64,000 nt of DNA. Source: Methanoplanus sp. FWC-SCC4. GTDB taxonomy: Archaea; Halobacteriota; Methanomicrobia; Methanomicrobiales; Methanomicrobiaceae. Each line of letters starts with the position of its first letter. Within the stretch, counting starts at the first letter, position 1. The translations under genes and the position numbers were made by a program. The stretch is taken from NCBI RefSeq assembly GCF_032878975.1, contig NZ_CP043875.1, forward strand, positions 186,001-250,000. Direction: 5' to 3'. Below the pieces are notes generated by a model, which saw nothing but the letters and a program-made list of their open reading frames with translations, ran no database searches and was not told the origin of the DNA. Shown one piece after another: positions 1 through 64,000 of this stretch.

Positions 1-1209
1 TAAAAACACATTGTTGGTGTCTGGAATAACTCCTCCCTGCGGTGCCGGGGCTGAAAACATCATCATCGGAGGACTTTCCGGTTCTGCTGTTGGCTGGACT
101 TCCACTGGTTCATTATTACTCTCTGATTCTTCTGTTGTGATGTTGTCTGCAACAATTATTTCAGCATTTGTTGAATAAGATCCATTTTGAGCTGTAACAG
201 TTGTGTTTCCTGTGGCCAGTGCGGCAAATATCCCGTCGTCTGCAATAGTTCCGACTGTTTCGTTATCAATATTCCAGTTAAAAATAACTCCAGGAACTTC
301 ATTGTTTGAAAGATCATATGCTGCTGCGGTGAAAGCGAATGTCTCGCTGACGTTCAACTGAACGGATTGTGGATTTATTTCAATTCTTAATTCTTCCTCG
401 TCTTTGCTTTCAGGCGCACTGACAATTACCTGCAGCAGATTTGCAGAATCTCCTGAAACATCGTTTGTCCGGGTTATCTGTATACCTGATTCAGAGTTGT
501 TTTCAACTCCGTATGCATGGAATACAGCAAATTCTCCTGGGTTTTCAATGGTGTAGTCAACCCTTACCAGACCATTGTTGTCAAGCGATGAAGTATCGGC
601 CAGGTTCTCTGCCTTATTCAGTGCACCTGCTTTCAGGTCAACAAACATAAGGCTGAATGTATCAGACTCATTTACAAGATCCGTACCGGAATATAACGGA
701 CAGTCCGGAATTCCTGCCGGTTTCCAGTTTTGCGGTCCGTATCTGAAATCCTCCGAATAGAAGATTTCATCAATAAGTCCTTCTGTGTATGTCAGGTTTT
801 CACCGTCCGGAAGGGTTTCATTCCCTGTCATTTCCGGCCATCTGTATCCTGATGATTTTATCCTGACTGTAATGTTTTCAGGAACCGGGTTTTTGACAGC
901 AAGAAGCAGGACGTTATCGTCCGAAAATCCCCTGTCGCCTGCGTATGATATGTAAAATGTACCTGTCAGACTTTCTGTTGATATAACATTCCCTAAAGGA
1001 TTTCCTGTATCAGCCGTTATATGAACGGGACTTTGGCCGTCCCCTGATATATCAGCATAATATGTTCCGGTTTCTGAGAGGTAAGCTCCATTGGCATTTG
1101 AAACCTCAATATTTATCTGTGAATTTTGTTCCATCGGAGCAGCCGAAACGACTGCTGAAAATAGCACTAATACAGCTATTATAAAAGCGAAAAAAATCGT
1201 TTTTTTCAT
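1..1209 (-). CDS. Secreted protein with Big_2-like Ig domain (3' end cut off)
   Basis: The frame is open from an ATG at 1209 down to base 1, so 403 codons are visible and the C-terminus lies outside the window. Residues 1-23 form a Sec-type signal peptide (basic MKK, hydrophobic core, then AAP). The middle (about residues 30-240) is clearly related to the neighbouring minus-strand gene: both have a GTFYIS block, a SSGY/ASGY-W block and a block reading (F/V)MF(V/I)D L followed by an asparagine-rich stretch. Residues of about 275-345 look like a bacterial-Ig (Big_2) fold, with a typical G-T-I-A-D-D-G-I-F-A-A-L turn. A proline/glutamate-rich linker follows. I infer an exported surface or matrix protein; no enzymatic motif is visible and the exact function is unknown. 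Confidence 0.8.
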   Translation of the reverse strand, partial: MKKTIFFAFIIAVLVLFSAVVSAAPMEQNSQINIEVSNANGAYLSETGTYYADISGDGQSPVHITADTGNPLGNVISTESLTGTFYISYAGDRGFSDDNVLLLAVKNPVPENITVRIKSSGYRWPEMTGNETLPDGENLTYTEGLIDEIFYSEDFRYGPQNWKPAGIPDCPLYSGTDLVNESDTFSLMFVDLKAGALNKAENLADTSSLDNNGLVRVDYTIENPGEFAVFHAYGVENNSESGIQITRTNDVSGDSANLLQVIVSAPESKDEEELRIEINPQSVQLNVSETFAFTAAAYDLSNNEVPGVIFNWNIDNETVGTIADDGIFAALATGNTTVTAQNGSYSTNAEIIVADNITTEESESNNEPVEVQPTAEPESPPMMMFSAPAPQGGVIPDTNNVFL

Positions 1210-1431
1210 TTTAATTTCTCCATCATTGTTCCATCCTGTGAGTGAATTGAAAGGTTCGCAAGCATGTCAATTAAATTAAATTAACAATATATACAAATTT
1301 ATAATTTTTATGACATATAATATAAAAACTAAAATAACTTAAATATTATGTGTGTTAAATAAAATTACTTTACAAAAAAGTAAATGCTTTAATCCTGATT
1401 TATTTTTTTAAAAAAAGAGATTTTTAAGGAT

Positions 1432-2244
1432 TTAGAAACCTATTGTCCAGCCGCTGCTCCCTGTGTCAGTTACCCTGTTTGTCCATGAGACGCCCTGTCC
1501 CTGGGTAGACTGGTTGCACCATGTGTAGATATCAAACAATGCATTGTCTTCATAACCTGATATATTATACTGGACTTTGATCATCCCGTTGTCTGTCAGG
1601 TTTGTGTTGTATTTGAGTGTGCCGAGTGCAAGATCAATGAACATTACCTTGTATTTGTTGTTAGTGTTGGTCATATCCTGACCATAGTACATCGGATAAT
1701 TTTCATCGAAATAAGGGCGCCATATGGAGGTCACATCCTCGTTTCCAATTTCCAGGAAATCACCTTCATCAAAGGTGCCGATATTGACTGAATTGTAATA
1801 GGTAACAGAACTCGGATACATGATTGTGGGTGTCAGTGTCCAGTTGTAGCCTGATGCTGTAATACTTAATGCGAGATCCATTGTATCAGCATTTTCCGGT
1901 ACTGCAAACATCAGTATTGCAGAGTCGCTGCATCCCGGGTTTTTGCTTGTATCCGAGATATAAAATGTCCCTGAAAGACCTTTGTTTGTGTAAACTCCTC
2001 CTGCTGAATTTGTTATGCTGTCCGATATATGGATTGCATTCAGACCGCCTCCTTCTTTAGTGAACTTAAAATAATAGTCGTCACCGCTTAAGTTATAAAA
2101 GGCACCATTGGCCATTTTAATGAATGTCTCGTTGTTATCTGCAAAATCAACTGCAGACACAGGCATTACACATAAAGCGAGCATCAGAAAAACCGCTGAT
2201 GCCGCTGTTAGACTTAGAATTTTTTTTCTGCTGTTTTTCATCAA
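1432..2244 (-). CDS. Secreted protein of unknown function, paralogue of the upstream-cut gene
   Basis: A protein of 270 residues with a signal peptide (basic NSRKK, hydrophobic stretch, cleavage near VSA-VD around residue 32). It is rich in Asn, Tyr and Thr, as expected for an extracellular archaeal protein. It shares a colinear set of blocks with the gene at 1-1209 (GTFYIS, ASGYNW, YYGQD, MFIDLALGTLK), but lacks the Ig-like domain and ends soon after the shared part. The two genes lie in tandem on the same strand 222 bases apart, which suggests duplication. The 3' flank (about 1395-1430) is A/T-rich and could terminate transcription. I do not recognise a named family. Confidence 0.8.
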   Translation of the reverse strand: MMKNSRKKILSLTAASAVFLMLALCVMPVSAVDFADNNETFIKMANGAFYNLSGDDYYFKFTKEGGGLNAIHISDSITNSAGGVYTNKGLSGTFYISDTSKNPGCSDSAILMFAVPENADTMDLALSITASGYNWTLTPTIMYPSSVTYYNSVNIGTFDEGDFLEIGNEDVTSIWRPYFDENYPMYYGQDMTNTNNKYKVMFIDLALGTLKYNTNLTDNGMIKVQYNISGYEDNALFDIYTWCNQSTQGQGVSWTNRVTDTGSSGWTIGF

Positions 2245-2810
2245 TAATCTACCTCCTGAAATGCCGGATAATAATTTTTAGGAATATTCCGGCATCCGGG
2301 AAATCATGTCAACGAAGATAAGAATTCCTTAGTAAACAATATTATGTTAACAAAAGGGCAACGCTAACGAAAAGTAATTGGTAAAAGTGCAATATATATT
2401 TTGTTATTTTTTTACCAAAACAAAATATTTTTTTAAAAATTATTATATCTTTTATTAAAGATTCAAATGCATGGTAATTAGCGCCTTTATTTTTGATCTG
2501 TTTTTGGCAATATAAAAATACCAAAATCAAAGCCTGAATCTGGTCTGTTTCAGGCCGGTTTGACATGAAAAAGTCATGCACAAAAATAAAGTGAGACAAG
2601 TGCTTTATTTTAATAACATCACATAAATTGAAGAGATATGGTGGCTCCATAACTGCTTTGTTTTTTCAGACGATGTTTGGTATGACACATGATGAGATCC
2701 GGCAATACAGACCCCCTGGCGGGGACATCTAATAATTATGTGCGCATTAATCTCTAATAAAATATAAAAAACAAATTTATGGGCTTTTGACCATATAAAC
2801 AGGTTTATGT
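2245..2810. other. Intergenic region without a convincing gene
   Basis: About 565 bases between two minus-strand genes. It is strongly A+T-rich with several T and A runs. Short open frames on the minus strand (2342-2650, 2605-2814) have low-complexity, Cys/His/Phe-rich translations without domain character or ribosome-binding sites, so I do not call them. The part near 2245-2330 should hold the promoter of the secreted-protein gene; the part near 2770-2810 is the trailer of the MOT1-like gene. Confidence 0.5.
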
Positions 2811-3947
2811 TCACATCCGATTTCCGTCATTACGATTCTTTTTTACCCTGAATTTTTCAAAATAAGCCAGCAGCATTCCCCCTGCGAAAGCAAAGGTAAT
2901 GCCGGTGAAGGGTGTCAGGATACCTATTAAAATAGTGACCGGCCATGAATCTGTCTTTGATGCAGATTTTCCAAGAGTCAGTGCCACAAATATCAGAAGA
3001 CCTGCAAATATCCCTGTCGGGATTATCCGAAGCATCTCCGGTGTTGCAAAGAAAAATGCAAATCCCAGCATAATAATGCCTGCAAAAACATTTGAGCCGC
3101 CTGTGCGTGCCCCGAATCTGTACTGGGCGGCCAGCCCTCCTGCACCGTGGCACATAGGAAAGCCCCCGAGCGGACAGGATATAATATTCATTGCCCCTAT
3201 TGTCTTTGAGAGTTTGTCAGGCTCTGCATCCCTTTTGAAGAGATCAAATGCAAGAAGGGAGGTTGCAAGTATGGCATTTGTCAGAGTCAGGGGTATCTGC
3301 GGGATTACCAGATGCCATGCAGAGAAGACAAAATCCGCAGTTTCCGGTATCACAATCTCTGGTATCGCAATCATTTTCGGATTTGGAATTCCGTATGCAA
3401 AAAATCCGGTTGCAATTCCGATACCAATTATTATCAGGGCTGACAAATCCGGAATTTTTGTCCTTAATGACAGTATCATAAATAACAGAACAATAAAGAC
3501 CGAAATCAGAGCAAATGTTAGATCATTTATTACAAAACCAAATGATGTCTTTAAAAGCAGGATTGCAAGACCGGCCTGAACACCCCTGATAACGCTCTCC
3601 GGGATAAACCTCTGTATTTTTTTCATTCCCCTGAGATAACCGATCAAAAGGAACATTACTCCGATAATTATGCCTGATGCAGCGATTTCAGGGGCTGAGA
3701 GACCCTCTGCAATTACAACCGCCCCAATGGCCTTCATCGGTTCAACAGGAATCGGCATATTATAGTATACGCCGACAAGCGCATACCAGATGGCAAAAAA
3801 GAGAAATATTGTACTAAGATTCACGTTTGAAACAAGTGCCACGCCGAGAATTATAGGGAATATTGTACCGAAATCCCCGACAGAGCCCGCAAGCTCGTTA
3901 ATACCAAACTTAATTCTTTTATCTCCCGGTAATGTTTCCTTATTCAA
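2811..3947 (-). CDS. MOT1-type molybdate/sulfate permease
   Basis: A 378-residue polytopic membrane protein of about ten hydrophobic segments, the usual size for archaeal and bacterial MOT1-like permeases (MFS_MOT1 family). The diagnostic first block (NELAGSVGDFGTIFPIILG, about residues 17-35) and second block (GGFPMCHGAGGLAAQYRFG, around residues 260-280) are both present. Family members carry molybdate or sulfate across the cytoplasmic membrane. It is divergent from the ABC-type Mo/W importer genes that begin at 4202, so molybdate or tungstate is the likely substrate here. The start is a TTG at 3947 with only a weak GAGAGA-like site upstream; no ATG lies before the first conserved block. 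The short C-terminal tail is basic (KKNRN). Confidence 0.85.
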   Translation of the reverse strand: MNKETLPGDKRIKFGINELAGSVGDFGTIFPIILGVALVSNVNLSTIFLFFAIWYALVGVYYNMPIPVEPMKAIGAVVIAEGLSAPEIAASGIIIGVMFLLIGYLRGMKKIQRFIPESVIRGVQAGLAILLLKTSFGFVINDLTFALISVFIVLLFMILSLRTKIPDLSALIIIGIGIATGFFAYGIPNPKMIAIPEIVIPETADFVFSAWHLVIPQIPLTLTNAILATSLLAFDLFKRDAEPDKLSKTIGAMNIISCPLGGFPMCHGAGGLAAQYRFGARTGGSNVFAGIIMLGFAFFFATPEMLRIIPTGIFAGLLIFVALTLGKSASKTDSWPVTILIGILTPFTGITFAFAGGMLLAYFEKFRVKKNRNDGNRM

Positions 3948-4161
3948 AATAAATCTCTCTTAAGTTTGTTTTGTTTTGGTAATTTAAGACTTTGTTCAGG
4001 GAATTATTCCTCTAAATTATTGCTCTGCTTATTTTCTTTATAGTATCTGCTGACATCTCTCCAGTGTGATTTAATTTCATTTATGTTGTTGTGATTTTTG
4101 GCCGAAGAGGGATGCTGAAACATTTGTCAATCATAATTAGTTTACATATTATGTGCGTCAA

Positions 4162-4178
4162 ACTATATGTTAAATAGT
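4162..4178. promoter_or_regulatory. Candidate operator overlapping modA-like promoter
   Basis: An inverted repeat ACTAT-N7-ATAGT lies 24-40 bases upstream of the binding-protein gene and can be extended outward as CAA...TTG with one bulged base. Its centre contains the best TATA-like element of the region (CTATATGTTAAATA), at about the right distance for a very short or absent leader. Overlap of dyad and TATA box is the usual geometry of an archaeal repressor site. That it responds to molybdate or tungstate is inference from the neighbouring genes. Confidence 0.35.
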
Positions 4179-4201
4179 GTTGTGCATTATATTTATTTTG
4201 A

Positions 4202-5026
4202 ATGAAAAAAATTATTTCTGGTTTAATTGTTATTCTGGTTTTTGCAGGTCTAATCCTTGCATCAGGCTGTACTTCAAATGCAGCTGACACCGATGTTCAG
4301 ACTCCGGCAGTAACGGGGGCTTCTGAAAAATCACTTGTGGTATATTGCGGTGCCGGGCTAAGAGAGCCTATGGAAAAGATTGCTGATGCCTTTAAGGAAA
4401 AGGAAGGCATTTTGATAAAATATACCTACGGAGGCTCTGCCCAGCTCCTCTCACAGATAGAACTTCTTCAGGAAGGGGATGTGTATATGCCCGGAGCCCG
4501 TGCATATATCGAGTCGGCAGCCAAAAAAGGCTTTATTGATGACAGCAGGGATGTTGTATATCACGTACTGGCCATTGCCACAAAAAAAGGCAACCCGAAA
4601 GATATCAGGACCTTAAAAGACCTGACCAAAGAGGGAGTAAAGGTCGGCATCGGCGAACCTGAAGGAAACGCGGTTGGAAAGGCTTCAAAGAGTGTCCTTA
4701 CCAAAAACGGTCTGTGGGAAGATATCCAGGACAACATTGCAGTCCGTTCAGGAACGGTAAATGAACTTTTAGTCTACCTGAATATGGATCAGGTTGATGC
4801 TGTAATCATCTGGGAAGATCTACTTGACACTGAAAAAATGGATGTCGTTGACATTCCCGTTGAAGAAGGATTTGTAAAGGTTGTTCCGGTCGGCAAACTC
4901 ACATTCAGTGAACAACCCGATGATGCGATGAAGTTTGTTGAATTTGTGGCATCAGACGACGGCAAGGCTCTATATCGGGAATGCGGGTTTGAAACTTATC
5001 CCTCTGATAAGTACGAAAACCTTTAA
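4202..5026 (+). CDS. modA: Molybdate/tungstate ABC transporter, substrate-binding lipoprotein
   Basis: 274 residues. An N-terminal signal with lipobox ILASGC places the lipidated cysteine at residue 23, so the protein is anchored outside the membrane. From about residue 45 it has the ModA-type fold: LVVYCGAGLREPMEKIADAF, then YGGSAQLLSQIE, a central IGEPEGNAVGKAS hinge block and a C-terminal VEFVASDDGKALYRECGF block, all typical of class-II molybdate-binding proteins. It precedes the permease (5620) and ATPase (6435) genes on the same strand. ModA and WtpA/TupA proteins cannot be told apart safely by eye, so the preferred anion (MoO4 or WO4) is open. No Shine-Dalgarno sequence is visible before ATG 4202, which fits a leaderless mRNA. 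Confidence 0.85.
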   Translation: MKKIISGLIVILVFAGLILASGCTSNAADTDVQTPAVTGASEKSLVVYCGAGLREPMEKIADAFKEKEGILIKYTYGGSAQLLSQIELLQEGDVYMPGARAYIESAAKKGFIDDSRDVVYHVLAIATKKGNPKDIRTLKDLTKEGVKVGIGEPEGNAVGKASKSVLTKNGLWEDIQDNIAVRSGTVNELLVYLNMDQVDAVIIWEDLLDTEKMDVVDIPVEEGFVKVVPVGKLTFSEQPDDAMKFVEFVASDDGKALYRECGFETYPSDKYENL

Positions 5027-5069
5027 ACTTTTTTTATTTTTAATTTGAGAATTGTGGAGTAATTTTTCT

Positions 5070-5612
5070 ATGGCAACTGAAGAAAAAAAGAGAATTGTTA
5101 AAGAGAGTCTTATTACCTACAAACCGATAGGAATAATCCACTCAGAACATAACGTGCAGGAAGAAACCCCGATTCAGGGCATATTCAATCCTTCCAGGGG
5201 AACTCTGGAAGTATTTGAAGAATATGCAGAAGGTCTAAAGGACATTGAAAATTTTTCGCATCTAATATTATTGTATCATTTTGACAGATCGACCGGCAGC
5301 GAAATTGTCAGAAAACCCTTCCTTGATGAAGAAAAGGAAAGAGGTATCTTTTCAATAAGGCACTTTAACAGGCCGAATCCGATTGGATTTTCAATAGTTG
5401 ACCTTTACTCCGTTAAGGGCAATATTCTTGAGATAGGTGCTGTAGATATCCTGGACGGAACTCCGGTAATTGACATCAAACCATATGTGTATCAGTTTGA
5501 TCACCGTGACGATGTTAAAAACGGCTGGGTTGACAATACGCATACCGATGAGATTGCAGGCTGGAATGCAACCCCAAAAGGTCTTCGCAAGACCGGAAGA
5601 ACCAACCTGTGA
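5070..5612 (+). CDS. trmO: tRNA (N6-threonylcarbamoyladenosine37-N6)-methyltransferase TrmO-like
   Basis: 180 residues from ATG 5070, preceded by GGAG at 5056-5059; an in-frame TTG at 5052 lies on top of that site and is less likely. The protein begins (after a short charged leader) with YKPIGIIHSEH and continues with HLILLYHFDR, FSIRHFNRPNPIGFSIVDL and the DILDGTPVIDIKPY block, the hallmarks of the UPF0066/TrmO family. TrmO uses SAM to methylate t6A37 of some tRNAs. It lies between the binding protein and the permease of the Mo/W importer, with 8 bases to the permease start, so it is co-transcribed. Why a tRNA modification gene sits there is not obvious; a moonlighting role is conceivable but unsupported. 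Confidence 0.85.
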   Translation: MATEEKKRIVKESLITYKPIGIIHSEHNVQEETPIQGIFNPSRGTLEVFEEYAEGLKDIENFSHLILLYHFDRSTGSEIVRKPFLDEEKERGIFSIRHFNRPNPIGFSIVDLYSVKGNILEIGAVDILDGTPVIDIKPYVYQFDHRDDVKNGWVDNTHTDEIAGWNATPKGLRKTGRTNL

Positions 5613-5619
5613 GCGTCTT

Positions 5620-6417
5620 ATGAATAATTTTGAAAGATTCGATTTGGTTAAGATAATTACAACTTTTTTTGTCCTTCTGCTCACAGGTTTTATCGTTGCG
5701 CTACTGCTTTTGGTGGTCACACATCCGGCACCCGGTGCAATAGTGCAGGCTCTAATGACAGAAGAGATTCAGTTTGCGATATACCTGAGTCTTTTAACAT
5801 CGATAACTTCAACATTTCTTTGCATAATAGTTGGAGTTCCCGCCGCATACGCACTTGCAAGATATGATTTTTGGGGGAAAACCCTTGTCAATATGATTGT
5901 GGACATACCCCTTGCCCTTCCTCCGCTTGTTGCCGGTGTGGGTCTGTTGTTATTCTTCGGAACAACTGCATTTGGTGATTTCCTTGAGAGCATAGGGCTT
6001 GTGTTTGTCTTCACCCCTCTTGGTATTATAATTGCCCAGTTCTTTGTAAATCTCCCGTTCATGCTTCGAATCATGCGATCCACATTTGAAGGGATAAATC
6101 CCCGCTATGAATATGTGGCACAGACGCTTGGATGCACACCTATACAGGCAATCTGTCAGGTTGTGCTTCCGATGTCAGTAAACGGTTTTTTTGCAGGAGC
6201 AGTAATTACGTGGGCGAAGGGAATAGGCGAGTTCGGTGCAGCCCTGATACTGGCCGGTGCCACAAGGATGAAGACAGAAACCCTGCCGATTTCCCTCTTT
6301 TTGAACATGTCTTGCGGAGAGCTTGAAATGGCTATTTCAGCAGCGACAATTCTGATTGCAATATCCGTTGTATCACTTTACATATTTGAAAAATACGGGG
6401 GCTCGGCTAAATTTTAA
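5620..6417 (+). CDS. modB: Molybdate/tungstate ABC transporter permease
   Basis: 265 residues from ATG 5620; the frame is open further upstream inside trmO, but the first hydrophobic segment and the spacing to the trmO stop favour this start. It has about six membrane segments. The LARYDFWGKT loop, the DIPLALPPLVAGVGLLL helix and the cytoplasmic coupling loop EYVAQTLGCTPIQAICQVVLPMSVNGFFAGAVITWAKGIGEFGA (EAA-type loop, roughly residues 165-210) are typical ModB/WtpB features. It forms the channel of the importer with the ATPase encoded 17 bases downstream. Confidence 0.9.
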   Translation: MNNFERFDLVKIITTFFVLLLTGFIVALLLLVVTHPAPGAIVQALMTEEIQFAIYLSLLTSITSTFLCIIVGVPAAYALARYDFWGKTLVNMIVDIPLALPPLVAGVGLLLFFGTTAFGDFLESIGLVFVFTPLGIIIAQFFVNLPFMLRIMRSTFEGINPRYEYVAQTLGCTPIQAICQVVLPMSVNGFFAGAVITWAKGIGEFGAALILAGATRMKTETLPISLFLNMSCGELEMAISAATILIAISVVSLYIFEKYGGSAKF

Positions 6418-6434
6418 AACCGGGATGTTAGAAA

Positions 6435-7490
6435 ATGATTCAGATAAACAATCTTTCAAAGGATTTGGGGGAGTTTAAACTTCGGGATATCAGTCTGGAG
6501 GTTAAGGAAGGGGAGTATCTTGTAATTATCGGCCCGACAGGTGCCGGAAAAACCATTCTCCTGGAAACCCTTGCAGGAATATACCCGCCGGATAAGGGAA
6601 GCATCACATTCGATGGAAATGACATCACAGCCCTCCCCCCCAGAGAAAGAAATATTTCAATGGTATATCAGGACTTCATGCTTTTTCCCCATATGAATGT
6701 CGAAAAAAATATCGGATTCGGGCTTAAGAACAAAAAAGCTTCACCTGATGAAATAAAAAAGCGGGTTGATGAAATAACAAAGATTTTTGGAATAAATCAT
6801 CTTCTTCACAGGTATCCCTGCACACTCAGTGGCGGAGAGAAACAAAGGGCCGCCATATGCAGGGCGGTTTTAATGGATCCTGTGATGCTCCTTTTGGATG
6901 AACCATTAAGTGCCCTTGACAGTCAGACAAGGGATAAACTCAGAATAGAGCTTAAGAAGTTTCACGGCATGTTTAAAACCACAATAATTCACATAACTCA
7001 CAATTACGAGGAGGTTTTCTCACTTGCAGACAGGGTTGCACTGATGAATGCAGGTGAGATTCTTCAGGTCGGAAGTCCTGATGATCTTTTTGAAAGACCT
7101 GCCTCGGAATTTATCGCCAGGTTTGTCGGGATTGAAAATATTTACGGGGGAACATGTGTCGAAGATGGCACTTTCTCTGTTCAGGTGTCTGGTGTAACCA
7201 TAGAGTGTGATAGTTCCTGTATTCATAAAAAAGACGCAAATCCAAAACTTTGCATAAGATCGGAAAACATTACTATTTCAAAGGAACCTGTTGCGGAAAA
7301 GGGTTTAAACACTCTCCCCTGTGAGATTTTGGATATAACTGACAAAGGAAGCTTTGTCAAAATTACCGCTGATGTCGGATTTATCTTAAATTCGGTTATG
7401 ATGAAAAGGTCATTTTTATCTGAAGGGCTTAAAAGCGGTGATCGGGCTTATGCCTGCTTTGAATCCGGTTCAGTCCATATCTTTGGATAA
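6435..7490 (+). CDS. modC: Molybdate/tungstate ABC transporter ATP-binding protein
   Basis: 351 residues, the usual length for ModC/WtpC-type ATPases with a C-terminal regulatory domain. Walker A GPTGAGKT at residues 33-40, Q-loop glutamine at 79, signature LSGGEKQ at 131-137, Walker B LLLDEP at 152-157 and the switch histidine in IIHITHNYEE are all intact. Residues from about 235 to the end form a TOBE/MOP-like domain, which in relatives can bind oxyanion and feed back on transport. The gene closes the importer operon. Its last 21 bases overlap, tail to tail, the minus-strand regulator-like gene at 7470-7835. Confidence 0.9.
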   Translation: MIQINNLSKDLGEFKLRDISLEVKEGEYLVIIGPTGAGKTILLETLAGIYPPDKGSITFDGNDITALPPRERNISMVYQDFMLFPHMNVEKNIGFGLKNKKASPDEIKKRVDEITKIFGINHLLHRYPCTLSGGEKQRAAICRAVLMDPVMLLLDEPLSALDSQTRDKLRIELKKFHGMFKTTIIHITHNYEEVFSLADRVALMNAGEILQVGSPDDLFERPASEFIARFVGIENIYGGTCVEDGTFSVQVSGVTIECDSSCIHKKDANPKLCIRSENITISKEPVAEKGLNTLPCEILDITDKGSFVKITADVGFILNSVMMKRSFLSEGLKSGDRAYACFESGSVHIFG

Positions 7491-7835
7491 ACCGGTGTTA
7501 ATTTTTTCAGTTAGTGCAGTAAATAACTTTTCGCCGAGAATATTTTTAGTCTCCTCTACATAATTATCTTTCAATAATGACAGAAGGATTCGTGTACCTT
7601 CATTTGTGGTCCATATGCCCACTCTCTCTTCCCTTTTGATGAGTTTGTTCTTCTCCATTAGGGAAAATCCGGGCAATATGTAATAATGCGGAGTATTGAG
7701 ATCCTTTGCAAGGTCCCTTGTTGTCGGGAGTTTTATTTTTACAACATCCTGCTCAAAAAGAATGTTAACTGACTGGTTTTTAACCAGCAGTCTTGCGGCC
7801 GCATTCAGTATTTTTGTAATTTCTTCATTGGCCAT
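7470..7835 (-). CDS. Small winged-helix-like protein, candidate regulator of the Mo/W locus
   Basis: 121 residues, ATG at 7835 (MANEE). The middle part reads like a winged helix-turn-helix: a TTRDLAKDLN helix, then a recognition-like helix around PHYYILPGFSLMEKNKLI, and a wing EERVGIWTTNEGTRIL. Flanking helices could form a dimer interface. I do not recognise a named family and no Shine-Dalgarno site is visible. It faces the transporter operon and overlaps the end of modC by 21 bases. A role as Mo/W-responsive regulator is inferred from position and fold only. Confidence 0.55.
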   Translation of the reverse strand: MANEEITKILNAAARLLVKNQSVNILFEQDVVKIKLPTTRDLAKDLNTPHYYILPGFSLMEKNKLIKREERVGIWTTNEGTRILLSLLKDNYVEETKNILGEKLFTALTEKINTGLSKDMD

Positions 7836-7916
7836 TTTATCATAAGTTTTAACCGGAAAAAGAATATAAGTTTGTATTCTGGTTTTGGATTTTAATTCTG
7901 GTTTAATTAGTCCGGT

Positions 7917-8135
7917 TTATTTCTTCATTTTGCCGTGCTCTTCTTCGGGCATCGGCTCAAGATAGATCAGTTCTGCAGAAAGATCTTTTGCAAGCTGTTC
8001 CAGTTCGACTTTGCGGAAATGGCTTGCAGCAACCTTTACCTTGTCATCCTTGTCGCCGACAATTGCAACTACTCTGTATCTTGGCTGTTTCACGCCTTCT
8101 TTGATTTTTGCTCTTTCACGTACATAAATTTTCAT
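7917..8135 (-). CDS. Conserved small basic/acidic protein of unknown function
   Basis: 72 residues from ATG 8135; an in-frame GTG at 8144 would add three residues, but the GGTAAGTGA just upstream of the ATG makes a better ribosome site for 8135. The sequence starts MKIYVRERAKIKEG, continues RYRVVAIVGDKDDKVKVAASHFRKVELEQLAKDL and ends with an acidic PMPEEEHG tail. It looks like a compact alpha/beta protein without cysteines or membrane segments. It is divergent from the storage-protein-like gene at 8237 and shares a promoter region with it, hinting at a linked role. I do not recognise the family. Confidence 0.65.
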   Translation of the reverse strand: MKIYVRERAKIKEGVKQPRYRVVAIVGDKDDKVKVAASHFRKVELEQLAKDLSAELIYLEPMPEEEHGKMKK

Positions 8136-8171
8136 TTCAATCACTTACCTAAAAACAGCTGATATACATCT

Positions 8172-8191
8172 GTTATAACAGCTGCTATAAC
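8172..8191. promoter_or_regulatory. 20-bp near-perfect palindrome between divergent genes
   Basis: Arms GTTATA (8172-8177) and TATAAC (8186-8191) flank a central CAGCTG; nine of ten symmetric base pairs match. A second copy of AACAGCTG lies at 8155-8162, 22 bases (two helical turns) from the one at 8177-8184. Each arm also reads as a TATA-like box for one of the two divergent genes. This is what an operator for a dimeric regulator controlling both genes would look like; which protein binds is unknown. Confidence 0.45.
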
Positions 8192-8236
8192 ACACACTAC
8201 TTATGCATGAAGGTATATTAATATTGTGATCACCAT

Positions 8237-9043
8237 ATGAAACAGCGACGCGAAATAAAAAACAAACTACAGGGAGAGACGCTTGTCAGGAAAGGGCTCA
8301 TGCATGAGAGATCAGGTGTTGAGCAGATAAAAATAGCTCCTGATTTAAATGTGATTAAGATCGGGGGTCATGGAACCATCGACTTTGGTGCAGAAGTTCT
8401 GCTCCCGCTTCTCAATGAGGTTGGTGAACTTTCAAAAGTTCATCAGATGCTTATTGCAACCGGCGGAGGTGTCCGTGTCCGTCACATAATGGACATAGGC
8501 ATTGACCTTGGAATGCCGACAGGAATACTCGCAGAGCTTTCAGGCACTGTAAGTGAACAGAATGCAATAATGGTTGCCGCAATTATGGCAAAATACAAGG
8601 CTGTCCACATCAGTAATGACGATCTTCTTGATATTCCGATGTTAATAGACATGGGTCAGCTTCCGATAATGAGGGGAACGCCCATATTTGGTCTTTATGA
8701 GCTTCCATCCCCGGTAGGACCTATCCCGCAGCACAGGACGGATACCGGTGCATTCCTTGCGGCAGAGGTTCTTGGTGCCAAAAGATGCATACTTGTCAAA
8801 AACGTGGACGGACTCTATGACGAAAATCCTCTTTTAAATCCTGATGCAGAACTTATTCATGAAATAAAGGCAGAAGAGCTCCTTGAGATGAATATGGAAG
8901 ATCTTGTTTTGGAGGAGAAGGTTGTTGAACTTCTCTGCAATGCCAAAAATATTCATGAAGTCAGAATTGTCAACGGTCATGTAAGGGGCAATATTGAAAA
9001 AGCCCTGAACGATGAGAACTGCGGAACAATAATAAGGCAATAA
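8237..9043 (+). CDS. Amino acid kinase family protein, molybdenum-storage-protein-like (MosA/MosB-type)
   Basis: 268 residues. The fold is that of UMP kinase relatives: VIKIGGHGTIDFGAEVLLP near residue 40, ATGGGVRVRH, then PIPQHRTDTGAFLAAEVLGAKRCILVKNVDGLYDENP and a C-terminal NIHEVRIVNGHVRGNIEKAL....GTIIR. The PHRxDTGAFL, ENVDGxY and IxxVxxVNG blocks match what I recall of the bacterial molybdenum storage protein subunits more closely than UMP kinase PyrH. Those proteins store polyoxomolybdate inside a hexamer at the cost of ATP. The position next to two Mo/W uptake systems supports a metal-oxyanion role. A different amino-acid-kinase activity cannot be excluded. The gene has its own promoter facing the 72-residue gene. 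Confidence 0.75.
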   Translation: MKQRREIKNKLQGETLVRKGLMHERSGVEQIKIAPDLNVIKIGGHGTIDFGAEVLLPLLNEVGELSKVHQMLIATGGGVRVRHIMDIGIDLGMPTGILAELSGTVSEQNAIMVAAIMAKYKAVHISNDDLLDIPMLIDMGQLPIMRGTPIFGLYELPSPVGPIPQHRTDTGAFLAAEVLGAKRCILVKNVDGLYDENPLLNPDAELIHEIKAEELLEMNMEDLVLEEKVVELLCNAKNIHEVRIVNGHVRGNIEKALNDENCGTIIRQ

Positions 9044-9270
9044 TCATTGAATTTTTAATATTAACCAATTTCAATCCTCTTTTCGCGTGTTCTCAAAAAG
9101 CGCATGAATGACTTACGGATTCAGGCCGATTCTTTTCATAAAGAGTATTACAAGATATATGTTTTTGTATTACTGGATAAAAAAATTCGTCAAAATGAGA
9201 TTTAATATTTGAAATTAACGTTTTTAACAAAACTATTTTTTCCAAATTATAATGCTTCATATTAGGAATG

Positions 9271-9278
9271 CTTATATT
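9271..9278 (+). promoter_or_regulatory. TATA box of the mcr operon
   Basis: CTTATATT is the best match to an archaeal TATA box in the region and would place the transcription start near 9300, just before the first leader hairpin. The choice is by eye; an upstream alternative at about 9245-9252 (AATTATAA) exists. Confidence 0.45.
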
Positions 9279-9302
9279 CTGAGTCTATGATAATGTACCC
9301 TT

Positions 9303-9359
9303 GTCCCATGCGGGGACGTGCAGTAGTGATTAACATAGACAACGACAGGTATTGCTGTC
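9303..9359 (+). promoter_or_regulatory. Two hairpins in the mcr mRNA leader
   Basis: Stem GTCCC/GGGAC (9303-9307 with 9313-9317, loop ATGCG) and stem GACAG/CTGTC (9344-9348 with 9355-9359, loop GTATTG) are both perfect. The first would sit at the very 5' end of the transcript if the TATA call at 9271 is right. A stable 5' end could protect a highly expressed mRNA; that role is inference. The ribosome site AGGAGG at 9399-9404 lies free downstream. Confidence 0.4.
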
Positions 9360-9410
9360 AGTATTCAGTGAATGAAAAGCATTGCACATAATGGGTATAG
9401 GAGGAAAAAT

Positions 9411-10712
9411 ATGGCAAAATATTCCGATACAATCGATCTTTATTCAGATGACGGACAGCTTTTGAAGAGCAACGTAGAGCTCAACAAAATCAGTCCACTG
9501 GTAAATCCTGCAACAAAGAAGATCATTGACCTTACAAAGAGGAGCATTACTGTTAACCTCGGAGGCATTGAGAAAGCACTTAAAGCAGGAAAGCTTGGAA
9601 AAGGAACAATCCTTGGACGTGAACTTGACCTTCCAATCATGCAGGACAAGGACGCAATTGTCGCAAAGATTAAGGAAATGGTCGACGTAGAGGGCGACGA
9701 AGCTGTAATCAACGAATTCAACGGCGGACAGCTCCTTCTCGTAGAAGTTCCAAAAACACGTCTCGATGCAGCATCAACATACGATGCAGCAGTCACATCA
9801 GTTGCAGCAGCAACAACCTATGCAATTGTTGACCAGTACAACATTGACGCATTCAATGCATCAACTGTAAAGGCAGCAACATGGGGTGGATACCCACACA
9901 CAATGGACATGAACGGTGCACTTGTAAGCTCTGTCATGAACATTCCACAGAACAACGAAGGTCTCGGATTTGCACTTCGTAACATTGGTGTAAACCACTT
10001 TGTTATGATGACCGGCAGAAATGCAATGCAGGGTGCAGCACTCGCATCCACACTTGAGACAGCAGGAGAGTTCGAAATGGGCGGTGCAATCGGTCCGTTC
10101 GAGCGCCACATGCTTCTCCAGTACGCATACCAGGGACTTAACGCAAACAACCTCGTCTACGATCTCGTAAAAGAGAACGGTCAGACAGGAACAGTCGGAA
10201 CTGTTGTTCAGTCACTTGTCGAGAAGGCAATTGAGGACAAAGTTATCGTACCCGGAAAGAAGGGCGGATACTTCCAGTTCTATGACACAAAGGACCCAAT
10301 GATGTGGAATGCATATGCAGCAGCAGGTACAATGGCAGCAACAATGGTCAACTGTGGTGCAGGACGTTTCGCACAGGCAGTTTCATCAACACTGCTTTAC
10401 TTCAACGACCTGCTTGAACACGAAACCGGTCTTCCATCAACCGACTTTGGTCGTGTAATGGGTACAGCTGTCGGTTTCTCCTTCTTCAGCCACTCAATCT
10501 ACGGTGGTGGAGGTCCAGGTATCTTCAACGGAAACCACGTTGTAACACGCCACGCAAATGGCTGTGCAATTCCATGTGTAGTTGCAGCATGTGCACTTGA
10601 TGCAGGTACACAGATGTTCACTCCAGAGGGAACATCAAAGGTAATGGGCGAGACATACGGTCAGATCCCAGAGTTCAACAAGCCGATCCAGCAGATCGCT
10701 AACGGGGTCTGA
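9411..10712 (+). CDS. mcrB: Methyl-coenzyme M reductase, beta subunit
   Basis: 433 residues from ATG 9411, chosen because AGGAGG ends 6 bases upstream and the protein then begins [14 protein letters not shown], the conserved McrB N-terminus; an upstream in-frame ATG at 9372 lacks a site. With McrA and McrG it forms the (alpha-beta-gamma)2 enzyme with two F430 cofactors that reduces methyl-CoM with CoB to methane and the heterodisulfide. Conserved blocks such as [38 protein letters not shown] and [21 protein letters not shown], which contribute to the active-site channel, are present. Codon use is strongly biased (ACA, GCA, CTC/CTT, CGT, AAC), as expected for one of the most abundant proteins of the cell. 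Confidence 0.98.
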
Positions 10713-10734
10713 ATAGATCAAAATACAGATTGGA

Positions 10735-11205
10735 ATGACTGAAAGCCAATATCCCCAGTGTAGGGCAGTCCCACTCCGCATGCTATCGCCGGAGACTGCT
10801 GAAAAGTTTTTGAATGCAGTAGTCAAAGTGCCGGGAATACGCAGGATGATGGTCAACGGACCATCCCTTCCTGCACTCGTGCCTTATGGCCCTGCAAGAG
10901 GAAAGCCAAATCCCAATACCAACAGAAGGGTTATTCATGTCGGTGAAGCCGAGATGGAGCTTCATGTTCAGGTTGGGATGGTAACATTTGAAGTAGAGGA
11001 TTCATCCGTAATTGAAAATATCCGGAAAGTTTGTGATGAAATATTTACAAAATTCCCGTGTACTGTTCAGGAAGGCAGGTTTATGAAAACTTCACCAACA
11101 CTTGTTGATTACTGCAAGTACGGTCCTGAAGCAGACAAATCAGTTGTCGGACTTGTTGACCCGAAAAGAAAGGAAGCCCCGGTAATTATTCAGGGTTTGA
11201 AATAA
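10735..11205 (+). CDS. mcrD: Methyl-coenzyme M reductase operon protein D
   Basis: 156 residues. It has the McrD pattern: YPQCRAVPLRMLSPETAEKFLNAVVKVPGIRRMMVNGPSLP near the start and HVGEAEMELHVQVGMVTFEVED in the middle. McrD is not part of the mature reductase; it binds MCR and assists its assembly or cofactor loading. It starts 22 bases after mcrB, and its TAA stop is immediately followed by the mcrC ATG. Its codons are less biased than those of mcrB/G/A, which fits a lower protein level from the same mRNA. Confidence 0.95.
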   Translation: MTESQYPQCRAVPLRMLSPETAEKFLNAVVKVPGIRRMMVNGPSLPALVPYGPARGKPNPNTNRRVIHVGEAEMELHVQVGMVTFEVEDSSVIENIRKVCDEIFTKFPCTVQEGRFMKTSPTLVDYCKYGPEADKSVVGLVDPKRKEAPVIIQGLK

Positions 11206-11826
11206 ATGCCAATAGGTCGTGTAACCCAGGTTGTAGACTGCCGTGAAAGTATGGGCATGGGCAAGGGCGGAGGCCTCGCACAGCGTGGCACAATATCTGA
11301 ATGCCGCCATCCTGATGTCATAGTTGTCGGCATGTCCCCAGGGAGACGGCATGTAACAAAACCTGTTTGTGATATCACTTCGGCTCTGAGAAGGGAGGGG
11401 GTCGAATTTTCTGTGAGCACTCTTGTGCTTAATGCAGGAAGTGGTGTTCCTCCTGATGCACCGAGCATTGCAGGCTCTGTTCTTGGAGCATATTTCGGAC
11501 TCAATGAGAAAGAAATTGCTCAGATAGAACAGCACAGGGTGGCAATACTCCATCACGGCAATGTAAGATCGCATGTTGTGGAAAAAATACGATATATTCT
11601 TTCACAGTGTGAGATTGACGCGATAGTGGTTTCACAGGTACCGCTGGACTATGAAGACCTTGCAAAAGTCGGCGTTAAGACCCTCTATGTCATGCCGGCA
11701 GAGGAAAATATCCGCACTAAGGGAAGAGTGGTGGCAATTGTAAGCGGGGTGACCCGTGGTCAGACGCCAACACGAGAAAAAATGGCAGAAGTTATTTCGG
11801 CTGTAATGAATTTGATGAAACAATAA
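11206..11826 (+). CDS. mcrC: Methyl-coenzyme M reductase operon protein C
   Basis: 206 residues beginning MPIGRVTQVVDCRESMGMGKGGGLAQRGTISE, the conserved McrC start, with the ECRHPDVIVVGMSPGRRHVTKPVCDI and LNAGSGVPPDAP blocks. McrC is a component of the ATP-dependent activation machinery that brings Ni(II)-F430 to Ni(I). There is no gap to mcrD and 17 bases to the mcrG start. Codon use resembles mcrD rather than the structural genes. Confidence 0.95.
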   Translation: MPIGRVTQVVDCRESMGMGKGGGLAQRGTISECRHPDVIVVGMSPGRRHVTKPVCDITSALRREGVEFSVSTLVLNAGSGVPPDAPSIAGSVLGAYFGLNEKEIAQIEQHRVAILHHGNVRSHVVEKIRYILSQCEIDAIVVSQVPLDYEDLAKVGVKTLYVMPAEENIRTKGRVVAIVSGVTRGQTPTREKMAEVISAVMNLMKQ

Positions 11827-11843
11827 TTTGAGGTGAAATGAAA

Positions 11844-12608
11844 ATGGCATACACACCACAGTATGGTCCAGGTACATCTGTTGTTGCTGAAAACAGGCGC
11901 AACCAGATGAATCCTGCCCACCAGCTCGATAAGGTTCGTGAGGTAACAGATGAAGATATTGTGCTTATCCTTGGGCACCGTGCACCAGGTTCAGCATACC
12001 CGACAGCTCACCCGCCTCTTGCAGAACAGCAGGAGCCTGACTGTCCAATCAGAAAGATCGTAGAACCAACAGAGGGAGCAAAGGCCGGAGACCGCGTACG
12101 CTACATCCAGTTTGCTGACTCAATGTTCAACGCACCATCCCAGCCGTACCAGCGTACATACGCTGAAATGTACCGCTTCCGTGCAATTGACCCAGGAACA
12201 CTTTCCGGTCGTCAGATCGTAGAGTGCCGTGAGCGTGACCTTGAGAAATACTCAAAACTTCTCATGGAGAGCGAAATGTTTGAGCCAGCACTTGTAAGCT
12301 GCCGTGGTGCAACTGTACACGGTCACTCACTCCGTCTTGCAGAAGACGGCATGATGTTTGATATGCTCCAGCGCTGTGTTCTCGGCGACGACGGATTTGT
12401 AAAATACATGAAAGACCAGATTGGTGAGCCTCTGGACCGTGCGGTTGCAGTAGGAAAGCCAATGGACGACGAATGGGTTAAAGCACACTCAACAATCTTC
12501 CACTCACTTGTTGGTGTTGCATTCCGTGACGATGCAGAATACGTTGAATACATCCAGCGTATCCACTCGCTTAGGACAAAATACGGCTTTATGCCAGTAG
12601 AGGAGTGA
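11844..12608 (+). CDS. mcrG: Methyl-coenzyme M reductase, gamma subunit
   Basis: 254 residues from ATG 11844 (MAYTPQYGPGTSV, the conserved start). An ATG at 11838 is nearly contiguous with the GAGGTGA site (11830-11836), while 11844 has a normal spacing of seven bases. The protein shows the LGHRAPGSAYPTAHPPL, GDRVRYIQFADSMFNAP and SCRGATVHGHSLRL blocks of McrG. It completes the catalytic trimer with McrA and McrB. Highly biased codons. The mcrA start follows five bases after the stop. Confidence 0.97.
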   Translation: MAYTPQYGPGTSVVAENRRNQMNPAHQLDKVREVTDEDIVLILGHRAPGSAYPTAHPPLAEQQEPDCPIRKIVEPTEGAKAGDRVRYIQFADSMFNAPSQPYQRTYAEMYRFRAIDPGTLSGRQIVECRERDLEKYSKLLMESEMFEPALVSCRGATVHGHSLRLAEDGMMFDMLQRCVLGDDGFVKYMKDQIGEPLDRAVAVGKPMDDEWVKAHSTIFHSLVGVAFRDDAEYVEYIQRIHSLRTKYGFMPVEE

Positions 12609-12613
12609 TATAA

Positions 12614-14320
12614 ATGGCAAAAATTGAGAGAACACAGAAACTTTTCCTTGATGCGCTTAAAGAGAAGTTCCAGGGAGAAGATCCTGAATCAGTAAAGACA
12701 ACATTCTACAACTTCGATGGTGTTCGTCAGTCCCCACGTAAACGCGAGTTTATGGAGGCAACAAAGGCTATTGAAGCAAAGCGTGGAATTTCAATGTACG
12801 ATCCTGAGCACTGCCACCTTGGTGGTATCCCAATGGGTCAGAGACAGCTCATGACCTACGAGGTCTCAGGTACAGGAACATTCGTTGAGGGTGATGATCT
12901 TCACTTCGTAAACAACTCAGCAATGCAGCAGATGTGGGATGATATCCGCAGAACTGTTATTGTAGGAATGGACCTTGCACACGCAACACTCCAGAAGCGT
13001 CTCGGAAAGGAAGTAACTCCTGAAACAATCAACGAGTACCTCCACATCTTAAACCACGCAATGCCAGGTGCAGCAGTGGTTCAGGAACACATGGTCGAGA
13101 CCCACCCGGGCCTTGTCGATGACTGTTACGTCAAAGTCTTCACAGGCGACGACGAGATGGCAGCTGAAATCGAGCCACAGTTCCTTATCAACATTGACAA
13201 GCTCTTCCCAGAAGACCAGGCAGCAGTTCTCAAGCAGCAGGTCGGCAAATCAATGTACCAGGCAATCCACATCCCAACAATCGTCTCAAGGACTTGTGAT
13301 GGTGGAACAACCTCAAGATGGTCTGCAATGCAGATTGGAATGTCATTCATCGCAGCATACAGAATGTGTGCAGGTGAAGCAGCAGTAGCTGACCTTTCAT
13401 TCGCAGCAAAGCACGCCGGTGTATCACAGATGGCATCAATCCTCCCTGCACGCCGTGCACGTGGTCCTAACGAACCAGGAGGAATTAAATTCGGTGTCTT
13501 CTCAGATATTGTCCAGGCAAACCGTAAATATCCAAACGACCCGGCAAAGGCAGCTCTCGAGGTTGTCGGTGCAGGTACAATGCTCTTTGACCAGATCTGG
13601 CTTGGATCTTACATGTCAGGTGGTGTCGGATTCACACAGTATGCAACAGCAGCATATACAGACAACATCCTCGATGAGTTCACATACTACGGTATGGACT
13701 ACATCAAAGACAAATACGGCGTAGATTACACCAACCCAGACCCCGCAAAGCTCGTAAAACCAACACAGGAAATTGTCAACGACATCGCAACAGAAGTCAA
13801 CCTGAATGGTATGGAGCAGTACGAACAGTACCCAACAATGATGGAAGATCACTTCGGTGGTTCACAGCGTGCAGGTGTCCTTGCAGCAGCATGTGGTCTG
13901 TCCACATCCATTGCAACCGGAAACTCAAATGCCGGTCTTAACGGATGGTACCTTTCAATGCTCATGCACAAGGAAGGATGGTCACGTCTCGGATTCTTCG
14001 GATACGATCTTCAGGACCAGTGTGGTTCAGCAAACTCACTCTCCATGGAAGCAGACCGCGGTCTGATGGGAGAACTTCGTGGACCAAACTATCCAAACTA
14101 CGCAATGAACGTCGGTCACCAGGGAGAATACGCAGCTATCGTCGGTGGTGCACACTACGGACGTGGCGATGCATTCTGTTTCGACCCATTAGTAAAGATC
14201 TGTTTCGCAGATCCTTCACTCCAGTTCGACTTCTCCGAGCCACGCAAGGAATTCGCAAAAGGAGCAATCCGCGAGTTCATGCCTGCCGGAGAGCGCTCAC
14301 TGATCATACCTGCAAGGTAA
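12614..14320 (+). CDS. mcrA: Methyl-coenzyme M reductase, alpha subunit
   Basis: 568 residues, ATG 12614 with GGAGTGAT upstream. All sites of post-translational modification known from Methanothermobacter MCR have the right residue: His267 (KHAGVS), Arg281 ([13 protein letters not shown]), Gln418 (GGSQRAG), Gly463 of [10 protein letters not shown] (thioglycine position), Asp468 and Cys470. The axial Ni ligand region and substrate channel blocks are complete, so a classical methanogenic MCR, not an alkane- or ANME-type variant, is expected; whether each residue is actually modified cannot be read from DNA. The gene is last in the mcr operon and followed by a T8 tract (14334-14341). Confidence 0.98.
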
Positions 14321-14333
14321 GATCAAAACAATA

Positions 14334-14341
14334 TTTTTTTT
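14334..14341 (+). terminator. T-tract terminator of the mcr operon
   Basis: Eight thymines 14 bases after the mcrA stop, followed by CTTAGATC. Oligo-T tracts of this length are sufficient signals for archaeal RNA polymerase. Some read-through into mtr is possible, but mtr has its own promoter. Confidence 0.55.
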
Positions 14342-14421
14342 CTTAGATCAAAAAATCCTTAATAGGTTAGATAATACCCGCACTGCGGTCGTTTTTTCCG
14401 GTTTTTTACGAACAAGCCTTT

Positions 14422-14436
14422 CGAAACCTTTAATAA
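14422..14436 (+). promoter_or_regulatory. BRE/TATA promoter of the mtr operon
   Basis: CGAAA (BRE-like) directly precedes CCTTTAATA (TATA-like). The predicted start near 14460 gives a leader of about 65 bases that carries a small hairpin GTGC/GCAC (14495-14498 with 14504-14507) just before the ribosome site AGGAGG (14510-14515), eight bases from the mtrE ATG. Confidence 0.5.
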
Positions 14437-14523
14437 ACTACTAAACGACTTATTTTTGAATCCAAAAAGGGTTTCGTGTAAACGTGTATCTCTGGTGCAT
14501 GGAGCACACAGGAGGATGCCTTA

Positions 14524-15426
14524 ATGGAAGAGTTACTATTTGGCATCGGTATAAGCGCTATTGCGGGCGCTCTTGCCACTGTGTCCGGTGCTGCGGAGGA
14601 TACTGAATCTGATATCGGTTCACAGGGTGACCCGAACTCACAGGTTCAGCTCGCTCCACAGATGGGATATATTCACCGTATTTACAGCAAAGCTATTTCC
14701 GGTGAACCCCCAGCATACGGTCTATGGTGTACATTAGGAGCAGGTCTCGCATGGGCGCTAATGGCGATAAACTACAATCCGGTTCTTGCAATAGTCTTAG
14801 GTTCGGCTATCGCTGTGTTTGTACAGGGTGTATATGCAACCACAGCTTATCTGGGCAGGACTGCAAGTCTGGCAAAATTTGAACAGCCGGTTTACATCGA
14901 CGTAATAAAGTCGGTTACAACCGTGACTATGGCACATGCGTTTGTAGCAATATTCACATGTGTGGCAATGTGTTTCCTTATGGTAAACGCGCTTGGACAT
15001 CCTTTCCCACTGCCTCTCTTAGGCCTTGTATGGGGTATTGCACTTGGTGCAGCAGGTTCTGCAACAGGTAACCCGTTCTACGGAAAGGAACGTCAGTATC
15101 AGTCACAGGCATTCGGTGCCGGTGTACCGATCTCTGCATCCGGTAACATCGTCCGCTATGCAGAAGCAGGCCAGCGCAGTTCACTCGACAACGGATGGTT
15201 CACCTCAAAGATGGGCGGTCCAGCATCAGGTGTCTGTTTCGGTCTTATTGTATTCCTTGAACTGTGGCGTACAATCTTCTTTGAAGAGTTCGCAGCAGGA
15301 TGGGGTGCAGTAATTGCAGGTGTTGTACTGATTCTCATCTTCATGATTATCGACAGATATGTTGAGGTATGGGCACGCAAGACCTACGGACCATACACAG
15401 AAGAAGCAGAGGAGGCATCATCATGA
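14524..15426 (+). CDS. mtrE: Tetrahydromethanopterin S-methyltransferase, subunit E
   Basis: 300 residues, polytopic. Mtr is the membrane complex that moves the methyl group from methyl-H4MPT to coenzyme M and pumps sodium. MtrE contributes membrane helices of the transmembrane part. The start is well supported by AGGAGG. The order mtrE-D-C-B-A-F follows the known operon. Six or so hydrophobic segments, with a glycine/asparagine-rich loop (SATGNPFYGKERQYQSQAFGAGVP) typical of MtrE around residues 178-200, are visible. The last codons overlap mtrD in an ATGA arrangement. Confidence 0.95.
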   Translation: MEELLFGIGISAIAGALATVSGAAEDTESDIGSQGDPNSQVQLAPQMGYIHRIYSKAISGEPPAYGLWCTLGAGLAWALMAINYNPVLAIVLGSAIAVFVQGVYATTAYLGRTASLAKFEQPVYIDVIKSVTTVTMAHAFVAIFTCVAMCFLMVNALGHPFPLPLLGLVWGIALGAAGSATGNPFYGKERQYQSQAFGAGVPISASGNIVRYAEAGQRSSLDNGWFTSKMGGPASGVCFGLIVFLELWRTIFFEEFAAGWGAVIAGVVLILIFMIIDRYVEVWARKTYGPYTEEAEEASS

Positions 15427-16256
15427 GTGCACTTGGCGGAGGTTCCAGTGGTGGAGAGGGAATCAACCCTGTAGGAACAGCGGTTGGTATCGTACTTCTC
15501 TTAATCGCTATCGGAGCACTTTACGTTCTTTCACCAGGGCTTGCTTTCATGTCCCTGATCGGTGTAATCATCGGCGGTGTTCTCATCGGTTTCGGTGTTC
15601 ACTTTGTACCTGTCGGAGGAGCTCCGGCAGCTATGGGTCAGTCCCCTGGTATTGCAACCGGTGTAACAATGCTTGCAGCCGGTGCAGGTCTTGCAGGTCT
15701 CTTTGGCGGTGCATGGGCAGCAGAGCTTGGCTTTGGTGTTGCACTCGCCGGCGGAGCAATCGGTGGCGGTCTTATGATGGCAGTCACCTGTCTGATGGTC
15801 AACGTAATCTACGTATATGGTATGGGTATTCCTGCCGCATCCGGTAAGGTTGCAAAAGATCCTATCACAGGCGACACATTTGAGGCATACAAATCACAGG
15901 GTACTGAAGGTCACGGCCTGCCGTTCATCTCCTATGTTGGTGGTGTTATCGGTGGTATGCTCGGTGGTCTTGGCGGTACGCTGATCTACCTTGAACTTCT
16001 CAAAGTCTACGAAGAATTCCTTCCAGGAATGTTCAACGTTCCTGCAGAGCAGATTCTGCCTCTTGCAGTAGGACTTGCAGGTGTGTTTGCAATTGGTATG
16101 TTCCTTGTAAATGCTGTAATTGCAGCATATAACATTACAGGTACAATCGAAGGTCCACACGACCCGAAGTTCAAGAGATTCCCACGTGCAGTTATCGGAT
16201 GTGCAGTAGCATCTGCAGTATGCGGAATGCTTGCAATTATATTGGTGGTTATGTGA
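15423..16256 (+). CDS. mtrD: Tetrahydromethanopterin S-methyltransferase, subunit D
   Basis: 277 residues from ATG 15423, which overlaps the mtrE TGA; an upstream in-frame start at 15369 lies inside mtrE and is rejected. The protein is very glycine- and alanine-rich with about six membrane spans, as usual for MtrD. The GGAPAAMGQSPGIATG and VYGMGIPAASGKVAKDPITGD segments are the loops I recognise. It forms part of the sodium-conducting membrane domain with MtrE and MtrC. Confidence 0.95.
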   Translation: MSALGGGSSGGEGINPVGTAVGIVLLLIAIGALYVLSPGLAFMSLIGVIIGGVLIGFGVHFVPVGGAPAAMGQSPGIATGVTMLAAGAGLAGLFGGAWAAELGFGVALAGGAIGGGLMMAVTCLMVNVIYVYGMGIPAASGKVAKDPITGDTFEAYKSQGTEGHGLPFISYVGGVIGGMLGGLGGTLIYLELLKVYEEFLPGMFNVPAEQILPLAVGLAGVFAIGMFLVNAVIAAYNITGTIEGPHDPKFKRFPRAVIGCAVASAVCGMLAIILVVM

Positions 16257-16268
16257 GGTGTTTTGAAA

Positions 16269-17144
16269 ATGTCAGTTGAAATTACAGTTTCTGAAGGTGG
16301 AATGCCACACAACAAGGTTCTTGCAATTGGTCTTGTAGGTTCCCTTGTATGCATTTACCTGACTTACATGAACACACTTGCAAATACACAGTTATTTGCA
16401 TTCTTCGGTGGTCTCGCAGCAGTGTTTGCACTCTGGTGGGGTACCGATACAATTAAGCACCTTTGCAGTTACGGTCTTGGAACTGGTGTTCCTTCAGCCG
16501 GTATGATTGCACTGGGTTCCGGTGTAATTGCCATGGTTCTTGCTACAAAACTCAGCTCGATGAACATGATTCCTGTATCATCAGTTCTTATCATCCCAAT
16601 CGGCTGTGTTGTCATTGGAGCAATCCTGGGAGCTATTCTCGGTTACATTGCAAACAACATTGTAAACATGAACATTCCTGTAATGGTCGTATCTCTTGCA
16701 GAACTTTGTATCGTTGGAGCAATCACCATCCTTGGTCTTGCAACAATGGTCAGCGGTTCATTCGCATTTGCTGATCTGGTTACCGGCTCATCCACATTCT
16801 TCGGAGTGGAAGTTGCAAACTACCAGTCATCAGTGATCGGCGGAGGAGTCATTGCAGTTATCTTTATGCTTGGCGCAATTGCTGTCCAGCACGCATTCAA
16901 TGCATGTCTCGGACCAAATGAGTCACAGGACAGAACACTCATGCTTGCAGCAGAGTGTGGATTCCTGAGCATGATTACAGTTGCAATCATGTCATTTGCA
17001 TTCATCAGCTTTACAGCAGCAGTTGTTTCATTCATTATTTCAGCAATCGGATGGGTTTACACATACAAGCAGTATCTTGTTATGTCCAAGCGTGATGCAT
17101 TCATGTGGCTTGATGCCAAGCCAATTCGTGAGAAGGAGGCCTGA
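16269..17144 (+). CDS. mtrC: Tetrahydromethanopterin S-methyltransferase, subunit C
   Basis: 291 residues from ATG 16269, eight bases after a GAGGTG site (16255-16260); a TTG at 16263 would be too close to that site. The protein has about seven to eight hydrophobic segments and the hydrophilic loop HAFNACLGPNESQDRTLMLA (around residue 205-225) found in MtrC. It is the third large membrane subunit of the sodium-translocating part. Two bases separate it from mtrB. Confidence 0.95.
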   Translation: MSVEITVSEGGMPHNKVLAIGLVGSLVCIYLTYMNTLANTQLFAFFGGLAAVFALWWGTDTIKHLCSYGLGTGVPSAGMIALGSGVIAMVLATKLSSMNMIPVSSVLIIPIGCVVIGAILGAILGYIANNIVNMNIPVMVVSLAELCIVGAITILGLATMVSGSFAFADLVTGSSTFFGVEVANYQSSVIGGGVIAVIFMLGAIAVQHAFNACLGPNESQDRTLMLAAECGFLSMITVAIMSFAFISFTAAVVSFIISAIGWVYTYKQYLVMSKRDAFMWLDAKPIREKEA

Positions 17145-17146
17145 TT

Positions 17147-17431
17147 ATGGGAAATATTCAAGTACTTCCAGAATTCGGCCTTGTTGCAGATCCAATGGTT
17201 GGTGTTGTTACAACCGCTGGTGCATCACTTGGTCCGGTTCTTGAGCAGGTTGACGAACTTGAGAAGATCACCGATGATATCGTTGGTATGCTCTCAGGTG
17301 AAGGCAGCTTCCTTTCATCATTCCCGAACAGAGAGAAATCTCTTGTTTATGCAGGAAGTGTCACCGCAATCTGGTATGGTATCGCAGTTGGATTACTTAT
17401 TGCGGGTATAGTCGCATTTGCGTTAGTCTGA
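17147..17431 (+). CDS. mtrB: Tetrahydromethanopterin S-methyltransferase, subunit B
   Basis: 94 residues: a soluble N-terminal part starting with [16 protein letters not shown], a short helical segment and one C-terminal membrane helix (about residues 73-93). Size and layout match MtrB, a small stalk subunit. It lies between mtrC and mtrA as in other methanogens. Confidence 0.93.
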
Positions 17432-17441
17432 GGTGTTAAAA

Positions 17442-18164
17442 ATGGCAGATAAAAAATCTCCGGCTTCAGGCTGGCCAAAGATTCAGGGTGACTACCACAC
17501 AGGTGATTCAAACAGCCCGGTTGTAGTTGTTACAATGGGCTCTCACCTTGACGAACAGGGAATTTGTGATGCAGGCGCAGCAATGTGCGGTTCCTGTAAA
17601 ACAGAAAACCTCGGTCTTGAGAAGATTGTTGCAAACGTAATTGCAAACCCAAACATCAGGTTCCTCGTAACATGCGGAACAGAAGTTAAGGGTCACCTTT
17701 CAGGTCAGTGTCTTATTGCACTTCACGCCGGCGGTGTTGAAGGTGGTAAGATCGTTGGTGCAAAGGGTGCAATTCCGTTCATTGAGAATCTCAGTGAAGA
17801 TGCAATCAAGCGCTTCCAGGAACAGGTTGAACTTGTCGACATCATGGAATCTGAGGATATGGGTGCAATAAAAGCCAAGATTGACGAGCTTAAAGCCCGT
17901 GACCCTGGTGCATTCGATGCAGATCCAATTGTTGTTGAGGTCAAGGAAGAGGCCGGCGGTGAAGGTGAGGCTGAGGGTGAAGAAACACCACTTACAGCAG
18001 AACTCGCATTAATCCATGCAAGGATGAAGACCATCCAGATGATGGTCACAAGCATCGGTTACAGAAACCGCTTTGCAGCTGGTGTTTATTCCGGTAAAGT
18101 AGAAGGACTCATGATCGGTCTGATCGTGTCTTTTGCCATACTTGGCTTCATGTTAATGGGGTGA
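17442..18164 (+). CDS. mtrA: Tetrahydromethanopterin S-methyltransferase, subunit A (complete, copy 1)
   Basis: 240 residues from ATG 17442; a GTG at 17433 falls in the ribosome site AGGTG. The soluble corrinoid-binding domain (residues 1 to about 175) has His85 in [11 protein letters not shown], the position of the lower axial ligand to cobalt of the prosthetic 5-hydroxybenzimidazolyl cobamide in MtrA. A charged Glu/Gly linker follows, then the normal MtrA tail: helix [34 protein letters not shown] and one membrane helix to the end. The first 173 residues are almost identical to the second copy at 18384. Confidence 0.95.
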
Positions 18165-18169
18165 AATAA

Positions 18170-18382
18170 ATGTCAGATGAAGAGAAATCAGGTCCTTCAA
18201 TCATCAGAATGGCAGCAATCGACGATATGATGGCTGACATGCGTTACAAAGGACAGGTCATGAGCAGAACAAACAAACTTGAATCAGGTATCATGGATTC
18301 CGGATTAACCGGATTTATGGTAGGATTCTTTGTATCACTTGTTCTGGTTCTTGCACCGGTATTCTTGATGGGAGGCATCTAA
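18170..18382 (+). CDS. mtrF: Tetrahydromethanopterin S-methyltransferase, subunit F
   Basis: 70 residues: a cytoplasmic amphipathic part ([32 protein letters not shown]) and one C-terminal membrane helix (residues about 47-67). This is the standard MtrF layout. It resembles the C-terminal part of MtrA and is thought to pack similarly. One base separates its stop from the next start. Confidence 0.93.
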
Positions 18383-18383
18383 G

Positions 18384-19124
18384 ATGGCTGATAAAAAATC
18401 ACCTGCATCAGGATGGCCTAAAATCCAGGGTGACTACCACACAGGTGACGCAGAGAGTCCGGTTGTTGTTGTAACAATGGGTTCCCACCTTGACGAGCAG
18501 GGTGTCTGTGATGCAGGTGCAGCAATGTGCGGTTCCTGTAAGACAGAGAACCTCGGTCTTGAGAAAATTGTTGCAAACGTTATTGCAAACCCAAACATCA
18601 GGTTCCTCATAACATGCGGAACAGAAGTTAAGGGTCACCTTTCCGGACAGTGTCTTATTGCACTTCACGCCAACGGTGTTGAAGGCGGTAAGATCGTCGG
18701 TGCAAAGGGTGCAATTCCGTTCATCGAAAATCTCAGTGAAGATGCAATCAAGCGCTTCCAGGAGCAGGTCGAGCTCGTTGACATCATGGAATCTGAGGAC
18801 ATGGGTGCAATAAAAGCCAAGATTGATGAGCTTAAAGCCCGTGATCCAGGTGCATTCGGTGCGGATCCAATTGTAGTTGAGGTCAAGGAAGAAGCTGGCG
18901 GAGCAGAAGGTGCAGGTGTTGCAACCGCAAATCCACAGTTCCTTGAGGTTGAAAAACGCCTCAATGAAATTGAAAAGAACCTTGAGTTCGCAGATGCAGA
19001 AATGGCCCAGCGTGTAGGTCGTAAAGTTGGCCGTGATATAGGTATTCTTTACGGTCTCGTCGCAGGTATGTTTGTATTCATGATGTTGTTGGTATTACTC
19101 CCAAAACTTATGGCTTTAATATAA
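18384..19124 (+). CDS. Fusion of a second MtrA corrinoid domain with MtrG
   Basis: 246 residues. Residues 1 to about 173 repeat the MtrA domain of the gene at 17442 with about six substitutions, including the cobalt-ligand position His85. After a short Gly/Ala linker the normal MtrA tail is absent; instead residues of about 184-246 are an Mtr[22 protein letters not shown], then [22 protein letters not shown] and one membrane helix. No separate mtrG exists in the operon, and the fusion sits exactly in the mtrG slot between mtrF and mtrH. The complex may therefore carry two cobamide domains per protomer. The frame is intact and codon bias is high, so the protein should be made. Confidence 0.93.
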
Positions 19125-19139
19125 GGAGGAGTGACAAAA

Positions 19140-20177
19140 ATGTTCAAATTCGAGAAAGAGCAGACGGTACTCGACTTCAATGGTACCAAAATTGGTGGGC
19201 AGCCTGGAGAATATCCAAGGGTGCTCGGCGCTTCCATCTTCTATAACAAACATGAGACAGTTATCGATGATGAGAAGGGTGTAATAGACAAGGATCGCGC
19301 AGAGGCGCTCTGGAACAGGTGCCTGGAACTTTCCGACCAGACGGGAATTCCACACTTTTGCCAGATCATCTCAGAAACACCAGAGGCATTTGAGAGCTAC
19401 TTCCAGTGGTTCGACTCAGTCGACAACAAGACTGCATTCCTTATGGATTCATCCAACCCTGCTGCACTCGCACACGCCTGCGGGTATGTAACAGAGGTCG
19501 GACTTGCAGATCGTGCAATCTACAACTCAATCAACGGTTCAATCGGTCCTGAGAACATTGAGGCACTGAAGAACAGTGACGTTGATGCAGCTATTGTTCT
19601 TGCATTCAACCCTGGTGACCCGACCGTCCGTGGACGTGAGCAGGTTCTTACCGAGGGTGGAGTTGCAGGCCAGGAAAAATCAATGCTTGCAATTGCAGAA
19701 GAATGTGGTATTAAACGCCCTATTCTTGATACAGCAGCAACACCTCTCGGACTCGGTTCCGGCGGTTCATTCCGTGAAATCCTTGCATGCAAGGCAATCC
19801 ACGGTCTCCCAACCGGTGGTGCATACCACAACATGACAGTGTCATGGCCATGGTTAAAGCGCTGGAGAGGATCCAAAAAGAATCCTTCACTGCTCTTACA
19901 GCAGTACGAAGGAAAGGATGTTCTTGCTGAACAGATGAGCCATCACCACTCAGGTGGAATGGAAGGTATCAAGCAGGCAGCCTGGACAGCACCGGATATC
20001 GGATGCAACATCATGGCAGCAACACTTGGTGCAGATCTTATCATGTACGGACCTATCGAGAACTGTGAATCTGCTTCCACAGCAATTGCATTCTCAGATA
20101 TCGTACTTGCAGAGGCTGCAAAAGAGTTTGGCCTTGAGCCACAGGTGGACACCCACCCACTCTTCCACCTCGTATAA
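19140..20177 (+). CDS. mtrH: Tetrahydromethanopterin S-methyltransferase, subunit H
   Basis: 345 residues from ATG 19140, ten bases after AAGGAGG (19123-19129); an upstream GTG at 19131 is adjacent to that site. The soluble TIM-barrel subunit transfers the methyl group from methyl-H4MPT to the MtrA corrinoid. Starting FKFEKEQTVLDFNGTKIGGQPGEYPRVLGASIFY, it contains KTAFLMDSSNPAALAHA and AIVLAFNPGDPTVRGREQVL, as in other MtrH proteins and related MtxH/MeTr barrels. It ends the operon. Confidence 0.96.
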   Translation: MFKFEKEQTVLDFNGTKIGGQPGEYPRVLGASIFYNKHETVIDDEKGVIDKDRAEALWNRCLELSDQTGIPHFCQIISETPEAFESYFQWFDSVDNKTAFLMDSSNPAALAHACGYVTEVGLADRAIYNSINGSIGPENIEALKNSDVDAAIVLAFNPGDPTVRGREQVLTEGGVAGQEKSMLAIAEECGIKRPILDTAATPLGLGSGGSFREILACKAIHGLPTGGAYHNMTVSWPWLKRWRGSKKNPSLLLQQYEGKDVLAEQMSHHHSGGMEGIKQAAWTAPDIGCNIMAATLGADLIMYGPIENCESASTAIAFSDIVLAEAAKEFGLEPQVDTHPLFHLV

Positions 20178-20191
20178 AACCCTTCAAAAAT

Positions 20192-20234
20192 ATTTTTTTT
20201 CTTCTCATAAAGTCCCATACGGGATTTATGAGAA
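20192..20234 (+). terminator. T-tract plus long hairpin after mtrH
   Basis: A T8 tract precedes a stem of 14 base pairs with one bulged G (20202-20216 with 20221-20234, loop ATAC). The U-tract alone could stop RNA polymerase and the hairpin could protect the 3' end of the mRNA. The stem is the strongest simple hairpin I noticed in the window. Confidence 0.6.
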
Positions 20235-20336
20235 AAAAGAATTTGGGAGGGTCAAATTTCTGCTATTTTTAAAATCAGATTTTTTTCAGGTTTAATTCAA
20301 CAAATAGAAATACAATGTTTGGAATACCTCTCTTCA

Positions 20337-20927
20337 ATGCTTTCGGATATTTATCAAAAGTTTAAGGGCATCATATTAAATCCGATAGAAACATTCCAAA
20401 GCTGCCATGATGAGCCATTAAAAACCACAATTCCGTATTTTATAGCGATAATTTCTGTCTTTTCATGTTTATCCGGGATTGTAAACATGTTTATTGTCGG
20501 GGTAATCAGCTTTTTTTATCCGGGTATGAATTTGGAACTGATTGTGATAATTTCGCTGTTAACCGGGCTGTTTTCAATATTATATTCAATAATCACAGCA
20601 GTCATTGGTCTTATTGTCATATCACTTATTTTTCATGTGTGTATTTACATTTTGGGAGGAAGAAAAGGTATAGAAAAGACTATAAAAGCCACAATTTATT
20701 CGTTTACGCCTTTTGCACTGATAGGATGGATACCTCTTGTAAACATTGTCGCATGGATCTGGTTATTTGTACTTGAGGTTATCGCACTGCGTGAATTTCA
20801 CGGGGTATCAACAAAAAGAGCATTACTTGCAGTTTTAATTCCCGTAATGCTGCTTATTGTGGTAATTTTGCTTGCAATTTTAGCATATTTTATAATTATT
20901 AAAACAGGCTCTGTTATGGTTGTTTAA
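20337..20927 (+). CDS. YIP1-like integral membrane protein (copy 1)
   Basis: 196 residues from ATG 20337; a TTG at 20319 would add six residues and neither has a clear ribosome site. The N-terminal amphipathic helix (DIYQKFKGIILNPIETFQSC) is followed by about five membrane spans, ending with a block IGWIPLVNIVAWIWLFVLEVIALREFHGVSTKRALLAVLIP. This block recurs in the protein at 40367-40978 (FGWIPIIGLLTGLWALILEILAIRELHEISTGRAVIAMIMP), so the two are paralogues. The layout fits the YIP1/DUF1282-like membrane family, whose archaeal role is unknown. Confidence 0.7.
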   Translation: MLSDIYQKFKGIILNPIETFQSCHDEPLKTTIPYFIAIISVFSCLSGIVNMFIVGVISFFYPGMNLELIVIISLLTGLFSILYSIITAVIGLIVISLIFHVCIYILGGRKGIEKTIKATIYSFTPFALIGWIPLVNIVAWIWLFVLEVIALREFHGVSTKRALLAVLIPVMLLIVVILLAILAYFIIIKTGSVMVV

Positions 20928-20963
20928 TTATCAATTGGATAAAAAAATATTAATTTCAAAAAT

Positions 20964-22538
20964 TCATTCATTTTCTTCATTGTTTTTTTCTGAATCAATA
21001 CTGTAATACTTCTTTAAAAAGGCGCTGATTTTTTCAGATTCAAGCCATCCCCTGTCAAGCCTGTAAATAATTTTGTCAATCTCTTCGGCCTGGTTTATTA
21101 TATTATCAGAGTATTTTCCATCTTCAAGGTCGGCATACCCTACAATCGCCGCCAGAGGATTTCTTATATGGTCATTTAATATTGCAAGCTGGTTTAGGTT
21201 CTTCTCTATCTGTCTGAGTGCCTTCGCCTCCCGCTTTTGTGATTCCTTTTCCTGAGTTATATCTCTTACAAGGGATATGACAACATTCCTGCCGTTTAAT
21301 TCAAAGATACGGCTGTTAATGTTTACCGGATATGTGCTGCCGTCCTTCCTTTTTGCCATTGTCTCGTAAGATGCATATCCGTTATTTAGTGTTTCACCAA
21401 CAGAGCCGGCCTCGGGGAGTATTCCTAAATCCTGAATATCTTTTGCCGGCATACTGAGTATTTCATCGCGGGAATATCCAAGACGTCTGCATGCTATGTC
21501 ATTTACTTCAATTACTTTTCCTGTGTGTTTTCCATCCTCAAATTCATTCAGGAAAATTCCTTCTGTGACGTTGTTGAAGACCTCACGATATTTTTTTTCA
21601 CTTTCTTTTAGTGCTATATCTGCTTTTTTTCGTTCTTCAAGTTCTTTTAAGAGTTCTGCAGTTTTTTCATTTATTTTTCTCTTAAGAGTTGCCGACCACA
21701 GGAATAATACTCCCAAAAGGACGATAAAAGGAGTTATTATCCAGAAAAGGATCTTTATAACCTCTTCAAATTGTGATTTCTGTTCATATACGCCAAACCA
21801 TTTTTCATAGATTTCATCAGATTTTCCTGAGTTTTCAAGGATGTACAGTCCTTCGTTTAATTCTCCCAGAAGAACCCTGTTGCCCTTTTTTACTGCAAAA
21901 CTGTATTTTGGTGTCTTTATTAGAGGGCCTGTTGATCTGATGTTTTCAATATTATATTTGTCAGTTAAGTACAGTCCCTGAAGCTTTGAAATCAAAGCTG
22001 CATCGTGGCTACCCGAAGAGAGAAGCTTAAGTGCTTCCAGTGGACTTTCAACAACAATTATATTGGCGGTAAGATTTGTATTTAAAAGATATTCGTGCAT
22101 TATGTCCCCTGACTGCACAATGATTTTTTTATTACGCAGGTCTTCTGGGGAATTAATATCAGGGCTTGAGGTTCTGATAAAAGCGGAGTGCGAAACAACA
22201 TTATAAGGAATGCTGAAATCAGTATAATTTTCCCTTTTTTCTGAATAAAACATTCCTGCCAGAAGATCTACATTTCCGGATTCAAATTCCTTTATTGCCT
22301 CATTCCATGGCATACAGACTATTTTGATTTCAAGCCCCATCTCGTCTGAAACTGCGTTTAAAATGTCAATATCATACCCTGAAGGGAGGCCGTTTTCATC
22401 CCTGAATTCATAGGGTGGAAAATTTTCATCACAGGCTGCAATATATGTGATGTGGAGATCATCTGATTCTGCATTAACAGGTGGAGGGGTAAGTAATAAA
22501 AGAAAGATCAGGCATGCAGCTTTTATAAAAATTTTCAA
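20964..22538 (-). CDS. Sensor with periplasmic-type binding domain, PAS and a lone dimerisation domain (no ATPase)
   Basis: 524 residues, TTG start at 22538 with AGGTGA upstream. A signal peptide (1-23) precedes an SBP_bac_3-type ligand domain (about 28-250, FPPYEFRDENGLPSGYDIDILNAV), one membrane helix (about 262-285), a coiled coil, a PAS domain (about 315-430, ending LVRDIT) and a HisKA-like helix pair with NDHIRNPLAAIVGYADLE. The chain stops about 60 residues later: there is no HATPase_c domain (no N, G1 or G2 box), so it cannot autophosphorylate alone. It might partner with a separate kinase or sequester one. The external ligand is probably a small solute such as an amino acid. No frameshifted remainder is visible downstream in 20927-20964. 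Confidence 0.8.
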   Translation of the reverse strand: MKIFIKAACLIFLLLLTPPPVNAESDDLHITYIAACDENFPPYEFRDENGLPSGYDIDILNAVSDEMGLEIKIVCMPWNEAIKEFESGNVDLLAGMFYSEKRENYTDFSIPYNVVSHSAFIRTSSPDINSPEDLRNKKIIVQSGDIMHEYLLNTNLTANIIVVESPLEALKLLSSGSHDAALISKLQGLYLTDKYNIENIRSTGPLIKTPKYSFAVKKGNRVLLGELNEGLYILENSGKSDEIYEKWFGVYEQKSQFEEVIKILFWIITPFIVLLGVLFLWSATLKRKINEKTAELLKELEERKKADIALKESEKKYREVFNNVTEGIFLNEFEDGKHTGKVIEVNDIACRRLGYSRDEILSMPAKDIQDLGILPEAGSVGETLNNGYASYETMAKRKDGSTYPVNINSRIFELNGRNVVISLVRDITQEKESQKREAKALRQIEKNLNQLAILNDHIRNPLAAIVGYADLEDGKYSDNIINQAEEIDKIIYRLDRGWLESEKISAFLKKYYSIDSEKNNEENE

Positions 22539-22821
22539 AATTTTTCACCTGTTTTAAAACTCTTTTGTATTATTCCTGATTAGAATAAAAATATTCCTTT
22601 ATGGTATTTGAGAGTTATTTTAGAAACATAAATTGGAATAGGCCGGACTTTGAAAAACACTATTTTCATGATTTTTTTAAAGATGAACTGGTTGCATATT
22701 TACCAAAACTTATTTGAGAATTATCCCGCATTATTATTTTATCATATGTATATGACATTCAAAGAGAATTGTTTTTATAGCTTAGGATACAGATATTATA
22801 GAGCACTAAGGCAGTAAAAAG

Positions 22822-22896
22822 GGGCTCGTGGTCTAGCTGGTTTATGACGTCGCCTTGACACGGCGGAGGTCTTGAGTTCGAATCTCAACGAGCCCA
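22822..22896 (+). tRNA. tRNA-Val (anticodon GAC)
   Basis: A full cloverleaf can be drawn: acceptor stem GGGCTCG/CGAGCCC, a 3-bp D stem GTC/GAC, anticodon stem TCGCC/GGCGG with loop TTGACAC, and T arm TTGAG-TTCGAAT-CTCAA. Anticodon GAC reads GUC and GUU valine codons. No intron is present. The discriminator is A and the CCA end is not encoded. A TATA-like TTTTTATA lies at 22772-22779. Confidence 0.95.
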
Positions 22897-23045
22897 CTAT
22901 TCTTTTGATTTTAAAATTCTTGCTTCAGAATTATTTTTTTGTATTTTATTCTTTAACATAGTGTTAAATTTTCTGTATTCTCACAAATTTATTTAAAGAC
23001 AGGATTCCTAAAAAAGATTTATTCTAATCGGGAGAGTATGGCACA

Positions 23046-23273
23046 TTGCGTAAAATAGACCGGAAATATTACCCGTTCCTTTTTGCAGGTCTGATGTCCT
23101 TTGCGATGTCTGTAATAATGTCTGCAATAATTACATGGACATTATGCGGTTTTTGTGAGGATTTTCTTTTCAAATGGGGGAATTCTTTTATCACAGGATT
23201 TGCTGCCGCATTTCCTGTTGCTTTCTTTATATCTCCTGTAGTTGGTAAAATTGTTGATGCAATAACCAAGTGA
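23046..23273 (+). CDS. DUF2798-like small membrane protein
   Basis: 75 residues with two membrane helices (about 9-30 and 47-66). The sequence KYYPFLFAGLMSFAMSVIMSAIITW and GFAAAFPVAFFISPVVGKIVDAI is characteristic of the DUF2798 family. The start is a TTG at 23046 about ten bases after GGGAGAG; an ATG at 23038 in another frame meets a stop after six codons and overlaps this start. Function unknown. Confidence 0.75.
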   Translation: MRKIDRKYYPFLFAGLMSFAMSVIMSAIITWTLCGFCEDFLFKWGNSFITGFAAAFPVAFFISPVVGKIVDAITK

Positions 23274-23403
23274 GAATCCTGTAATTTAATGATTTTACAA
23301 AAACCCTTTTTGCATCATATTGACTAATAATTCATGTAATAATAAATTAGAATGGCATTATTGATATTTTACTTAAATTTAGCCCGAATATAAGAGGAAT
23401 CTG

Positions 23404-24492
23404 ATGAGAATACTTTTCGTTGTATGCGGTGAGGGGCTTGGTCACGCCTCCCGTACATCAAAGCTTGCCCGTTACTTTGAGAGATATGGTCATAAATGTT
23501 ATTTTGCCTCATATGGGAAGGCATATGATTTTATAAAAAAACAGGACGGATACACTTCGTTTGAAACTGTTCGTGAAGTCAGTCTTGAGGGTGACTGCGG
23601 TTATTTCAGCCTTTCAAAGACTCTCTGGTCTTCAAAGGGAGTGATTGTTGACCTGTTCCGGTCATTTATGCATATAAAAAGTCTTATTCGGGAAAATTCA
23701 ATTGATCTCCTGATTGCCGACACCATGTATGCATCGGTCGGAGCCGCAAAGATGGAAGGTATACCATCACTCTTCATTACAAACCAGAACAAATTTGCCT
23801 CGGCCTCTGATCAGGATTCGGCACACTGGCATGCCTTAAGCAATATTGTTGAGAAATATCTCTCACTTCCGGATACAGTTCTGGTACCGGATTTTGCACC
23901 CCCAAACTCTGTTAGTTCATACAATCTTGAAATACCTCCTGAAGACAGATCCAGATACAGGTTTATCGGGCCGATAATGGATGTAGAGCCTTCAATGTAT
24001 GATGTCTCAAGCGAGAACATATTCGCAAGTTTTGGCGGGGAGCCTTTTAAACTTCCTCTCTATGAGTTTTTGTATGAAATATCAAAAGAAAGGCCGTATC
24101 ATAAATTTGATGTATTTTCAACAACACCCGGACTTCCCGGAGAGACTCAGAATTTTATAACGCACGGATACGTGCCTGACCTGCTTTACTTCATGTCAAA
24201 ATCAAGACTGAATATTCTTCACGGAGGTCTTACAAGTCTGCATGAAACGCTTCTGTTCAACAAGCCCTGTGTCATGATAATTGATCCCTACCATCCGGAG
24301 CAGTGGAACAACGGACGTAAAATTGAGGAGATCGGCGCCGGTATCATGCTTCCGGGAAACAGTGTGACAAAAAGGAAGTTAAGCGATGCAATTGATGATG
24401 CTCTTGAATTAAAGCCCCCTAATATGATTGACCTTTTCATAAAGCAGGATGGAAAGGTAAATGCGATGAAAGTGATTGATGAATTGTTATAA
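23404..24492 (+). CDS. MurG/GT28-like glycosyltransferase (MJ1255-type)
   Basis: 362 residues. The N-terminal GT-B domain starts ILFVVCGEGLGHASRTSKLARYF, the GxGHxxR motif of MurG-type enzymes; the C-terminal half has FASFGGEP and the nucleotide-sugar block NILHGGLTSLHETLLFNKPCVMIIDPYHPEQWNN. Archaeal proteins of this type (TIGR00661-like) are predicted glycosyltransferases of unknown acceptor. It is followed after 32 bases by a membrane-anchored protein and may form a unit with the next three genes. ATG start at 23404 with GAGGAATCTG upstream. Confidence 0.8.
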   Translation: MRILFVVCGEGLGHASRTSKLARYFERYGHKCYFASYGKAYDFIKKQDGYTSFETVREVSLEGDCGYFSLSKTLWSSKGVIVDLFRSFMHIKSLIRENSIDLLIADTMYASVGAAKMEGIPSLFITNQNKFASASDQDSAHWHALSNIVEKYLSLPDTVLVPDFAPPNSVSSYNLEIPPEDRSRYRFIGPIMDVEPSMYDVSSENIFASFGGEPFKLPLYEFLYEISKERPYHKFDVFSTTPGLPGETQNFITHGYVPDLLYFMSKSRLNILHGGLTSLHETLLFNKPCVMIIDPYHPEQWNNGRKIEEIGAGIMLPGNSVTKRKLSDAIDDALELKPPNMIDLFIKQDGKVNAMKVIDELL

Positions 24493-24524
24493 TATCCGGA
24501 TTTTTGAAATGAGGTGAAACACTG

Positions 24525-25199
24525 ATGAATGAAAATGTAAAAACAATGCTTGTAATAATTGCAGGATTTGCTATTGCAGTCTTCATTGCAATAAGCGCTA
24601 TCGGGACAGTATATCCTGACGGCTTTTTGTTAGTCGCGTCTGATGTAAAGAGCACGTACACATACGATGTGATGATTGATTCATCCGATGTAATATCGGA
24701 TGTAACGCTTTTCCTGCCGGTCTCGTCAAAGAAAGGAAATTCCCTCCCGGGAGTCAGGATTGTTGACGGTTTTGGATATTCATCCGGAAGTGAGATGGAC
24801 TTTGAACTTTTCGGTGCAAAGGAAAGCATGATGATGAAAGTCACATCAAAAAGCATCAGAAATGGCAGATTCGGCTCAGAGGCCGATACGGATGTTTTGA
24901 TTGATACAGTCAGCCCCGTTTTGAATGAATATACATTAAATCCAAAATCAGAGATAACAAAATCAGGTGATCTGATTTTTTATAACTCATACATCTATGC
25001 AAAATTCGATGCAAAGCCTGATACTGATGTTAAAATCATAATTTCAACGACAGGCAAAAATGAATGGAATGTCTTCTCCGCAAAGGAGAACAGTTTCACT
25101 GATAAGATAACAGTAAATCTCAAAGGGCCTGTCTCCGGCTGGATACCTGTTAAAGGTGAGATGAAGGCGGGCATTGGGGATTATTCATACATTCTCTGA
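24525..25199 (+). CDS. Membrane-anchored protein of unknown function
   Basis: 224 residues with one N-terminal hydrophobic helix (about residues 6-32) and a Ser/Asp-rich exterior domain of beta character (TYDVMIDSSDVISDVTLFLPV, ISTTGKNEWNVFSAKEN). GAGGTGA upstream of ATG 24525 supports the start. It lies between the glycosyltransferase and the DUF2117 gene, 18 bases before the latter. I do not recognise the family. Confidence 0.7.
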   Translation: MNENVKTMLVIIAGFAIAVFIAISAIGTVYPDGFLLVASDVKSTYTYDVMIDSSDVISDVTLFLPVSSKKGNSLPGVRIVDGFGYSSGSEMDFELFGAKESMMMKVTSKSIRNGRFGSEADTDVLIDTVSPVLNEYTLNPKSEITKSGDLIFYNSYIYAKFDAKPDTDVKIIISTTGKNEWNVFSAKENSFTDKITVNLKGPVSGWIPVKGEMKAGIGDYSYIL

Positions 25200-25217
25200 A
25201 TATTTTTTTGAAATTTC

Positions 25218-26279
25218 ATGAAAGAATATAAAAAAGAAGGGCCTGTCATGATTGTTCACGGCCCTGAACCGTTTGACAATGGCTTTGCAAAAACCATGGC
25301 AGAAAAAACAAAACCCTCAGTGATAATTGCCGCAGGCATTATGGCAAGGACTGCGGCAGAAGAGTCCGGGCTAAAGGTAGTCTGTCCGGGAATACCTCCT
25401 TCTGCCATAATTAATTCCGTCCCGCCAAAGATGCCTCTCTTTTTGGTCAACTCAGGCAAAAATGAGGAATCCGGAAGAATATTCGGGGAAATTGTTGCAG
25501 GAAGAATAAATCCCCGGGGTCTTTTGCATATAGAGAACGGATTGAAAGGTAGTATCATATACAACTGGGATTTTGGAGACCCGGAGCTTTTAAATTATCT
25601 CTTTGAAGTGACGGGCTTTGAAATCCGTAATGTTTCATCGGGTGATGGTTCGGCGTGTGTATCCGGTAACATCAAAAGAATAAGGGGATGTGTTGCCGGA
25701 GAGCCTGTTTTTGTAAACGGTATTGTAATCGGTCAGGCAACGGCCTCTGAAGTAATAATTGAGGTTTTTGAGGATAACATCCGTGCAGTCTCAGGAATTT
25801 TGATTAAAGAGCACGGTATTGAGAAACTGCTAAGACGGGGAAAACCTAACCCCGGAGATTTGTGGTGCAAGAGCGGTGCTATAAGAAATAAATCTGCCAG
25901 GAGCGTTAATCCGGAAAATAAATCCGGGAATATCTGTGTCGTTGATCACTCTGCACACGAATGTTATGAAAAAACCGATGAAAATACTGCCGGCATTTTA
26001 TCAGTCGGCGATGATACCACAGCGGTATGCTGTCATATCTGCTCTCATCTCGGGATACCGGTATTTGGTGTAACAGATGGTGACTGTGATCATATTGTCC
26101 CTGAATCGTATCCACCCAATTCTGTCATTATCTCCTTAAATGGTGAGCGTGATGACGATGTCGGTGTCGAGATTGTGGAAAAGTTTGGTCTTCCCTGTGT
26201 TTATGGATGGAATGAGTTTGTTGAGAGTGTTCTTTTGTATCTTGGAAAAAGGGCTGAAAGGGTATTTGATGGAAGATGA
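25218..26279 (+). CDS. DUF2117-like protein
   Basis: 353 residues. The start MIVHGPEPFDNGFA and the block PSVIIAAGIMARTAAEESGL are typical of a methanogen-restricted family (DUF2117); a middle block FEIRNVSSGDGSACVSGNIKRIRG and the C-terminal VFGVTDGDCDHI recur in it. The C-terminal part resembles a toprim-like or nucleotide-binding alpha/beta domain, but no catalytic role is established to my knowledge. The gene overlaps nreA by four bases (ATGA), so translation of the two is coupled and a link with DNA repair is an obvious hypothesis. Confidence 0.75.
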   Translation: MKEYKKEGPVMIVHGPEPFDNGFAKTMAEKTKPSVIIAAGIMARTAAEESGLKVVCPGIPPSAIINSVPPKMPLFLVNSGKNEESGRIFGEIVAGRINPRGLLHIENGLKGSIIYNWDFGDPELLNYLFEVTGFEIRNVSSGDGSACVSGNIKRIRGCVAGEPVFVNGIVIGQATASEVIIEVFEDNIRAVSGILIKEHGIEKLLRRGKPNPGDLWCKSGAIRNKSARSVNPENKSGNICVVDHSAHECYEKTDENTAGILSVGDDTTAVCCHICSHLGIPVFGVTDGDCDHIVPESYPPNSVIISLNGERDDDVGVEIVEKFGLPCVYGWNEFVESVLLYLGKRAERVFDGR

Positions 26280-27439
26280 AGCGGGCAGGTCTTTGTGTTG
26301 AGTGCAAGGGAAGGGGTTTTTGCGGCCTTTTAAGGTGCCCTGTTGTCAGCCGCTTCCATGCAAAAGTCAACATGAAGCCGGTTGACAACTATATGGGTGA
26401 GAGCCCCTCTGTTTTTGTCGGAAGCTACGGGTATCCGAATGTATCAGGCGGGCCGTTAATGATACAGGAGAACGACAATCCGGAAATATGGGTTGAGAGG
26501 GGTTACTCAATTGACGATGTCGTCTCCTTAAGGTCCCGGACGATTCGCGGAACGGCAATAAAAGGCCGGCTTGAGGACAACATTCAGGAAGTCGCTCTCT
26601 CCTCAGTTCCTGTTGATGTTGAGGTTGCGTTTGAAAAGCCTGTAAATTTTGATCTGAAATTTGACGGCACACTTGCGCCGGTAGGGCTTTCGGGGGATAT
26701 AAAAAAGATGGATATTCTTGATAATGCCAGTGTTGCCCGCATCGTTGACAAAATCACCTCTGATACTGATTTAAAGGCAACGGAAGGAATTTATGAACTC
26801 TACAAGGGAGGCGTGGATGTACACCGGATCCAGAACATTCTGACAGCCGGTCTTCTGGGCACCGGGTCAAACCGTCATATTGTCCCTACAAAGTGGGGGA
26901 TAACGGCAATCGATGATACTGTATCAAAGCGGATGAAAAGTGAGGTGATGAAGTATCCGCCTCTTGAGGATGTCCTCGTTTTTACCGGTATGGTCCATGC
27001 AAACCGGATAATCTGTCTTCTGGTGCCCGGCGACTGGAAGTATGAGATGGTTGAAATCTGGGAGAAGAACAGCCTCTGGTCCGGGGATAGTGAGGTAATC
27101 GTTGCCGATGGGGAGAACAAAAAGAACAAATCCAAATATTCCCCTATTGCAGGGGCATATTATTCCGGAAGACTTGCCGTTCTTGAATATTTGTCAGGCA
27201 TAAGGCGCTGTGCCCGGGTAATTGTCGTCAGGCAGGTTACGGGAGAATACTGGGCGCCGCTTGGAACATGGGTCATAAGGGAAGCCGCCCGTGCGGCAAT
27301 GAAGGCGGGACCTCTAAAATGTGAAAACTTAAATGAAGGTATAAACTCTGTTTCAAAAATTCTCGGGTCTGATAAATGGCTCGCAAATTCAGGTCTTGTA
27401 CACGAGATAAAAACCCAGAAAACACTCTTTGATTTTTAG
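26276..27439 (+). CDS. nreA: DNA repair protein NreA-like, with zinc motif and PCNA-binding tail
   Basis: 387 residues. An N-terminal four-cysteine motif (Cys7, Cys10, Cys16, Cys21 in CVECKGRGFCGLLRC) is followed by the Nre N- and C-domains, e.g. PSVFVGSYGYPNVSGGPL and YYSGRLAVLEYLSGIRRCARVIVVRQV. The extreme C-terminus QKTLFDF (381-387) is a canonical PIP box for the PCNA clamp. Archaeal NreA has been linked to repair of DNA damage with PCNA. The four-base overlap with the DUF2117 gene suggests a functional pair. Confidence 0.88.
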   Translation: MKRAGLCVECKGRGFCGLLRCPVVSRFHAKVNMKPVDNYMGESPSVFVGSYGYPNVSGGPLMIQENDNPEIWVERGYSIDDVVSLRSRTIRGTAIKGRLEDNIQEVALSSVPVDVEVAFEKPVNFDLKFDGTLAPVGLSGDIKKMDILDNASVARIVDKITSDTDLKATEGIYELYKGGVDVHRIQNILTAGLLGTGSNRHIVPTKWGITAIDDTVSKRMKSEVMKYPPLEDVLVFTGMVHANRIICLLVPGDWKYEMVEIWEKNSLWSGDSEVIVADGENKKNKSKYSPIAGAYYSGRLAVLEYLSGIRRCARVIVVRQVTGEYWAPLGTWVIREAARAAMKAGPLKCENLNEGINSVSKILGSDKWLANSGLVHEIKTQKTLFDF

Positions 27440-27495
27440 ATCAAAAAAGTAAAAAAATTCTAAAAAATGAAAGGAAATATCCTTCATCTAATTTT
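27440..27495 (-). terminator. T-rich terminator region between convergent genes
   Basis: On the minus strand the sequence following the PGF-CTERM gene stop contains three T-rich stretches (complement of AAAAAA/AAAAAAA/AAAAAA at about 27444-27470). They could end transcription of that gene. On the plus strand no comparable T run is present after nreA before 27500. Confidence 0.4.
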
Positions 27496-28329
27496 TTAGT
27501 CCCTTTTAATGAAAAGAACAGCACCTGCGATTGCTGTTGCTGTGATCAGAAACGCAAATCCGGGGGATTCCTGGGTTGGTGCCTGTGTCTCTGCTGCAGG
27601 TGTTTTTGTTGCCGGAAGTTTCCCCGGAGTTATGTGGATTTCATATACTGAAACCGGCTGCGGGCCTGTCATCATCATGTCCTTTGTTGATGAGCAGATA
27701 TTGGCAGCAGCCTCGCCTTTGACAAATAGGATGGAAAAGTCGTAATCTTCAGGGTTTTTGGTTTCGTATATATATGACTTTCCCGGGAGGAGCTTTTCTT
27801 CTGTAAGTGTGACGCTGTCCTTTACCACTTTTATGTTGGAAAATGCAGCTTCGCATGTTGTCCCTGTGCATTCCGAACAGATTGGATCTGTCTCTGTTGA
27901 CAGGATGTAACCGCCTGTGAGCTGTTTGAATATCATTCTGTCAGGATCACCGATCAGATCTGTTACCCTTGCTTTTGGGGAAACCTCTGTCATCTTTGCA
28001 ATACCGAGATATCTGCCGCCGTCACCGCCGAGTATGATGAATCTTACAGGATCTCCTGCCTTAAATGTGTCAAGTGCCGAATCATCAGGGACTGTTCCCG
28101 TGACCTGTTTTTGTGTGGATTCTATCCACTCTTCATTGGGTGTCGAGCCTGAGTATGTAATCGTGTACTGATAACCGGAATTGATTGTGATTGTCTTTTC
28201 AAGATCATTTACAGAGAATACGGTTCCCATTCCGTTTGTCTCCTGAATGACTGCAGATACAGGCAGTGCAAAAAGGGCGGAAAGTAACAGAACTGCCCCT
28301 ACAATACATGCTTTATTTTTTATAGACAT
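27496..28329 (-). CDS. Secreted protein with C-terminal PGF-CTERM-like sorting signal
   Basis: 277 residues: signal peptide (about 1-26, cleavage after VSA), a beta-rich extracellular part with four cysteines (CSECTGTTC cluster near residue 150 and one later), a Thr/Pro/Glu linker (TPAAETQAPTQES) and a C-terminal PGF motif, one membrane helix and a short basic tail IKRD. This tripartite end is the archaeosortase-type signal for lipid anchoring on the cell surface. The ligand or role of the exterior domain is not evident. Confidence 0.8.
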   Translation of the reverse strand: MSIKNKACIVGAVLLLSALFALPVSAVIQETNGMGTVFSVNDLEKTITINSGYQYTITYSGSTPNEEWIESTQKQVTGTVPDDSALDTFKAGDPVRFIILGGDGGRYLGIAKMTEVSPKARVTDLIGDPDRMIFKQLTGGYILSTETDPICSECTGTTCEAAFSNIKVVKDSVTLTEEKLLPGKSYIYETKNPEDYDFSILFVKGEAAANICSSTKDMMMTGPQPVSVYEIHITPGKLPATKTPAAETQAPTQESPGFAFLITATAIAGAVLFIKRD

Positions 28330-28398
28330 ATGAATCCTCAGTTAAAAAAAGATATAACGGTTAATAAGGTTTTGCAATTATCGGGAAAAAGAGTTGAT

Positions 28399-30039
28399 TT
28401 ATTTATTGTTTGACTGTGCAGTGAACCTGTCTATAATAGAAGATATGGTTTCAATCTCGTCAACCCCCTTGTCATCCCTGAATCTGATAAACCTCGGGAA
28501 TCTCAGAGCATACCCGGCCCTGTAATTGACGCTTTTCTGGATTTCGGCATATCCCACCTCAAAGACAAGTTCAGGTTCAAATGTGACCTCCTTTCCGGAT
28601 TCCGTGATAACGAGGTCTTTGAGAATTTCAAAGACGGATGCGAGCATGTCATCAGAGAGTCCTGTTGCGACCTTTGAGACCGGAAGAAGTTCACCCCTTT
28701 CATCCTGGCATGCAAGCAGGAAAGAGCCAAAAAGGTGTGCCCTTTTTCCCTCTCCCCACTCCGCACCAATTACTGCGAGGTCTATTGTATCAACAGCCGG
28801 CTTTATCTTTGTCCAGTCTTTTCCCCTGATGCCGGGGGTATAATGTGCCGCACGGGACTTTACCATAATACCTTCATGGCCGTCGTCAAGGGCGTTTTTG
28901 TAGAATGATTCTATCTCATTGATATCTTTGGAGACTATCTGCGGTGCAATGAAACTGCTGACATTTTGTTCAAGAATCTCCCTTCTTTTCTCAAAGGGCA
29001 GGTCAATTAACATCTCTCCGTCAAGATAGAGAATATCAAAAAGATTTGGCACGAGTTTTATTGTCTCCATGTGATCGGCAATGTCGTGCTTTCTTCTAAA
29101 ACGCCTCAGGACGTACTGAAAAGGCATTGGTCTTTCGTCTTTTACTGCGATTACCTCTCCGTCAAGAATTACATCATGCTCTGTTGAAGAAAGGAGCATT
29201 GAGGAGATGTCAGGCAGTGCATCTGTAACCTCTTCGAGTTTTCGTGAGTATATCCTGCAACTGTCACCTTTTTTATGAAACTGAAACCTTGTGCCGTCAT
29301 ATTTATATTCCGCCGCAATTGCTCCATAATCAGAGATCATACCTGCAATTGTCCCCTGTTTTGCAAGCATCATCTTTACAGGCCGGAAAAGTTCAATTTT
29401 AACCTTGAGCAGTTCTTCCTCGCCTTTTCTGGCAAGAACCGCAATCTCTCCGAGATCATTTGCTGCCTGATGTGCATGTTCAACTGAGGAAGGGGGAACG
29501 GAAAATGCCTTTGCAATAGCCTCCCTGATATTTCCTTCGCCTACCCCTATTCTGAGTTCTCCAAGCATCAGCCTTGAGATGTATTTTCCTTCTGAGGGGG
29601 TTCCGTTTGCAAAAAGCCTCTTTATGACTTTGAGCTTCTCACGCTGTGATCTGTTTCCCCCGACACCTGCGAGATATTCAAAATCCCTGTAAACCTCAAG
29701 CAGGTCAAGTGATTCTGAGAAAAATGAGGTCTGCTCTTTTTTGAGAAGAAGTTTTTCAACTGCACGGCCGACATCTCCGGCGGATGAAATACTTTTTATG
29801 ACTTCTTTTTTGTTCCTCCCGACAACGTATGCCACAGACTCGAATATCAGATTCGGCCCGATTCCGATCTTTTCCGAACTCCAGTCCGGGAATATTTTGC
29901 CCATTAGAAATCTTATGAATACTGAGAGTTCGTCATCGTTTAATCCTGGCAGAACTTCAGCTATTATATCGATTGTATCGAGTCTGCCCCCTGTACTCTC
30001 AAGATTTTCGCAGATGTTAGAAAATTCCAAAAATTCCAT
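28399..30039 (-). CDS. lig: ATP-dependent DNA ligase
   Basis: 546 residues, the normal length of euryarchaeal ligases. The N-terminal DNA-binding domain spans about 1-210. The adenylation motif [10 protein letters not shown] has the catalytic Lys246; further nucleotidyltransferase motifs [22 protein letters not shown] and WTKIKP follow in order. The C-terminal OB domain includes [11 protein letters not shown]. It seals Okazaki fragments and repair nicks. The gene stands alone between oppositely oriented or spaced genes. Confidence 0.95.
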
Positions 30040-30066
30040 AATTTAAAGTCCGTATTTTTGTATAGT

Positions 30067-30843
30067 TTATATTTCAATAGTTTTTGCCGGTTCGTGCTGA
30101 AGGGAGACATGAAAGTTTATACTATCTGCAAAAAGGCCTGTCCCCTTTCTTGCAGTCTCAAGAGCCTTGTCCGGCCTGTTGTTCTCCTCGCTTAAGTGTG
30201 CAAGAATTACATCTCCGACATCTCCGTTCATTTTATTCAGACACTCAGATGCCGCGTTGTTTGAGAGATGCCCTCTTTTTACATCCCTTATTCTCTCTTT
30301 TAAAAATACGGGATATGGGCCGTTTTCAAGCATTATGGGGCAGTGGTTGCTCTCAAGTATGAGGGAATCGCATTTTTGAAGATATGAGAGCATTTTATCA
30401 GTGATCTGTCCGGTATCGGTACAGAAACCAAGCATGGTGTCATTTTCACTGATGCAGAATCCGCAGGGGTCACATGCATCATGGTAAGTTGAAAATGCTT
30501 TGACAAAAAATCCGTCAACAGAGAATTCCTCTCCTGTTTTTATCGCCTCAAGTGTTATCGGCTTGTCAGATTTTCTTTTGCCTTCAAATTCCCAGAGTGT
30601 GCCCTGTGTTGATATAACCGGAACTCCAAGTTTCCGGGCAAGCACATCAAGGCCTTTTATGTGATCGGTATGTTCGTGTGTAACAAGAATTGCTTTGATC
30701 AGGTCTTTTTTGCCATCTGAGAGTTCAAGCCTTTTTAGTGTTTCCTTTGCACTGAGGCCGGCATCAATGAGTATTGCGCCTGAATCCCCCTCTATATATG
30801 TGCAGTTTCCCTTGCTTCCGCTGGCAAGAACGGTGGCTTTCAT
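30067..30843 (-). CDS. MBL-fold metallo-hydrolase (WalJ/YycJ-like)
   Basis: 258 residues. It starts ATVLASGSKGNCTYIEGDSGAILIDAG and has the metal motif THEHTDH at 55-61, then STYHDACDPCGFCI, FCTDTGQIT and LESNHCP, all hallmarks of WalJ-type MBL hydrolases, which are predicted to act on nucleic acid or cyclic nucleotides. The real substrate is unknown in archaea. The gene is 27 bases upstream of lig on the same strand, so the two may be co-transcribed. Confidence 0.85.
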   Translation of the reverse strand: MKATVLASGSKGNCTYIEGDSGAILIDAGLSAKETLKRLELSDGKKDLIKAILVTHEHTDHIKGLDVLARKLGVPVISTQGTLWEFEGKRKSDKPITLEAIKTGEEFSVDGFFVKAFSTYHDACDPCGFCISENDTMLGFCTDTGQITDKMLSYLQKCDSLILESNHCPIMLENGPYPVFLKERIRDVKRGHLSNNAASECLNKMNGDVGDVILAHLSEENNRPDKALETARKGTGLFADSINFHVSLQHEPAKTIEI

Positions 30844-30917
30844 CAGAGTATTATTTGCCTCTCAAAGTGTAAATGTATTTTTGATCAGGGGAGAAAAGAA
30901 AGATTTTGCCCTGAAAT

Positions 30918-31118
30918 TTACAAATCATCGGTTTCTTTTAATTCCACCAAAACGGGTGCAATCGTTCCTGAGTGGATGCATCGCTTTACCATCTTTGCAA
31001 GTTTTTTTGTGTATTTTATATGTGCCACCTGAAATCCGCATAAAAGGCCAAAGCAGAATGTAACAATGGCCAGACCAAGGTAACCTATTAGATCGCTATC
31101 CATATTTTCTCCCCCCAA
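30918..31118 (-). CDS. Tiny single-span membrane protein (copy 1)
   Basis: 66 residues (or 61 from Met6): one membrane helix (about 11-30) and a basic/acidic tail KKLAKMVKRCIHSGTIAPVLVELKETDDL. The layout and the tail motif (cysteine, then -PVLVELKE) resemble the next gene at 31120, whose tail reads KCRDDDSFEPLITEIEE. GGGGAG upstream supports the start. No family recognised. Confidence 0.6.
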   Translation of the reverse strand: MGGENMDSDLIGYLGLAIVTFCFGLLCGFQVAHIKYTKKLAKMVKRCIHSGTIAPVLVELKETDDL

Positions 31119-31119
31119 A

Positions 31120-31296
31120 TTATGATATTTCCTCGATTTCTGTTATCAGAGGTTCAAAAGAGTCATCATCCCTGCATTTAACAGCGGCAGAAACAAACCT
31201 CTTTTGAAAGTATGTCTTCATAATAAAATAGCCGGCGGCTATCCCCGCTGCAAAGGATATGATGACTATCAGTATCCCCATAATAATGTTGTACAT
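31120..31296 (-). CDS. Tiny single-span membrane protein (copy 2)
   Basis: 58 residues from ATG 31296, or 53 from ATG 31281-31278 region (second Met, MGILIV). The frame is open further upstream to 31428, but those residues lack membrane-protein character, so I prefer a late start. A TATA-like AAAATATAT (31306-31298 on the minus strand) is about 22 bases before the second Met, which would make the mRNA leaderless. One helix and an acidic C-terminus follow. It shares its tail pattern with the gene one base downstream. Confidence 0.5.
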   Translation of the reverse strand: MYNIIMGILIVIISFAAGIAAGYFIMKTYFQKRFVSAAVKCRDDDSFEPLITEIEEIS

Positions 31297-31523
31297 AATA
31301 TATTTTGGAATTGATTTATTAATATAAAAATATGAGGGTGATTTGCTGAACAGTGGTCTCTGTTCAGGCTTAAAAGACGAGATATTTGGCTTTTTCATCA
31401 GATATTGTATGCATTGGCTGTGAATCAATGAAGATTCATGTCAATGCCTGTTTTGTAAATCATTTGAAAAAGCCTCTTGTTTTTCTTTTAATGAACCTTT
31501 TTTGCAGTATTCTCTCTGAATTT

Positions 31524-32402
31524 TTATTTGGAAGATATTTTTAGAATATTCTGCATGTATTCCCTGACATCCGCTGAAATTTCAGGATCATCAAGTGAAA
31601 AGTCAATCAGGGTTTTCATAAACCCGAGTTTGTCGCCGGTATCATATCTTCTGCCTGAAAACGAGTATCCGTAAACGGTCTGAATGTCTTTTAAGAGTCT
31701 TATGCCGTCTGTAAGCTGTATCTCCCCGCCGACTCCGGTGCCGGCCTTTTTGATGCAGTCAAATATCTCCGGAGTAAATACGTACCTTCCGATTGCCCCG
31801 AGATTTGAAGGAGCATCTTTTGGATCCGGCTTTTCAACAATGTCTTCGAGATGGTAGAGTGAGCCGTCCACTTTTCTTCCGCAGATAATGCCGTAACTGC
31901 TGATTTTTTCATATGGCACCTCCTCAACGGCAATGACACTGCAACGGTATCTGTTGTATACGTCAATTAACTGTGCAGTGCACGGGCGGCTGTTTGTAAT
32001 TATATCATCACCGAGGAGCACTGCAAAAGCTTCGTTTCCGATGTGTTTTTCAGCACGTAATATTGCATCCCCGAGTCCCAGGGGCTCTTTCTGCCGTATG
32101 TAGTGTATGTCAATCAGGGATGAGATGTCCCTTACAATCTCGAGCTCTCTTGTTTTGCCGTGCTTTTCAAGGTGCATCTCAAGTTCGGGGGAATCGTCAA
32201 AATAATCCTCTATTGCTCTTTTACCCCTTCCCGTTACAAGGATTAAATCCTCTATCCCTGAGCTTACCGCTTCCTCTATCACATACTGGATGACAGGTCT
32301 GTCAAGGAGGGGGAGCATCTCTTTTGGCATGGATTTTGTCGCCGGCAAAAACCTTGTTCCAAGCCCTGCAACAGGGATTACCGCTTTTTTAATCTGGTTC
32401 AT
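31524..32402 (-). CDS. galU: UTP-glucose-1-phosphate uridylyltransferase
   Basis: 292 residues. The signature AGLGTRFLPATKSMPKEMLPL (from residue 12) is followed by QYVIEEAVSSGIEDLILVTGRGKRAIEDYFD, RQKEPLGLGDAIL and LLGDDII, the GalU pattern; VEKPDP and GEIQLTDGI complete the sugar and product-binding loops. It makes UDP-glucose for glycan synthesis, here probably supplying the surface-glycan genes at 54524 onward. No neighbouring gene is in an evident operon with it. Confidence 0.95.
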   Translation of the reverse strand: MNQIKKAVIPVAGLGTRFLPATKSMPKEMLPLLDRPVIQYVIEEAVSSGIEDLILVTGRGKRAIEDYFDDSPELEMHLEKHGKTRELEIVRDISSLIDIHYIRQKEPLGLGDAILRAEKHIGNEAFAVLLGDDIITNSRPCTAQLIDVYNRYRCSVIAVEEVPYEKISSYGIICGRKVDGSLYHLEDIVEKPDPKDAPSNLGAIGRYVFTPEIFDCIKKAGTGVGGEIQLTDGIRLLKDIQTVYGYSFSGRRYDTGDKLGFMKTLIDFSLDDPEISADVREYMQNILKISSK

Positions 32403-32957
32403 TTAAAAGGCCTTCATTTTATGATGTCTGAAAGGAATTCAGAAACTCTATTTATTTTAATTTTGTTTTCATCTCTATAAACAGTTTTATCATGGCCGGT
32501 TTATTTGCGGGGCCTTGGTGAAATACAAAAACCTCTCTTGTAAAAAAAGTGTAAAAAATCTCAATATAATTCTCACTAAGTTGTCCTGACTCTTTTTAAA
32601 AGGGATGTCTACGCTGAAAATCAATAACTTATTCCCTTTCTGCGCTTCTATAACCGGGAGTGTCGTTTCATGCTCCTCTTAATATTTTAAAATTTATCAA
32701 AACAGTAACTGCTTCCTGATTAGTATTTTAAATATTAGGACATAATGCCCCTTTTTTAAATAATATACACGGTTTGAAATTAAATGTTAGTGAATATTTT
32801 ATCATATTATGGTCGGGAATTGACAAATACGCAATTGCTATATTATCAGGGATGAAACCATTACCACTTAAAGAATCTGCAGGGATATAATACCTGGGAT
32901 AGAAGTTTTTTGTGCTTTTATCCGTGGAGTATATAATAAAGCACAGGATTTGAGTTT
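32403..32957. other. Intergenic region between divergent genes
   Basis: About 555 bases, A+T-rich, without an open frame of note on either strand. It should hold the galU promoter on the minus strand and the promoter of the sensor kinase at 32929-32937. I see no repeats or convincing RNA structure. Confidence 0.5.
32929..32937 (+). promoter_or_regulatory. TATA box of the receiver-PAS-kinase gene, leaderless mRNA likely
   Basis: GTATATAAT is a strong archaeal TATA box, centred 25 bases upstream of ATG 32958. Transcription would therefore begin at or next to the start codon. No Shine-Dalgarno site precedes the ATG, in agreement. Confidence 0.55.
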
Positions 32958-34796
32958 ATGTCCGGAGAGAATTATAGCATACTAATAGTCGAGGATGAAG
33001 CGATTTTAGCCATGGCTATTAAGAAGACGATACTCTCTTATGGTTATAGTGTTTCAGGGACTGCATTTGACTCAGAAGGTGCGATAAAACTTGCGATTGA
33101 AAAGAGACCTGATCTTATCTTAATGGACATAAATCTGAGGGGTGATCCGGACGGTATAATTACCGCAAAAAAAATAAATGAGATTGCAGACATCCCTGTT
33201 ATTTTTCTGACAGCATACTCCGATGATGCAACAGTAAAACTTGCTCTTGAGACAAATCCTTACGGCTACATCACAAAACCGTTCAGAGAAGGCGATCTAA
33301 AAGCGGCAATAGAGGTGGCCCTTCAAAAGCACAGGCTTTGTAAACTTGAAAAAAATCTTTTTATCAGTGAAAAAAAGCTAAAAGAAGCCGCTGAAATACT
33401 TGAGCTCGGGTACTGGGAATATAATCACAAAACCGGGATGGAAGAGTGGTCTGACGAGGTTTACAAACTATTTGGAATTATAAAGGATTCACAGTTCATC
33501 GATTCTGAAAAATTTGTCAGTGTTATTCATCCTGATGACCGGCAGAGAGTAGTTGAAGCATTTGGTTTATCTGTTGAACTGAACAGACCCGGTTCTGTTG
33601 AATACAGAATAATCCGTTCTGACGGCAGCATAAGATATGTCAATTCAAAATGGACACATCATACTGACAAAGGCGGCAATATATACACATCCTTTGGTGT
33701 CTGTATTGACATCACAGAGAAGGTGATGGTCAACAGATCAATTAAGGAGAATGAAAAAAGACTCAGGCTTGCACTAAAAAGTTCGAAACAATGGCCCTGG
33801 GACTGGGACATAAAAAAGGATCTTGTCATTCATGATCCAAGTTTCTATAATAATTATGCATATAGAATAAAAAGCCCGATTTCATTTAAAGAGATCATAG
33901 AGATCATGATCCATCCCGATGATGCTGAAAGATTCAGAACAAAACTCAGCAGGTGTGCAAAAGGCAAGGCAAAAAGCATCATTGAAACATTCCGGATTAG
34001 GGATTTTGAAAGCAAAGGATGGATCTGGGTTACATGCAGGGGTGAGGTTGTCGAATGGGATGATTCAGGCAGTCCTTTGCGTATGGTCGGGATAAATCAT
34101 GATGTCACAGAGCTTCAAAATGCCCAGATTGCTATAAGCGAGGCCAACAAAAAACTTAATCTGCTCTCATCCGTTACAAGGCATGACATCATAAACCAGA
34201 TGATGGCCATAATCGGATATGAGGAGTTAATCGAAGAACTCGATGAGATACCAAAGGATTCGATGACATACGGGTATCTTCAGAAGGTATTTACCGCCTG
34301 TATGGAGATTCTTGAAAAAATCGAATTTACAAAGGATTACCAGGACTTAGGCATAGAAAAACCCTCCTGGTTTAATGTTGACAGGGTCTGCCGCAGTGTC
34401 CTTAAAAACCGCCTTTTTTCAGAGCTTGATGTTTCTGTTGACACAGGAACAATGGAGCTTTATGTCGATCCTATGTTTGAGAAGGTATTATACAACCTTT
34501 TTGAAAATGCAATCCGTCATGGTGGTGCAGAAAAAATCCGCGTAACTTCATACATTGCCGATGACGGAAAAGGTGTTCTGGTGGTTGAAGACAACGGGAA
34601 CGGCGTTCCTGATTTTAAAAAGGATAAGATCTTTGATCAGGGCTACGGCTCAAATACCGGTTATGGCCTTTTCCTTGTAAAAGAGATCCTGGCAATTACA
34701 GGTATTGAGATCAAAGAGAGGGGAACAGAAGGAAAAGGTGCCCGCTTTGAGATAACCGCTCCTGTTGAGATGTACAGATCAGGGCAGGATTCCTGA
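32958..34796 (+). CDS. Hybrid histidine kinase: receiver-PAS-PAS-HisKA-HATPase
   Basis: 612 residues. The N-terminal receiver (about 6-125) has the acidic pair at 12-13, phosphoacceptor Asp57 in LILMDINL and lysine in YITKPFRE. Two PAS_3-like domains follow (about 145-265 and 275-400), ending DITEK and DVTEL. The dimerisation helix has VTRHDIINQMMAIIGYEEL with the phosphoryl His, and the ATPase domain (about 505-605) shows N box NLFENAIRHGG, G1 VEDNGNGVP and G2 YGSNTGYGLFLVKEIL. A receiver at the N-terminus of a cytoplasmic kinase is common in Methanomicrobiales, where free-standing DNA-binding regulators are rare. The signal is unknown. Confidence 0.88.
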   Translation: MSGENYSILIVEDEAILAMAIKKTILSYGYSVSGTAFDSEGAIKLAIEKRPDLILMDINLRGDPDGIITAKKINEIADIPVIFLTAYSDDATVKLALETNPYGYITKPFREGDLKAAIEVALQKHRLCKLEKNLFISEKKLKEAAEILELGYWEYNHKTGMEEWSDEVYKLFGIIKDSQFIDSEKFVSVIHPDDRQRVVEAFGLSVELNRPGSVEYRIIRSDGSIRYVNSKWTHHTDKGGNIYTSFGVCIDITEKVMVNRSIKENEKRLRLALKSSKQWPWDWDIKKDLVIHDPSFYNNYAYRIKSPISFKEIIEIMIHPDDAERFRTKLSRCAKGKAKSIIETFRIRDFESKGWIWVTCRGEVVEWDDSGSPLRMVGINHDVTELQNAQIAISEANKKLNLLSSVTRHDIINQMMAIIGYEELIEELDEIPKDSMTYGYLQKVFTACMEILEKIEFTKDYQDLGIEKPSWFNVDRVCRSVLKNRLFSELDVSVDTGTMELYVDPMFEKVLYNLFENAIRHGGAEKIRVTSYIADDGKGVLVVEDNGNGVPDFKKDKIFDQGYGSNTGYGLFLVKEILAITGIEIKERGTEGKGARFEITAPVEMYRSGQDS

Positions 34797-34873
34797 TAAC
34801 CCTCAAAACCGGCTTTTTTTATTTTTCAGATACATTAATTCTCTCCTGAATCCAAATTTTTATACTGATTTTT

Positions 34874-36121
34874 ATGTTAAAAGAGCTGGATGTAAACTCA
34901 TGGGTTTTTGGCAGGCGTTCAAGTCTTGAAGGCGTGTATGACAGTGTATCGGATATTGTTGAAAACGTGCGCAAATCCGGTGACTCCGCCCTTTTTGAAT
35001 ATGCCAAAAAGTTTGACAGGGTCGAACTTGAAAGCCTGGCAGTAACAGAGGATGAGGTAGAGGCGGCATATGATGAAGTCGACGGACACCTTGTTGAAAA
35101 TCTGATTGAAGCCGAGGCAAGAATCTCTGAGTTTCATGAACTCCAGAGAAGAAATGATCTCTGGCTGCGTGAAATCCAGCCGGGGATCACACTCGGGGTA
35201 AAGACAACACCACTTCAGAGAGTCGGTTGTTATGTTCCAGGAGGCCGTGCCTCATATCCGTCAACGGCTCTTATGACCGCTGTTCCGGCAAGGGTTGCGG
35301 GTGTCCGTGAAATCTGTGCATGCACCCCTCCGCCTGTAAACCCCCTGACTATTGTTGCATTTGATATTGCAGGTGTGTCTGAAATATACCGCGCTGGCGG
35401 TGCACAGGCAATAGCTGCAATGGCGCTTGGAACTGATTCCATAAAGCCTGTCCAGAAGATTGTCGGGCCAGGAAACGTATATGTAACCGCTGCAAAGATG
35501 ATGCTCAGAGATCATGCTGAGATTGATTTCCCGGCAGGCCCGTCTGAGATTGGAATTATTGCGGATTCTTCTGCAAACCCTGAGTTCATTGCGGCTGACA
35601 TACTTGCACAGGCGGAACATGACCCCAATGCAGCGTGTGTTCTTGTTACAACCGACAGAAGTCTGGCGGAAAGGGTTGACAAAGAGGTATCAAAGCTTCT
35701 CTTAAATGCTCCGAGAAACGAGATCATTGAAAAGGCTCTGGCACAGTCCGGTTTCGTAATTGCAGACAGTATGTCACAAGCAGTGTCCTTCATTGACGAG
35801 ATTGCACCTGAACACCTTTCAATTCAGGTATCTGATTCACTCTCTGTATTAAACCGTGTCAGAAATGCAGGTTCGATATTTGTAGGGCCTTATGCACCTG
35901 TTGCATGCGGGGATTATGCATCCGGAACAAACCATGTTCTTCCGACAGCCGGGTACTCCAAAGTATACTCCGGATTAAACGTGGATCACTTCTGCAAGAC
36001 CTCAACCGTTCAGATTATTGACAGGGAAGGGCTTGAGGATATTGGAGATATTGTTGAGACCCTCGCAGATGCCGAAGGTCTTCATGCACATGCGGAATCT
36101 GTGAGAATCCGCAGAAAATAA
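34874..36121 (+). CDS. hisD: Histidinol dehydrogenase
   Basis: 415 residues. QRVGCYVPGGRASYPSTALMTAVPARVAGV, GPGNVYVTAAKMMLRDHAEIDFPAGPSE, DILAQAEHDPNAACVLVT and APEHLSIQV are the HisD blocks; the zinc ligands (Gln/His in AQAEHD, Asp in CGDYASGTNHVLPT and a C-terminal His) are in place. It oxidises histidinol to histidine in the last two steps of the pathway. The protein starts directly after a T-rich stretch (ATG 34874) without a Shine-Dalgarno site. No other his gene is adjacent; hisC lies at 48493. Confidence 0.95.
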   Translation: MLKELDVNSWVFGRRSSLEGVYDSVSDIVENVRKSGDSALFEYAKKFDRVELESLAVTEDEVEAAYDEVDGHLVENLIEAEARISEFHELQRRNDLWLREIQPGITLGVKTTPLQRVGCYVPGGRASYPSTALMTAVPARVAGVREICACTPPPVNPLTIVAFDIAGVSEIYRAGGAQAIAAMALGTDSIKPVQKIVGPGNVYVTAAKMMLRDHAEIDFPAGPSEIGIIADSSANPEFIAADILAQAEHDPNAACVLVTTDRSLAERVDKEVSKLLLNAPRNEIIEKALAQSGFVIADSMSQAVSFIDEIAPEHLSIQVSDSLSVLNRVRNAGSIFVGPYAPVACGDYASGTNHVLPTAGYSKVYSGLNVDHFCKTSTVQIIDREGLEDIGDIVETLADAEGLHAHAESVRIRRK

Positions 36122-36126
36122 AATTT

Positions 36127-36927
36127 TTAAAAAAGATAATCATCTTTTTCTGATTTTTTGCTCCCGGAAAGATCAGGTGACTCTGAAAAGTCATCCCCGT
36201 AGTCTTCATCTAACTGCAAAGGTGGTTCTTTTGGTTTTATTTCTAAATTTTTTTCTTCTTTTGTAACTTCTGTCTCTAAAACATCAGAATCTTCATCCGG
36301 CAGGGATTTTTCAAAAAATTCATCAGGATTTACTTCAACACCAGTGTGCGATAATGCATCCTCACAACTTTCCTGAATATTCATGATGACGCTTCCAATC
36401 TCCCTAATAAGCCTCTGTTCTTCAGAACCTCCGGCAATCACGGTTTTGTCGCTGAAAATGCCGCAGTTGAGATTTTCAGATCTGCCTTTGAATTTTATTG
36501 ACAGCTCCCTTTTCTTAAGCAAAAATGAGAGGATGACAAAAATTATTCCTATTGAAAATATTAGCGATATTCCGGAGATCTGGTTTTTCAAAATTGTGTC
36601 CAGAGTCTGGAATACGGACGGTGCCGGATTTAAAAATCCTGTGAATGAAGCGGCCATAAATAAAATGCCGATGCCTGCCAGATGCATTTCCGGCACTTTT
36701 TTTTCATATATTTCCACGCCTTTTATATCGTTAATTCTCATCTCCTGGATGAGCGACAAATTCCCGGATTTCGCAGATTTTTTTGTAAATCCGTATAATA
36801 TCAGGCGTTTTGTTGTCAGTGCAATATTGAGTCCGGCGTTTTGTGGTTTTTTTAGAGTGAATCCTCCGTATTCCTGAACAATATTTTCATCCTGTGGGAG
36901 GTTTATAAAATCCGAAAGAGTAAACAT
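36127..36927 (-). CDS. Membrane protein with PH-like N-terminal domain
   Basis: 266 residues. An N-terminal beta-rich part (about 10-75: ALTTKRLILYGFTKK, then IKGVEIYEKK) resembles a bacterial PH-like domain. Two membrane helices follow (about 85-105 and 122-140), then another small beta segment, and an acidic, Glu/Asp-rich, probably disordered C-terminus of about 70 residues. The gene converges with hisD, only five bases from it. I do not recognise a specific family. Confidence 0.65.
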   Translation of the reverse strand: MFTLSDFINLPQDENIVQEYGGFTLKKPQNAGLNIALTTKRLILYGFTKKSAKSGNLSLIQEMRINDIKGVEIYEKKVPEMHLAGIGILFMAASFTGFLNPAPSVFQTLDTILKNQISGISLIFSIGIIFVILSFLLKKRELSIKFKGRSENLNCGIFSDKTVIAGGSEEQRLIREIGSVIMNIQESCEDALSHTGVEVNPDEFFEKSLPDEDSDVLETEVTKEEKNLEIKPKEPPLQLDEDYGDDFSESPDLSGSKKSEKDDYLF

Positions 36928-37050
36928 TAAAAAAGTACTTGTTTGATAAAAATAAAAAAATGTCTTTTTGTAAATCTTACAATCCGGATATTATACAGGT
37001 AAATGTAAAAATTATTTTATGCAGTCATTTACAACTAACTCCCTATATTC

Positions 37051-38178
37051 ATGAGAACACCACTGCTCGTAATTTCGGTACTGCTTTTTGTCTTTTCTTC
37101 AGGATGCACAGCCCCTGGTCTTTTTGAGGGAAGTATTGAGGCTGATTCCTACCCTGCTGGTGCTGAAGTATACCTTGACGGTGAATACAAGGGAACAACT
37201 CCCTGTGTAATCAACTCTGTCCGGTCCGGAGTCCATGAAATCGAACTCAGATACAATGATCCGAGATACCCGAATTTCAGGGACAATATTACAGTTGAAT
37301 CCGGAAAAACTCTTGAATTTTATAAGGATTTGTCAGAAAATTCTGAAGTGAGGGTTTATGGCGGAATTAAAGGATCAGGAATATTTGCAGCAGGTGATGA
37401 GATCAGGGTTACTGGTTATTCACTTGGCGGGAGCACAGGGACGGAAATTTTGATAGTCTACAACAAAACCGGGGAAGAAGTATATAAATCCAAAGTTATT
37501 CTGTCCGGTGACGAGAGCTTTGATCACACTTTACAAACGGATGGTTTTAAAGCAGGAAAGTACACCGCAAGGGTACAGCACCCTGACGGATCGTATTTTG
37601 AACTTGGATTCGCAATAGAAGATGAAAAAGCTGAGAAAATAAGGATTTTAAATGGAATTGTAAAAAAATATTATGAAGAGCACACGTACCTTGAAAGCGA
37701 GGAGTTCATGTGTGCCGATATGGTTACTGACATCTGGAATATTATTGAAACAGCGGACATCAGGGCCGTAATTGCGGCAGGGAACATTGATGACTCCTCT
37801 GTTTCCCCAAACAAATACCAGCATGCCTGGGTTCTTGCAGAAACATCCCCCGGGCGCTGGACAGGTGTTGAGGCAACCGGCGGATACCTTGTCTTTGAAA
37901 ATGACAATTATTTCAAAGGGCATTTTTTTGAAAACCCAAAGGACTTTAAGGATTATATCTACGAAAGAGAAAATTTCAACAGGCTCTCTGCCGAAATCGA
38001 TGACATGGTGGAGGAATTCAACAGCAAATATCCGGACAGGTCCCTCTCTCCTGATGAATACAACCTTGCACTTGAAGAAAAAGCTCTGATTGAAGAGAAA
38101 CAGTCCATCCTTGAATCGATGAAGTCATCTTTCAATGAAAAATATCAGGTAGAAACACGGAAAAAAGAGATTGTCTGA
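37051..38178 (+). CDS. Lipoprotein with PEGA and transglutaminase-like domain
   Basis: 375 residues. The lipobox FSSGC puts the anchor at Cys19. Residues of about 27-95 form a PEGA domain (IEADSYPAGAEVYLDGEYKGTTP). An Ig-like segment covers about 100-190. The C-terminal part shows Cys221 (EEFMCADMVTDIWN), His258 (YQHAWVLAE) and Glu274 (WTGVEATGG), the order and spacing of a papain/transglutaminase-like Cys-His-acid triad. A long charged coiled coil (about 310-370) ends the protein. It may crosslink or cleave surface proteins; catalysis is inferred from the triad only. Confidence 0.75.
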   Translation: MRTPLLVISVLLFVFSSGCTAPGLFEGSIEADSYPAGAEVYLDGEYKGTTPCVINSVRSGVHEIELRYNDPRYPNFRDNITVESGKTLEFYKDLSENSEVRVYGGIKGSGIFAAGDEIRVTGYSLGGSTGTEILIVYNKTGEEVYKSKVILSGDESFDHTLQTDGFKAGKYTARVQHPDGSYFELGFAIEDEKAEKIRILNGIVKKYYEEHTYLESEEFMCADMVTDIWNIIETADIRAVIAAGNIDDSSVSPNKYQHAWVLAETSPGRWTGVEATGGYLVFENDNYFKGHFFENPKDFKDYIYERENFNRLSAEIDDMVEEFNSKYPDRSLSPDEYNLALEEKALIEEKQSILESMKSSFNEKYQVETRKKEIV

Positions 38179-38194
38179 AATTTAGGAAAATTTT

Positions 38195-40198
38195 TCAGAC
38201 ATTGTATCCGTAAAAAACTTCCCCGTCTTTTGGGAGAATAATCTCGTTTATTTTCTGCTCCGGTTTTAACATACTGCTCATTATGATTCTCTCGTTAGAT
38301 ATTGTGTATATGACATTGTCCATGAAAAGTGATCTTTGGATCATATCATTTGTATACCAGTATGTATTCCCGGCTTTGCTCTGCTCAATCTTTCCTTTAA
38401 GTTCAAATCCTGAATCAGGATTTATTCCAAATACATAGGCGCCGTTCCATGTGCCTCTGCTGTATGAATCAGGGTATCTGCTGTTTTCAACCGGGATTTT
38501 GGTAACCTCATAAACAGGCAATACAAGGATATTTTTATGTATGTCAAATAAAAATGCCCTGTGGTCTCTTAAAACAGGCGATTCTGTCCCTGCCTCTCCG
38601 ATTTCCACACTATCAACAAGTCCGGGGTTGTTCAGGTCGGTAACGTCAAACAGGGCTATCTTTAATCCCGCTGCACTGACTCCGCCCCATTTGTTCTCTT
38701 CTGTTGATCTTCCTATACCGATTATGTGGTTTTTATCATACGGGTGCAGGTAGTCAGAATATCCGGGGATTTTCAGTTCCCCGAGAATCCCCGGCTGTTT
38801 TGGGTTCGAAAGATCGATTACAAAGAATGGATCAATCTGCTTGAATGTTACAAGATAAAGGAGATCGCCCATGAAGCGTGCAGAGTATATCTTCTCGTCA
38901 GGTGCAATATATTCGAGTTTACCGATAATTTCAAGTCCGGGATTTAAGACATAGACATTATTGTACCTGTTCGGGCCTTCTCCTCCTGAAATATCAGTCG
39001 TTGTTGCAGCCCTCAGGTTTTTGTCATATTCATCCATAGACCACTGGTTTAACAGTCTCCCCGGCACCAGGCCTGTTGCAGCGTATTTTATGTCGCCCTT
39101 ATCAACTGAGAATCTGTGTATCACAGTCTTTAGACGGATGTCTCCTGTATTGTCGGTTTCGCCTGTAAATACCGGCTCTTCATACGGGGTATGCCTTGAA
39201 TACGCCATGTAGATGTTGTCTTTAGACATGTAGAAAGTATTACTCCAGCCCATCAGGAATGATTCTGACTGAGGTTTTGGATTTTTCAGGTCAAATGATG
39301 TGGCTGTGTACATGACATAGTTGTATTCCCCGATTGGAGGACACCAGATATCAGCCCTGTCTGCAACAACACCGTTCACCTTAACGGCGGGAATAAGGTT
39401 TTCCTCATATCTGTTAACAGATTTTTGGGTAATGGCATAAACAAAATTACCTATCATTCTTGCATTCTCATAATCTCCCGGGAGTTCGATTGTATAAAGA
39501 ATTTCAGGATTTTTCCTGTCTTTTATATTGTAGATCCAGGCGTTTGTATTGATATTTGTAAACAGCACAGGTGCGGCACTCCCTTTTGGTGTTCTCCACT
39601 CTTCCGTTCTGTTCTCTCCGAAGACAACAAGCCTGTCGTTATTTAAAAATATGTCATGTGCCCTTATTCCCTCAATCCTTCCGTCAAAAACAATCTCCGC
39701 ATCTTTTGCAGGGTAGGCATCGGTAATTATCAGATGTTTATTTTTCACAATGTAGATGTATTTGTTGTCGTTTTTGACAAAGTCGGCCTCATCTACATCT
39801 TCAACCTGAATGTTGGTTGTGGAATAATCAGAAGCATATTCACTATCCGGTATAACAACCGGTGCTGATGTGGGCACTAATGTGGGTGCGGGCGTTACGG
39901 GTGGTGCCTCCATCGGGACAGGAGCCGTATCGCCCGTTGCATAAACCACTTCCTGTGATTTCTGGGTTGTCAGAAAGCCCCCGCCGAGATAATCCAGCGG
40001 AGAATATTCGTGTTTTTTCTGGTATGTGTTCAGAAAGCTTTCAAGTTCCTCTTCGGTTGATACTTTGATTATTTCATCTGAATCATATGCCGGATCACCC
40101 TCGTAAAAGAAGATGGCGTAGGCAAATATGCCTGCAACGATTGCAGCCCCGATAACAATCAGTGATATAAAAATTTTGAAATGTGTATCCTCATCCAT
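38195..40198 (-). CDS. Membrane-anchored beta-propeller protein
   Basis: 667 residues. One N-terminal membrane helix (about 10-32) precedes a low-complexity Pro/Val/Thr linker and a large beta-propeller of the PF09826-type: VEDVDEADFVKNDNKYIYIV, RLVVFGENR, MYTATSFDLKNP, YLVTFKQIDPFFVIDLSNPKQPGILGELKIPGYSDYLHPYD and HRAFLFDIHKNILVLPV are characteristic repeats. Such proteins occur in archaea and bacteria outside the membrane; some have been associated with proteolytic or adhesion roles, none firmly. It converges with the PEGA lipoprotein gene 16 bases away. Confidence 0.82.
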   Translation of the reverse strand: MDEDTHFKIFISLIVIGAAIVAGIFAYAIFFYEGDPAYDSDEIIKVSTEEELESFLNTYQKKHEYSPLDYLGGGFLTTQKSQEVVYATGDTAPVPMEAPPVTPAPTLVPTSAPVVIPDSEYASDYSTTNIQVEDVDEADFVKNDNKYIYIVKNKHLIITDAYPAKDAEIVFDGRIEGIRAHDIFLNNDRLVVFGENRTEEWRTPKGSAAPVLFTNINTNAWIYNIKDRKNPEILYTIELPGDYENARMIGNFVYAITQKSVNRYEENLIPAVKVNGVVADRADIWCPPIGEYNYVMYTATSFDLKNPKPQSESFLMGWSNTFYMSKDNIYMAYSRHTPYEEPVFTGETDNTGDIRLKTVIHRFSVDKGDIKYAATGLVPGRLLNQWSMDEYDKNLRAATTTDISGGEGPNRYNNVYVLNPGLEIIGKLEYIAPDEKIYSARFMGDLLYLVTFKQIDPFFVIDLSNPKQPGILGELKIPGYSDYLHPYDKNHIIGIGRSTEENKWGGVSAAGLKIALFDVTDLNNPGLVDSVEIGEAGTESPVLRDHRAFLFDIHKNILVLPVYEVTKIPVENSRYPDSYSRGTWNGAYVFGINPDSGFELKGKIEQSKAGNTYWYTNDMIQRSLFMDNVIYTISNERIIMSSMLKPEQKINEIILPKDGEVFYGYNV

Positions 40199-40366
40199 TT
40201 TTAAAATCCCCCTTTGATTTCAATAATATGGATTATATTGATTTACAGGTATAATTATTTGGCTTTGACTTTCAAAATTTTTGAAGTTATATTGCTGTTC
40301 ATATCTTCGGCTGCACTTTAAAACAAAGAAAAAAGATTTTCCTGAAATGATCCGGGAAAAAATTTT

Positions 40367-40978
40367 TTAAGGGAGATTTAAAGTTAAAAATTCATCCAAT
40401 GGAACAGGAGCCGGCATTAATGTAAATGAAATGAAAAGGCAGAGGAAGATAATGTACGGCATAATCATTGCAATTACGGCACGCCCTGTGGATATTTCGT
40501 GAAGTTCCCTTATCGCAAGTATTTCAAGAATAAGTGCCCATAGTCCTGTTAACAGTCCGATTATTGGAATCCATCCGAATATGTAAGTCGGCGTGCCTCC
40601 ATAAACAATTACTTTAAGTGTTTCAAAAAGACCTCTTTTTCCTTCCACAATTATTACAAAAATCTGGAGGAACAGGGTGTTTATAATCAAACTACCCCAG
40701 ATTATCGCATATATTATCAGAAAAATTTCTATCAGGCCGAAACCTGCCAGAAATGAAAAACTCCTGAGGGTATCCAGGTTGTAGAATGTTGTTATTGCAA
40801 ATCCAAATGAATAAATAAAAATTATTATGGCAGAATAAAGAAGAGTCTCCATAGGTGTCCTCTTACGGAGATTCTTAAGTGAAGGGACGGGTTTTAAGAT
40901 TAAACCTTTAATATCCCCTAGAATAATCCCTGTTGATCTTTTTATTTTATCAAATGTTTCCTGCATATTCAACTGCAT
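40367..40978 (-). CDS. YIP1-like integral membrane protein (copy 2)
   Basis: 203 residues, start at ATG 40978 (or Met5 at 40966). The N-terminal amphipathic helix (ETFDKIKRSTGIILGDIKGLILKP) and about five membrane helices are followed by the same terminal block as the copy at 20337 (GWIPIIGLLTGLWALILEILAIRELHEIS). The two are diverged paralogues about 20 kb apart. Role unknown; YIP1-type proteins in eukaryotes act in membrane traffic, but this does not transfer to archaea. Confidence 0.7.
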   Translation of the reverse strand: MQLNMQETFDKIKRSTGIILGDIKGLILKPVPSLKNLRKRTPMETLLYSAIIIFIYSFGFAITTFYNLDTLRSFSFLAGFGLIEIFLIIYAIIWGSLIINTLFLQIFVIIVEGKRGLFETLKVIVYGGTPTYIFGWIPIIGLLTGLWALILEILAIRELHEISTGRAVIAMIMPYIIFLCLFISFTLMPAPVPLDEFLTLNLP

Positions 40979-41023
40979 TATTCATTAGTAAAAGGATGAT
41001 ATAAAACCTGATTCTCTTTCCAC

Positions 41024-42058
41024 TTAGAAAAACTGGTTGATGCTTTTCTGATTTGGAATATGTTTTTGAGGTTTTGGGGTTGCCCTTTCCTTTGGCTCAT
41101 TTGCGGATTTATACACATACCCTTCAATCCTTTTTCCCCATGTGCTTGTGCCTTTTGGCACCTGCTCAAGATCTGATTTTACTTCATGAATGGTTGCACT
41201 GATATTGTCGGCAAAGTGAACGGCCCATGCTTCCGGTGTCTGTGGCCGTATATCACCGTAATCCCCGTGATGTGACTGTATGATATGCATGAGCTCCCCG
41301 AAAGTTTCTTTGTCGGTAAAAGCCTCATACCTTGACAACATCTGCAATGCGGGAGTAATGTGTCCTAGAAGAGAATAAAGGGAATTTGCCTGGAATGAGA
41401 GTCCCTTTCTGTCAAAATTCATGCACTTGCCGATGTCGTGGAGAATTGCGCCTGCAATCAGGATATCTCTGTTAAGGTTGGAACCGGATATTCCCTCTGA
41501 TATTGAAACTGATATTTTTGCAACCTCAAGGGTGTGCTCGCAGAGTCCGCCCGGGTAATCATGGTGTTTTGATTTTGCCGCCGGTTTTTCAAAGAAACCG
41601 TCTGTTTTTTTGAGTACAGAAATGACTATGTTCCTTAGTCCCTCATCTGATATTGATTCGGACAGATGAAGGATCTCCTTTTTGTTTCCTTCAATGTCTG
41701 CTGGTGAGAACAAGAAGTCGCCTTCATTTATCCCTTTGCTTTCGGCAGGATTTTTAAGATATTCGATTCCTTCGTTTATGCTGACATAGATCTCTTCATT
41801 GTAGGAGTCGGCCTTCCCGGAAATTCTGAATACACAGCCCGCATTTTCAAAAAGGGATTTGTATATATATTCAATCTCCTGGTCTCCTCCGTTGTACCTC
41901 CCCCATATCTTGCATGGGATCTTTCCTGTGCTGTCTGAGAGGGTGCAGGTGAGGTATTTTCCTTTTTTGCCTGTTTTAAGGTCGGCATTCTCTATTAAAA
42001 AAAGTGAATCCACTCTGTTATCAGGTTTTACATCCCTTACGAATAGGTTTTTTTTCAT
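41024..42058 (-). CDS. YhaM-like 3'-5' exoribonuclease (OB fold plus HD domain)
   Basis: 344 residues from ATG 42058, where the protein begins MKKNLFVRDVKPDNRVDSLFLIENADLKTGKKGKYLTC as in YhaM; an upstream TTG at 42079 overlaps the preceding gene. Residues of about 10-100 form the OB fold. The HD domain starts PGGLCEHTLEVAKI and has AGAILHDIGKCMNF and HIIQSHHGDYG as metal-binding blocks. In bacteria such enzymes shorten RNA or DNA 3' ends. The archaeal version probably acts on nucleic acid too. Seven- to eight-base overlap with the glycosyltransferase gene makes co-transcription likely if the TTG is used. Confidence 0.78.
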   Translation of the reverse strand: MKKNLFVRDVKPDNRVDSLFLIENADLKTGKKGKYLTCTLSDSTGKIPCKIWGRYNGGDQEIEYIYKSLFENAGCVFRISGKADSYNEEIYVSINEGIEYLKNPAESKGINEGDFLFSPADIEGNKKEILHLSESISDEGLRNIVISVLKKTDGFFEKPAAKSKHHDYPGGLCEHTLEVAKISVSISEGISGSNLNRDILIAGAILHDIGKCMNFDRKGLSFQANSLYSLLGHITPALQMLSRYEAFTDKETFGELMHIIQSHHGDYGDIRPQTPEAWAVHFADNISATIHEVKSDLEQVPKGTSTWGKRIEGYVYKSANEPKERATPKPQKHIPNQKSINQFF

Positions 42059-42071
42059 GCCATTTCCCGCA

Positions 42072-42767
42072 TTATCCAAATCTGATTTTTACAAGATTGT
42101 ATATCATTTTAATTCCGTCCCCTCCTCCGACATGAGAGAGTTCCATATCGTTCCAGCTGATTGGAACTTCATGAATTTTACATCCTGCCTTTTTCATGCA
42201 CCACAATATCTCGACATCAAACTCAAATCCCCTGGAAGTAACATCCGGCAGAATTCTGTCAAGAGATTTTTTTCTAAAAACCTTTGCGCCGCATTGTGTA
42301 TCCCTATACGGAAGAGAGAAGAGCACCCTTATTGCAAGATTGAAAATTCTGCTCTGAATCCGCCTTGAAAGTGACTGTTTTACCGAAACCTTTGATTCGG
42401 GAAGCCACCTTGATCCAATAACGCAGTCATAACGGTCAAGCCCTGAGAAGAGACGCTTTAATTCGGAAACAGAAGTCGAACCGTCTGCATCTACAAAACC
42501 TGCATAATCGGTCTCAGCCGCCTTTATCCCTTCAATTATCCCTCCGCCTTTTCCAAGGCGTGTATTTGATCTGATTATCTTTATTTTCAGTCCGGGATTT
42601 TCTTCTCCGAATTTTTTTACAATTTCATCTGTTTTGTCGGTTCCGTCACAGACAAAGATGAACCGGCCGCCAAACAGGAGGGCCTCATCAAGAAATCTGA
42701 GAATTCTCTTCTCTTCGTTGTAGGCCGGTACAACAATTGTGCAGTTTTCTTCAGGGATATTGTCCAT
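42072..42767 (-). CDS. Family 2 glycosyltransferase (dolichyl-phosphate-glucose synthase-like)
   Basis: 231 residues. IVVPAYNEEKRILRFLDEA, SNTRLGKGGGIIEGIKAA, GFVDADGSTSVSEL (DxD metal motif) and SRRIQSRIFNLAIRVLFSLPYRDTQCGAKVFRK with its DTQCGxK signature place it in the DPG/DPM synthase group. These enzymes load a sugar on dolichyl phosphate for N-glycosylation or glycolipid synthesis. No C-terminal membrane helix is present. It lies in tandem with the YhaM-like gene. Confidence 0.88.
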   Translation of the reverse strand: MDNIPEENCTIVVPAYNEEKRILRFLDEALLFGGRFIFVCDGTDKTDEIVKKFGEENPGLKIKIIRSNTRLGKGGGIIEGIKAAETDYAGFVDADGSTSVSELKRLFSGLDRYDCVIGSRWLPESKVSVKQSLSRRIQSRIFNLAIRVLFSLPYRDTQCGAKVFRKKSLDRILPDVTSRGFEFDVEILWCMKKAGCKIHEVPISWNDMELSHVGGGDGIKMIYNLVKIRFG

Positions 42768-42792
42768 ATAAATTTCGAAACTCTGGTTTTAT

Positions 42793-43308
42793 TCAGCAGG
42801 TTAATTTCTCAATTATGGTCTCTGCAAACTCTGCTGATGCGGTAGGGTGGTTTGCAGTAATTATATTCATATCTGCAACAACCCCTATCTTTACGTAATT
42901 GGCACCGCCCTCTTCTAGCAGTTTGAGAGTTGCCGGTGACTCAAATACGGTTGCCTGCCGTCCTTTTAACAGACCTGCCCTTGCAAGCACTACAGGTGCC
43001 AGGCATATTGCTGCTGTCACTTTTCCTGATTTTCCAAACTTTTCTGTAAGCTCTTTTAAGTCGTCGTCAGACCACAGGAAGTCAGATGCTCCAAGACCCC
43101 CGACAATCACAAGTGCATCATAGGAGGTTTCATCAGCATCACGTATTGCAATATCTGCATTCTGAATTCCCCCCATAATGCCGTAGCACTCACCTGATTC
43201 GACAGATGCAACCTCATATTCAATTCCCGCTTCCTCAAACATTTTTGCGGGGATTTCAAATTCTTCTTCACGGTATCTCTTTGGTGCAATAACCATCAGA
43301 ATTTTCAT
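42793..43308 (-). CDS. DJ-1/PfpI family protein
   Basis: 171 residues. ALVIVGGLGASDFLW and the nucleophile elbow VTAAICLAPVVLARAGLLKG (Cys102) followed by TVFESPATLKLLEEGGANY are diagnostic. Members act as glyoxalase/deglycase-like or protease-like proteins; a typical acidic residue near the N-terminus (Glu15-17 region) is present. Neighbours do not clarify the role. Confidence 0.85.
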   Translation of the reverse strand: MKILMVIAPKRYREEEFEIPAKMFEEAGIEYEVASVESGECYGIMGGIQNADIAIRDADETSYDALVIVGGLGASDFLWSDDDLKELTEKFGKSGKVTAAICLAPVVLARAGLLKGRQATVFESPATLKLLEEGGANYVKIGVVADMNIITANHPTASAEFAETIIEKLTC

Positions 43309-43352
43309 GAGTAAAATAGTGGATTTGGATTTGCAATAATATTACTGATATA

Positions 43353-43580
43353 TTACCGGTGATTCCCCAGGTGAACGCAAAGATCTGTACCGGGTTTGTA
43401 CCTGTCTGCAATTTTTAGGGCGACATCTCTTAGAGCATTATGTTCTGCTCTGCATGATTTTGGTATATCCTCTTTTCGCAGAATTTTAGAGGTATTTTCA
43501 GTAACCTGTATGAGCTCTGTTGCAATGACTGCATTTAACCAGAGCATATCCCTCATCATCTGCTTTTCTTCTTCATCCAT
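43353..43580 (-). CDS. Small helical protein of unknown function
   Basis: 75 residues, all-helical by appearance (EEKQMMRDMLWLNAVIATELIQVTENTSKIL), with one cysteine in KSCRAEHNALRDVA and a second near the end (DLCVHLG). It has normal codon use and is spaced 44 bases from the DJ-1 gene. No recognised family. Confidence 0.55.
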   Translation of the reverse strand: MDEEEKQMMRDMLWLNAVIATELIQVTENTSKILRKEDIPKSCRAEHNALRDVALKIADRYKPGTDLCVHLGNHR

Positions 43581-43677
43581 GAAATGAATTCATCATAAAG
43601 TCCGATAAAACCTTTTGATTTTGCAAATTATACCGGTTTTATAATATCCTGAGAGAAACCAGGAATATGAATATAAT

Positions 43678-44091
43678 ATGTCATATCCGGATGAAGTTTT
43701 AAAAAAAGGGCGTCTGGCCAATCCCTATTTTTGCCTGATGGGAATTGATCCTATAAGTTTTGGGGACGGCGGCTGTGTCCTTTTGATGGATGTAAGGGCT
43801 GATATGCTAAACGGTGCCGGCTGGCTTCAGGGCGGCATATATGTGTCACTTGCAGATGAGGCTATGGCGCTTGCAATATCAACAATACTTAATGCCGGTG
43901 AGGGTATTGCAACAATATCGGAAACAACGTCATTTCTGCGTGGCGTTAACACCGGAAAAATATGCGCAAAGGCATCGGTAGTACGGCGCGGGCGTAAAAT
44001 AATATTTGCCGAGGGCATTGTTTTTCAAAAAGATGATGAATCGAAGGTTCTCTCAAAGACTACAGCTTCTTTTGCTGTTGTCAAGAGATAA
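43678..44091 (+). CDS. Hotdog-fold thioesterase (PaaI/4HBT-like)
   Basis: 137 residues. The core GAGWLQGGIYVSLADEAMALAIS (a hotdog helix with the acidic Asp/Glu) and TISETTSFLRGVNTGKICAKASVVRRGRKIIFAEGIVF are the usual pattern of PaaI-type acyl-CoA thioesterases. The acyl-CoA substrate is unknown. ATG at 43678 with TATAATATG context. It converges with a doubtful small frame at 44106. Confidence 0.85.
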   Translation: MSYPDEVLKKGRLANPYFCLMGIDPISFGDGGCVLLMDVRADMLNGAGWLQGGIYVSLADEAMALAISTILNAGEGIATISETTSFLRGVNTGKICAKASVVRRGRKIIFAEGIVFQKDDESKVLSKTTASFAVVKR

Positions 44092-44105
44092 ACCAGTTCC
44101 CTGAC

Positions 44106-44450
44106 TTATTTTTTGCTGACTTCAATTACTTTATCATCGCTTTTGGCACTGATGCCTGAAATCTCAGCACTGGCAGATGCATGAAACATTCCGAATGTTA
44201 AAGGCACTTTTCCGGTTACTGATGCAAATCCGTTTTCATCTGTTACTTCTGTTTCGTATTCATTCCAACCCTCAGCCTGATTCTCATTTTTTAAGAGTAA
44301 AATGTAACAGGCACGGACCCTGGGGGTTTTCTTCTCTGTTTTATAAAAATCCCTGTCCGGTGCTGTAAAAGAGTTTTTAATATATTTTTTTGAGTGTATT
44401 TTTTTGTAAGAATTTTCTCTATCAACCAATTTATTTCCTTTCAAAAACAA
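44106..44450 (-). pseudogene. Possible remnant of an exported Ig-like protein
   Basis: 114 codons. The C-terminal two thirds (EYETEVTDENGFASVTGKVPLTFGMFHASASAEISG) look like an Ig/Big_1-like module. The N-terminal third is Lys/Asn/Tyr-rich and lacks a signal peptide. It occupies the space upstream of pyrG and could be the tail of a decayed gene or a short real protein; I cannot decide. Confidence 0.35.
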
Positions 44451-44485
44451 AGTGATCTGTATATTTTATCTTTGGAGAGGGTGTC

Positions 44486-46078
44486 TTGAAATACGTAGTC
44501 GTTACAGGCGGTGTGATGAGTGGTCTTGGAAAAGGCATTACAACCGCATCTATTGGAAGAATTTTAAAGAACAGAGGGTATCGGGTAACTGCTGTAAAAA
44601 TAGATCCATACCTCAACATTGATGCCGGCACAATGAACCCCGCACAGCACGGGGAAGTATTTGTCTTAAAAGACGGCGGAGAAGTGGATCTTGATCTTGG
44701 AAATTATGAGCGTTTCCTGGACATCAATCTGACATCTGATCACAATATCACAACCGGAAAGGTCTATCAGACTGTCATTGAGAAGGAAAGGCACGGAGAC
44801 TATCTTGGCGGCACTGTCCAGATTATCCCGCACATAACTGATCAGATAAAGGAGTACATAAAAAACGCTGCCGAAAATTACGTAGAAGACGGTAACGGAA
44901 ACGGCAAAAAAGCGGATGTCTGCCTCGTTGAAGTGGGAGGAACAGTTGGAGATATTGAGAGCATGCCCTTTTTGGAAGCAGTACGCCAGATGGTCGGAGA
45001 ACTCCCCAAAAATGACATGGCACTCGTTCATGTGACACTTGTCCCGAGTGACAACATGGGAGATCACAAGACAAAACCGACACAGCATTCAGTAAAAGTC
45101 CTTCGTGAACTTGGCCTTCACCCTGACGTCATAGTCGGCAGAAGTGACATTGTGATGAAATCCGGAACCAAAAAAAAGATCTCGGATTTCTGTGGAGTAT
45201 CTCCAAAAGCTGTAATTTCCGCGGCAACTGCAAAGGATATCTATGAAGTTCCGATGGAGCTTGAAAAGGAAGGTCTTGCAGATGTGATTGCCGATCTCCT
45301 CTCTTTAAAGAAAGTTGAGGCAGACAATGAATGGTACAGAATTGTCAGCCGCGAGTACACTAAGAGGGCAACTGTTGCAATAGTTACAAAATACGGAATA
45401 GAGGATGTATATATCTCAATAAAAGAAGCCCTCAGGCATGCCGGCAGAAATCTCTCAACCGAGGTTGAAATCCGCTGGATCGATGCAGAAGACTATGAAG
45501 ACAAAGACCTTGAAGACGTGGACGGAATACTTATCCCGGGCGGATTCGGGCCACGCGGAATTGAGGGAAAAATCCGTGCAATAAAATTTGCGAGGGAAAA
45601 CAACAAGCCTTTCTTAGGTTTATGCCTCGGTTTCCAGCTTGCAGTAATCGAATACTGCAGGGGTGTTTTAGGATGGGCAGATGCAACATCCGAAGAGATG
45701 GGTGAAGGCCGGCATGTAATTGCCATACTCCCCGAACAGGAGGATGTCACCGATCTCGGAGGCACAATGAGGCTTGGAGACTGCGAAATTGATCTAAAGC
45801 CGGACACAAAGATTGCAAAGCTTTACGGTAAGAAGAGTGTTGTTGAACGCCACCGTCACCGTTACGAAGTAAATCCAACATATATCGCAGATATTGAAAA
45901 GGCAGGTCTTGTATTTTCAGGAGCCTGCAAAAACAGGATGGAAGCATGTGAGATTCCGAAAAACACCTTCTTCCTTGCAACACAGTCCCATCCTGAGTTC
46001 AAGTCGACACCGACACACCCGTCACCTCCGTACCTTGGATTTGTTGAGGCATGTGCAAATCAGAGAAAAAACGAGTAA
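44486..46078 (+). CDS. pyrG: CTP synthase
   Basis: 530 residues. Start TTG 44486 with GGAG eight bases upstream, giving [26 protein letters not shown] (P-loop of the synthetase domain). The N-terminal domain has [22 protein letters not shown]. The glutaminase domain shows PGGFGPRG and the nucleophile [12 protein letters not shown], with the His/Glu pair in THPEFKSTP-like [15 protein letters not shown]. It makes CTP from UTP with glutamine. The gene lies 42 bases before the GMP synthase subunit gene, a pairing of two amidotransferase-linked nucleotide steps. Confidence 0.96.
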
Positions 46079-46120
46079 AGACAATTATTAAAAATTGAGA
46101 ATTCCCTGGAGAATAAAAAG

Positions 46121-47038
46121 ATGGTAAACACAGAGAAGTTTATTGCAAAAGCAATTGAGGAGATCAAAGAAAAGTCAAACGGCAAAAAAGTTGTCATGGC
46201 ACTTTCCGGAGGGGTTGACTCATCCGTATGTGCAGAGCTTGCAAAACGTGCAATCGATGACAATTTAAAACCAATCTATGTCGATACAGGTCTTATGAGG
46301 AAAGGCGAGACTGAGAGGATTAAGGAACTCTTCTCAGATCTTGAACTTGATGTAATCGATGCAGGTGAGGAATTTTTCGAGGCATTAAAAGGTGTCGTTG
46401 ACCCTGAAGAGAAGAGAAAGGTAATCGGTGAGAAGTTCATCCGCATCTTTGAGCGTGAAGCGAAAAAAACAGGTGCGGAGTATCTCCTCCAGGGAACAAT
46501 ATACCCTGACATCATCGAAAGCGAGGGCGGAATTAAAAGCCATCACAATGTCGGCGGTCTCCCCTATGACATCAAATTTGAAGGATTAATTGAGCCTTTA
46601 ATTGATCTCTACAAGGATGAGGTAAGGGACGTTGCAGGGGCCCTTGAGATGCCTGTTGAGATTCAGCACAGAATGCCTTTCCCGGGCCCCGGTCTTGCTG
46701 TCCGCTGTCTTGGTGAGGTAACACCTGATAAGATTGCAGTAATCCGCGAGGCAAATGCTATTGCGGAAGAGGAGCTTGTTGAGAAGTTTCAGCCCTGGCA
46801 GTGCTTTGCAGCCCTGATAGGACTTGGCACAGGAGTCAAGGGAGATGTCCGTCTTCACGGGTGGATTATAGCTGTTCGTGCCGTTTACTCCCGTGATGCA
46901 ATGACAGCAGAGCCTGTTGAAATTCCGTGGGAAACAATGCACAAAATAGCATCACGCATCACCTCCGAAATCCCCGAGGTTGCACGTGTGGTATATGATA
47001 TCACTCCAAAGCCTCCGGCAACAATTGAATACGAGTGA
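46121..47038 (+). CDS. guaAB: GMP synthase, ATP-pyrophosphatase subunit B
   Basis: 305 residues. The PP-loop [15 protein letters not shown] near residue 28 and [49 protein letters not shown] and the C-terminal dimerisation part [21 protein letters not shown] through PPATIEYE are those of GuaA lacking the glutaminase half. In archaea the glutaminase subunit is a separate protein, not encoded here. It converts XMP to GMP. The 3' side has a hairpin terminator. Confidence 0.95.
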
Positions 47039-47360
47039 TATTCTTTAAAGGCTTTAGGGGATAATTTTCTGAATAAAAAATTCAGATTTTCTTTTATGCC
47101 TTACAAAATCTTATAATCAGTCAAAACCGGCAATAATCCAGATTAAGCCGGTTAACTGGTGCAAAAATAATCTCTGGATATATTGTGCCCCCCCTGGTTA
47201 TCTTAAATGGTGGGTTTGGTTACCTTCTGATTTTTTTGCATCATACAGATAATCCGGCATGAAAACAGTGGATGCTTTTCGCTTGGTGAATGTTTTTATG
47301 CCCAAAATATAATTTAAAATGCTTATAAAATATTTATAGAAATTTCAGAAGTGGATTTAA
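47039..47360. other. Intergenic region with terminator and inverted repeat
   Basis: Besides the terminator it holds a 7-bp inverted repeat AACCGGC/GCCGGTT (47125-47131 with 47147-47153, 15-base loop), a C7 run and a downstream AAAATATTTATAG TATA-like element at about 47327-47339 for argD. No open frame of note. Confidence 0.45.
47068..47095 (+). terminator. Hairpin and T-tract after the GMP synthase gene
   Basis: Perfect 7-bp stem TCTGAAT/ATTCAGA (47068-47074 with 47080-47086), loop AAAAA, followed by TTTTCTTTT. This resembles a bacterial intrinsic terminator and contains the T-tract needed by archaeal polymerase. Confidence 0.6.
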
Positions 47361-48521
47361 ATGGGAAATTATCAAAACTCCGTGAATACAAAGGATCTTG
47401 ACAGCCGCTACTTCATGCAGGCTTTCGGGCGTGACCAAAAAATTGTAAAGGGAGAGGGCAGTTATGTCTGGGACGAATCCGGGAAGAAGTACCTTGACTG
47501 CGTTGCGGGAATTGCAGTATGCAGTACCGGACACTGCCACCCGAAAGTCGTCGAAGCTGTATGCAGGCAGGCAAAAGAGCTGATACACATTTCAAATCTG
47601 TTTTATGTCCCCAACCAGGCAGAACTTGCAGAAAAAATGGTTGAGATATCCGGTCTTAAGGGCGGCCGTGCTTTCTTTTCAAACTCCGGTGCCGAGGCAA
47701 ACGAGGGAGCGATAAAGCTTGCAAGAATCATAACCGGGAAAAAGAAGTTTGTCGCCTTTGTAGACGGCTTTCACGGAAGAACATGCGGTTCACTTGCTGT
47801 AACATACAAACCTGCAATAAGGGAACCCTTTGAACCTCTCGAGCCGGAATGCACATTTGTTGAATACGGTGACTTAAAGGCCTTAAAAGAGGCGGTTGAC
47901 GATGACACCGCAGGTGTTTTTGTGGAAGGAGTGCAGGGCGAGGCAGGAATTGTTCCCGCTCCCGAGGGCTTTTACGAGGGCGTCCGTAAGATATGTGATG
48001 AAAAGGGTGCTCTTATGATCTGTGACGAGGTGCAGACAGGAATGGGAAGGACTGGAAAATGGTTCTTCTACCAGAATACATCCGTAACACCTGACATTGT
48101 CACAATTGCAAAGGGTATTGCAAGCGGTCTCCCGATGGGTGCACTGGTTGCGGCAGAAGGCATCTCCTTTAAGGCAAGTGAACACGGAAGCACATTTGCC
48201 GGTGGTCCCCTTGTATGCGCTGCAGCCCTTTCCACAATTGATATAATAGAGGAAATTCTCCCATCTGTAAGCGAAAAGGGAGATAGGTTTGCAAAAGGAC
48301 TCTCTGCACACAATCCCCGCTTCTGCGGTCTTATGATTGGAATCCCTGTCGGAGAGGAGAAGTGTAAGGACGTATATGAAGAGTGCAGAAGAAACGGTGT
48401 CATTGTAAACTGTGCATCACACGGTACAATCCGCCTCGTACCGCCGCTTACTATTTCAGATGAGGAGATAGACAAAGCAGTGGAGGTCATCAATGCGGCA
48501 ATTGATAAGACAGATCTTTAA
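47361..48521 (+). CDS. argD: Acetylornithine aminotransferase
   Basis: 386 residues of the class-III PLP aminotransferase family. AGIAVCSTGHCHPKVVEA, FFSNSGAEANEGAIKLAR, GFHGRTCGSLAVT, ICDEVQTGMGRTGKWF and the PLP lysine in IVTIAKGIASGLPMG are all present, as is the Thr in HGSTFAGGPLVCAAAL. ArgD makes N-acetylornithine and can also serve lysine synthesis. It overlaps hisC by 29 bases, so the two amino acid genes are co-translated. Confidence 0.92.
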   Translation: MGNYQNSVNTKDLDSRYFMQAFGRDQKIVKGEGSYVWDESGKKYLDCVAGIAVCSTGHCHPKVVEAVCRQAKELIHISNLFYVPNQAELAEKMVEISGLKGGRAFFSNSGAEANEGAIKLARIITGKKKFVAFVDGFHGRTCGSLAVTYKPAIREPFEPLEPECTFVEYGDLKALKEAVDDDTAGVFVEGVQGEAGIVPAPEGFYEGVRKICDEKGALMICDEVQTGMGRTGKWFFYQNTSVTPDIVTIAKGIASGLPMGALVAAEGISFKASEHGSTFAGGPLVCAAALSTIDIIEEILPSVSEKGDRFAKGLSAHNPRFCGLMIGIPVGEEKCKDVYEECRRNGVIVNCASHGTIRLVPPLTISDEEIDKAVEVINAAIDKTDL

Positions 48522-49557
48522 AAGTGAAGGCTATGTATTTGCAACGAAAGCTGCGGATATATCAAAAAAAGCCGGGTATTTAAAGCCGGCGAGACTTGCA
48601 AGCAATGAAAATCCCTCGGCTCCCTCAAAAAAGGCATTAAAACAGGCTGAAGAAGCTCTCTATTCAGGGAACCGTTACCCGGACGAGTCCGGAAGGGCCC
48701 TAAAGGATGCACTTGTTTCATATCACGGTGACTACCGGTTTGTGACAGGTGTCGGGATGGACGGTGTCATTGAAAATGTCATACGGACAATTGTGGAATG
48801 CGGGGACAAAGTGGTTGTAAGCACACCCACTTTTTCATTCTACAGACTCGCAGTTGAAGCCCAGGGAGGGGTTGTTGAAAACATAAAAAGGCGTGATGAT
48901 TTCTCTGTTGATACAGATGAATTCATAAAAGCCTGCAAAGGTGCAAAGCTTGCATTCCTGTGCAGTCCGAACAACCCGACAGGAACAGTCACTCCCGTCC
49001 CTGATATTGAAAAGATACTCTCATCAATTGACGGAATTTTGTTTCTCGACAACGCCTACATTGACTTCTGTGACACAGACTACCGTTTGCTGATGAAAAA
49101 TCACGACAATCTGATAATCGGCATGACAATGTCAAAGGCATTTGCGCTTGCCGGTATGAGAGTCGGCTATGCCTTTGTGCCTGAGTGGTACGAACCATAT
49201 TACATCCGTGCACAGACTCCTTTCAACCTGAACTGCGTCTCTATGGCAGCGGCAACAGGTGCACTGCTTGACGGGGAATATGTCAGTGACTATGTCAGTG
49301 AGGTATCAGAGTGGCGTGAGAGATTCATAAATGAATCAGGGTACCCTGTGTGTCAGAGCGGCGCAAACTTTGTAATGATTGATGTCTCACCGATGACTGG
49401 TGACGAGGCGGTAGAGAAACTTGCAGGTCTCGGTGTTATCGTCCGGTCGTGCGTAAGTTTTCCCATGCTCGGTGACAGCTATATCCGTGTAAGCATCGGG
49501 GAGCCCTGGGAGAATGAGATGTTTCTAAAAGCAGTAAAAGAGATCAAAAATCCATGA
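48493..49557 (+). CDS. hisC: Histidinol-phosphate aminotransferase
   Basis: 354 residues; ATG 48493 lies within argD and has GGAGGT five bases upstream, which decides the start. ARLASNENPSAPSKKALKQA, FLCSPNNPTGTVTPV, LDNAYIDFCD and the PLP lysine in GMTMSKAFALAGMRVGYAF are class-I/II aminotransferase motifs typical of HisC. It acts upstream of HisD. The stop codon overlaps the next start (ATGA). Confidence 0.92.
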   Translation: MRQLIRQIFKSEGYVFATKAADISKKAGYLKPARLASNENPSAPSKKALKQAEEALYSGNRYPDESGRALKDALVSYHGDYRFVTGVGMDGVIENVIRTIVECGDKVVVSTPTFSFYRLAVEAQGGVVENIKRRDDFSVDTDEFIKACKGAKLAFLCSPNNPTGTVTPVPDIEKILSSIDGILFLDNAYIDFCDTDYRLLMKNHDNLIIGMTMSKAFALAGMRVGYAFVPEWYEPYYIRAQTPFNLNCVSMAAATGALLDGEYVSDYVSEVSEWRERFINESGYPVCQSGANFVMIDVSPMTGDEAVEKLAGLGVIVRSCVSFPMLGDSYIRVSIGEPWENEMFLKAVKEIKNP

Positions 49558-50066
49558 TGATCTGCATTTCAGGAATACCCGGTACCGGTAAATCAACTCT
49601 GGCGGATGAACTCAAAAAAAGAGGATACAATATTGTCCGGCAGAACGATACGGTAAAAGACTTTATCGTATCAGATGATGAAGAAAGGGATACAAAAATT
49701 ATTGATGAGGAAAAATGGGTATCTTCATTCAAACCATTTGAGGGGATAATCGAAGGGCACCTGACTCACCTTCTGCCCTGCGATCTTGTGGTGATACTAA
49801 GGTGCAGGCCTGACATCCTAAAGGAACGTCTGCAACATCGTGGATATTCACAGGAGAAGGTTATGGAGAATGTGGAGGCTGAAGCCCTTGATGTCTCCTT
49901 AATCGAGGCTCTCGAATACCATGAACCCTGCAAAATATTAGAAATAGACACGACAAATGAATCTGTCGATATTATTGCAACAGAGATCGGGGATTTTATG
50001 CAGGGTAAAATACCACCTTCTCATGGAAAAACCGACTGGTCAGAATATTTTGGAATGATCATATGA
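49554..50066 (+). CDS. AK6/Fap7-type small adenylate kinase
   Basis: 170 residues. P-loop GIPGTGKST at 7-15, then VRQNDTVKDFIV, IIEGHLTHLLPCDLVVILRCRPDILKERLQHRGYSQEKVMENVEAEALDV: the NMP-kinase core and LID arginines of the AK6 family. These act as adenylate kinases and in ribosomal RNA processing (Fap7). It overlaps hisC by four bases and the following gene by four bases, so the four genes form one operon. Confidence 0.85.
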   Translation: MMICISGIPGTGKSTLADELKKRGYNIVRQNDTVKDFIVSDDEERDTKIIDEEKWVSSFKPFEGIIEGHLTHLLPCDLVVILRCRPDILKERLQHRGYSQEKVMENVEAEALDVSLIEALEYHEPCKILEIDTTNESVDIIATEIGDFMQGKIPPSHGKTDWSEYFGMII

Positions 50067-50662
50067 CACTTGACAATTATCGCCCTCATGTAGCAGGGAT
50101 AATAAAACCAATAGTAAAGGTATGCGTAAAACTGCATCTGACTCCCAATGCAAGCACAATAATTGCTTTCATTGCCGCAGCAGCCGCAGGTTACGCCTTT
50201 TATCAGAGTAATATCCTTATGGGTGTGATTTTTGTCTTTCTTAATGCATTTTTTGACGCAATTGACGGAGCGATTGCCAGGGAGATGAATATTGCAACTC
50301 CCGGCGGTGATTTCCTGGACCATGTCATTGACAGGTATGCCGATATTTTTATCATATGCGGTATATTTGCAGGTCCTCTTGCTCCCTGGCCTATCGGTGT
50401 CTTTGCGCTCACCGGTGTTCTCATGTCCTCCTACCTCGGCACCCAGGCACAGGCTGTTGGTGTCGGCAGGTTTTATGGAGGTATTTTAGGACGGGCGGAT
50501 CGCCTTGTTCTTTTAATTGCAGCCGGAATTATTGATTTAATTGTAGCCGGCGGAATCTACGGCATGAGTTTCCTTGGATGGCTTCTGGTTGTCTTTGGTG
50601 TTCTGGGGCACTTCACGGCAGCACAGAGGTTTGCTCATGTCTGGAAAGAACTGAAAAAATAA
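50063..50662 (+). CDS. CDP-alcohol phosphatidyltransferase (archaetidylinositol-phosphate-synthase-like)
   Basis: 199 residues with about six membrane segments. The family motif is complete: Asp65, Asp68-Gly69, Ala72-Arg73, Gly82, Asp86 and Asp90. The 200-residue length and N-terminal YRPHVAGIIKPIVKVCVKLHLTPN match archaeal archaetidylinositol phosphate synthases, which join CDP-archaeol to myo-inositol phosphate. Another polar head group (serine, glycerol) cannot be excluded by eye. It overlaps the kinase gene by four bases. Confidence 0.85.
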   Translation: MTLDNYRPHVAGIIKPIVKVCVKLHLTPNASTIIAFIAAAAAGYAFYQSNILMGVIFVFLNAFFDAIDGAIAREMNIATPGGDFLDHVIDRYADIFIICGIFAGPLAPWPIGVFALTGVLMSSYLGTQAQAVGVGRFYGGILGRADRLVLLIAAGIIDLIVAGGIYGMSFLGWLLVVFGVLGHFTAAQRFAHVWKELKK

Positions 50663-50697
50663 TTCATTTAATTTTTTAGGCAGTTTGGGGTTTTCTG

Positions 50698-51216
50698 ATG
50701 ATAAAAAGAGTGGTTGTTGCCGGCAGGGGTTCTGGTGGTTTTGACGATACTGTATCGCCTTTTTTTGGCAGATGCAGCAGTTTTTGTGTTGTTGATATTG
50801 GATCAGGCGGAATTGCAACACACCTTACTATTCCAAACGAGGCAAGTGACATTCCGGGAAGTGCAGGGGTTGTTGCTGCAGGAAATGTCATAGACTTTGG
50901 TGTGGATGCCGTTGTTGCCGGAGATTTTGGCGCAGGCTCGACAAAGGTTTTTCAAAAGGCCGGTGTGAAGCAGTATATCCTTAAGGATATTCTGATAAAA
51001 GAGGCGATTGAAAAAGTGATTTCAGGGGGAGTTGAATGTGTGGACTCCGGAGAAATAATTGCCTCACAAAAATACGGTATGGGGAGAAATAAAAGGAAAG
51101 CCCCTGAAAAATCCTTGTCCGGTTTTTTTATATGCAGCAGGTGCGGGTGCTCAATGCCAAAAAAGGATGGAGTTTTGGAGATGGAATGCCCAAACTGTGG
51201 CAATAATATGAGCTAA
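50698..51216 (+). CDS. NifX/NafY-like Fe-Mo-cofactor-type protein with C-terminal zinc ribbon
   Basis: 172 residues. Residues 1 to about 115 have the dinitrogenase iron-molybdenum cofactor biosynthesis fold (VVVAGRGSGGFDDTVSPFFGRCSSFCVVD...VDAVVAGDFGAGSTKVFQKAGVKQY). A linker leads to a zinc ribbon with Cys146, Cys149, Cys164 and Cys167. Members of this family bind metal clusters or cofactor precursors in nitrogenase and other systems. It starts 35 bases after the phosphatidyltransferase gene, and its 3' end faces the 3' end of the nitrogenase-like operon. A functional link to that operon is tempting but unproven. Confidence 0.82.
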   Translation: MIKRVVVAGRGSGGFDDTVSPFFGRCSSFCVVDIGSGGIATHLTIPNEASDIPGSAGVVAAGNVIDFGVDAVVAGDFGAGSTKVFQKAGVKQYILKDILIKEAIEKVISGGVECVDSGEIIASQKYGMGRNKRKAPEKSLSGFFICSRCGCSMPKKDGVLEMECPNCGNNMS

Positions 51217-51316
51217 AATTTCTCAATTCCTAAAAATTTTGTTGTATTTTCTTTTTTGTATTTTTTTTATATTTAGCCAAAAAATCCTCTTTCCAGTATT
51301 TGCTCCAAATCCTCTG

Positions 51317-51352
51317 CCCGGGAATCCGGGTATCGGTTTTTTAAAGATACCC
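51317..51352. terminator. Two overlapping hairpins between convergent genes
   Basis: CCCGG/CCGGG (51317-51321 with 51326-51330) and GGGTATC/GATACCC (51328-51334 with 51346-51352) share three bases, so only one can form fully. T-rich stretches flank them (51242-51275 on the plus strand, and on the minus strand the complement of AAAAAATCC). They probably end transcripts from one or both sides. Confidence 0.45.
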
Positions 51353-51388
51353 TGATTTTTAGAAGAATCGGTGGGATAAAAGGTTCAG

Positions 51389-52525
51389 TCAGCTTTTCTT
51401 GTTTAGGGAATTTATGACTGATTCCGTAAACGAAAGTGCCCCTTCGATCCCTGCAAATGGTCTGTTGTGAAGCATGACTTTGTGCCTTATGGGAAATGTC
51501 ATCTCAACAAATGGGATGTCCGGAGATACTGCATATTCAAAGGATGAGCCTATGATAAGATCAGGTCTTTCATTTAGGATGCGTTCTTTAGTCTCTTGCA
51601 TGTCCGTTATCTTTTTTGAAGGAAAATCAGTGTTTTCAGGTTCCCCGTTTCTTACTCCTGCAAATATTATGTTGGCATCAAATGTATTCTTCAGATGTTC
51701 TGCCGCAAATTCAACATATGATTCTGTCCCGAAGATCATAACATCCGGAGGGTCAGATTTTCGCAAATATTTGCTCCCTGCCTTCGTGATAACTTCATCA
51801 GCCTCTTCTGCCTCCTCAAAAATTTTACCTGCATCTTTGTCAGGGAAGAGTTCTGAAATTTTTGAAAATGAATCTGTGACATTATCAATCCCGAGAATGC
51901 TGAGATTAAGATCATCTGAATTATGATATTTTTGGTGTGAATAATCGGGGTTTACTGATACCGAGTATGGAGACGGATTTCTTACAGACTCTAAAGTGTC
52001 CCTGCAAAATGTGGCTGCAACAGGTATTTTGCACAGATCAAGAAGTCTTTTAGCCTCGATTAAATTACCCCGGTGAAACGGATCAAGTGAGCATATGCCG
52101 TCAATGTTTATCCCTTCCCTCCCGTGATCTGTTTTTATGTCAAGCTTTGATAATGCGTAATCCCGGCCGGAATCAAAGTCACCTGAAAATCCCGCGGGAT
52201 CAATTGCAATAACGTCAAAATCAGAGAGAATTCCCGAAATATCCTCCCCCATAACCGAAGGAACGCATGTGTTTATGACGGCAATTTTTGAATACATGCA
52301 TGAAAGGCTGTCGACGACTTCAAGCAGTCTGTCTTCTGCCCCGAATATGACCTCATCCTGGATAAGAAACGTGCTGTGCAAAGAGTCCGGAACCGCCATA
52401 TCAGCATAAAAGTAGCATCCCGAAGATCCGTGAATAACGACACCGACATCTGTTAAACCTGCAAGTGCGGATGCTGCACCTGTCATTGCGCACGGCCATA
52501 CGGGATTTATGCAGGGTTTTGACAT
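51389..52525 (-). CDS. Nitrogenase-like component 1 subunit (short; NifK/CfbD-like)
   Basis: 378 residues from ATG 52525, which overlaps the preceding stop by one base and has GGAGGAG upstream; the GTG at 52543 is inside that site. The N-terminal part has three cluster-type cysteines: Cys12 (VWPCAMTGA), Cys37 (IHGSSGCYFY) and Cys87 (NTCVPSVMGEDI), with spacings of 25 and 50 as in NifK-type chains. VIFGAEDRLLEVV and VIAIDPAGFSG are further family blocks. A C-terminal Rossmann domain (PPDVMIFGTESYVEFAAEHL, IGSSFEY) follows. The chain is far shorter than NifD/K (around 480-520). Third gene of the nif-like operon. Confidence 0.85.
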   Translation of the reverse strand: MSKPCINPVWPCAMTGAASALAGLTDVGVVIHGSSGCYFYADMAVPDSLHSTFLIQDEVIFGAEDRLLEVVDSLSCMYSKIAVINTCVPSVMGEDISGILSDFDVIAIDPAGFSGDFDSGRDYALSKLDIKTDHGREGINIDGICSLDPFHRGNLIEAKRLLDLCKIPVAATFCRDTLESVRNPSPYSVSVNPDYSHQKYHNSDDLNLSILGIDNVTDSFSKISELFPDKDAGKIFEEAEEADEVITKAGSKYLRKSDPPDVMIFGTESYVEFAAEHLKNTFDANIIFAGVRNGEPENTDFPSKKITDMQETKERILNERPDLIIGSSFEYAVSPDIPFVEMTFPIRHKVMLHNRPFAGIEGALSFTESVINSLNKKS

Positions 52526-53565
52526 TATAAAAATCTCCTCCACTGGTGAAGCATTCGCCCAACACCTGTTGTTCCTATCGGTGTGTAAAACGGAATAGGA
52601 ATAACTGTCCCGTCAGGGTCAAGTATTATCCCTGTTTTCTTTGCGATCTCGTAGAGGAGTCCTGCCTCTGCCTTTTGAAACCCGAAAGAGTCGAAATACA
52701 CTTTCTCACCCTTAAGGTCTGAAAAATCCTCACATAGCCGGTTTTGATTTTCATATTCCTCTGAAACGGCATTTGAGGGATCAATATTGAGAATATCCGC
52801 GACCTCCTCTAAAAATTCAATTGTCCCCGAAAGCCCGTATGGAAATGACCGGATGCACGGCGCATTTGTAACCAAAGCAAAGTGTTTTGAGAGTTCCCCT
52901 GTTGTGTCATCCCTTATTATATTCAGGCACCCTCTGCCTGTCTTTTTAATATCATCAGGGGTTATGTTTCTTGCAAACCTTACATTCACCCCAAGACCGA
53001 GAAGGGAGAGAAGCCGCTTTATTTCGGCAAAATTTTCATCAACCTCATATTCGAGATTCTTCTCTCCGATGATGTTTACCAGGGGGTGCTTTGATTCCCC
53101 TGATTTTTCAATAAGGCAGGATGTCTCCTTTAAGGCGGTTATGTATCCTTTTTCAAACGATCCCCCGAGAAAGCCGGAAGTGTGGACTGGAATGACAGGG
53201 ACTCCCCAGTCATTTGAGCATATTTTGTCTACATCATCGCCGATTGTCTCGCATATGCATGATGTGATGACAAACACAGCCCCGGGATTGTATTCAAGGG
53301 AATCCTTTATCGTGTTTTTTAGTTTTTCTTCCCCGCCGAAAATTATCTCATTCTCCTGCATTCCGCTTGAGATAATTTCAGGTATGTCAAAGCACCCGTT
53401 GTAGAGCATCGTCGACTGAAAAAGAGATGATGCCTGGTGTGCACATCCGTCGGGGCCGTGCACTATTGTTGCCGCATTATTGACAAATGCACATACCGAA
53501 AGGGCTCCTGTGACAGTGCAGCCTTCAAGCCTTGATATATTTTTGTGCGAGGGATTCGAGTTCAT
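52525..53565 (-). CDS. Nitrogenase-like component 1 subunit (short; NifD/E-like)
   Basis: 346 residues. Cysteines Cys16 (LEGCTVTGA), Cys41 ([10 protein letters not shown]) and Cys103/105 ([12 protein letters not shown]) match the three cluster ligands of NifD-type chains (spacing 25 and 62-64). A later Cys in [11 protein letters not shown] aligns roughly with the FeMo-cofactor ligand region of NifD, but no ligand histidine equivalent to His442 is evident. The C-terminal Rossmann part includes [29 protein letters not shown] 53565 lies 41 bases inside the NifH-like gene; no other start exists in the frame before the first Cys. Partner of the gene at 51389. Confidence 0.85.
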
Positions 53566-54355
53566 CCATTGTGAGTGGAGTAGGCTGTTTTTCAGGGTCA
53601 GGTTTATTGTTCATTATTTTGTCTGCAAGACGCCTGTAAACTCCTGCCTGTTCCGATTCGGGAGCGTATTCAAGGACTGTTCTTTTGCTGACCTCTGCAA
53701 CCCTTACTATCTGGTTTCTGGGTATGAATTCAATAAGTTCCGAGTTAATCAGTCTTGCAAACTCAGATACGAGTTCGTATTCACCCTCAATATTTGCAGA
53801 GTTGCAGATGACCCCTCCGAGTGTGCATCGTGCCTTTGATCTGCGGGAGAGTCTTGCGATTGCCTTGCAGATGTTGTTTGCAGCGTAAAGAGCCATGAAG
53901 TCCCCTGATGTCACAAGATACACTTCCTGTGCATATCCCTCACGCATCGGCATTGCAAATCCTCCGCAGACGACATCCCCGAGCACATCGTAGACAATGA
54001 TATCACCGTAGAGTGCATCAAGCTTTTCGAGAAGCTGGAATGTTGCGATAATCCCCCTGCCTGCACAGCCGACCCCCGGTTCGGGTCCTCCCGCCTCAAC
54101 GCATCTAATCCCGTTATAACCGGTATAGACCACATCATCTGTTGAAAGGCTGCTCTCACCCTTTTCACGTACGAGATCAAGAACGGTCGGAATCCATTCG
54201 CCGCGCATCAGCATGCGTGTGCTGTCGTGTTTTGGATCACAGCCGATTTGCATTATATCCAGTTTTTTTTCTGAAAGCGCAGCGGAGAGGTTTGCCGACG
54301 TTGTCGATTTCCCTATCCCTCCCTTGCCATAGAGCGCTATTTGTTTCATTACCAT
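53525..54355 (-). CDS. NifH-like reductase (ATPase iron protein)
   Basis: 276 residues (274 if the second Met at 54349 is used). P-loop GKGGIGKST at 10-18, switch I around [11 protein letters not shown] (39-50), cluster cysteines Cys97 ([12 protein letters not shown], with Arg100) and Cys130 ([14 protein letters not shown]) are intact, so it can hold the bridging 4Fe-4S cluster and use ATP to drive electrons into a component 1. Similarity is to both NifH and CfbC. It is first in the operon. No Shine-Dalgarno site precedes the start. Confidence 0.92.
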
Positions 54356-54523
54356 GATATTTGGTTTTGTGTGGTTATTAGGGTGATTGTGATTTTTGCT
54401 GTTTTAAAGTTTAGACGGACAGCTGATTTGATTCAGTGTTGGATGGATAAAGGGAACCCGCCTTTGGATAAAGGATATAAATATTGGCTGTATTATAATT
54501 TCCATTATGTGGGGGGCTGGTGA

Positions 54524-55117
54524 ATTTTTTCTTTTGGCAATAACACCATAGGTGAAGGGTCGTTTATATTCGATGATGTATTGCTGGGTTTTCCGTCACG
54601 GAAAAACCTGAAATGCGAGGATTTCAAAGGGACCGATATAGGAAAAAATGCTGTGGTAAGATCAGGCACAATCATCTATTGCGATGTGACGATTGGTGAT
54701 AACTTCAATACAGGTCACAATGTGCTGATAAGGGAGAACACTTCTATCGGAAACGGGGTTTCAATAGGAACTTATTCGATAATTGAAGGGAACACGACAA
54801 TCGGGCATAACGTGAACCTTCAGAGTATGGTGTATGTCCCGACCGGAGTTGTCATAGAAGATGATGTTTTTATAGGGCCGAACGCTGTTTTGACAAATGA
54901 CAAATATCCTCCGAACGGGGGGGATAACTTAAAAGGTCCGGTTATAAAAAAAGGTGCTTCGATAGGGGCAAACACAACGATTCTGCCCGGAGTTATAATA
55001 GGGGAGGGTTCTCTTGTTGCGGCAGGATCGGTTGTTACAAAGGATGTTCCTGCCTTTACACTTGCAGTCGGTTCCCCTGCCCGGATAAGAGATTTACCAG
55101 AAGGTGCTAAAATATGA
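54524..55117 (+). CDS. Hexapeptide-repeat acetyltransferase (sugar N-acetyltransferase)
   Basis: The first standard start is TTG 54581 (178 residues), but the frame is open from an ATT at 54524 and the upstream residues NNTIGEGSFIFDDVLLGF look like the conserved beginning of the family, so translation may begin earlier at a non-standard codon; I give the longer extent. The body is left-handed beta-helix repeats (TTIGHNVNLQSMVYVPTGVVIEDDVFIGPNAVLTNDKYPP) with the His of TTIGHN and the C-terminal cap VVTKDVPAFTLAVGSPARI. It probably acetylates an amino-sugar made by the following aminotransferase. Stop overlaps the next ATG. Confidence 0.8.
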   Translation: MFSFGNNTIGEGSFIFDDVLLGFPSRKNLKCEDFKGTDIGKNAVVRSGTIIYCDVTIGDNFNTGHNVLIRENTSIGNGVSIGTYSIIEGNTTIGHNVNLQSMVYVPTGVVIEDDVFIGPNAVLTNDKYPPNGGDNLKGPVIKKGASIGANTTILPGVIIGEGSLVAAGSVVTKDVPAFTLAVGSPARIRDLPEGAKI

Positions 55118-56205
55118 TCCCTATTGCCAGACCATACATTGGTGAGGAAGAGATTGCAGCAGTCTCGGACGTAATGCGTTTAGGAGTGCTTGCAAATGGT
55201 TCTGTTGTTACTGAATTTGAAAAAAGATTTGCCAAATACTGCGGCTGTAAATATGCGGTCGGGACAAATTCGGGGACTTCCGCACTTCATGCGGCGCTTC
55301 TGTGTACGGGAATAAAACCCGGTGATGAAGTAATCGTTCCTTCTTTTACCTTTATTGCAACAGCAACAAGTGTTTCAATGTGCGGTGCGAAACCTGTGAT
55401 CGTTGATGTTGAGGATGAATATTTCACAATAGATCCCGACCGGATTCTGGAAAATATTACAGACAAGACAAAGGCAGTAATCGGCGTTCACCTCTTCGGG
55501 CAGCCCTTTGATTTAAGAGCTGTTTTGGAAATCTGCGAGGACAAAAATATATTCCTAATAGAGGACTGTGCACAGGCGCATGGCTCCCTTTACCAGGGGC
55601 AAAAAGTTGGAAGTTTTGGTCTTTCAGGCTGCTTCTCCTTTTACCCTACAAAAAACATGACCACCGGTGAAGGAGGTATAGTTACAACGTCTGAATCTTC
55701 ATACGATGAAAGACTAAGGCGGGTTGTAAACCACGGCCAGAGTGAAAAATATCTTCACACTGAACTTGGGTTTAATTTAAGGATGAGCAATATCGATGCT
55801 GCTATTGGGAATGTCCAGCTTTCAAAACTGGACTGGATGAATGAGCGAAGATGCGAAAACGCGAATATATTATCAAAAGGTATTGATGCTGAGGGGATTA
55901 AAAAACCAGTTATAAGACCTGGGTGTTCTCATGTGTATCATCAGTATGTAATCTGCCTCGAAGAAGACTACAAACTCTCAAGGGATGAACTTATGCAGAA
56001 ATTAAATGAAAAAGGGATTGGATGTGCAGTCCATTATCCGATGCCTGTTCATAAACAGCCCCTGTATTTGTCTTCCGGCAATTACAGGTATGAATGCCCT
56101 GTATCTGAAAGACTCTCAGAGTCTGTATTAAGCCTCCCCGTTCACCCCGGCGTTACAACAGAGGACTGTGAATATATCTGCAAAGTGATCAACGGGGCAG
56201 ATTAG
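55114..56205 (+). CDS. DegT/DnrJ/EryC1 family nucleotide-sugar aminotransferase (1)
   Basis: 363 residues. It begins IPIARPYIGEEEIAAVSDVMRLGVLANGSVVTEFE and has GTNSGTSALHAALL, PSFTFIATATSV, EDCAQAHGSLYQGQKVG and the PLP lysine in FYPTKNMTTGEGG. These transfer an amino group onto a keto-sugar nucleotide. Four-base overlap with the acetyltransferase, one base to the dehydrogenase; the trio matches synthesis of a diacetamido-type or N-acetylated uronic sugar in surface glycans (inference). Confidence 0.92.
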   Translation: MIPIARPYIGEEEIAAVSDVMRLGVLANGSVVTEFEKRFAKYCGCKYAVGTNSGTSALHAALLCTGIKPGDEVIVPSFTFIATATSVSMCGAKPVIVDVEDEYFTIDPDRILENITDKTKAVIGVHLFGQPFDLRAVLEICEDKNIFLIEDCAQAHGSLYQGQKVGSFGLSGCFSFYPTKNMTTGEGGIVTTSESSYDERLRRVVNHGQSEKYLHTELGFNLRMSNIDAAIGNVQLSKLDWMNERRCENANILSKGIDAEGIKKPVIRPGCSHVYHQYVICLEEDYKLSRDELMQKLNEKGIGCAVHYPMPVHKQPLYLSSGNYRYECPVSERLSESVLSLPVHPGVTTEDCEYICKVINGAD

Positions 56206-57642
56206 ATGAGCGGCAAAATTGAAAAATTACTTGAAGAGAGAGGGAAAATCCGTAAAATCGGAGTTATCGGCATGGGATATGTGGGAATCCCTGCAGCCGT
56301 TCTTTTTGCCGATGCACCTGAATTTGAATATGTGTATGGCTTTCAGAGGGACTCCGGATCATCTGGATATAAAATAGATATGCTGAATTCAGGCAGTTCA
56401 CCCCTTAAAGGCGAGGAGCCCGGACTTGAGGAGCTGATAAGTAAGGTTGTCGGTCAGAAAAAATTTGAATGCACTTCGGATTTTTCAAAGATTTCGGAAT
56501 GTGATGCCGTAACACTGGCTATTCAGACACCTTTTAAGAATCCAAAAGATCTGATTCCTGATTTTACACCTCTTTTTGAGGGTATCAGAAATGTAGGGAA
56601 GTACCTAAGGCCTGGAATGCTTGTGGTCCTTGAGTCAACTATTACCCCGGGAACAACAGCAGGTGTTGCAAGAGAAATACTTGAGAAAGAGTCGGGTCTT
56701 GTTGCCGGTCGCGACTTCTGCCTTGCACATGCGCCTGAGAGGGTAATGGTTGGCAGGCTTTTGAAAAACATAAGGGAGCATGACAGGATTGTGGGCGGAA
56801 TTGATGAGATAAGCACAAAACGTGCTGTTGAGCTCTATGAACCGGTGTTGACCAGAGGAAAGGTAATCCCTATGACATCAACAGCTGCTGAGGTTACAAA
56901 AACCGCCGAGAATACTTTTAGGGACCTGCAGATTGCAGCCGTGAACCAGCTTGCCCTTTACTGTGAGGCGATGGGGGTTAATGTCTATGATGTCAGGAAA
57001 GGTGTTGATTCGCTTAAAGGGGAGGGCATCACAAGAGCTATTTTGTGGCCCGGTGCCGGTGTGGGCGGTCATTGTCTTACAAAGGACACATATCATCTGG
57101 AGAGGGGGGTTCAGGTTATGGACAGGGATTCCCTGGACTATCCGGCCGGAAGGGAGTCATTGTTTGTTCTTGCAAGGGGCATTAACGACTTTATGCCGCA
57201 GCACATGCTTAACCTTACAAAAGATGCCCTTTTGGGTGCCGGAAAAAGTCTTAGTGGTGCAAATATCGCACTTCTCGGATGGGCATTTATCAATGACTCC
57301 GATGATGCAAGAAACGGACCTTCAGAGGTCTTTAGGGATCTCTGCATAAAGGAAGGGGCGGATGTCAGGGTTCATGACCCCTGGGTTCTGGATTACCCTG
57401 GTGTTTCCATAAGCCAGGACATAAATGAGGTTTTGAAAAACTCTGATGCTGTTGTGATATTTACCGGACATCGGGAGTATTTTGATTTGAATCCTGATTT
57501 TGTTAGGGATTTATGCGGTGCTGAGGTGCCGGTTGTTGTTGATGGCAGGAATGTGATTGATCCGGATTTGTGGATTGAGAAGGGCTTTTTGTATAAGGGT
57601 ATTGGGAGAGGGGATAAAAATCAGGGTTTTTGTCTGGATTAA
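56206..57642 (+). CDS. Nucleotide-sugar dehydrogenase (UDP-ManNAc/GlcNAc 6-dehydrogenase-like)
   Basis: 478 residues. Rossmann motif IGVIGMGYVGIPAAVLFAD near residue 18, TLAIQTPFKN, ESTITPGTTAGVAREIL, HAPERVMVGRLLKNI, STAAEVTKTAENTFRDLQIAAVNQLAL and the catalytic Cys region WPGAGVGGHCLTKDTYHL are those of WecC/Ugd-type enzymes, which oxidise the C6 of a UDP-sugar to an acid. C-terminal domain with ALLGWAFINDSDDARNGPS. Immediately follows the aminotransferase. Confidence 0.92.
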   Translation: MSGKIEKLLEERGKIRKIGVIGMGYVGIPAAVLFADAPEFEYVYGFQRDSGSSGYKIDMLNSGSSPLKGEEPGLEELISKVVGQKKFECTSDFSKISECDAVTLAIQTPFKNPKDLIPDFTPLFEGIRNVGKYLRPGMLVVLESTITPGTTAGVAREILEKESGLVAGRDFCLAHAPERVMVGRLLKNIREHDRIVGGIDEISTKRAVELYEPVLTRGKVIPMTSTAAEVTKTAENTFRDLQIAAVNQLALYCEAMGVNVYDVRKGVDSLKGEGITRAILWPGAGVGGHCLTKDTYHLERGVQVMDRDSLDYPAGRESLFVLARGINDFMPQHMLNLTKDALLGAGKSLSGANIALLGWAFINDSDDARNGPSEVFRDLCIKEGADVRVHDPWVLDYPGVSISQDINEVLKNSDAVVIFTGHREYFDLNPDFVRDLCGAEVPVVVDGRNVIDPDLWIEKGFLYKGIGRGDKNQGFCLD

Positions 57643-57733
57643 AATAATTTGTAATCAGTTTGGAATATAGGATAAGGATTTGAATATGTTGCCTATAAAA
57701 AATAATTATTTTACATAAAATCCTTTCATTGTT

Positions 57734-59224
57734 TTATTTTGGTGATTTTGGATGTATAATCCCCATTTGGATCAGAATGTCTAAAATTTCATTGCGAATG
57801 GCTGTGTCTAGTTTGACTAGTGTAGTGCAATATACAATGCCTCCAATAAGTATTGGTAAAAGCACAAGGAAAAAATTGTCAATTGGAACAAATAAGCGAT
57901 AAATGGCTATAGGTATTAGCATCGCAGATGCGGCAATGATTATATTTTTAAATGTCGTTTTTTCTAATTTTATCTTTATTAACTTTGATAGGGAAATAAA
58001 AAGGAGTGTTGATATAATTGACATTGTGATCAGTGTTGATATTGCCGCACCAATGATTCCAAAAAGGGGTATAAAAAGAATATTTAACAATATATTCAGT
58101 ATTGTACCAAAAAACGTTACTTTAAATGTGGATTTAGGCATATTCATTGCCGTGATTGTAGTACTTATCAAAACAACGAATACATTGGCAATCTGACATA
58201 CAAAAAGGATAATCAAAGAATAATATCCTGATGCATATGATGCCTCATAAAAATAGTACAGGATATGATACCCTAGAAGAAAACCTCCAATTAATGAAGG
58301 TATTGCCAATGAGAGGGAATATGTCATTGACTTTGAGAGGAGTCTTTCAATCCCTTCAATTTCTCCGTTTATTGACATATAACTTATTTTTGGATAGATT
58401 ACCGATTGGAACGCCATGAATCCAAAGGTTGCCACGGATGTGAGTTGAAATGCGATTGTGTATATACCTACATCAGCATTTGACAGGTAGTATCCAATAG
58501 CAATTTTATCAATGTTGCTCAGTAACACAAAGCTTGCATTCACAAGGAAAACCCATAATGAAAATGCCATAAGGGTTTTAAATTGGGCATATGAAAAATA
58601 AGAGAGTTTAAGTGTATTAAATGGAATGTTGACAATCATTCCTGCAATAAATCCGATTATCAGCCCGCCTACAAGGCCCATGATGTAGTAACCAAAAAAA
58701 ACGGCAATCACCTGAAATATTATCCTGAAGAATGAATCCGATATTAATCCTGCCTGAAATACACCTACCTTTCCTGTGCCAAAATTACTTGTAATAAATA
58801 TCGTATATATTGACGATATTATGACAGCAAGCAGCATCCAGTTAAAAAGACCATATTCGTTTATAGATGAGAGATATGGTTGGATTATAAAAAGAATTAA
58901 CAGCAGTATTGGTAAAGAAATGACGTTGATTGCCAGAAATGCAGTAAAATAACTGTTTTGGTTCTCACCTTCCGAGATTTTCTTAACTGCAGCCTGTTCA
59001 AAGCCAAAATTTCTTAATATTGTAATTATTGAGTAGTAGGCTATGAATAAAGAATATACTCCGTAGATCTCAGGTCCTGTTTTTCTTGCTATATACATAG
59101 TTGCAATAAAACCAAAGAAAGTTATAAAGAACATCTGGAAAAGTGATATGAGAGTGTGACGGCTTGTTTGATTTATTCTTAGAATATTGGAATATATTTT
59201 ATTGATTTTTTTCACACGAATCAT
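57734..59224 (-). CDS. Polysaccharide flippase (Wzx/RfbX-like)
   Basis: 496 residues with about 12-14 membrane helices. GPEIYGVYSLFIAYYSIITILRNFGFEQAAVKKIS, FVLLSNIDKIAIGYYLSNADVGIYTIAFQLTSVATFGFMAFQSVIYPKIS and the repeated small loop residues are typical of the MOP superfamily polysaccharide exporter. It moves a lipid-linked glycan unit across the membrane. It is on the minus strand inside the glycan locus and shares the divergent promoter region at 59225-59492 with the next aminotransferase gene. Confidence 0.88.
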   Translation of the reverse strand: MIRVKKINKIYSNILRINQTSRHTLISLFQMFFITFFGFIATMYIARKTGPEIYGVYSLFIAYYSIITILRNFGFEQAAVKKISEGENQNSYFTAFLAINVISLPILLLILFIIQPYLSSINEYGLFNWMLLAVIISSIYTIFITSNFGTGKVGVFQAGLISDSFFRIIFQVIAVFFGYYIMGLVGGLIIGFIAGMIVNIPFNTLKLSYFSYAQFKTLMAFSLWVFLVNASFVLLSNIDKIAIGYYLSNADVGIYTIAFQLTSVATFGFMAFQSVIYPKISYMSINGEIEGIERLLSKSMTYSLSLAIPSLIGGFLLGYHILYYFYEASYASGYYSLIILFVCQIANVFVVLISTTITAMNMPKSTFKVTFFGTILNILLNILFIPLFGIIGAAISTLITMSIISTLLFISLSKLIKIKLEKTTFKNIIIAASAMLIPIAIYRLFVPIDNFFLVLLPILIGGIVYCTTLVKLDTAIRNEILDILIQMGIIHPKSPK

Positions 59225-59492
59225 TTGTGTATTTTATCAGATAATTATTTGTTTTTTGTGAAAAATTAACAGTTTGTCTTTTGCCTTTTTCTGTATAAAT
59301 TTTAGATAAATTGTTAAGATAATCTTTTAGCAGAATTCATAATTTTATTTTAGATTTGCATTTGAGCAATTTCATTCAATGTGTATGATAAATTGCTTGA
59401 AGAATAATATTGTGTAAAATGCAAAAACTAATAATGCTTTCTTTTTAACGTATGTGTATAATAGTAATGATTAGTCAAGGGTAGAATATTTT

Positions 59493-60644
59493 ATGAGAGA
59501 CTATATTCCTTTTGGAAAGCCTAATTTTTCTGAAGAAGAAATTCAAGAGGTTACAAGAGTTTTGAAATCCGGTTGGATCGGTATGGGGTCTGAAACTATT
59601 TCATTTGAGAATGAACTTAAAGATTACTTTGATGTCAGCAATGTTGTCTGTGTGAATTCCTGTACTTCAGCATTATATCTATCACTCCTGGCTTTAGGAG
59701 TAAAATCTGGTGATGAGGTAATTTGTCCCAGTTACACATGGTGCAGTACTGCTAATGCAGCACTATATCTGGGAGCAAAACCTGTTTTTTGTGACATAGA
59801 TCCAAATTCATATTGTATTACTCCGGAATCTGTTTCTGATAAAATCACTGATAAAACAAAGGCAGTAATCCCTGTGCATATGGGAGGTATTGCTGCTGAT
59901 ATTGATGGTATATCGGAAGTGATGCCAAAAAAATGTCATATAATCGAAGATGCTGCACATGCAATAGGATCAAAATTTCCAAATGACCTGCCTGTAGGTT
60001 CTTCCGGTAATCTTACTTGTTTTAGTTTTTATGCGAATAAAAATCTTTCAACTGGTGAGGGTGGAGCTATTGCCCTTAATGATAATAAAATAGCCGAGAA
60101 ACTCCGTTCATTCAGGTTACATGGTTTATCGTCAGATGCATGGAACAGATTTATTGATCCTAAATCCAAAATTGTTCCGGAAATTCATGAACTTGGATTT
60201 AAGATGAATTATACTGATTTGAATGCTTCTATTGGCAGGGTTCAGTTGAGAAGACTTGGAGAATTATTTAATAGAAGAGCTGAAATTGCAGACTATTATG
60301 TAGATATAATTCAGAAATTGCCTTATCATGTTAAAATTCAAAAGAACATCCTGAGTCCGGGTCATGCAAAACATCTGTTTTTAATTGAATTGCCTCTCGA
60401 TGATATTGAAATTACCAGAGATGAGTTCGTACTGAAGATGCGTGATTTTGGAATTGGTGCTTCAATTCATTATTTGCCGCTCCATATGATGGATTACTAT
60501 AAAGGGATAGATAACTGTAAACTTGTAAAAACTGAAAATTTATATGAAAGAGTAATGACGCTTCCGATAAGTGCAAGCATGACAATTAAAGATGCAGAAT
60601 ATGTTATGGAAGTTTTTTCAAAAATAATGGAGGGGACTATATAA
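59493..60644 (+). CDS. DegT/DnrJ/EryC1 family aminotransferase (2)
   Basis: 383 residues. IPFGKPNFSEEEIQEVTRVLKSGWIGMGSETISFE, VNSCTSALYLSLLALG, PSYTWCSTANAALYLGAKPVF, EDAAHAIGSKFP and the PLP lysine in FYANKNLSTGEGG are present. It is clearly distinct from the copy at 55114, so a second amino-sugar is likely. The stop overlaps the next ATG by one base. Base composition is visibly more A+T-rich than upstream. Confidence 0.92.
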   Translation: MRDYIPFGKPNFSEEEIQEVTRVLKSGWIGMGSETISFENELKDYFDVSNVVCVNSCTSALYLSLLALGVKSGDEVICPSYTWCSTANAALYLGAKPVFCDIDPNSYCITPESVSDKITDKTKAVIPVHMGGIAADIDGISEVMPKKCHIIEDAAHAIGSKFPNDLPVGSSGNLTCFSFYANKNLSTGEGGAIALNDNKIAEKLRSFRLHGLSSDAWNRFIDPKSKIVPEIHELGFKMNYTDLNASIGRVQLRRLGELFNRRAEIADYYVDIIQKLPYHVKIQKNILSPGHAKHLFLIELPLDDIEITRDEFVLKMRDFGIGASIHYLPLHMMDYYKGIDNCKLVKTENLYERVMTLPISASMTIKDAEYVMEVFSKIMEGTI

Positions 60645-61639
60645 TGGAACATAATTCTGAAAAAAAGGTAAAATATGGATTTTATGGATATCTGACAGAA
60701 AGATTTCCTTCGCAAATTAATGTAGACGTTACAAACAGGTGTAATCTTTCATGTATACACTGTCCGCATTCGGTCGAGGATTATCATAAAAATAATCCCG
60801 TTATTTATCTTGATGAATCTTTGAATAAAAAAATGGTTGATGAGGTGGCAACATATGGCAAAGGTTGTGTCCAGTATATAAGATATACTGCAGATGGTGA
60901 ACCTCTCTTGCATCCTAAGATCTATGAGATGTTGTTATATGCAAAGGAAAATTCAGGTGCTGTTGTCACACTCACCACTAATGGTACATTGTTAAATGAG
61001 AAGAATCTGGATAAATTAATCAAATCAAATATCGATGTAATTGACATTAGTATAGATGCCCATTATAAAGAAACTTATGAGAAAATAAGAGTAGGTGGTT
61101 CTTTTGAGAAAGTCGTCAATAATGTTTTGAATTTGCTGAAAAGAAGGGGGGAATTCAAAGACGGCATAAAAATAATGGTGAGTTTTGTTGAACAGGAATT
61201 TAATAGACAAGAGAAGGAAAAATTTATTGAATTCTGGACAGAATCCGGTGTTGATAATGTAGTAATCAGGCCCCTTCATTCTGTTGGTGGCTCTGTTGAA
61301 GAAATTGCAGTTCAGATGAATGCTAATAGTGATGAATCTGTGAGAAAACCTTGTATTTATCCTTGGGAAAGAATACTTCTTAATTCAGATGGCAATTTGC
61401 ATTATTGTCCTGTTTCTTTTGGAAAGAATGATATTATTGCCGATTACAGGACAAATAATATTTTCAAAATTTGGTCCGGAGAAATGTATAATGATTTAAG
61501 AAAAGCTCATCTTAAGCACTCCTTTGAAAATTATCCTTTATGCAAAGGATGCCCTGACTGGAAAAATATTTGCTGGCCAGGTGAAAGTGGAACAAATTAT
61601 TCAGAAATTATTGACAAGTTAAAAAAAGATGAATGCTAA
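60644..61639 (+). CDS. Radical SAM/SPASM protein (1)
   Basis: 331 residues. The radical SAM cysteines are Cys33, Cys37 and Cys40 (NRCNLSCIHC), followed by the GxxE-like region (TADGEPLLHP). The C-terminal SPASM-type region has Cys residues in KPCIYPWERILL, LHYCPV and YPLCKGCPDWKNICWPG, which could bind one or two auxiliary clusters. Such proteins in glycan loci can act on sugars or peptides; the substrate is unknown. One-base overlap with the aminotransferase gene suggests they act in sequence. Confidence 0.88.
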   Translation: MEHNSEKKVKYGFYGYLTERFPSQINVDVTNRCNLSCIHCPHSVEDYHKNNPVIYLDESLNKKMVDEVATYGKGCVQYIRYTADGEPLLHPKIYEMLLYAKENSGAVVTLTTNGTLLNEKNLDKLIKSNIDVIDISIDAHYKETYEKIRVGGSFEKVVNNVLNLLKRRGEFKDGIKIMVSFVEQEFNRQEKEKFIEFWTESGVDNVVIRPLHSVGGSVEEIAVQMNANSDESVRKPCIYPWERILLNSDGNLHYCPVSFGKNDIIADYRTNNIFKIWSGEMYNDLRKAHLKHSFENYPLCKGCPDWKNICWPGESGTNYSEIIDKLKKDEC

Positions 61640-61657
61640 TATGAATAGAGATAAAAT

Positions 61658-62377
61658 ATGGCTGATATTAAAAAACCTATTATAAATAGTATTAAGGATA
61701 TGGTTGAAAAAATACCTGGATGGAGTCCGATTGATCAATTATACTCTATTTTTCTTTTATCATATTCAACCTCGGATTTAGAAGGGGACTTTATTGAGGT
61801 TGGATCATGGTGTGGCAGGTCTGCAAATGTACTTGGACTGGCGGCAAAATTGTCAGGAAACTGTAAGGTTTATTGTGTGGATCTTTTTCCTGAAGAGGAT
61901 GACTGGATGGAAAACTCCGATGGCACATATTCGTTGAACGTGAAGATAAATGATGGAAGAATAAAAAGTTATGTCGAACAAACGGTTTGGAAGGAGCCGT
62001 TTGAGAAAGATATTGCCCCGATTTATGAGAAATACAATGGAATCTATGATGCATTTGTAAAATTTGTTGACATGAACGGGTTAAATGATGTGGTATGTCC
62101 GATAAAAGGAGAATCATCGTCACTTAAAGAAAATGTTCCAAGAGATTTTAAATGCAAATTTGCCTTTATTGATGGTGATCACAGCTATAATGGCGTTTGC
62201 AGGGATATTGAAAATATTGAGGAATATCTCGTTCCAGGTGGCTGGATCTGCTTTGATGATGCATTTTCATCATATGAAGGTGTTAATAAGGCAATAGAAG
62301 ATAAAATAATTAATAGCGGAAATTATACCTGTTGCCAACAGCTCACAAGGAAATTTTTTGTGGGTAAAAAAATCTGA
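61658..62377 (+). CDS. Class I SAM-dependent methyltransferase (Methyltransf_24-like)
   Basis: 239 residues. FIEVGSWCGRSANVLGLAAKL (motif I), KVYCVDLFPEEDDWM (acidic residue binding SAM ribose), KFAFIDGDHSYNGVCRDIENIEEYLVPGGWICFDDA are the usual blocks of this group, which methylates sugars or lipids in surface-glycan loci. It lies 18 bases after the radical SAM gene and 40 bases before the next. Confidence 0.82.
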   Translation: MADIKKPIINSIKDMVEKIPGWSPIDQLYSIFLLSYSTSDLEGDFIEVGSWCGRSANVLGLAAKLSGNCKVYCVDLFPEEDDWMENSDGTYSLNVKINDGRIKSYVEQTVWKEPFEKDIAPIYEKYNGIYDAFVKFVDMNGLNDVVCPIKGESSSLKENVPRDFKCKFAFIDGDHSYNGVCRDIENIEEYLVPGGWICFDDAFSSYEGVNKAIEDKIINSGNYTCCQQLTRKFFVGKKI

Positions 62378-62417
62378 TGTATAAAAGTGTATTTCATTGT
62401 GTAATTGGGTGATTTTA

Positions 62418-63512
62418 TTGAGAAATTTATCAAATATTAATAACGTATTAATTGAAAAATTATATTCAAATAAAATATTTTGTAAAAAATATCTTCTCAA
62501 AAAATATCCTCATAATCTTTTGACAAGTATTTCGGATGTTTGTAATTTAAGATGTGATATGTGTTTGGGACATGGAGTATCTAAGGATAAATGTCCTGAT
62601 AAATCGATAAAAAAAGGGCTAATGAGTCTGGATAATTTTTCAAAAATAGTAAATGAATTGTCTCTGAATCATGCAAATACTAATATTGTTTTGCAATGTA
62701 GGGGTGAACCTTTTTTAAATAAAGATATTTTTAAAATGATGGATTACTGTATAGATAAAAATATTTTTGGGAAATCAATTCCAACTAATGGAACATTATT
62801 TACGCCAGATTTTCAGAAAGAATTTATTAAAAGAAGTAGTTTCTTTTCAGATGAAAAAATTTTGGGTTTTTCAGTTGATGGAATGAAAGAATCCTGTGAA
62901 AAAATAAGAAAGGGTGTAAATTATGAAAATCTGGTTAATAATATAAATTCATTTATTGAATTAAATAATAAAAATAAAAAAGTTAAAACAGCTGTTTTTT
63001 TCACAATAAGCAATAATGATTTATTATCAGAAATTGATGAATATGTCGATTTTTGGACTGCTAAAGGAGTAGACATGATTCAGATTACTACTCAAATTGT
63101 GGTAGATGATGAACAAGTCAATAGGTTTGATAAAGACTGCATTATAAACAACAATCTATATAAAAAATCAGATCTCAATAAGAAGATACCCTGTAAAGCC
63201 CTATATCGCGATTTAATTATCTCTTCTGATCTAAAAAGATTTGAGCATTGTGAAATTGACTATTTTGGAAAAGGAAAATATGATTTTACAACTGGGAGCA
63301 TTTCTGATCTGTGGAATTCAGAATATTATAATACAGTAAGAAAAAATCAATGTTCAAATATAAAGGATAAAAACATCAATTGTCTTAATTGTGAAGTAAA
63401 ATATTCCTATCAATATGATTTGCCGACAATTGATTATGTGAAGGAATTTAATGGTTATAAGTACTCAGTAACAGAACAATTCAGATCAAGAATATTAAGG
63501 AAAATAAGTTAA
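62418..63512 (+). CDS. Radical SAM/SPASM-like protein (2)
   Basis: 364 residues from TTG 62418, five bases after GGTGAT; a TTG at 62397 has no such site. Radical SAM cysteines Cys42, Cys46, Cys49 (VCNLRCDMC), region QCRGEPFLNKD, and a C-terminal group of cysteines (PCKALYRDLIISS, EHCEIDYFGKG, NQCSN, NCLNCEVKY) like a degenerate SPASM domain. It is related in layout to the protein at 60644 but not a close copy. The coding sequence is extremely A+T-rich, suggesting recent acquisition. Confidence 0.82.
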   Translation: MRNLSNINNVLIEKLYSNKIFCKKYLLKKYPHNLLTSISDVCNLRCDMCLGHGVSKDKCPDKSIKKGLMSLDNFSKIVNELSLNHANTNIVLQCRGEPFLNKDIFKMMDYCIDKNIFGKSIPTNGTLFTPDFQKEFIKRSSFFSDEKILGFSVDGMKESCEKIRKGVNYENLVNNINSFIELNNKNKKVKTAVFFTISNNDLLSEIDEYVDFWTAKGVDMIQITTQIVVDDEQVNRFDKDCIINNNLYKKSDLNKKIPCKALYRDLIISSDLKRFEHCEIDYFGKGKYDFTTGSISDLWNSEYYNTVRKNQCSNIKDKNINCLNCEVKYSYQYDLPTIDYVKEFNGYKYSVTEQFRSRILRKIS

Positions 63513-63525
63513 GATTAGGTCTAAA

Positions 63526-64000
63526 ATGAAAAAAGTTGGAATTATTCAATCAAATTATATCCCTTGGCGAGGATATTTTAATTTTATTGCTGATGTTGAT
63601 TTGTTTATAATTTATGATGATGTTCAATACACTAAGAATGATTGGAGAAACCGTAATAAGATAAAAATACAAAAAGGAACAAAGTGGCTTTCTGTTCCGG
63701 TTAAATATCATTCATCTTCTCTATCTGGCAATAAAATTCAGGATGTAAAAATTGACTATTCATTGAAGTGGTTTGATATGCATATGAGATCCTTTTATGA
63801 AAATTATAAATCATCACCTTATTACGATCATGCTAATACTATCTTTTCAATAATCAGTAATAATAAGTTTGAATCAATTTCTTCTTTAAATGTTCATTTA
63901 ATAAAAGATATTATGAATTATCTGGAAATTAATTCAGAAGTAATTTATTCCTCTGAACTTGAGCCGGAAGGGACAAAAACGGAGCGGCTCATCGATATTT
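63526..64000 (+). CDS. WbqC-like protein (3' end cut off)
   Basis: ATG at 63526; 158 codons are visible and the frame is open to the window end. MKKVGIIQSNYIPWRGYFNFIADVDLFIIYDDVQYTKNDWRNRNKIK is the diagnostic N-terminus of the WbqC family, found in glycan biosynthesis loci and predicted to act with aminotransferases or acyltransferases in sugar modification. Starts 13 bases after the preceding stop. A+T-rich like its neighbour. Confidence 0.85.
   Translation, partial: MKKVGIIQSNYIPWRGYFNFIADVDLFIIYDDVQYTKNDWRNRNKIKIQKGTKWLSVPVKYHSSSLSGNKIQDVKIDYSLKWFDMHMRSFYENYKSSPYYDHANTIFSIISNNKFESISSLNVHLIKDIMNYLEINSEVIYSSELEPEGTKTERLIDI

Follow-up and report, generated by a model that had tools for sequence, protein, structure and literature searches.

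The gene at positions 18384 to 19124 of the window (the whole 64,000-nucleotide stretch of DNA analysed here, positions 186001-250000 of a single 2.31 Mb contig) encodes an MtrA-MtrG fusion of the known type mtrA-2b, a real and well-preserved gene of a kind published in 2015 and standard across the order Methanomicrobiales. The fusion, its fixed position, the conservation of its cofactor residues and the concerted evolution of the two MtrA domains were observed directly. From these sequence comparisons, the best explanation, and one we consider probable, is that mtrA-2b provides the Mtr complex with two working corrinoid heads per protomer, or six per trimer. We infer that both heads carry cobamide, share one complex and turn over. 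How many B12 heads each complex has matters for the mechanism of Mtr, which carries out the sodium-pumping step in methanogenesis.

The operon in the window has the order mtrE-D-C-B-A-F-(A-G)-H, and its features are as follows:

14524 to 15426, plus strand: mtrE
15423 to 16256, plus strand: mtrD
16272 to 17144, plus strand: mtrC
17147 to 17431, plus strand: mtrB
17442 to 18164, plus strand: mtrA-1, a normal MtrA of 240 aa with its own C-terminal anchor (Pfam MtrA, E 1e-85; TIGR01111, 335 bits)
18170 to 18382, plus strand: mtrF, lying between the two A copies (Pfam MtrF, E 1.2e-18)
18384 to 19124, plus strand: mtrA-2/G fusion of the mtrA-2b type, 246 aa, a single ORF with Pfam MtrA and MtrG matches
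18384 to 18902, plus strand: MtrA corrinoid domain of the fusion, residues 1-173 (Pfam PF04208, E 6.1e-86; predicted fold matches 5l8x_A)
18636 to 18638, plus strand: His85 codon of the fusion, inside the MtrA corrinoid domain
18891 to 18947, plus strand: Ala/Gly/Glu tether of the fusion, residues 170-188 (pLDDT below 50 in the AlphaFold2 model)
18924 to 19121, plus strand: predicted MtrG stalk anchor of the fusion, residues about 181-246 (Pfam PF04210, E 4.8e-22; model)
19140 to 20177, plus strand: mtrH, downstream of the fusion

The fusion ORF starts at an ATG with GGGAGG upstream, and its MtrA and MtrG parts share one frame, with no internal stops and a junction at about residues 170-183. 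The Pfam MtrA match covers residues 4-173, a complete domain, and the MtrG match covers residues 181-237; at these scores chance similarity is not an issue for either part. The cobalt ligand of MtrA is His84 in M. marburgensis (PMC4915002) and His85 in M. mazei (PMC12774963), and His85 of the fusion aligns with both. An earlier note on this DNA had described a full corrinoid domain with His85 joined in frame to MtrG, and the 246-aa frame, the Pfam matches to both parts and the aligned histidine bear this out; its coordinates and residue numbering were also correct. In an AlphaFold2 model built from an input alignment of 51 fusions (mean pLDDT 78), the corrinoid domain is mostly confident and the predicted stalk helices span residues 184-199 and 203-245. 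The low confidence of the model over residues 170-188 suggests that this tether is probably disordered, and by sequence it looks about the same length as the tether of MtrA-1. Foldseek matched the model to the MtrA crystal structure 5l8x_A (E 8.6e-23, TM 0.94 to the target) and also to 5laa, the MtrA crystal structure with cobalamin.

Across the whole genome, assembled as one 2.31-Mb contig, there are two MtrA domains, one MtrF and one MtrG, the last being the fused copy. The fusion thus stands in for a free mtrG while a normal mtrA is kept upstream, as the earlier note had proposed. The A domains of mtrA-1 and the fusion differ at 58 of 534 aligned bases (about 10%), mostly silently (pS 0.348 and pN 0.021 over residues 1-165), and because of this divergence the fusion cannot be an assembly duplication. 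More generally, it is hardly conceivable that the fusion is an artefact of assembly or gene calling. Repeated A domains do fragment many assemblies, and most short frames in the order stop at a contig edge; against such an origin, the window lies within a single long contig, its two copies are distinct at those 58 bases, and the identical junction recurs in about a hundred assemblies.

Whether this architecture had been described for Methanomicrobiales, a question raised by the earlier note, is answered by Wang et al. 2015 (PMC4632066), who reported that mtrA occurs twice in mtr operons of both Methanomicrobiales and Methanococcales. Their mtrA-2b is an MtrA-MtrG fusion between mtrF and mtrH, present in all eight Methanomicrobiales genomes complete by 2015, and its counterpart mtrA-2a, an MtrA-MtrF fusion in Methanococcales and Methanocella arvoryzae, is of independent origin according to the same authors (PMC4632066). 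The window gene shows every feature of mtrA-2b, with A and G in one frame, a slot between mtrF and mtrH and mtrA-1 upstream, and its genome belongs to the order in which the fusion is found throughout. Beyond PMC4632066, the present analysis adds a census across the order, the observation that cofactor residues persist where gene conversion appears to have lapsed, and an exchange of anchors elsewhere in the phylum.

The census took in every genome of the class with a completeness of 90% or more, 135 in all; in this set Methanomicrobiales is the only order of that class. MtrG was found in 127 of them, one copy each, and the fusion was the only form seen. An intact frame of fusion length (at least 225 aa) was present in 98 of these 127 genomes. 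The shorter frames of the other 29 run up against a contig edge in 26 cases, and in the remaining three genomes (G158, G184 and G023) an N gap or frame breaks interrupt them within a contig; apparent free MtrG genes within the order were accordingly rejected, every short frame being a contig edge or a broken frame. MtrF was also absent from all seven genomes searched of the eight without MtrG, as expected if assemblies break at that spot. In the sample of the phylum outside the order, MtrG was free wherever frames were listed, with frames of 56-143 aa. Draft contigs were seen to break inside the A repeats (for example L056-L058, L060-L064 and L168-L174), with the consequence that mtrG, mtrF or mtrA may be overlooked when drafts are annotated automatically. 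In three assemblies (loci L007, L106 and L109) mtrB is followed directly by the A-G fusion, and mtrA-1 (or its tail) and mtrF are missing there; repeat collapse between the A copies is the likeliest cause of this arrangement, with a real deletion as the alternative.

Wang et al. found the A domains within a genome to be more alike than orthologues, with an average identity of 92.4%, and named gene conversion as the cause (PMC4632066). Across the 71 distinct genomes in which neither copy is broken, we found a mean within-genome identity of 0.951 (median 0.976) over residues 1-165, compared with 0.745 for orthologues, and the closest relative was the genome's own paralogue in 58 of the 71. The two copies of a genome are far less alike at residues 171-178 (identity 0.606), the stretch in which their anchors start to differ. 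The A domain of the window's fusion is 0.905 identical to its own mtrA-1, and its identity to other genomes of the set reaches 0.842 at most. The window pair are sisters (support 0.962) in a tree of nucleotide sequences from 80 genomes; sister pairs number 57 in total, 46 of them with support of at least 0.9, and the pairs that are not sisters fall inside clades of two or three close genomes or in one Methanospirillum-like clade of eight. In a few lineages, among them the Methanospirillum-like group and Methanomicrobium, the copies are only 0.79-0.84 identical, and there, judging by sequence, conversion appears to have lapsed. These comprise L011, L111 and L175-L180 (Methanospirillum-like), L001 and L002 (Methanomicrobium) and L110, and the lapse makes them suited to copy-specific proteomics.

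The residues D17, K53, T54, E55, N56, G58, N65, G84 and H85 are invariant in both copies in 80 of 80 genomes, as is the GAI-F-EN segment; the cobalt-ligating H85, its Glu partner E55 and the B12 tail pocket residues that were checked, as defined in PMC4915002, are all kept. This conservation could partly be a by-product of conversion, and it is conceivable, if unlikely, that the second head is mainly structural or regulatory, with its cofactor pocket maintained only by gene conversion from mtrA-1. The homogenised tract does span nearly the whole A domain, with identity dropping at residues 171-178, which would allow passive retention. The lineages with lapsed conversion argue against this origin: their diverged copies (identity 0.79-0.83), the most diverged having dS of about 0.8-1.7 and dN/dS of 0.04-0.12, keep every cofactor residue. 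Since it is independent of conversion, retention in these lineages is the best evidence here suggesting that both heads bind cobamide and are used.

The earlier note had suggested that the second MtrA domain might either double the cobamide sites per protomer or replace the first copy under some conditions. Doubling fits the retention of all binding residues in both copies across the order and would be the outcome we favour; replacement is the weaker of the two proposals. In its fuller form, the latter would hold that the two proteins serve different complexes or conditions, the fusion replacing mtrA-1 in one of them. We found no expression data speaking directly to this, and regard it as very unlikely: both genes share one operon, MtrG comes only from the fusion and the MtrA anchor only from mtrA-1, and both anchors are part of the stalk core in the solved complexes. 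No position separates the two copies across genomes, the most variable site differing in 14 of 71, and hence there is no sign of order-wide specialisation.

Existing structures suggest how two heads could operate within one complex. Single helices of MtrA, MtrB, MtrF and MtrG make up the stalk, in which MtrA and MtrG pair closely and MtrG forms an axial bundle of three helices inside the membrane; the A head, on a flexible linker, is proposed to shuttle between MtrH and MtrCDE (PMC10998594). In M. mazei each trimer has three MtrH dimers, or six MtrH, and only three A heads, and the distal MtrH active site is thought unlikely to be reached on steric grounds (PMC12774963). We propose that an ancient duplicate of the MtrA cobamide domain was fused to MtrG, so that the cell's only MtrG would enter the Mtr stalk bearing a second B12 head. 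Each protomer would then hold two equivalent heads, one on the MtrA anchor and one on the neighbouring MtrG anchor, so that a trimer would have six heads alongside its six MtrH. Each head would collect methyl groups at MtrH and deliver them to coenzyme M at MtrCDE; the two could probably reach the same sites and raise the local supply of methyl-cobamide. It is speculative that the MtrG-borne head attends to the second MtrH in a dimer, and throughput might not double with two heads, given the steric doubt about the distal MtrH site (PMC12774963). If both heads work, the stoichiometry of the current model cannot be general, since the whole order has the second head. The word "fusion" does not occur in either cryo-EM paper, and both source organisms have one head per protomer. 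In the literature searched we found no structure, proteomics or cobamide count of Mtr from Methanomicrobiales, and on the proteomics or essentiality of the two copies the only source was PMC4632066, which relays Sarmiento et al. 2013 at second hand. Swapping of heads between anchors by connectase was also considered and rejected for the window: PF09894 is missing from its genome and from all but 8 of 30 relatives, and the MtrA motif is RDPGA in the window genome as against the KDPGA recorded for the ligase.

Other arrangements of the MtrA head were seen elsewhere. In nine genomes of the same phylum (families f10 and f12, which we guess to be ANME-1-like archaea), the MtrF model prefers the tail of an MtrA frame of about 250 aa over the adjacent small protein. 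The three f10 loci that were read (L193, L194 and L195) have an MtrA domain joined to an MtrF-type anchor, with Pfam MtrF E-values of 2e-16 and 7e-15 for the two scanned. The mtrF slot of these loci holds a free protein of 62-70 aa similar to the MtrA anchor: it matches TIGR01111 at positions 182-237 with E about 1e-8, slightly ahead of the MtrF models. By MtrF scores, f12 has the same pattern of exchanged anchors. An anchor tree places the free anchors with those of MtrA, and the fused anchors lie within the F clade with support of 0.90. In five of the nine genomes the assembly contains no further MtrA domain. If this exchange is correct, a head on a foreign anchor can suffice, and a functional MtrG-borne head becomes more plausible. 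A narrow literature search found no description of the f10 and f12 exchange, which may be newer than the known fusions. MtrG at the three f10 loci has a long charged N-terminal extension.

A further family (f14), which we take to be probably relatives of Methanocella, has in three genomes (loci L190, L191 and L192) an MtrA-MtrF fusion accompanied by a normal mtrA and by mtrG as a free gene, the arrangement known from Methanocella arvoryzae. One of these (L191) carries two tandem mtrG genes, and a fourth f14 locus (L189) is without the fusion. Two f5 loci distant from the mtr operon (L185 and L186, in G069 and G058) each encode an MtrA-like domain, the third in its genome and divergent. It is possible, though we would hold it only tentatively, that the Mtr head is a movable module able to work from more than one anchor; in Methanomicrobiales both heads of a protomer would then work, six heads to six MtrH, with the MtrG head serving the other MtrH of the dimer.

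Set beside known systems, the window gene matches mtrA-2b in the fusion itself, the slot between mtrF and mtrH, the mtrA-1 kept upstream and the homogenised A domains; nothing sets it apart, and it adds one more genome, with an A-domain identity of 0.905. With mtrA-2a it shares a second MtrA domain on another stalk anchor and heads that evolve in concert, but the anchor of mtrA-2a is MtrF whereas that of the window gene is MtrG. The canonical Mtr of M. marburgensis (8Q3V) and M. mazei (9QTQ) is likewise built of eight subunits around a stalk of MtrA, MtrB, MtrF and MtrG and holds B12 on MtrA through His84 or His85. In contrast to the fused arrangement described here, MtrG is free in these complexes and each protomer has a single MtrA head.
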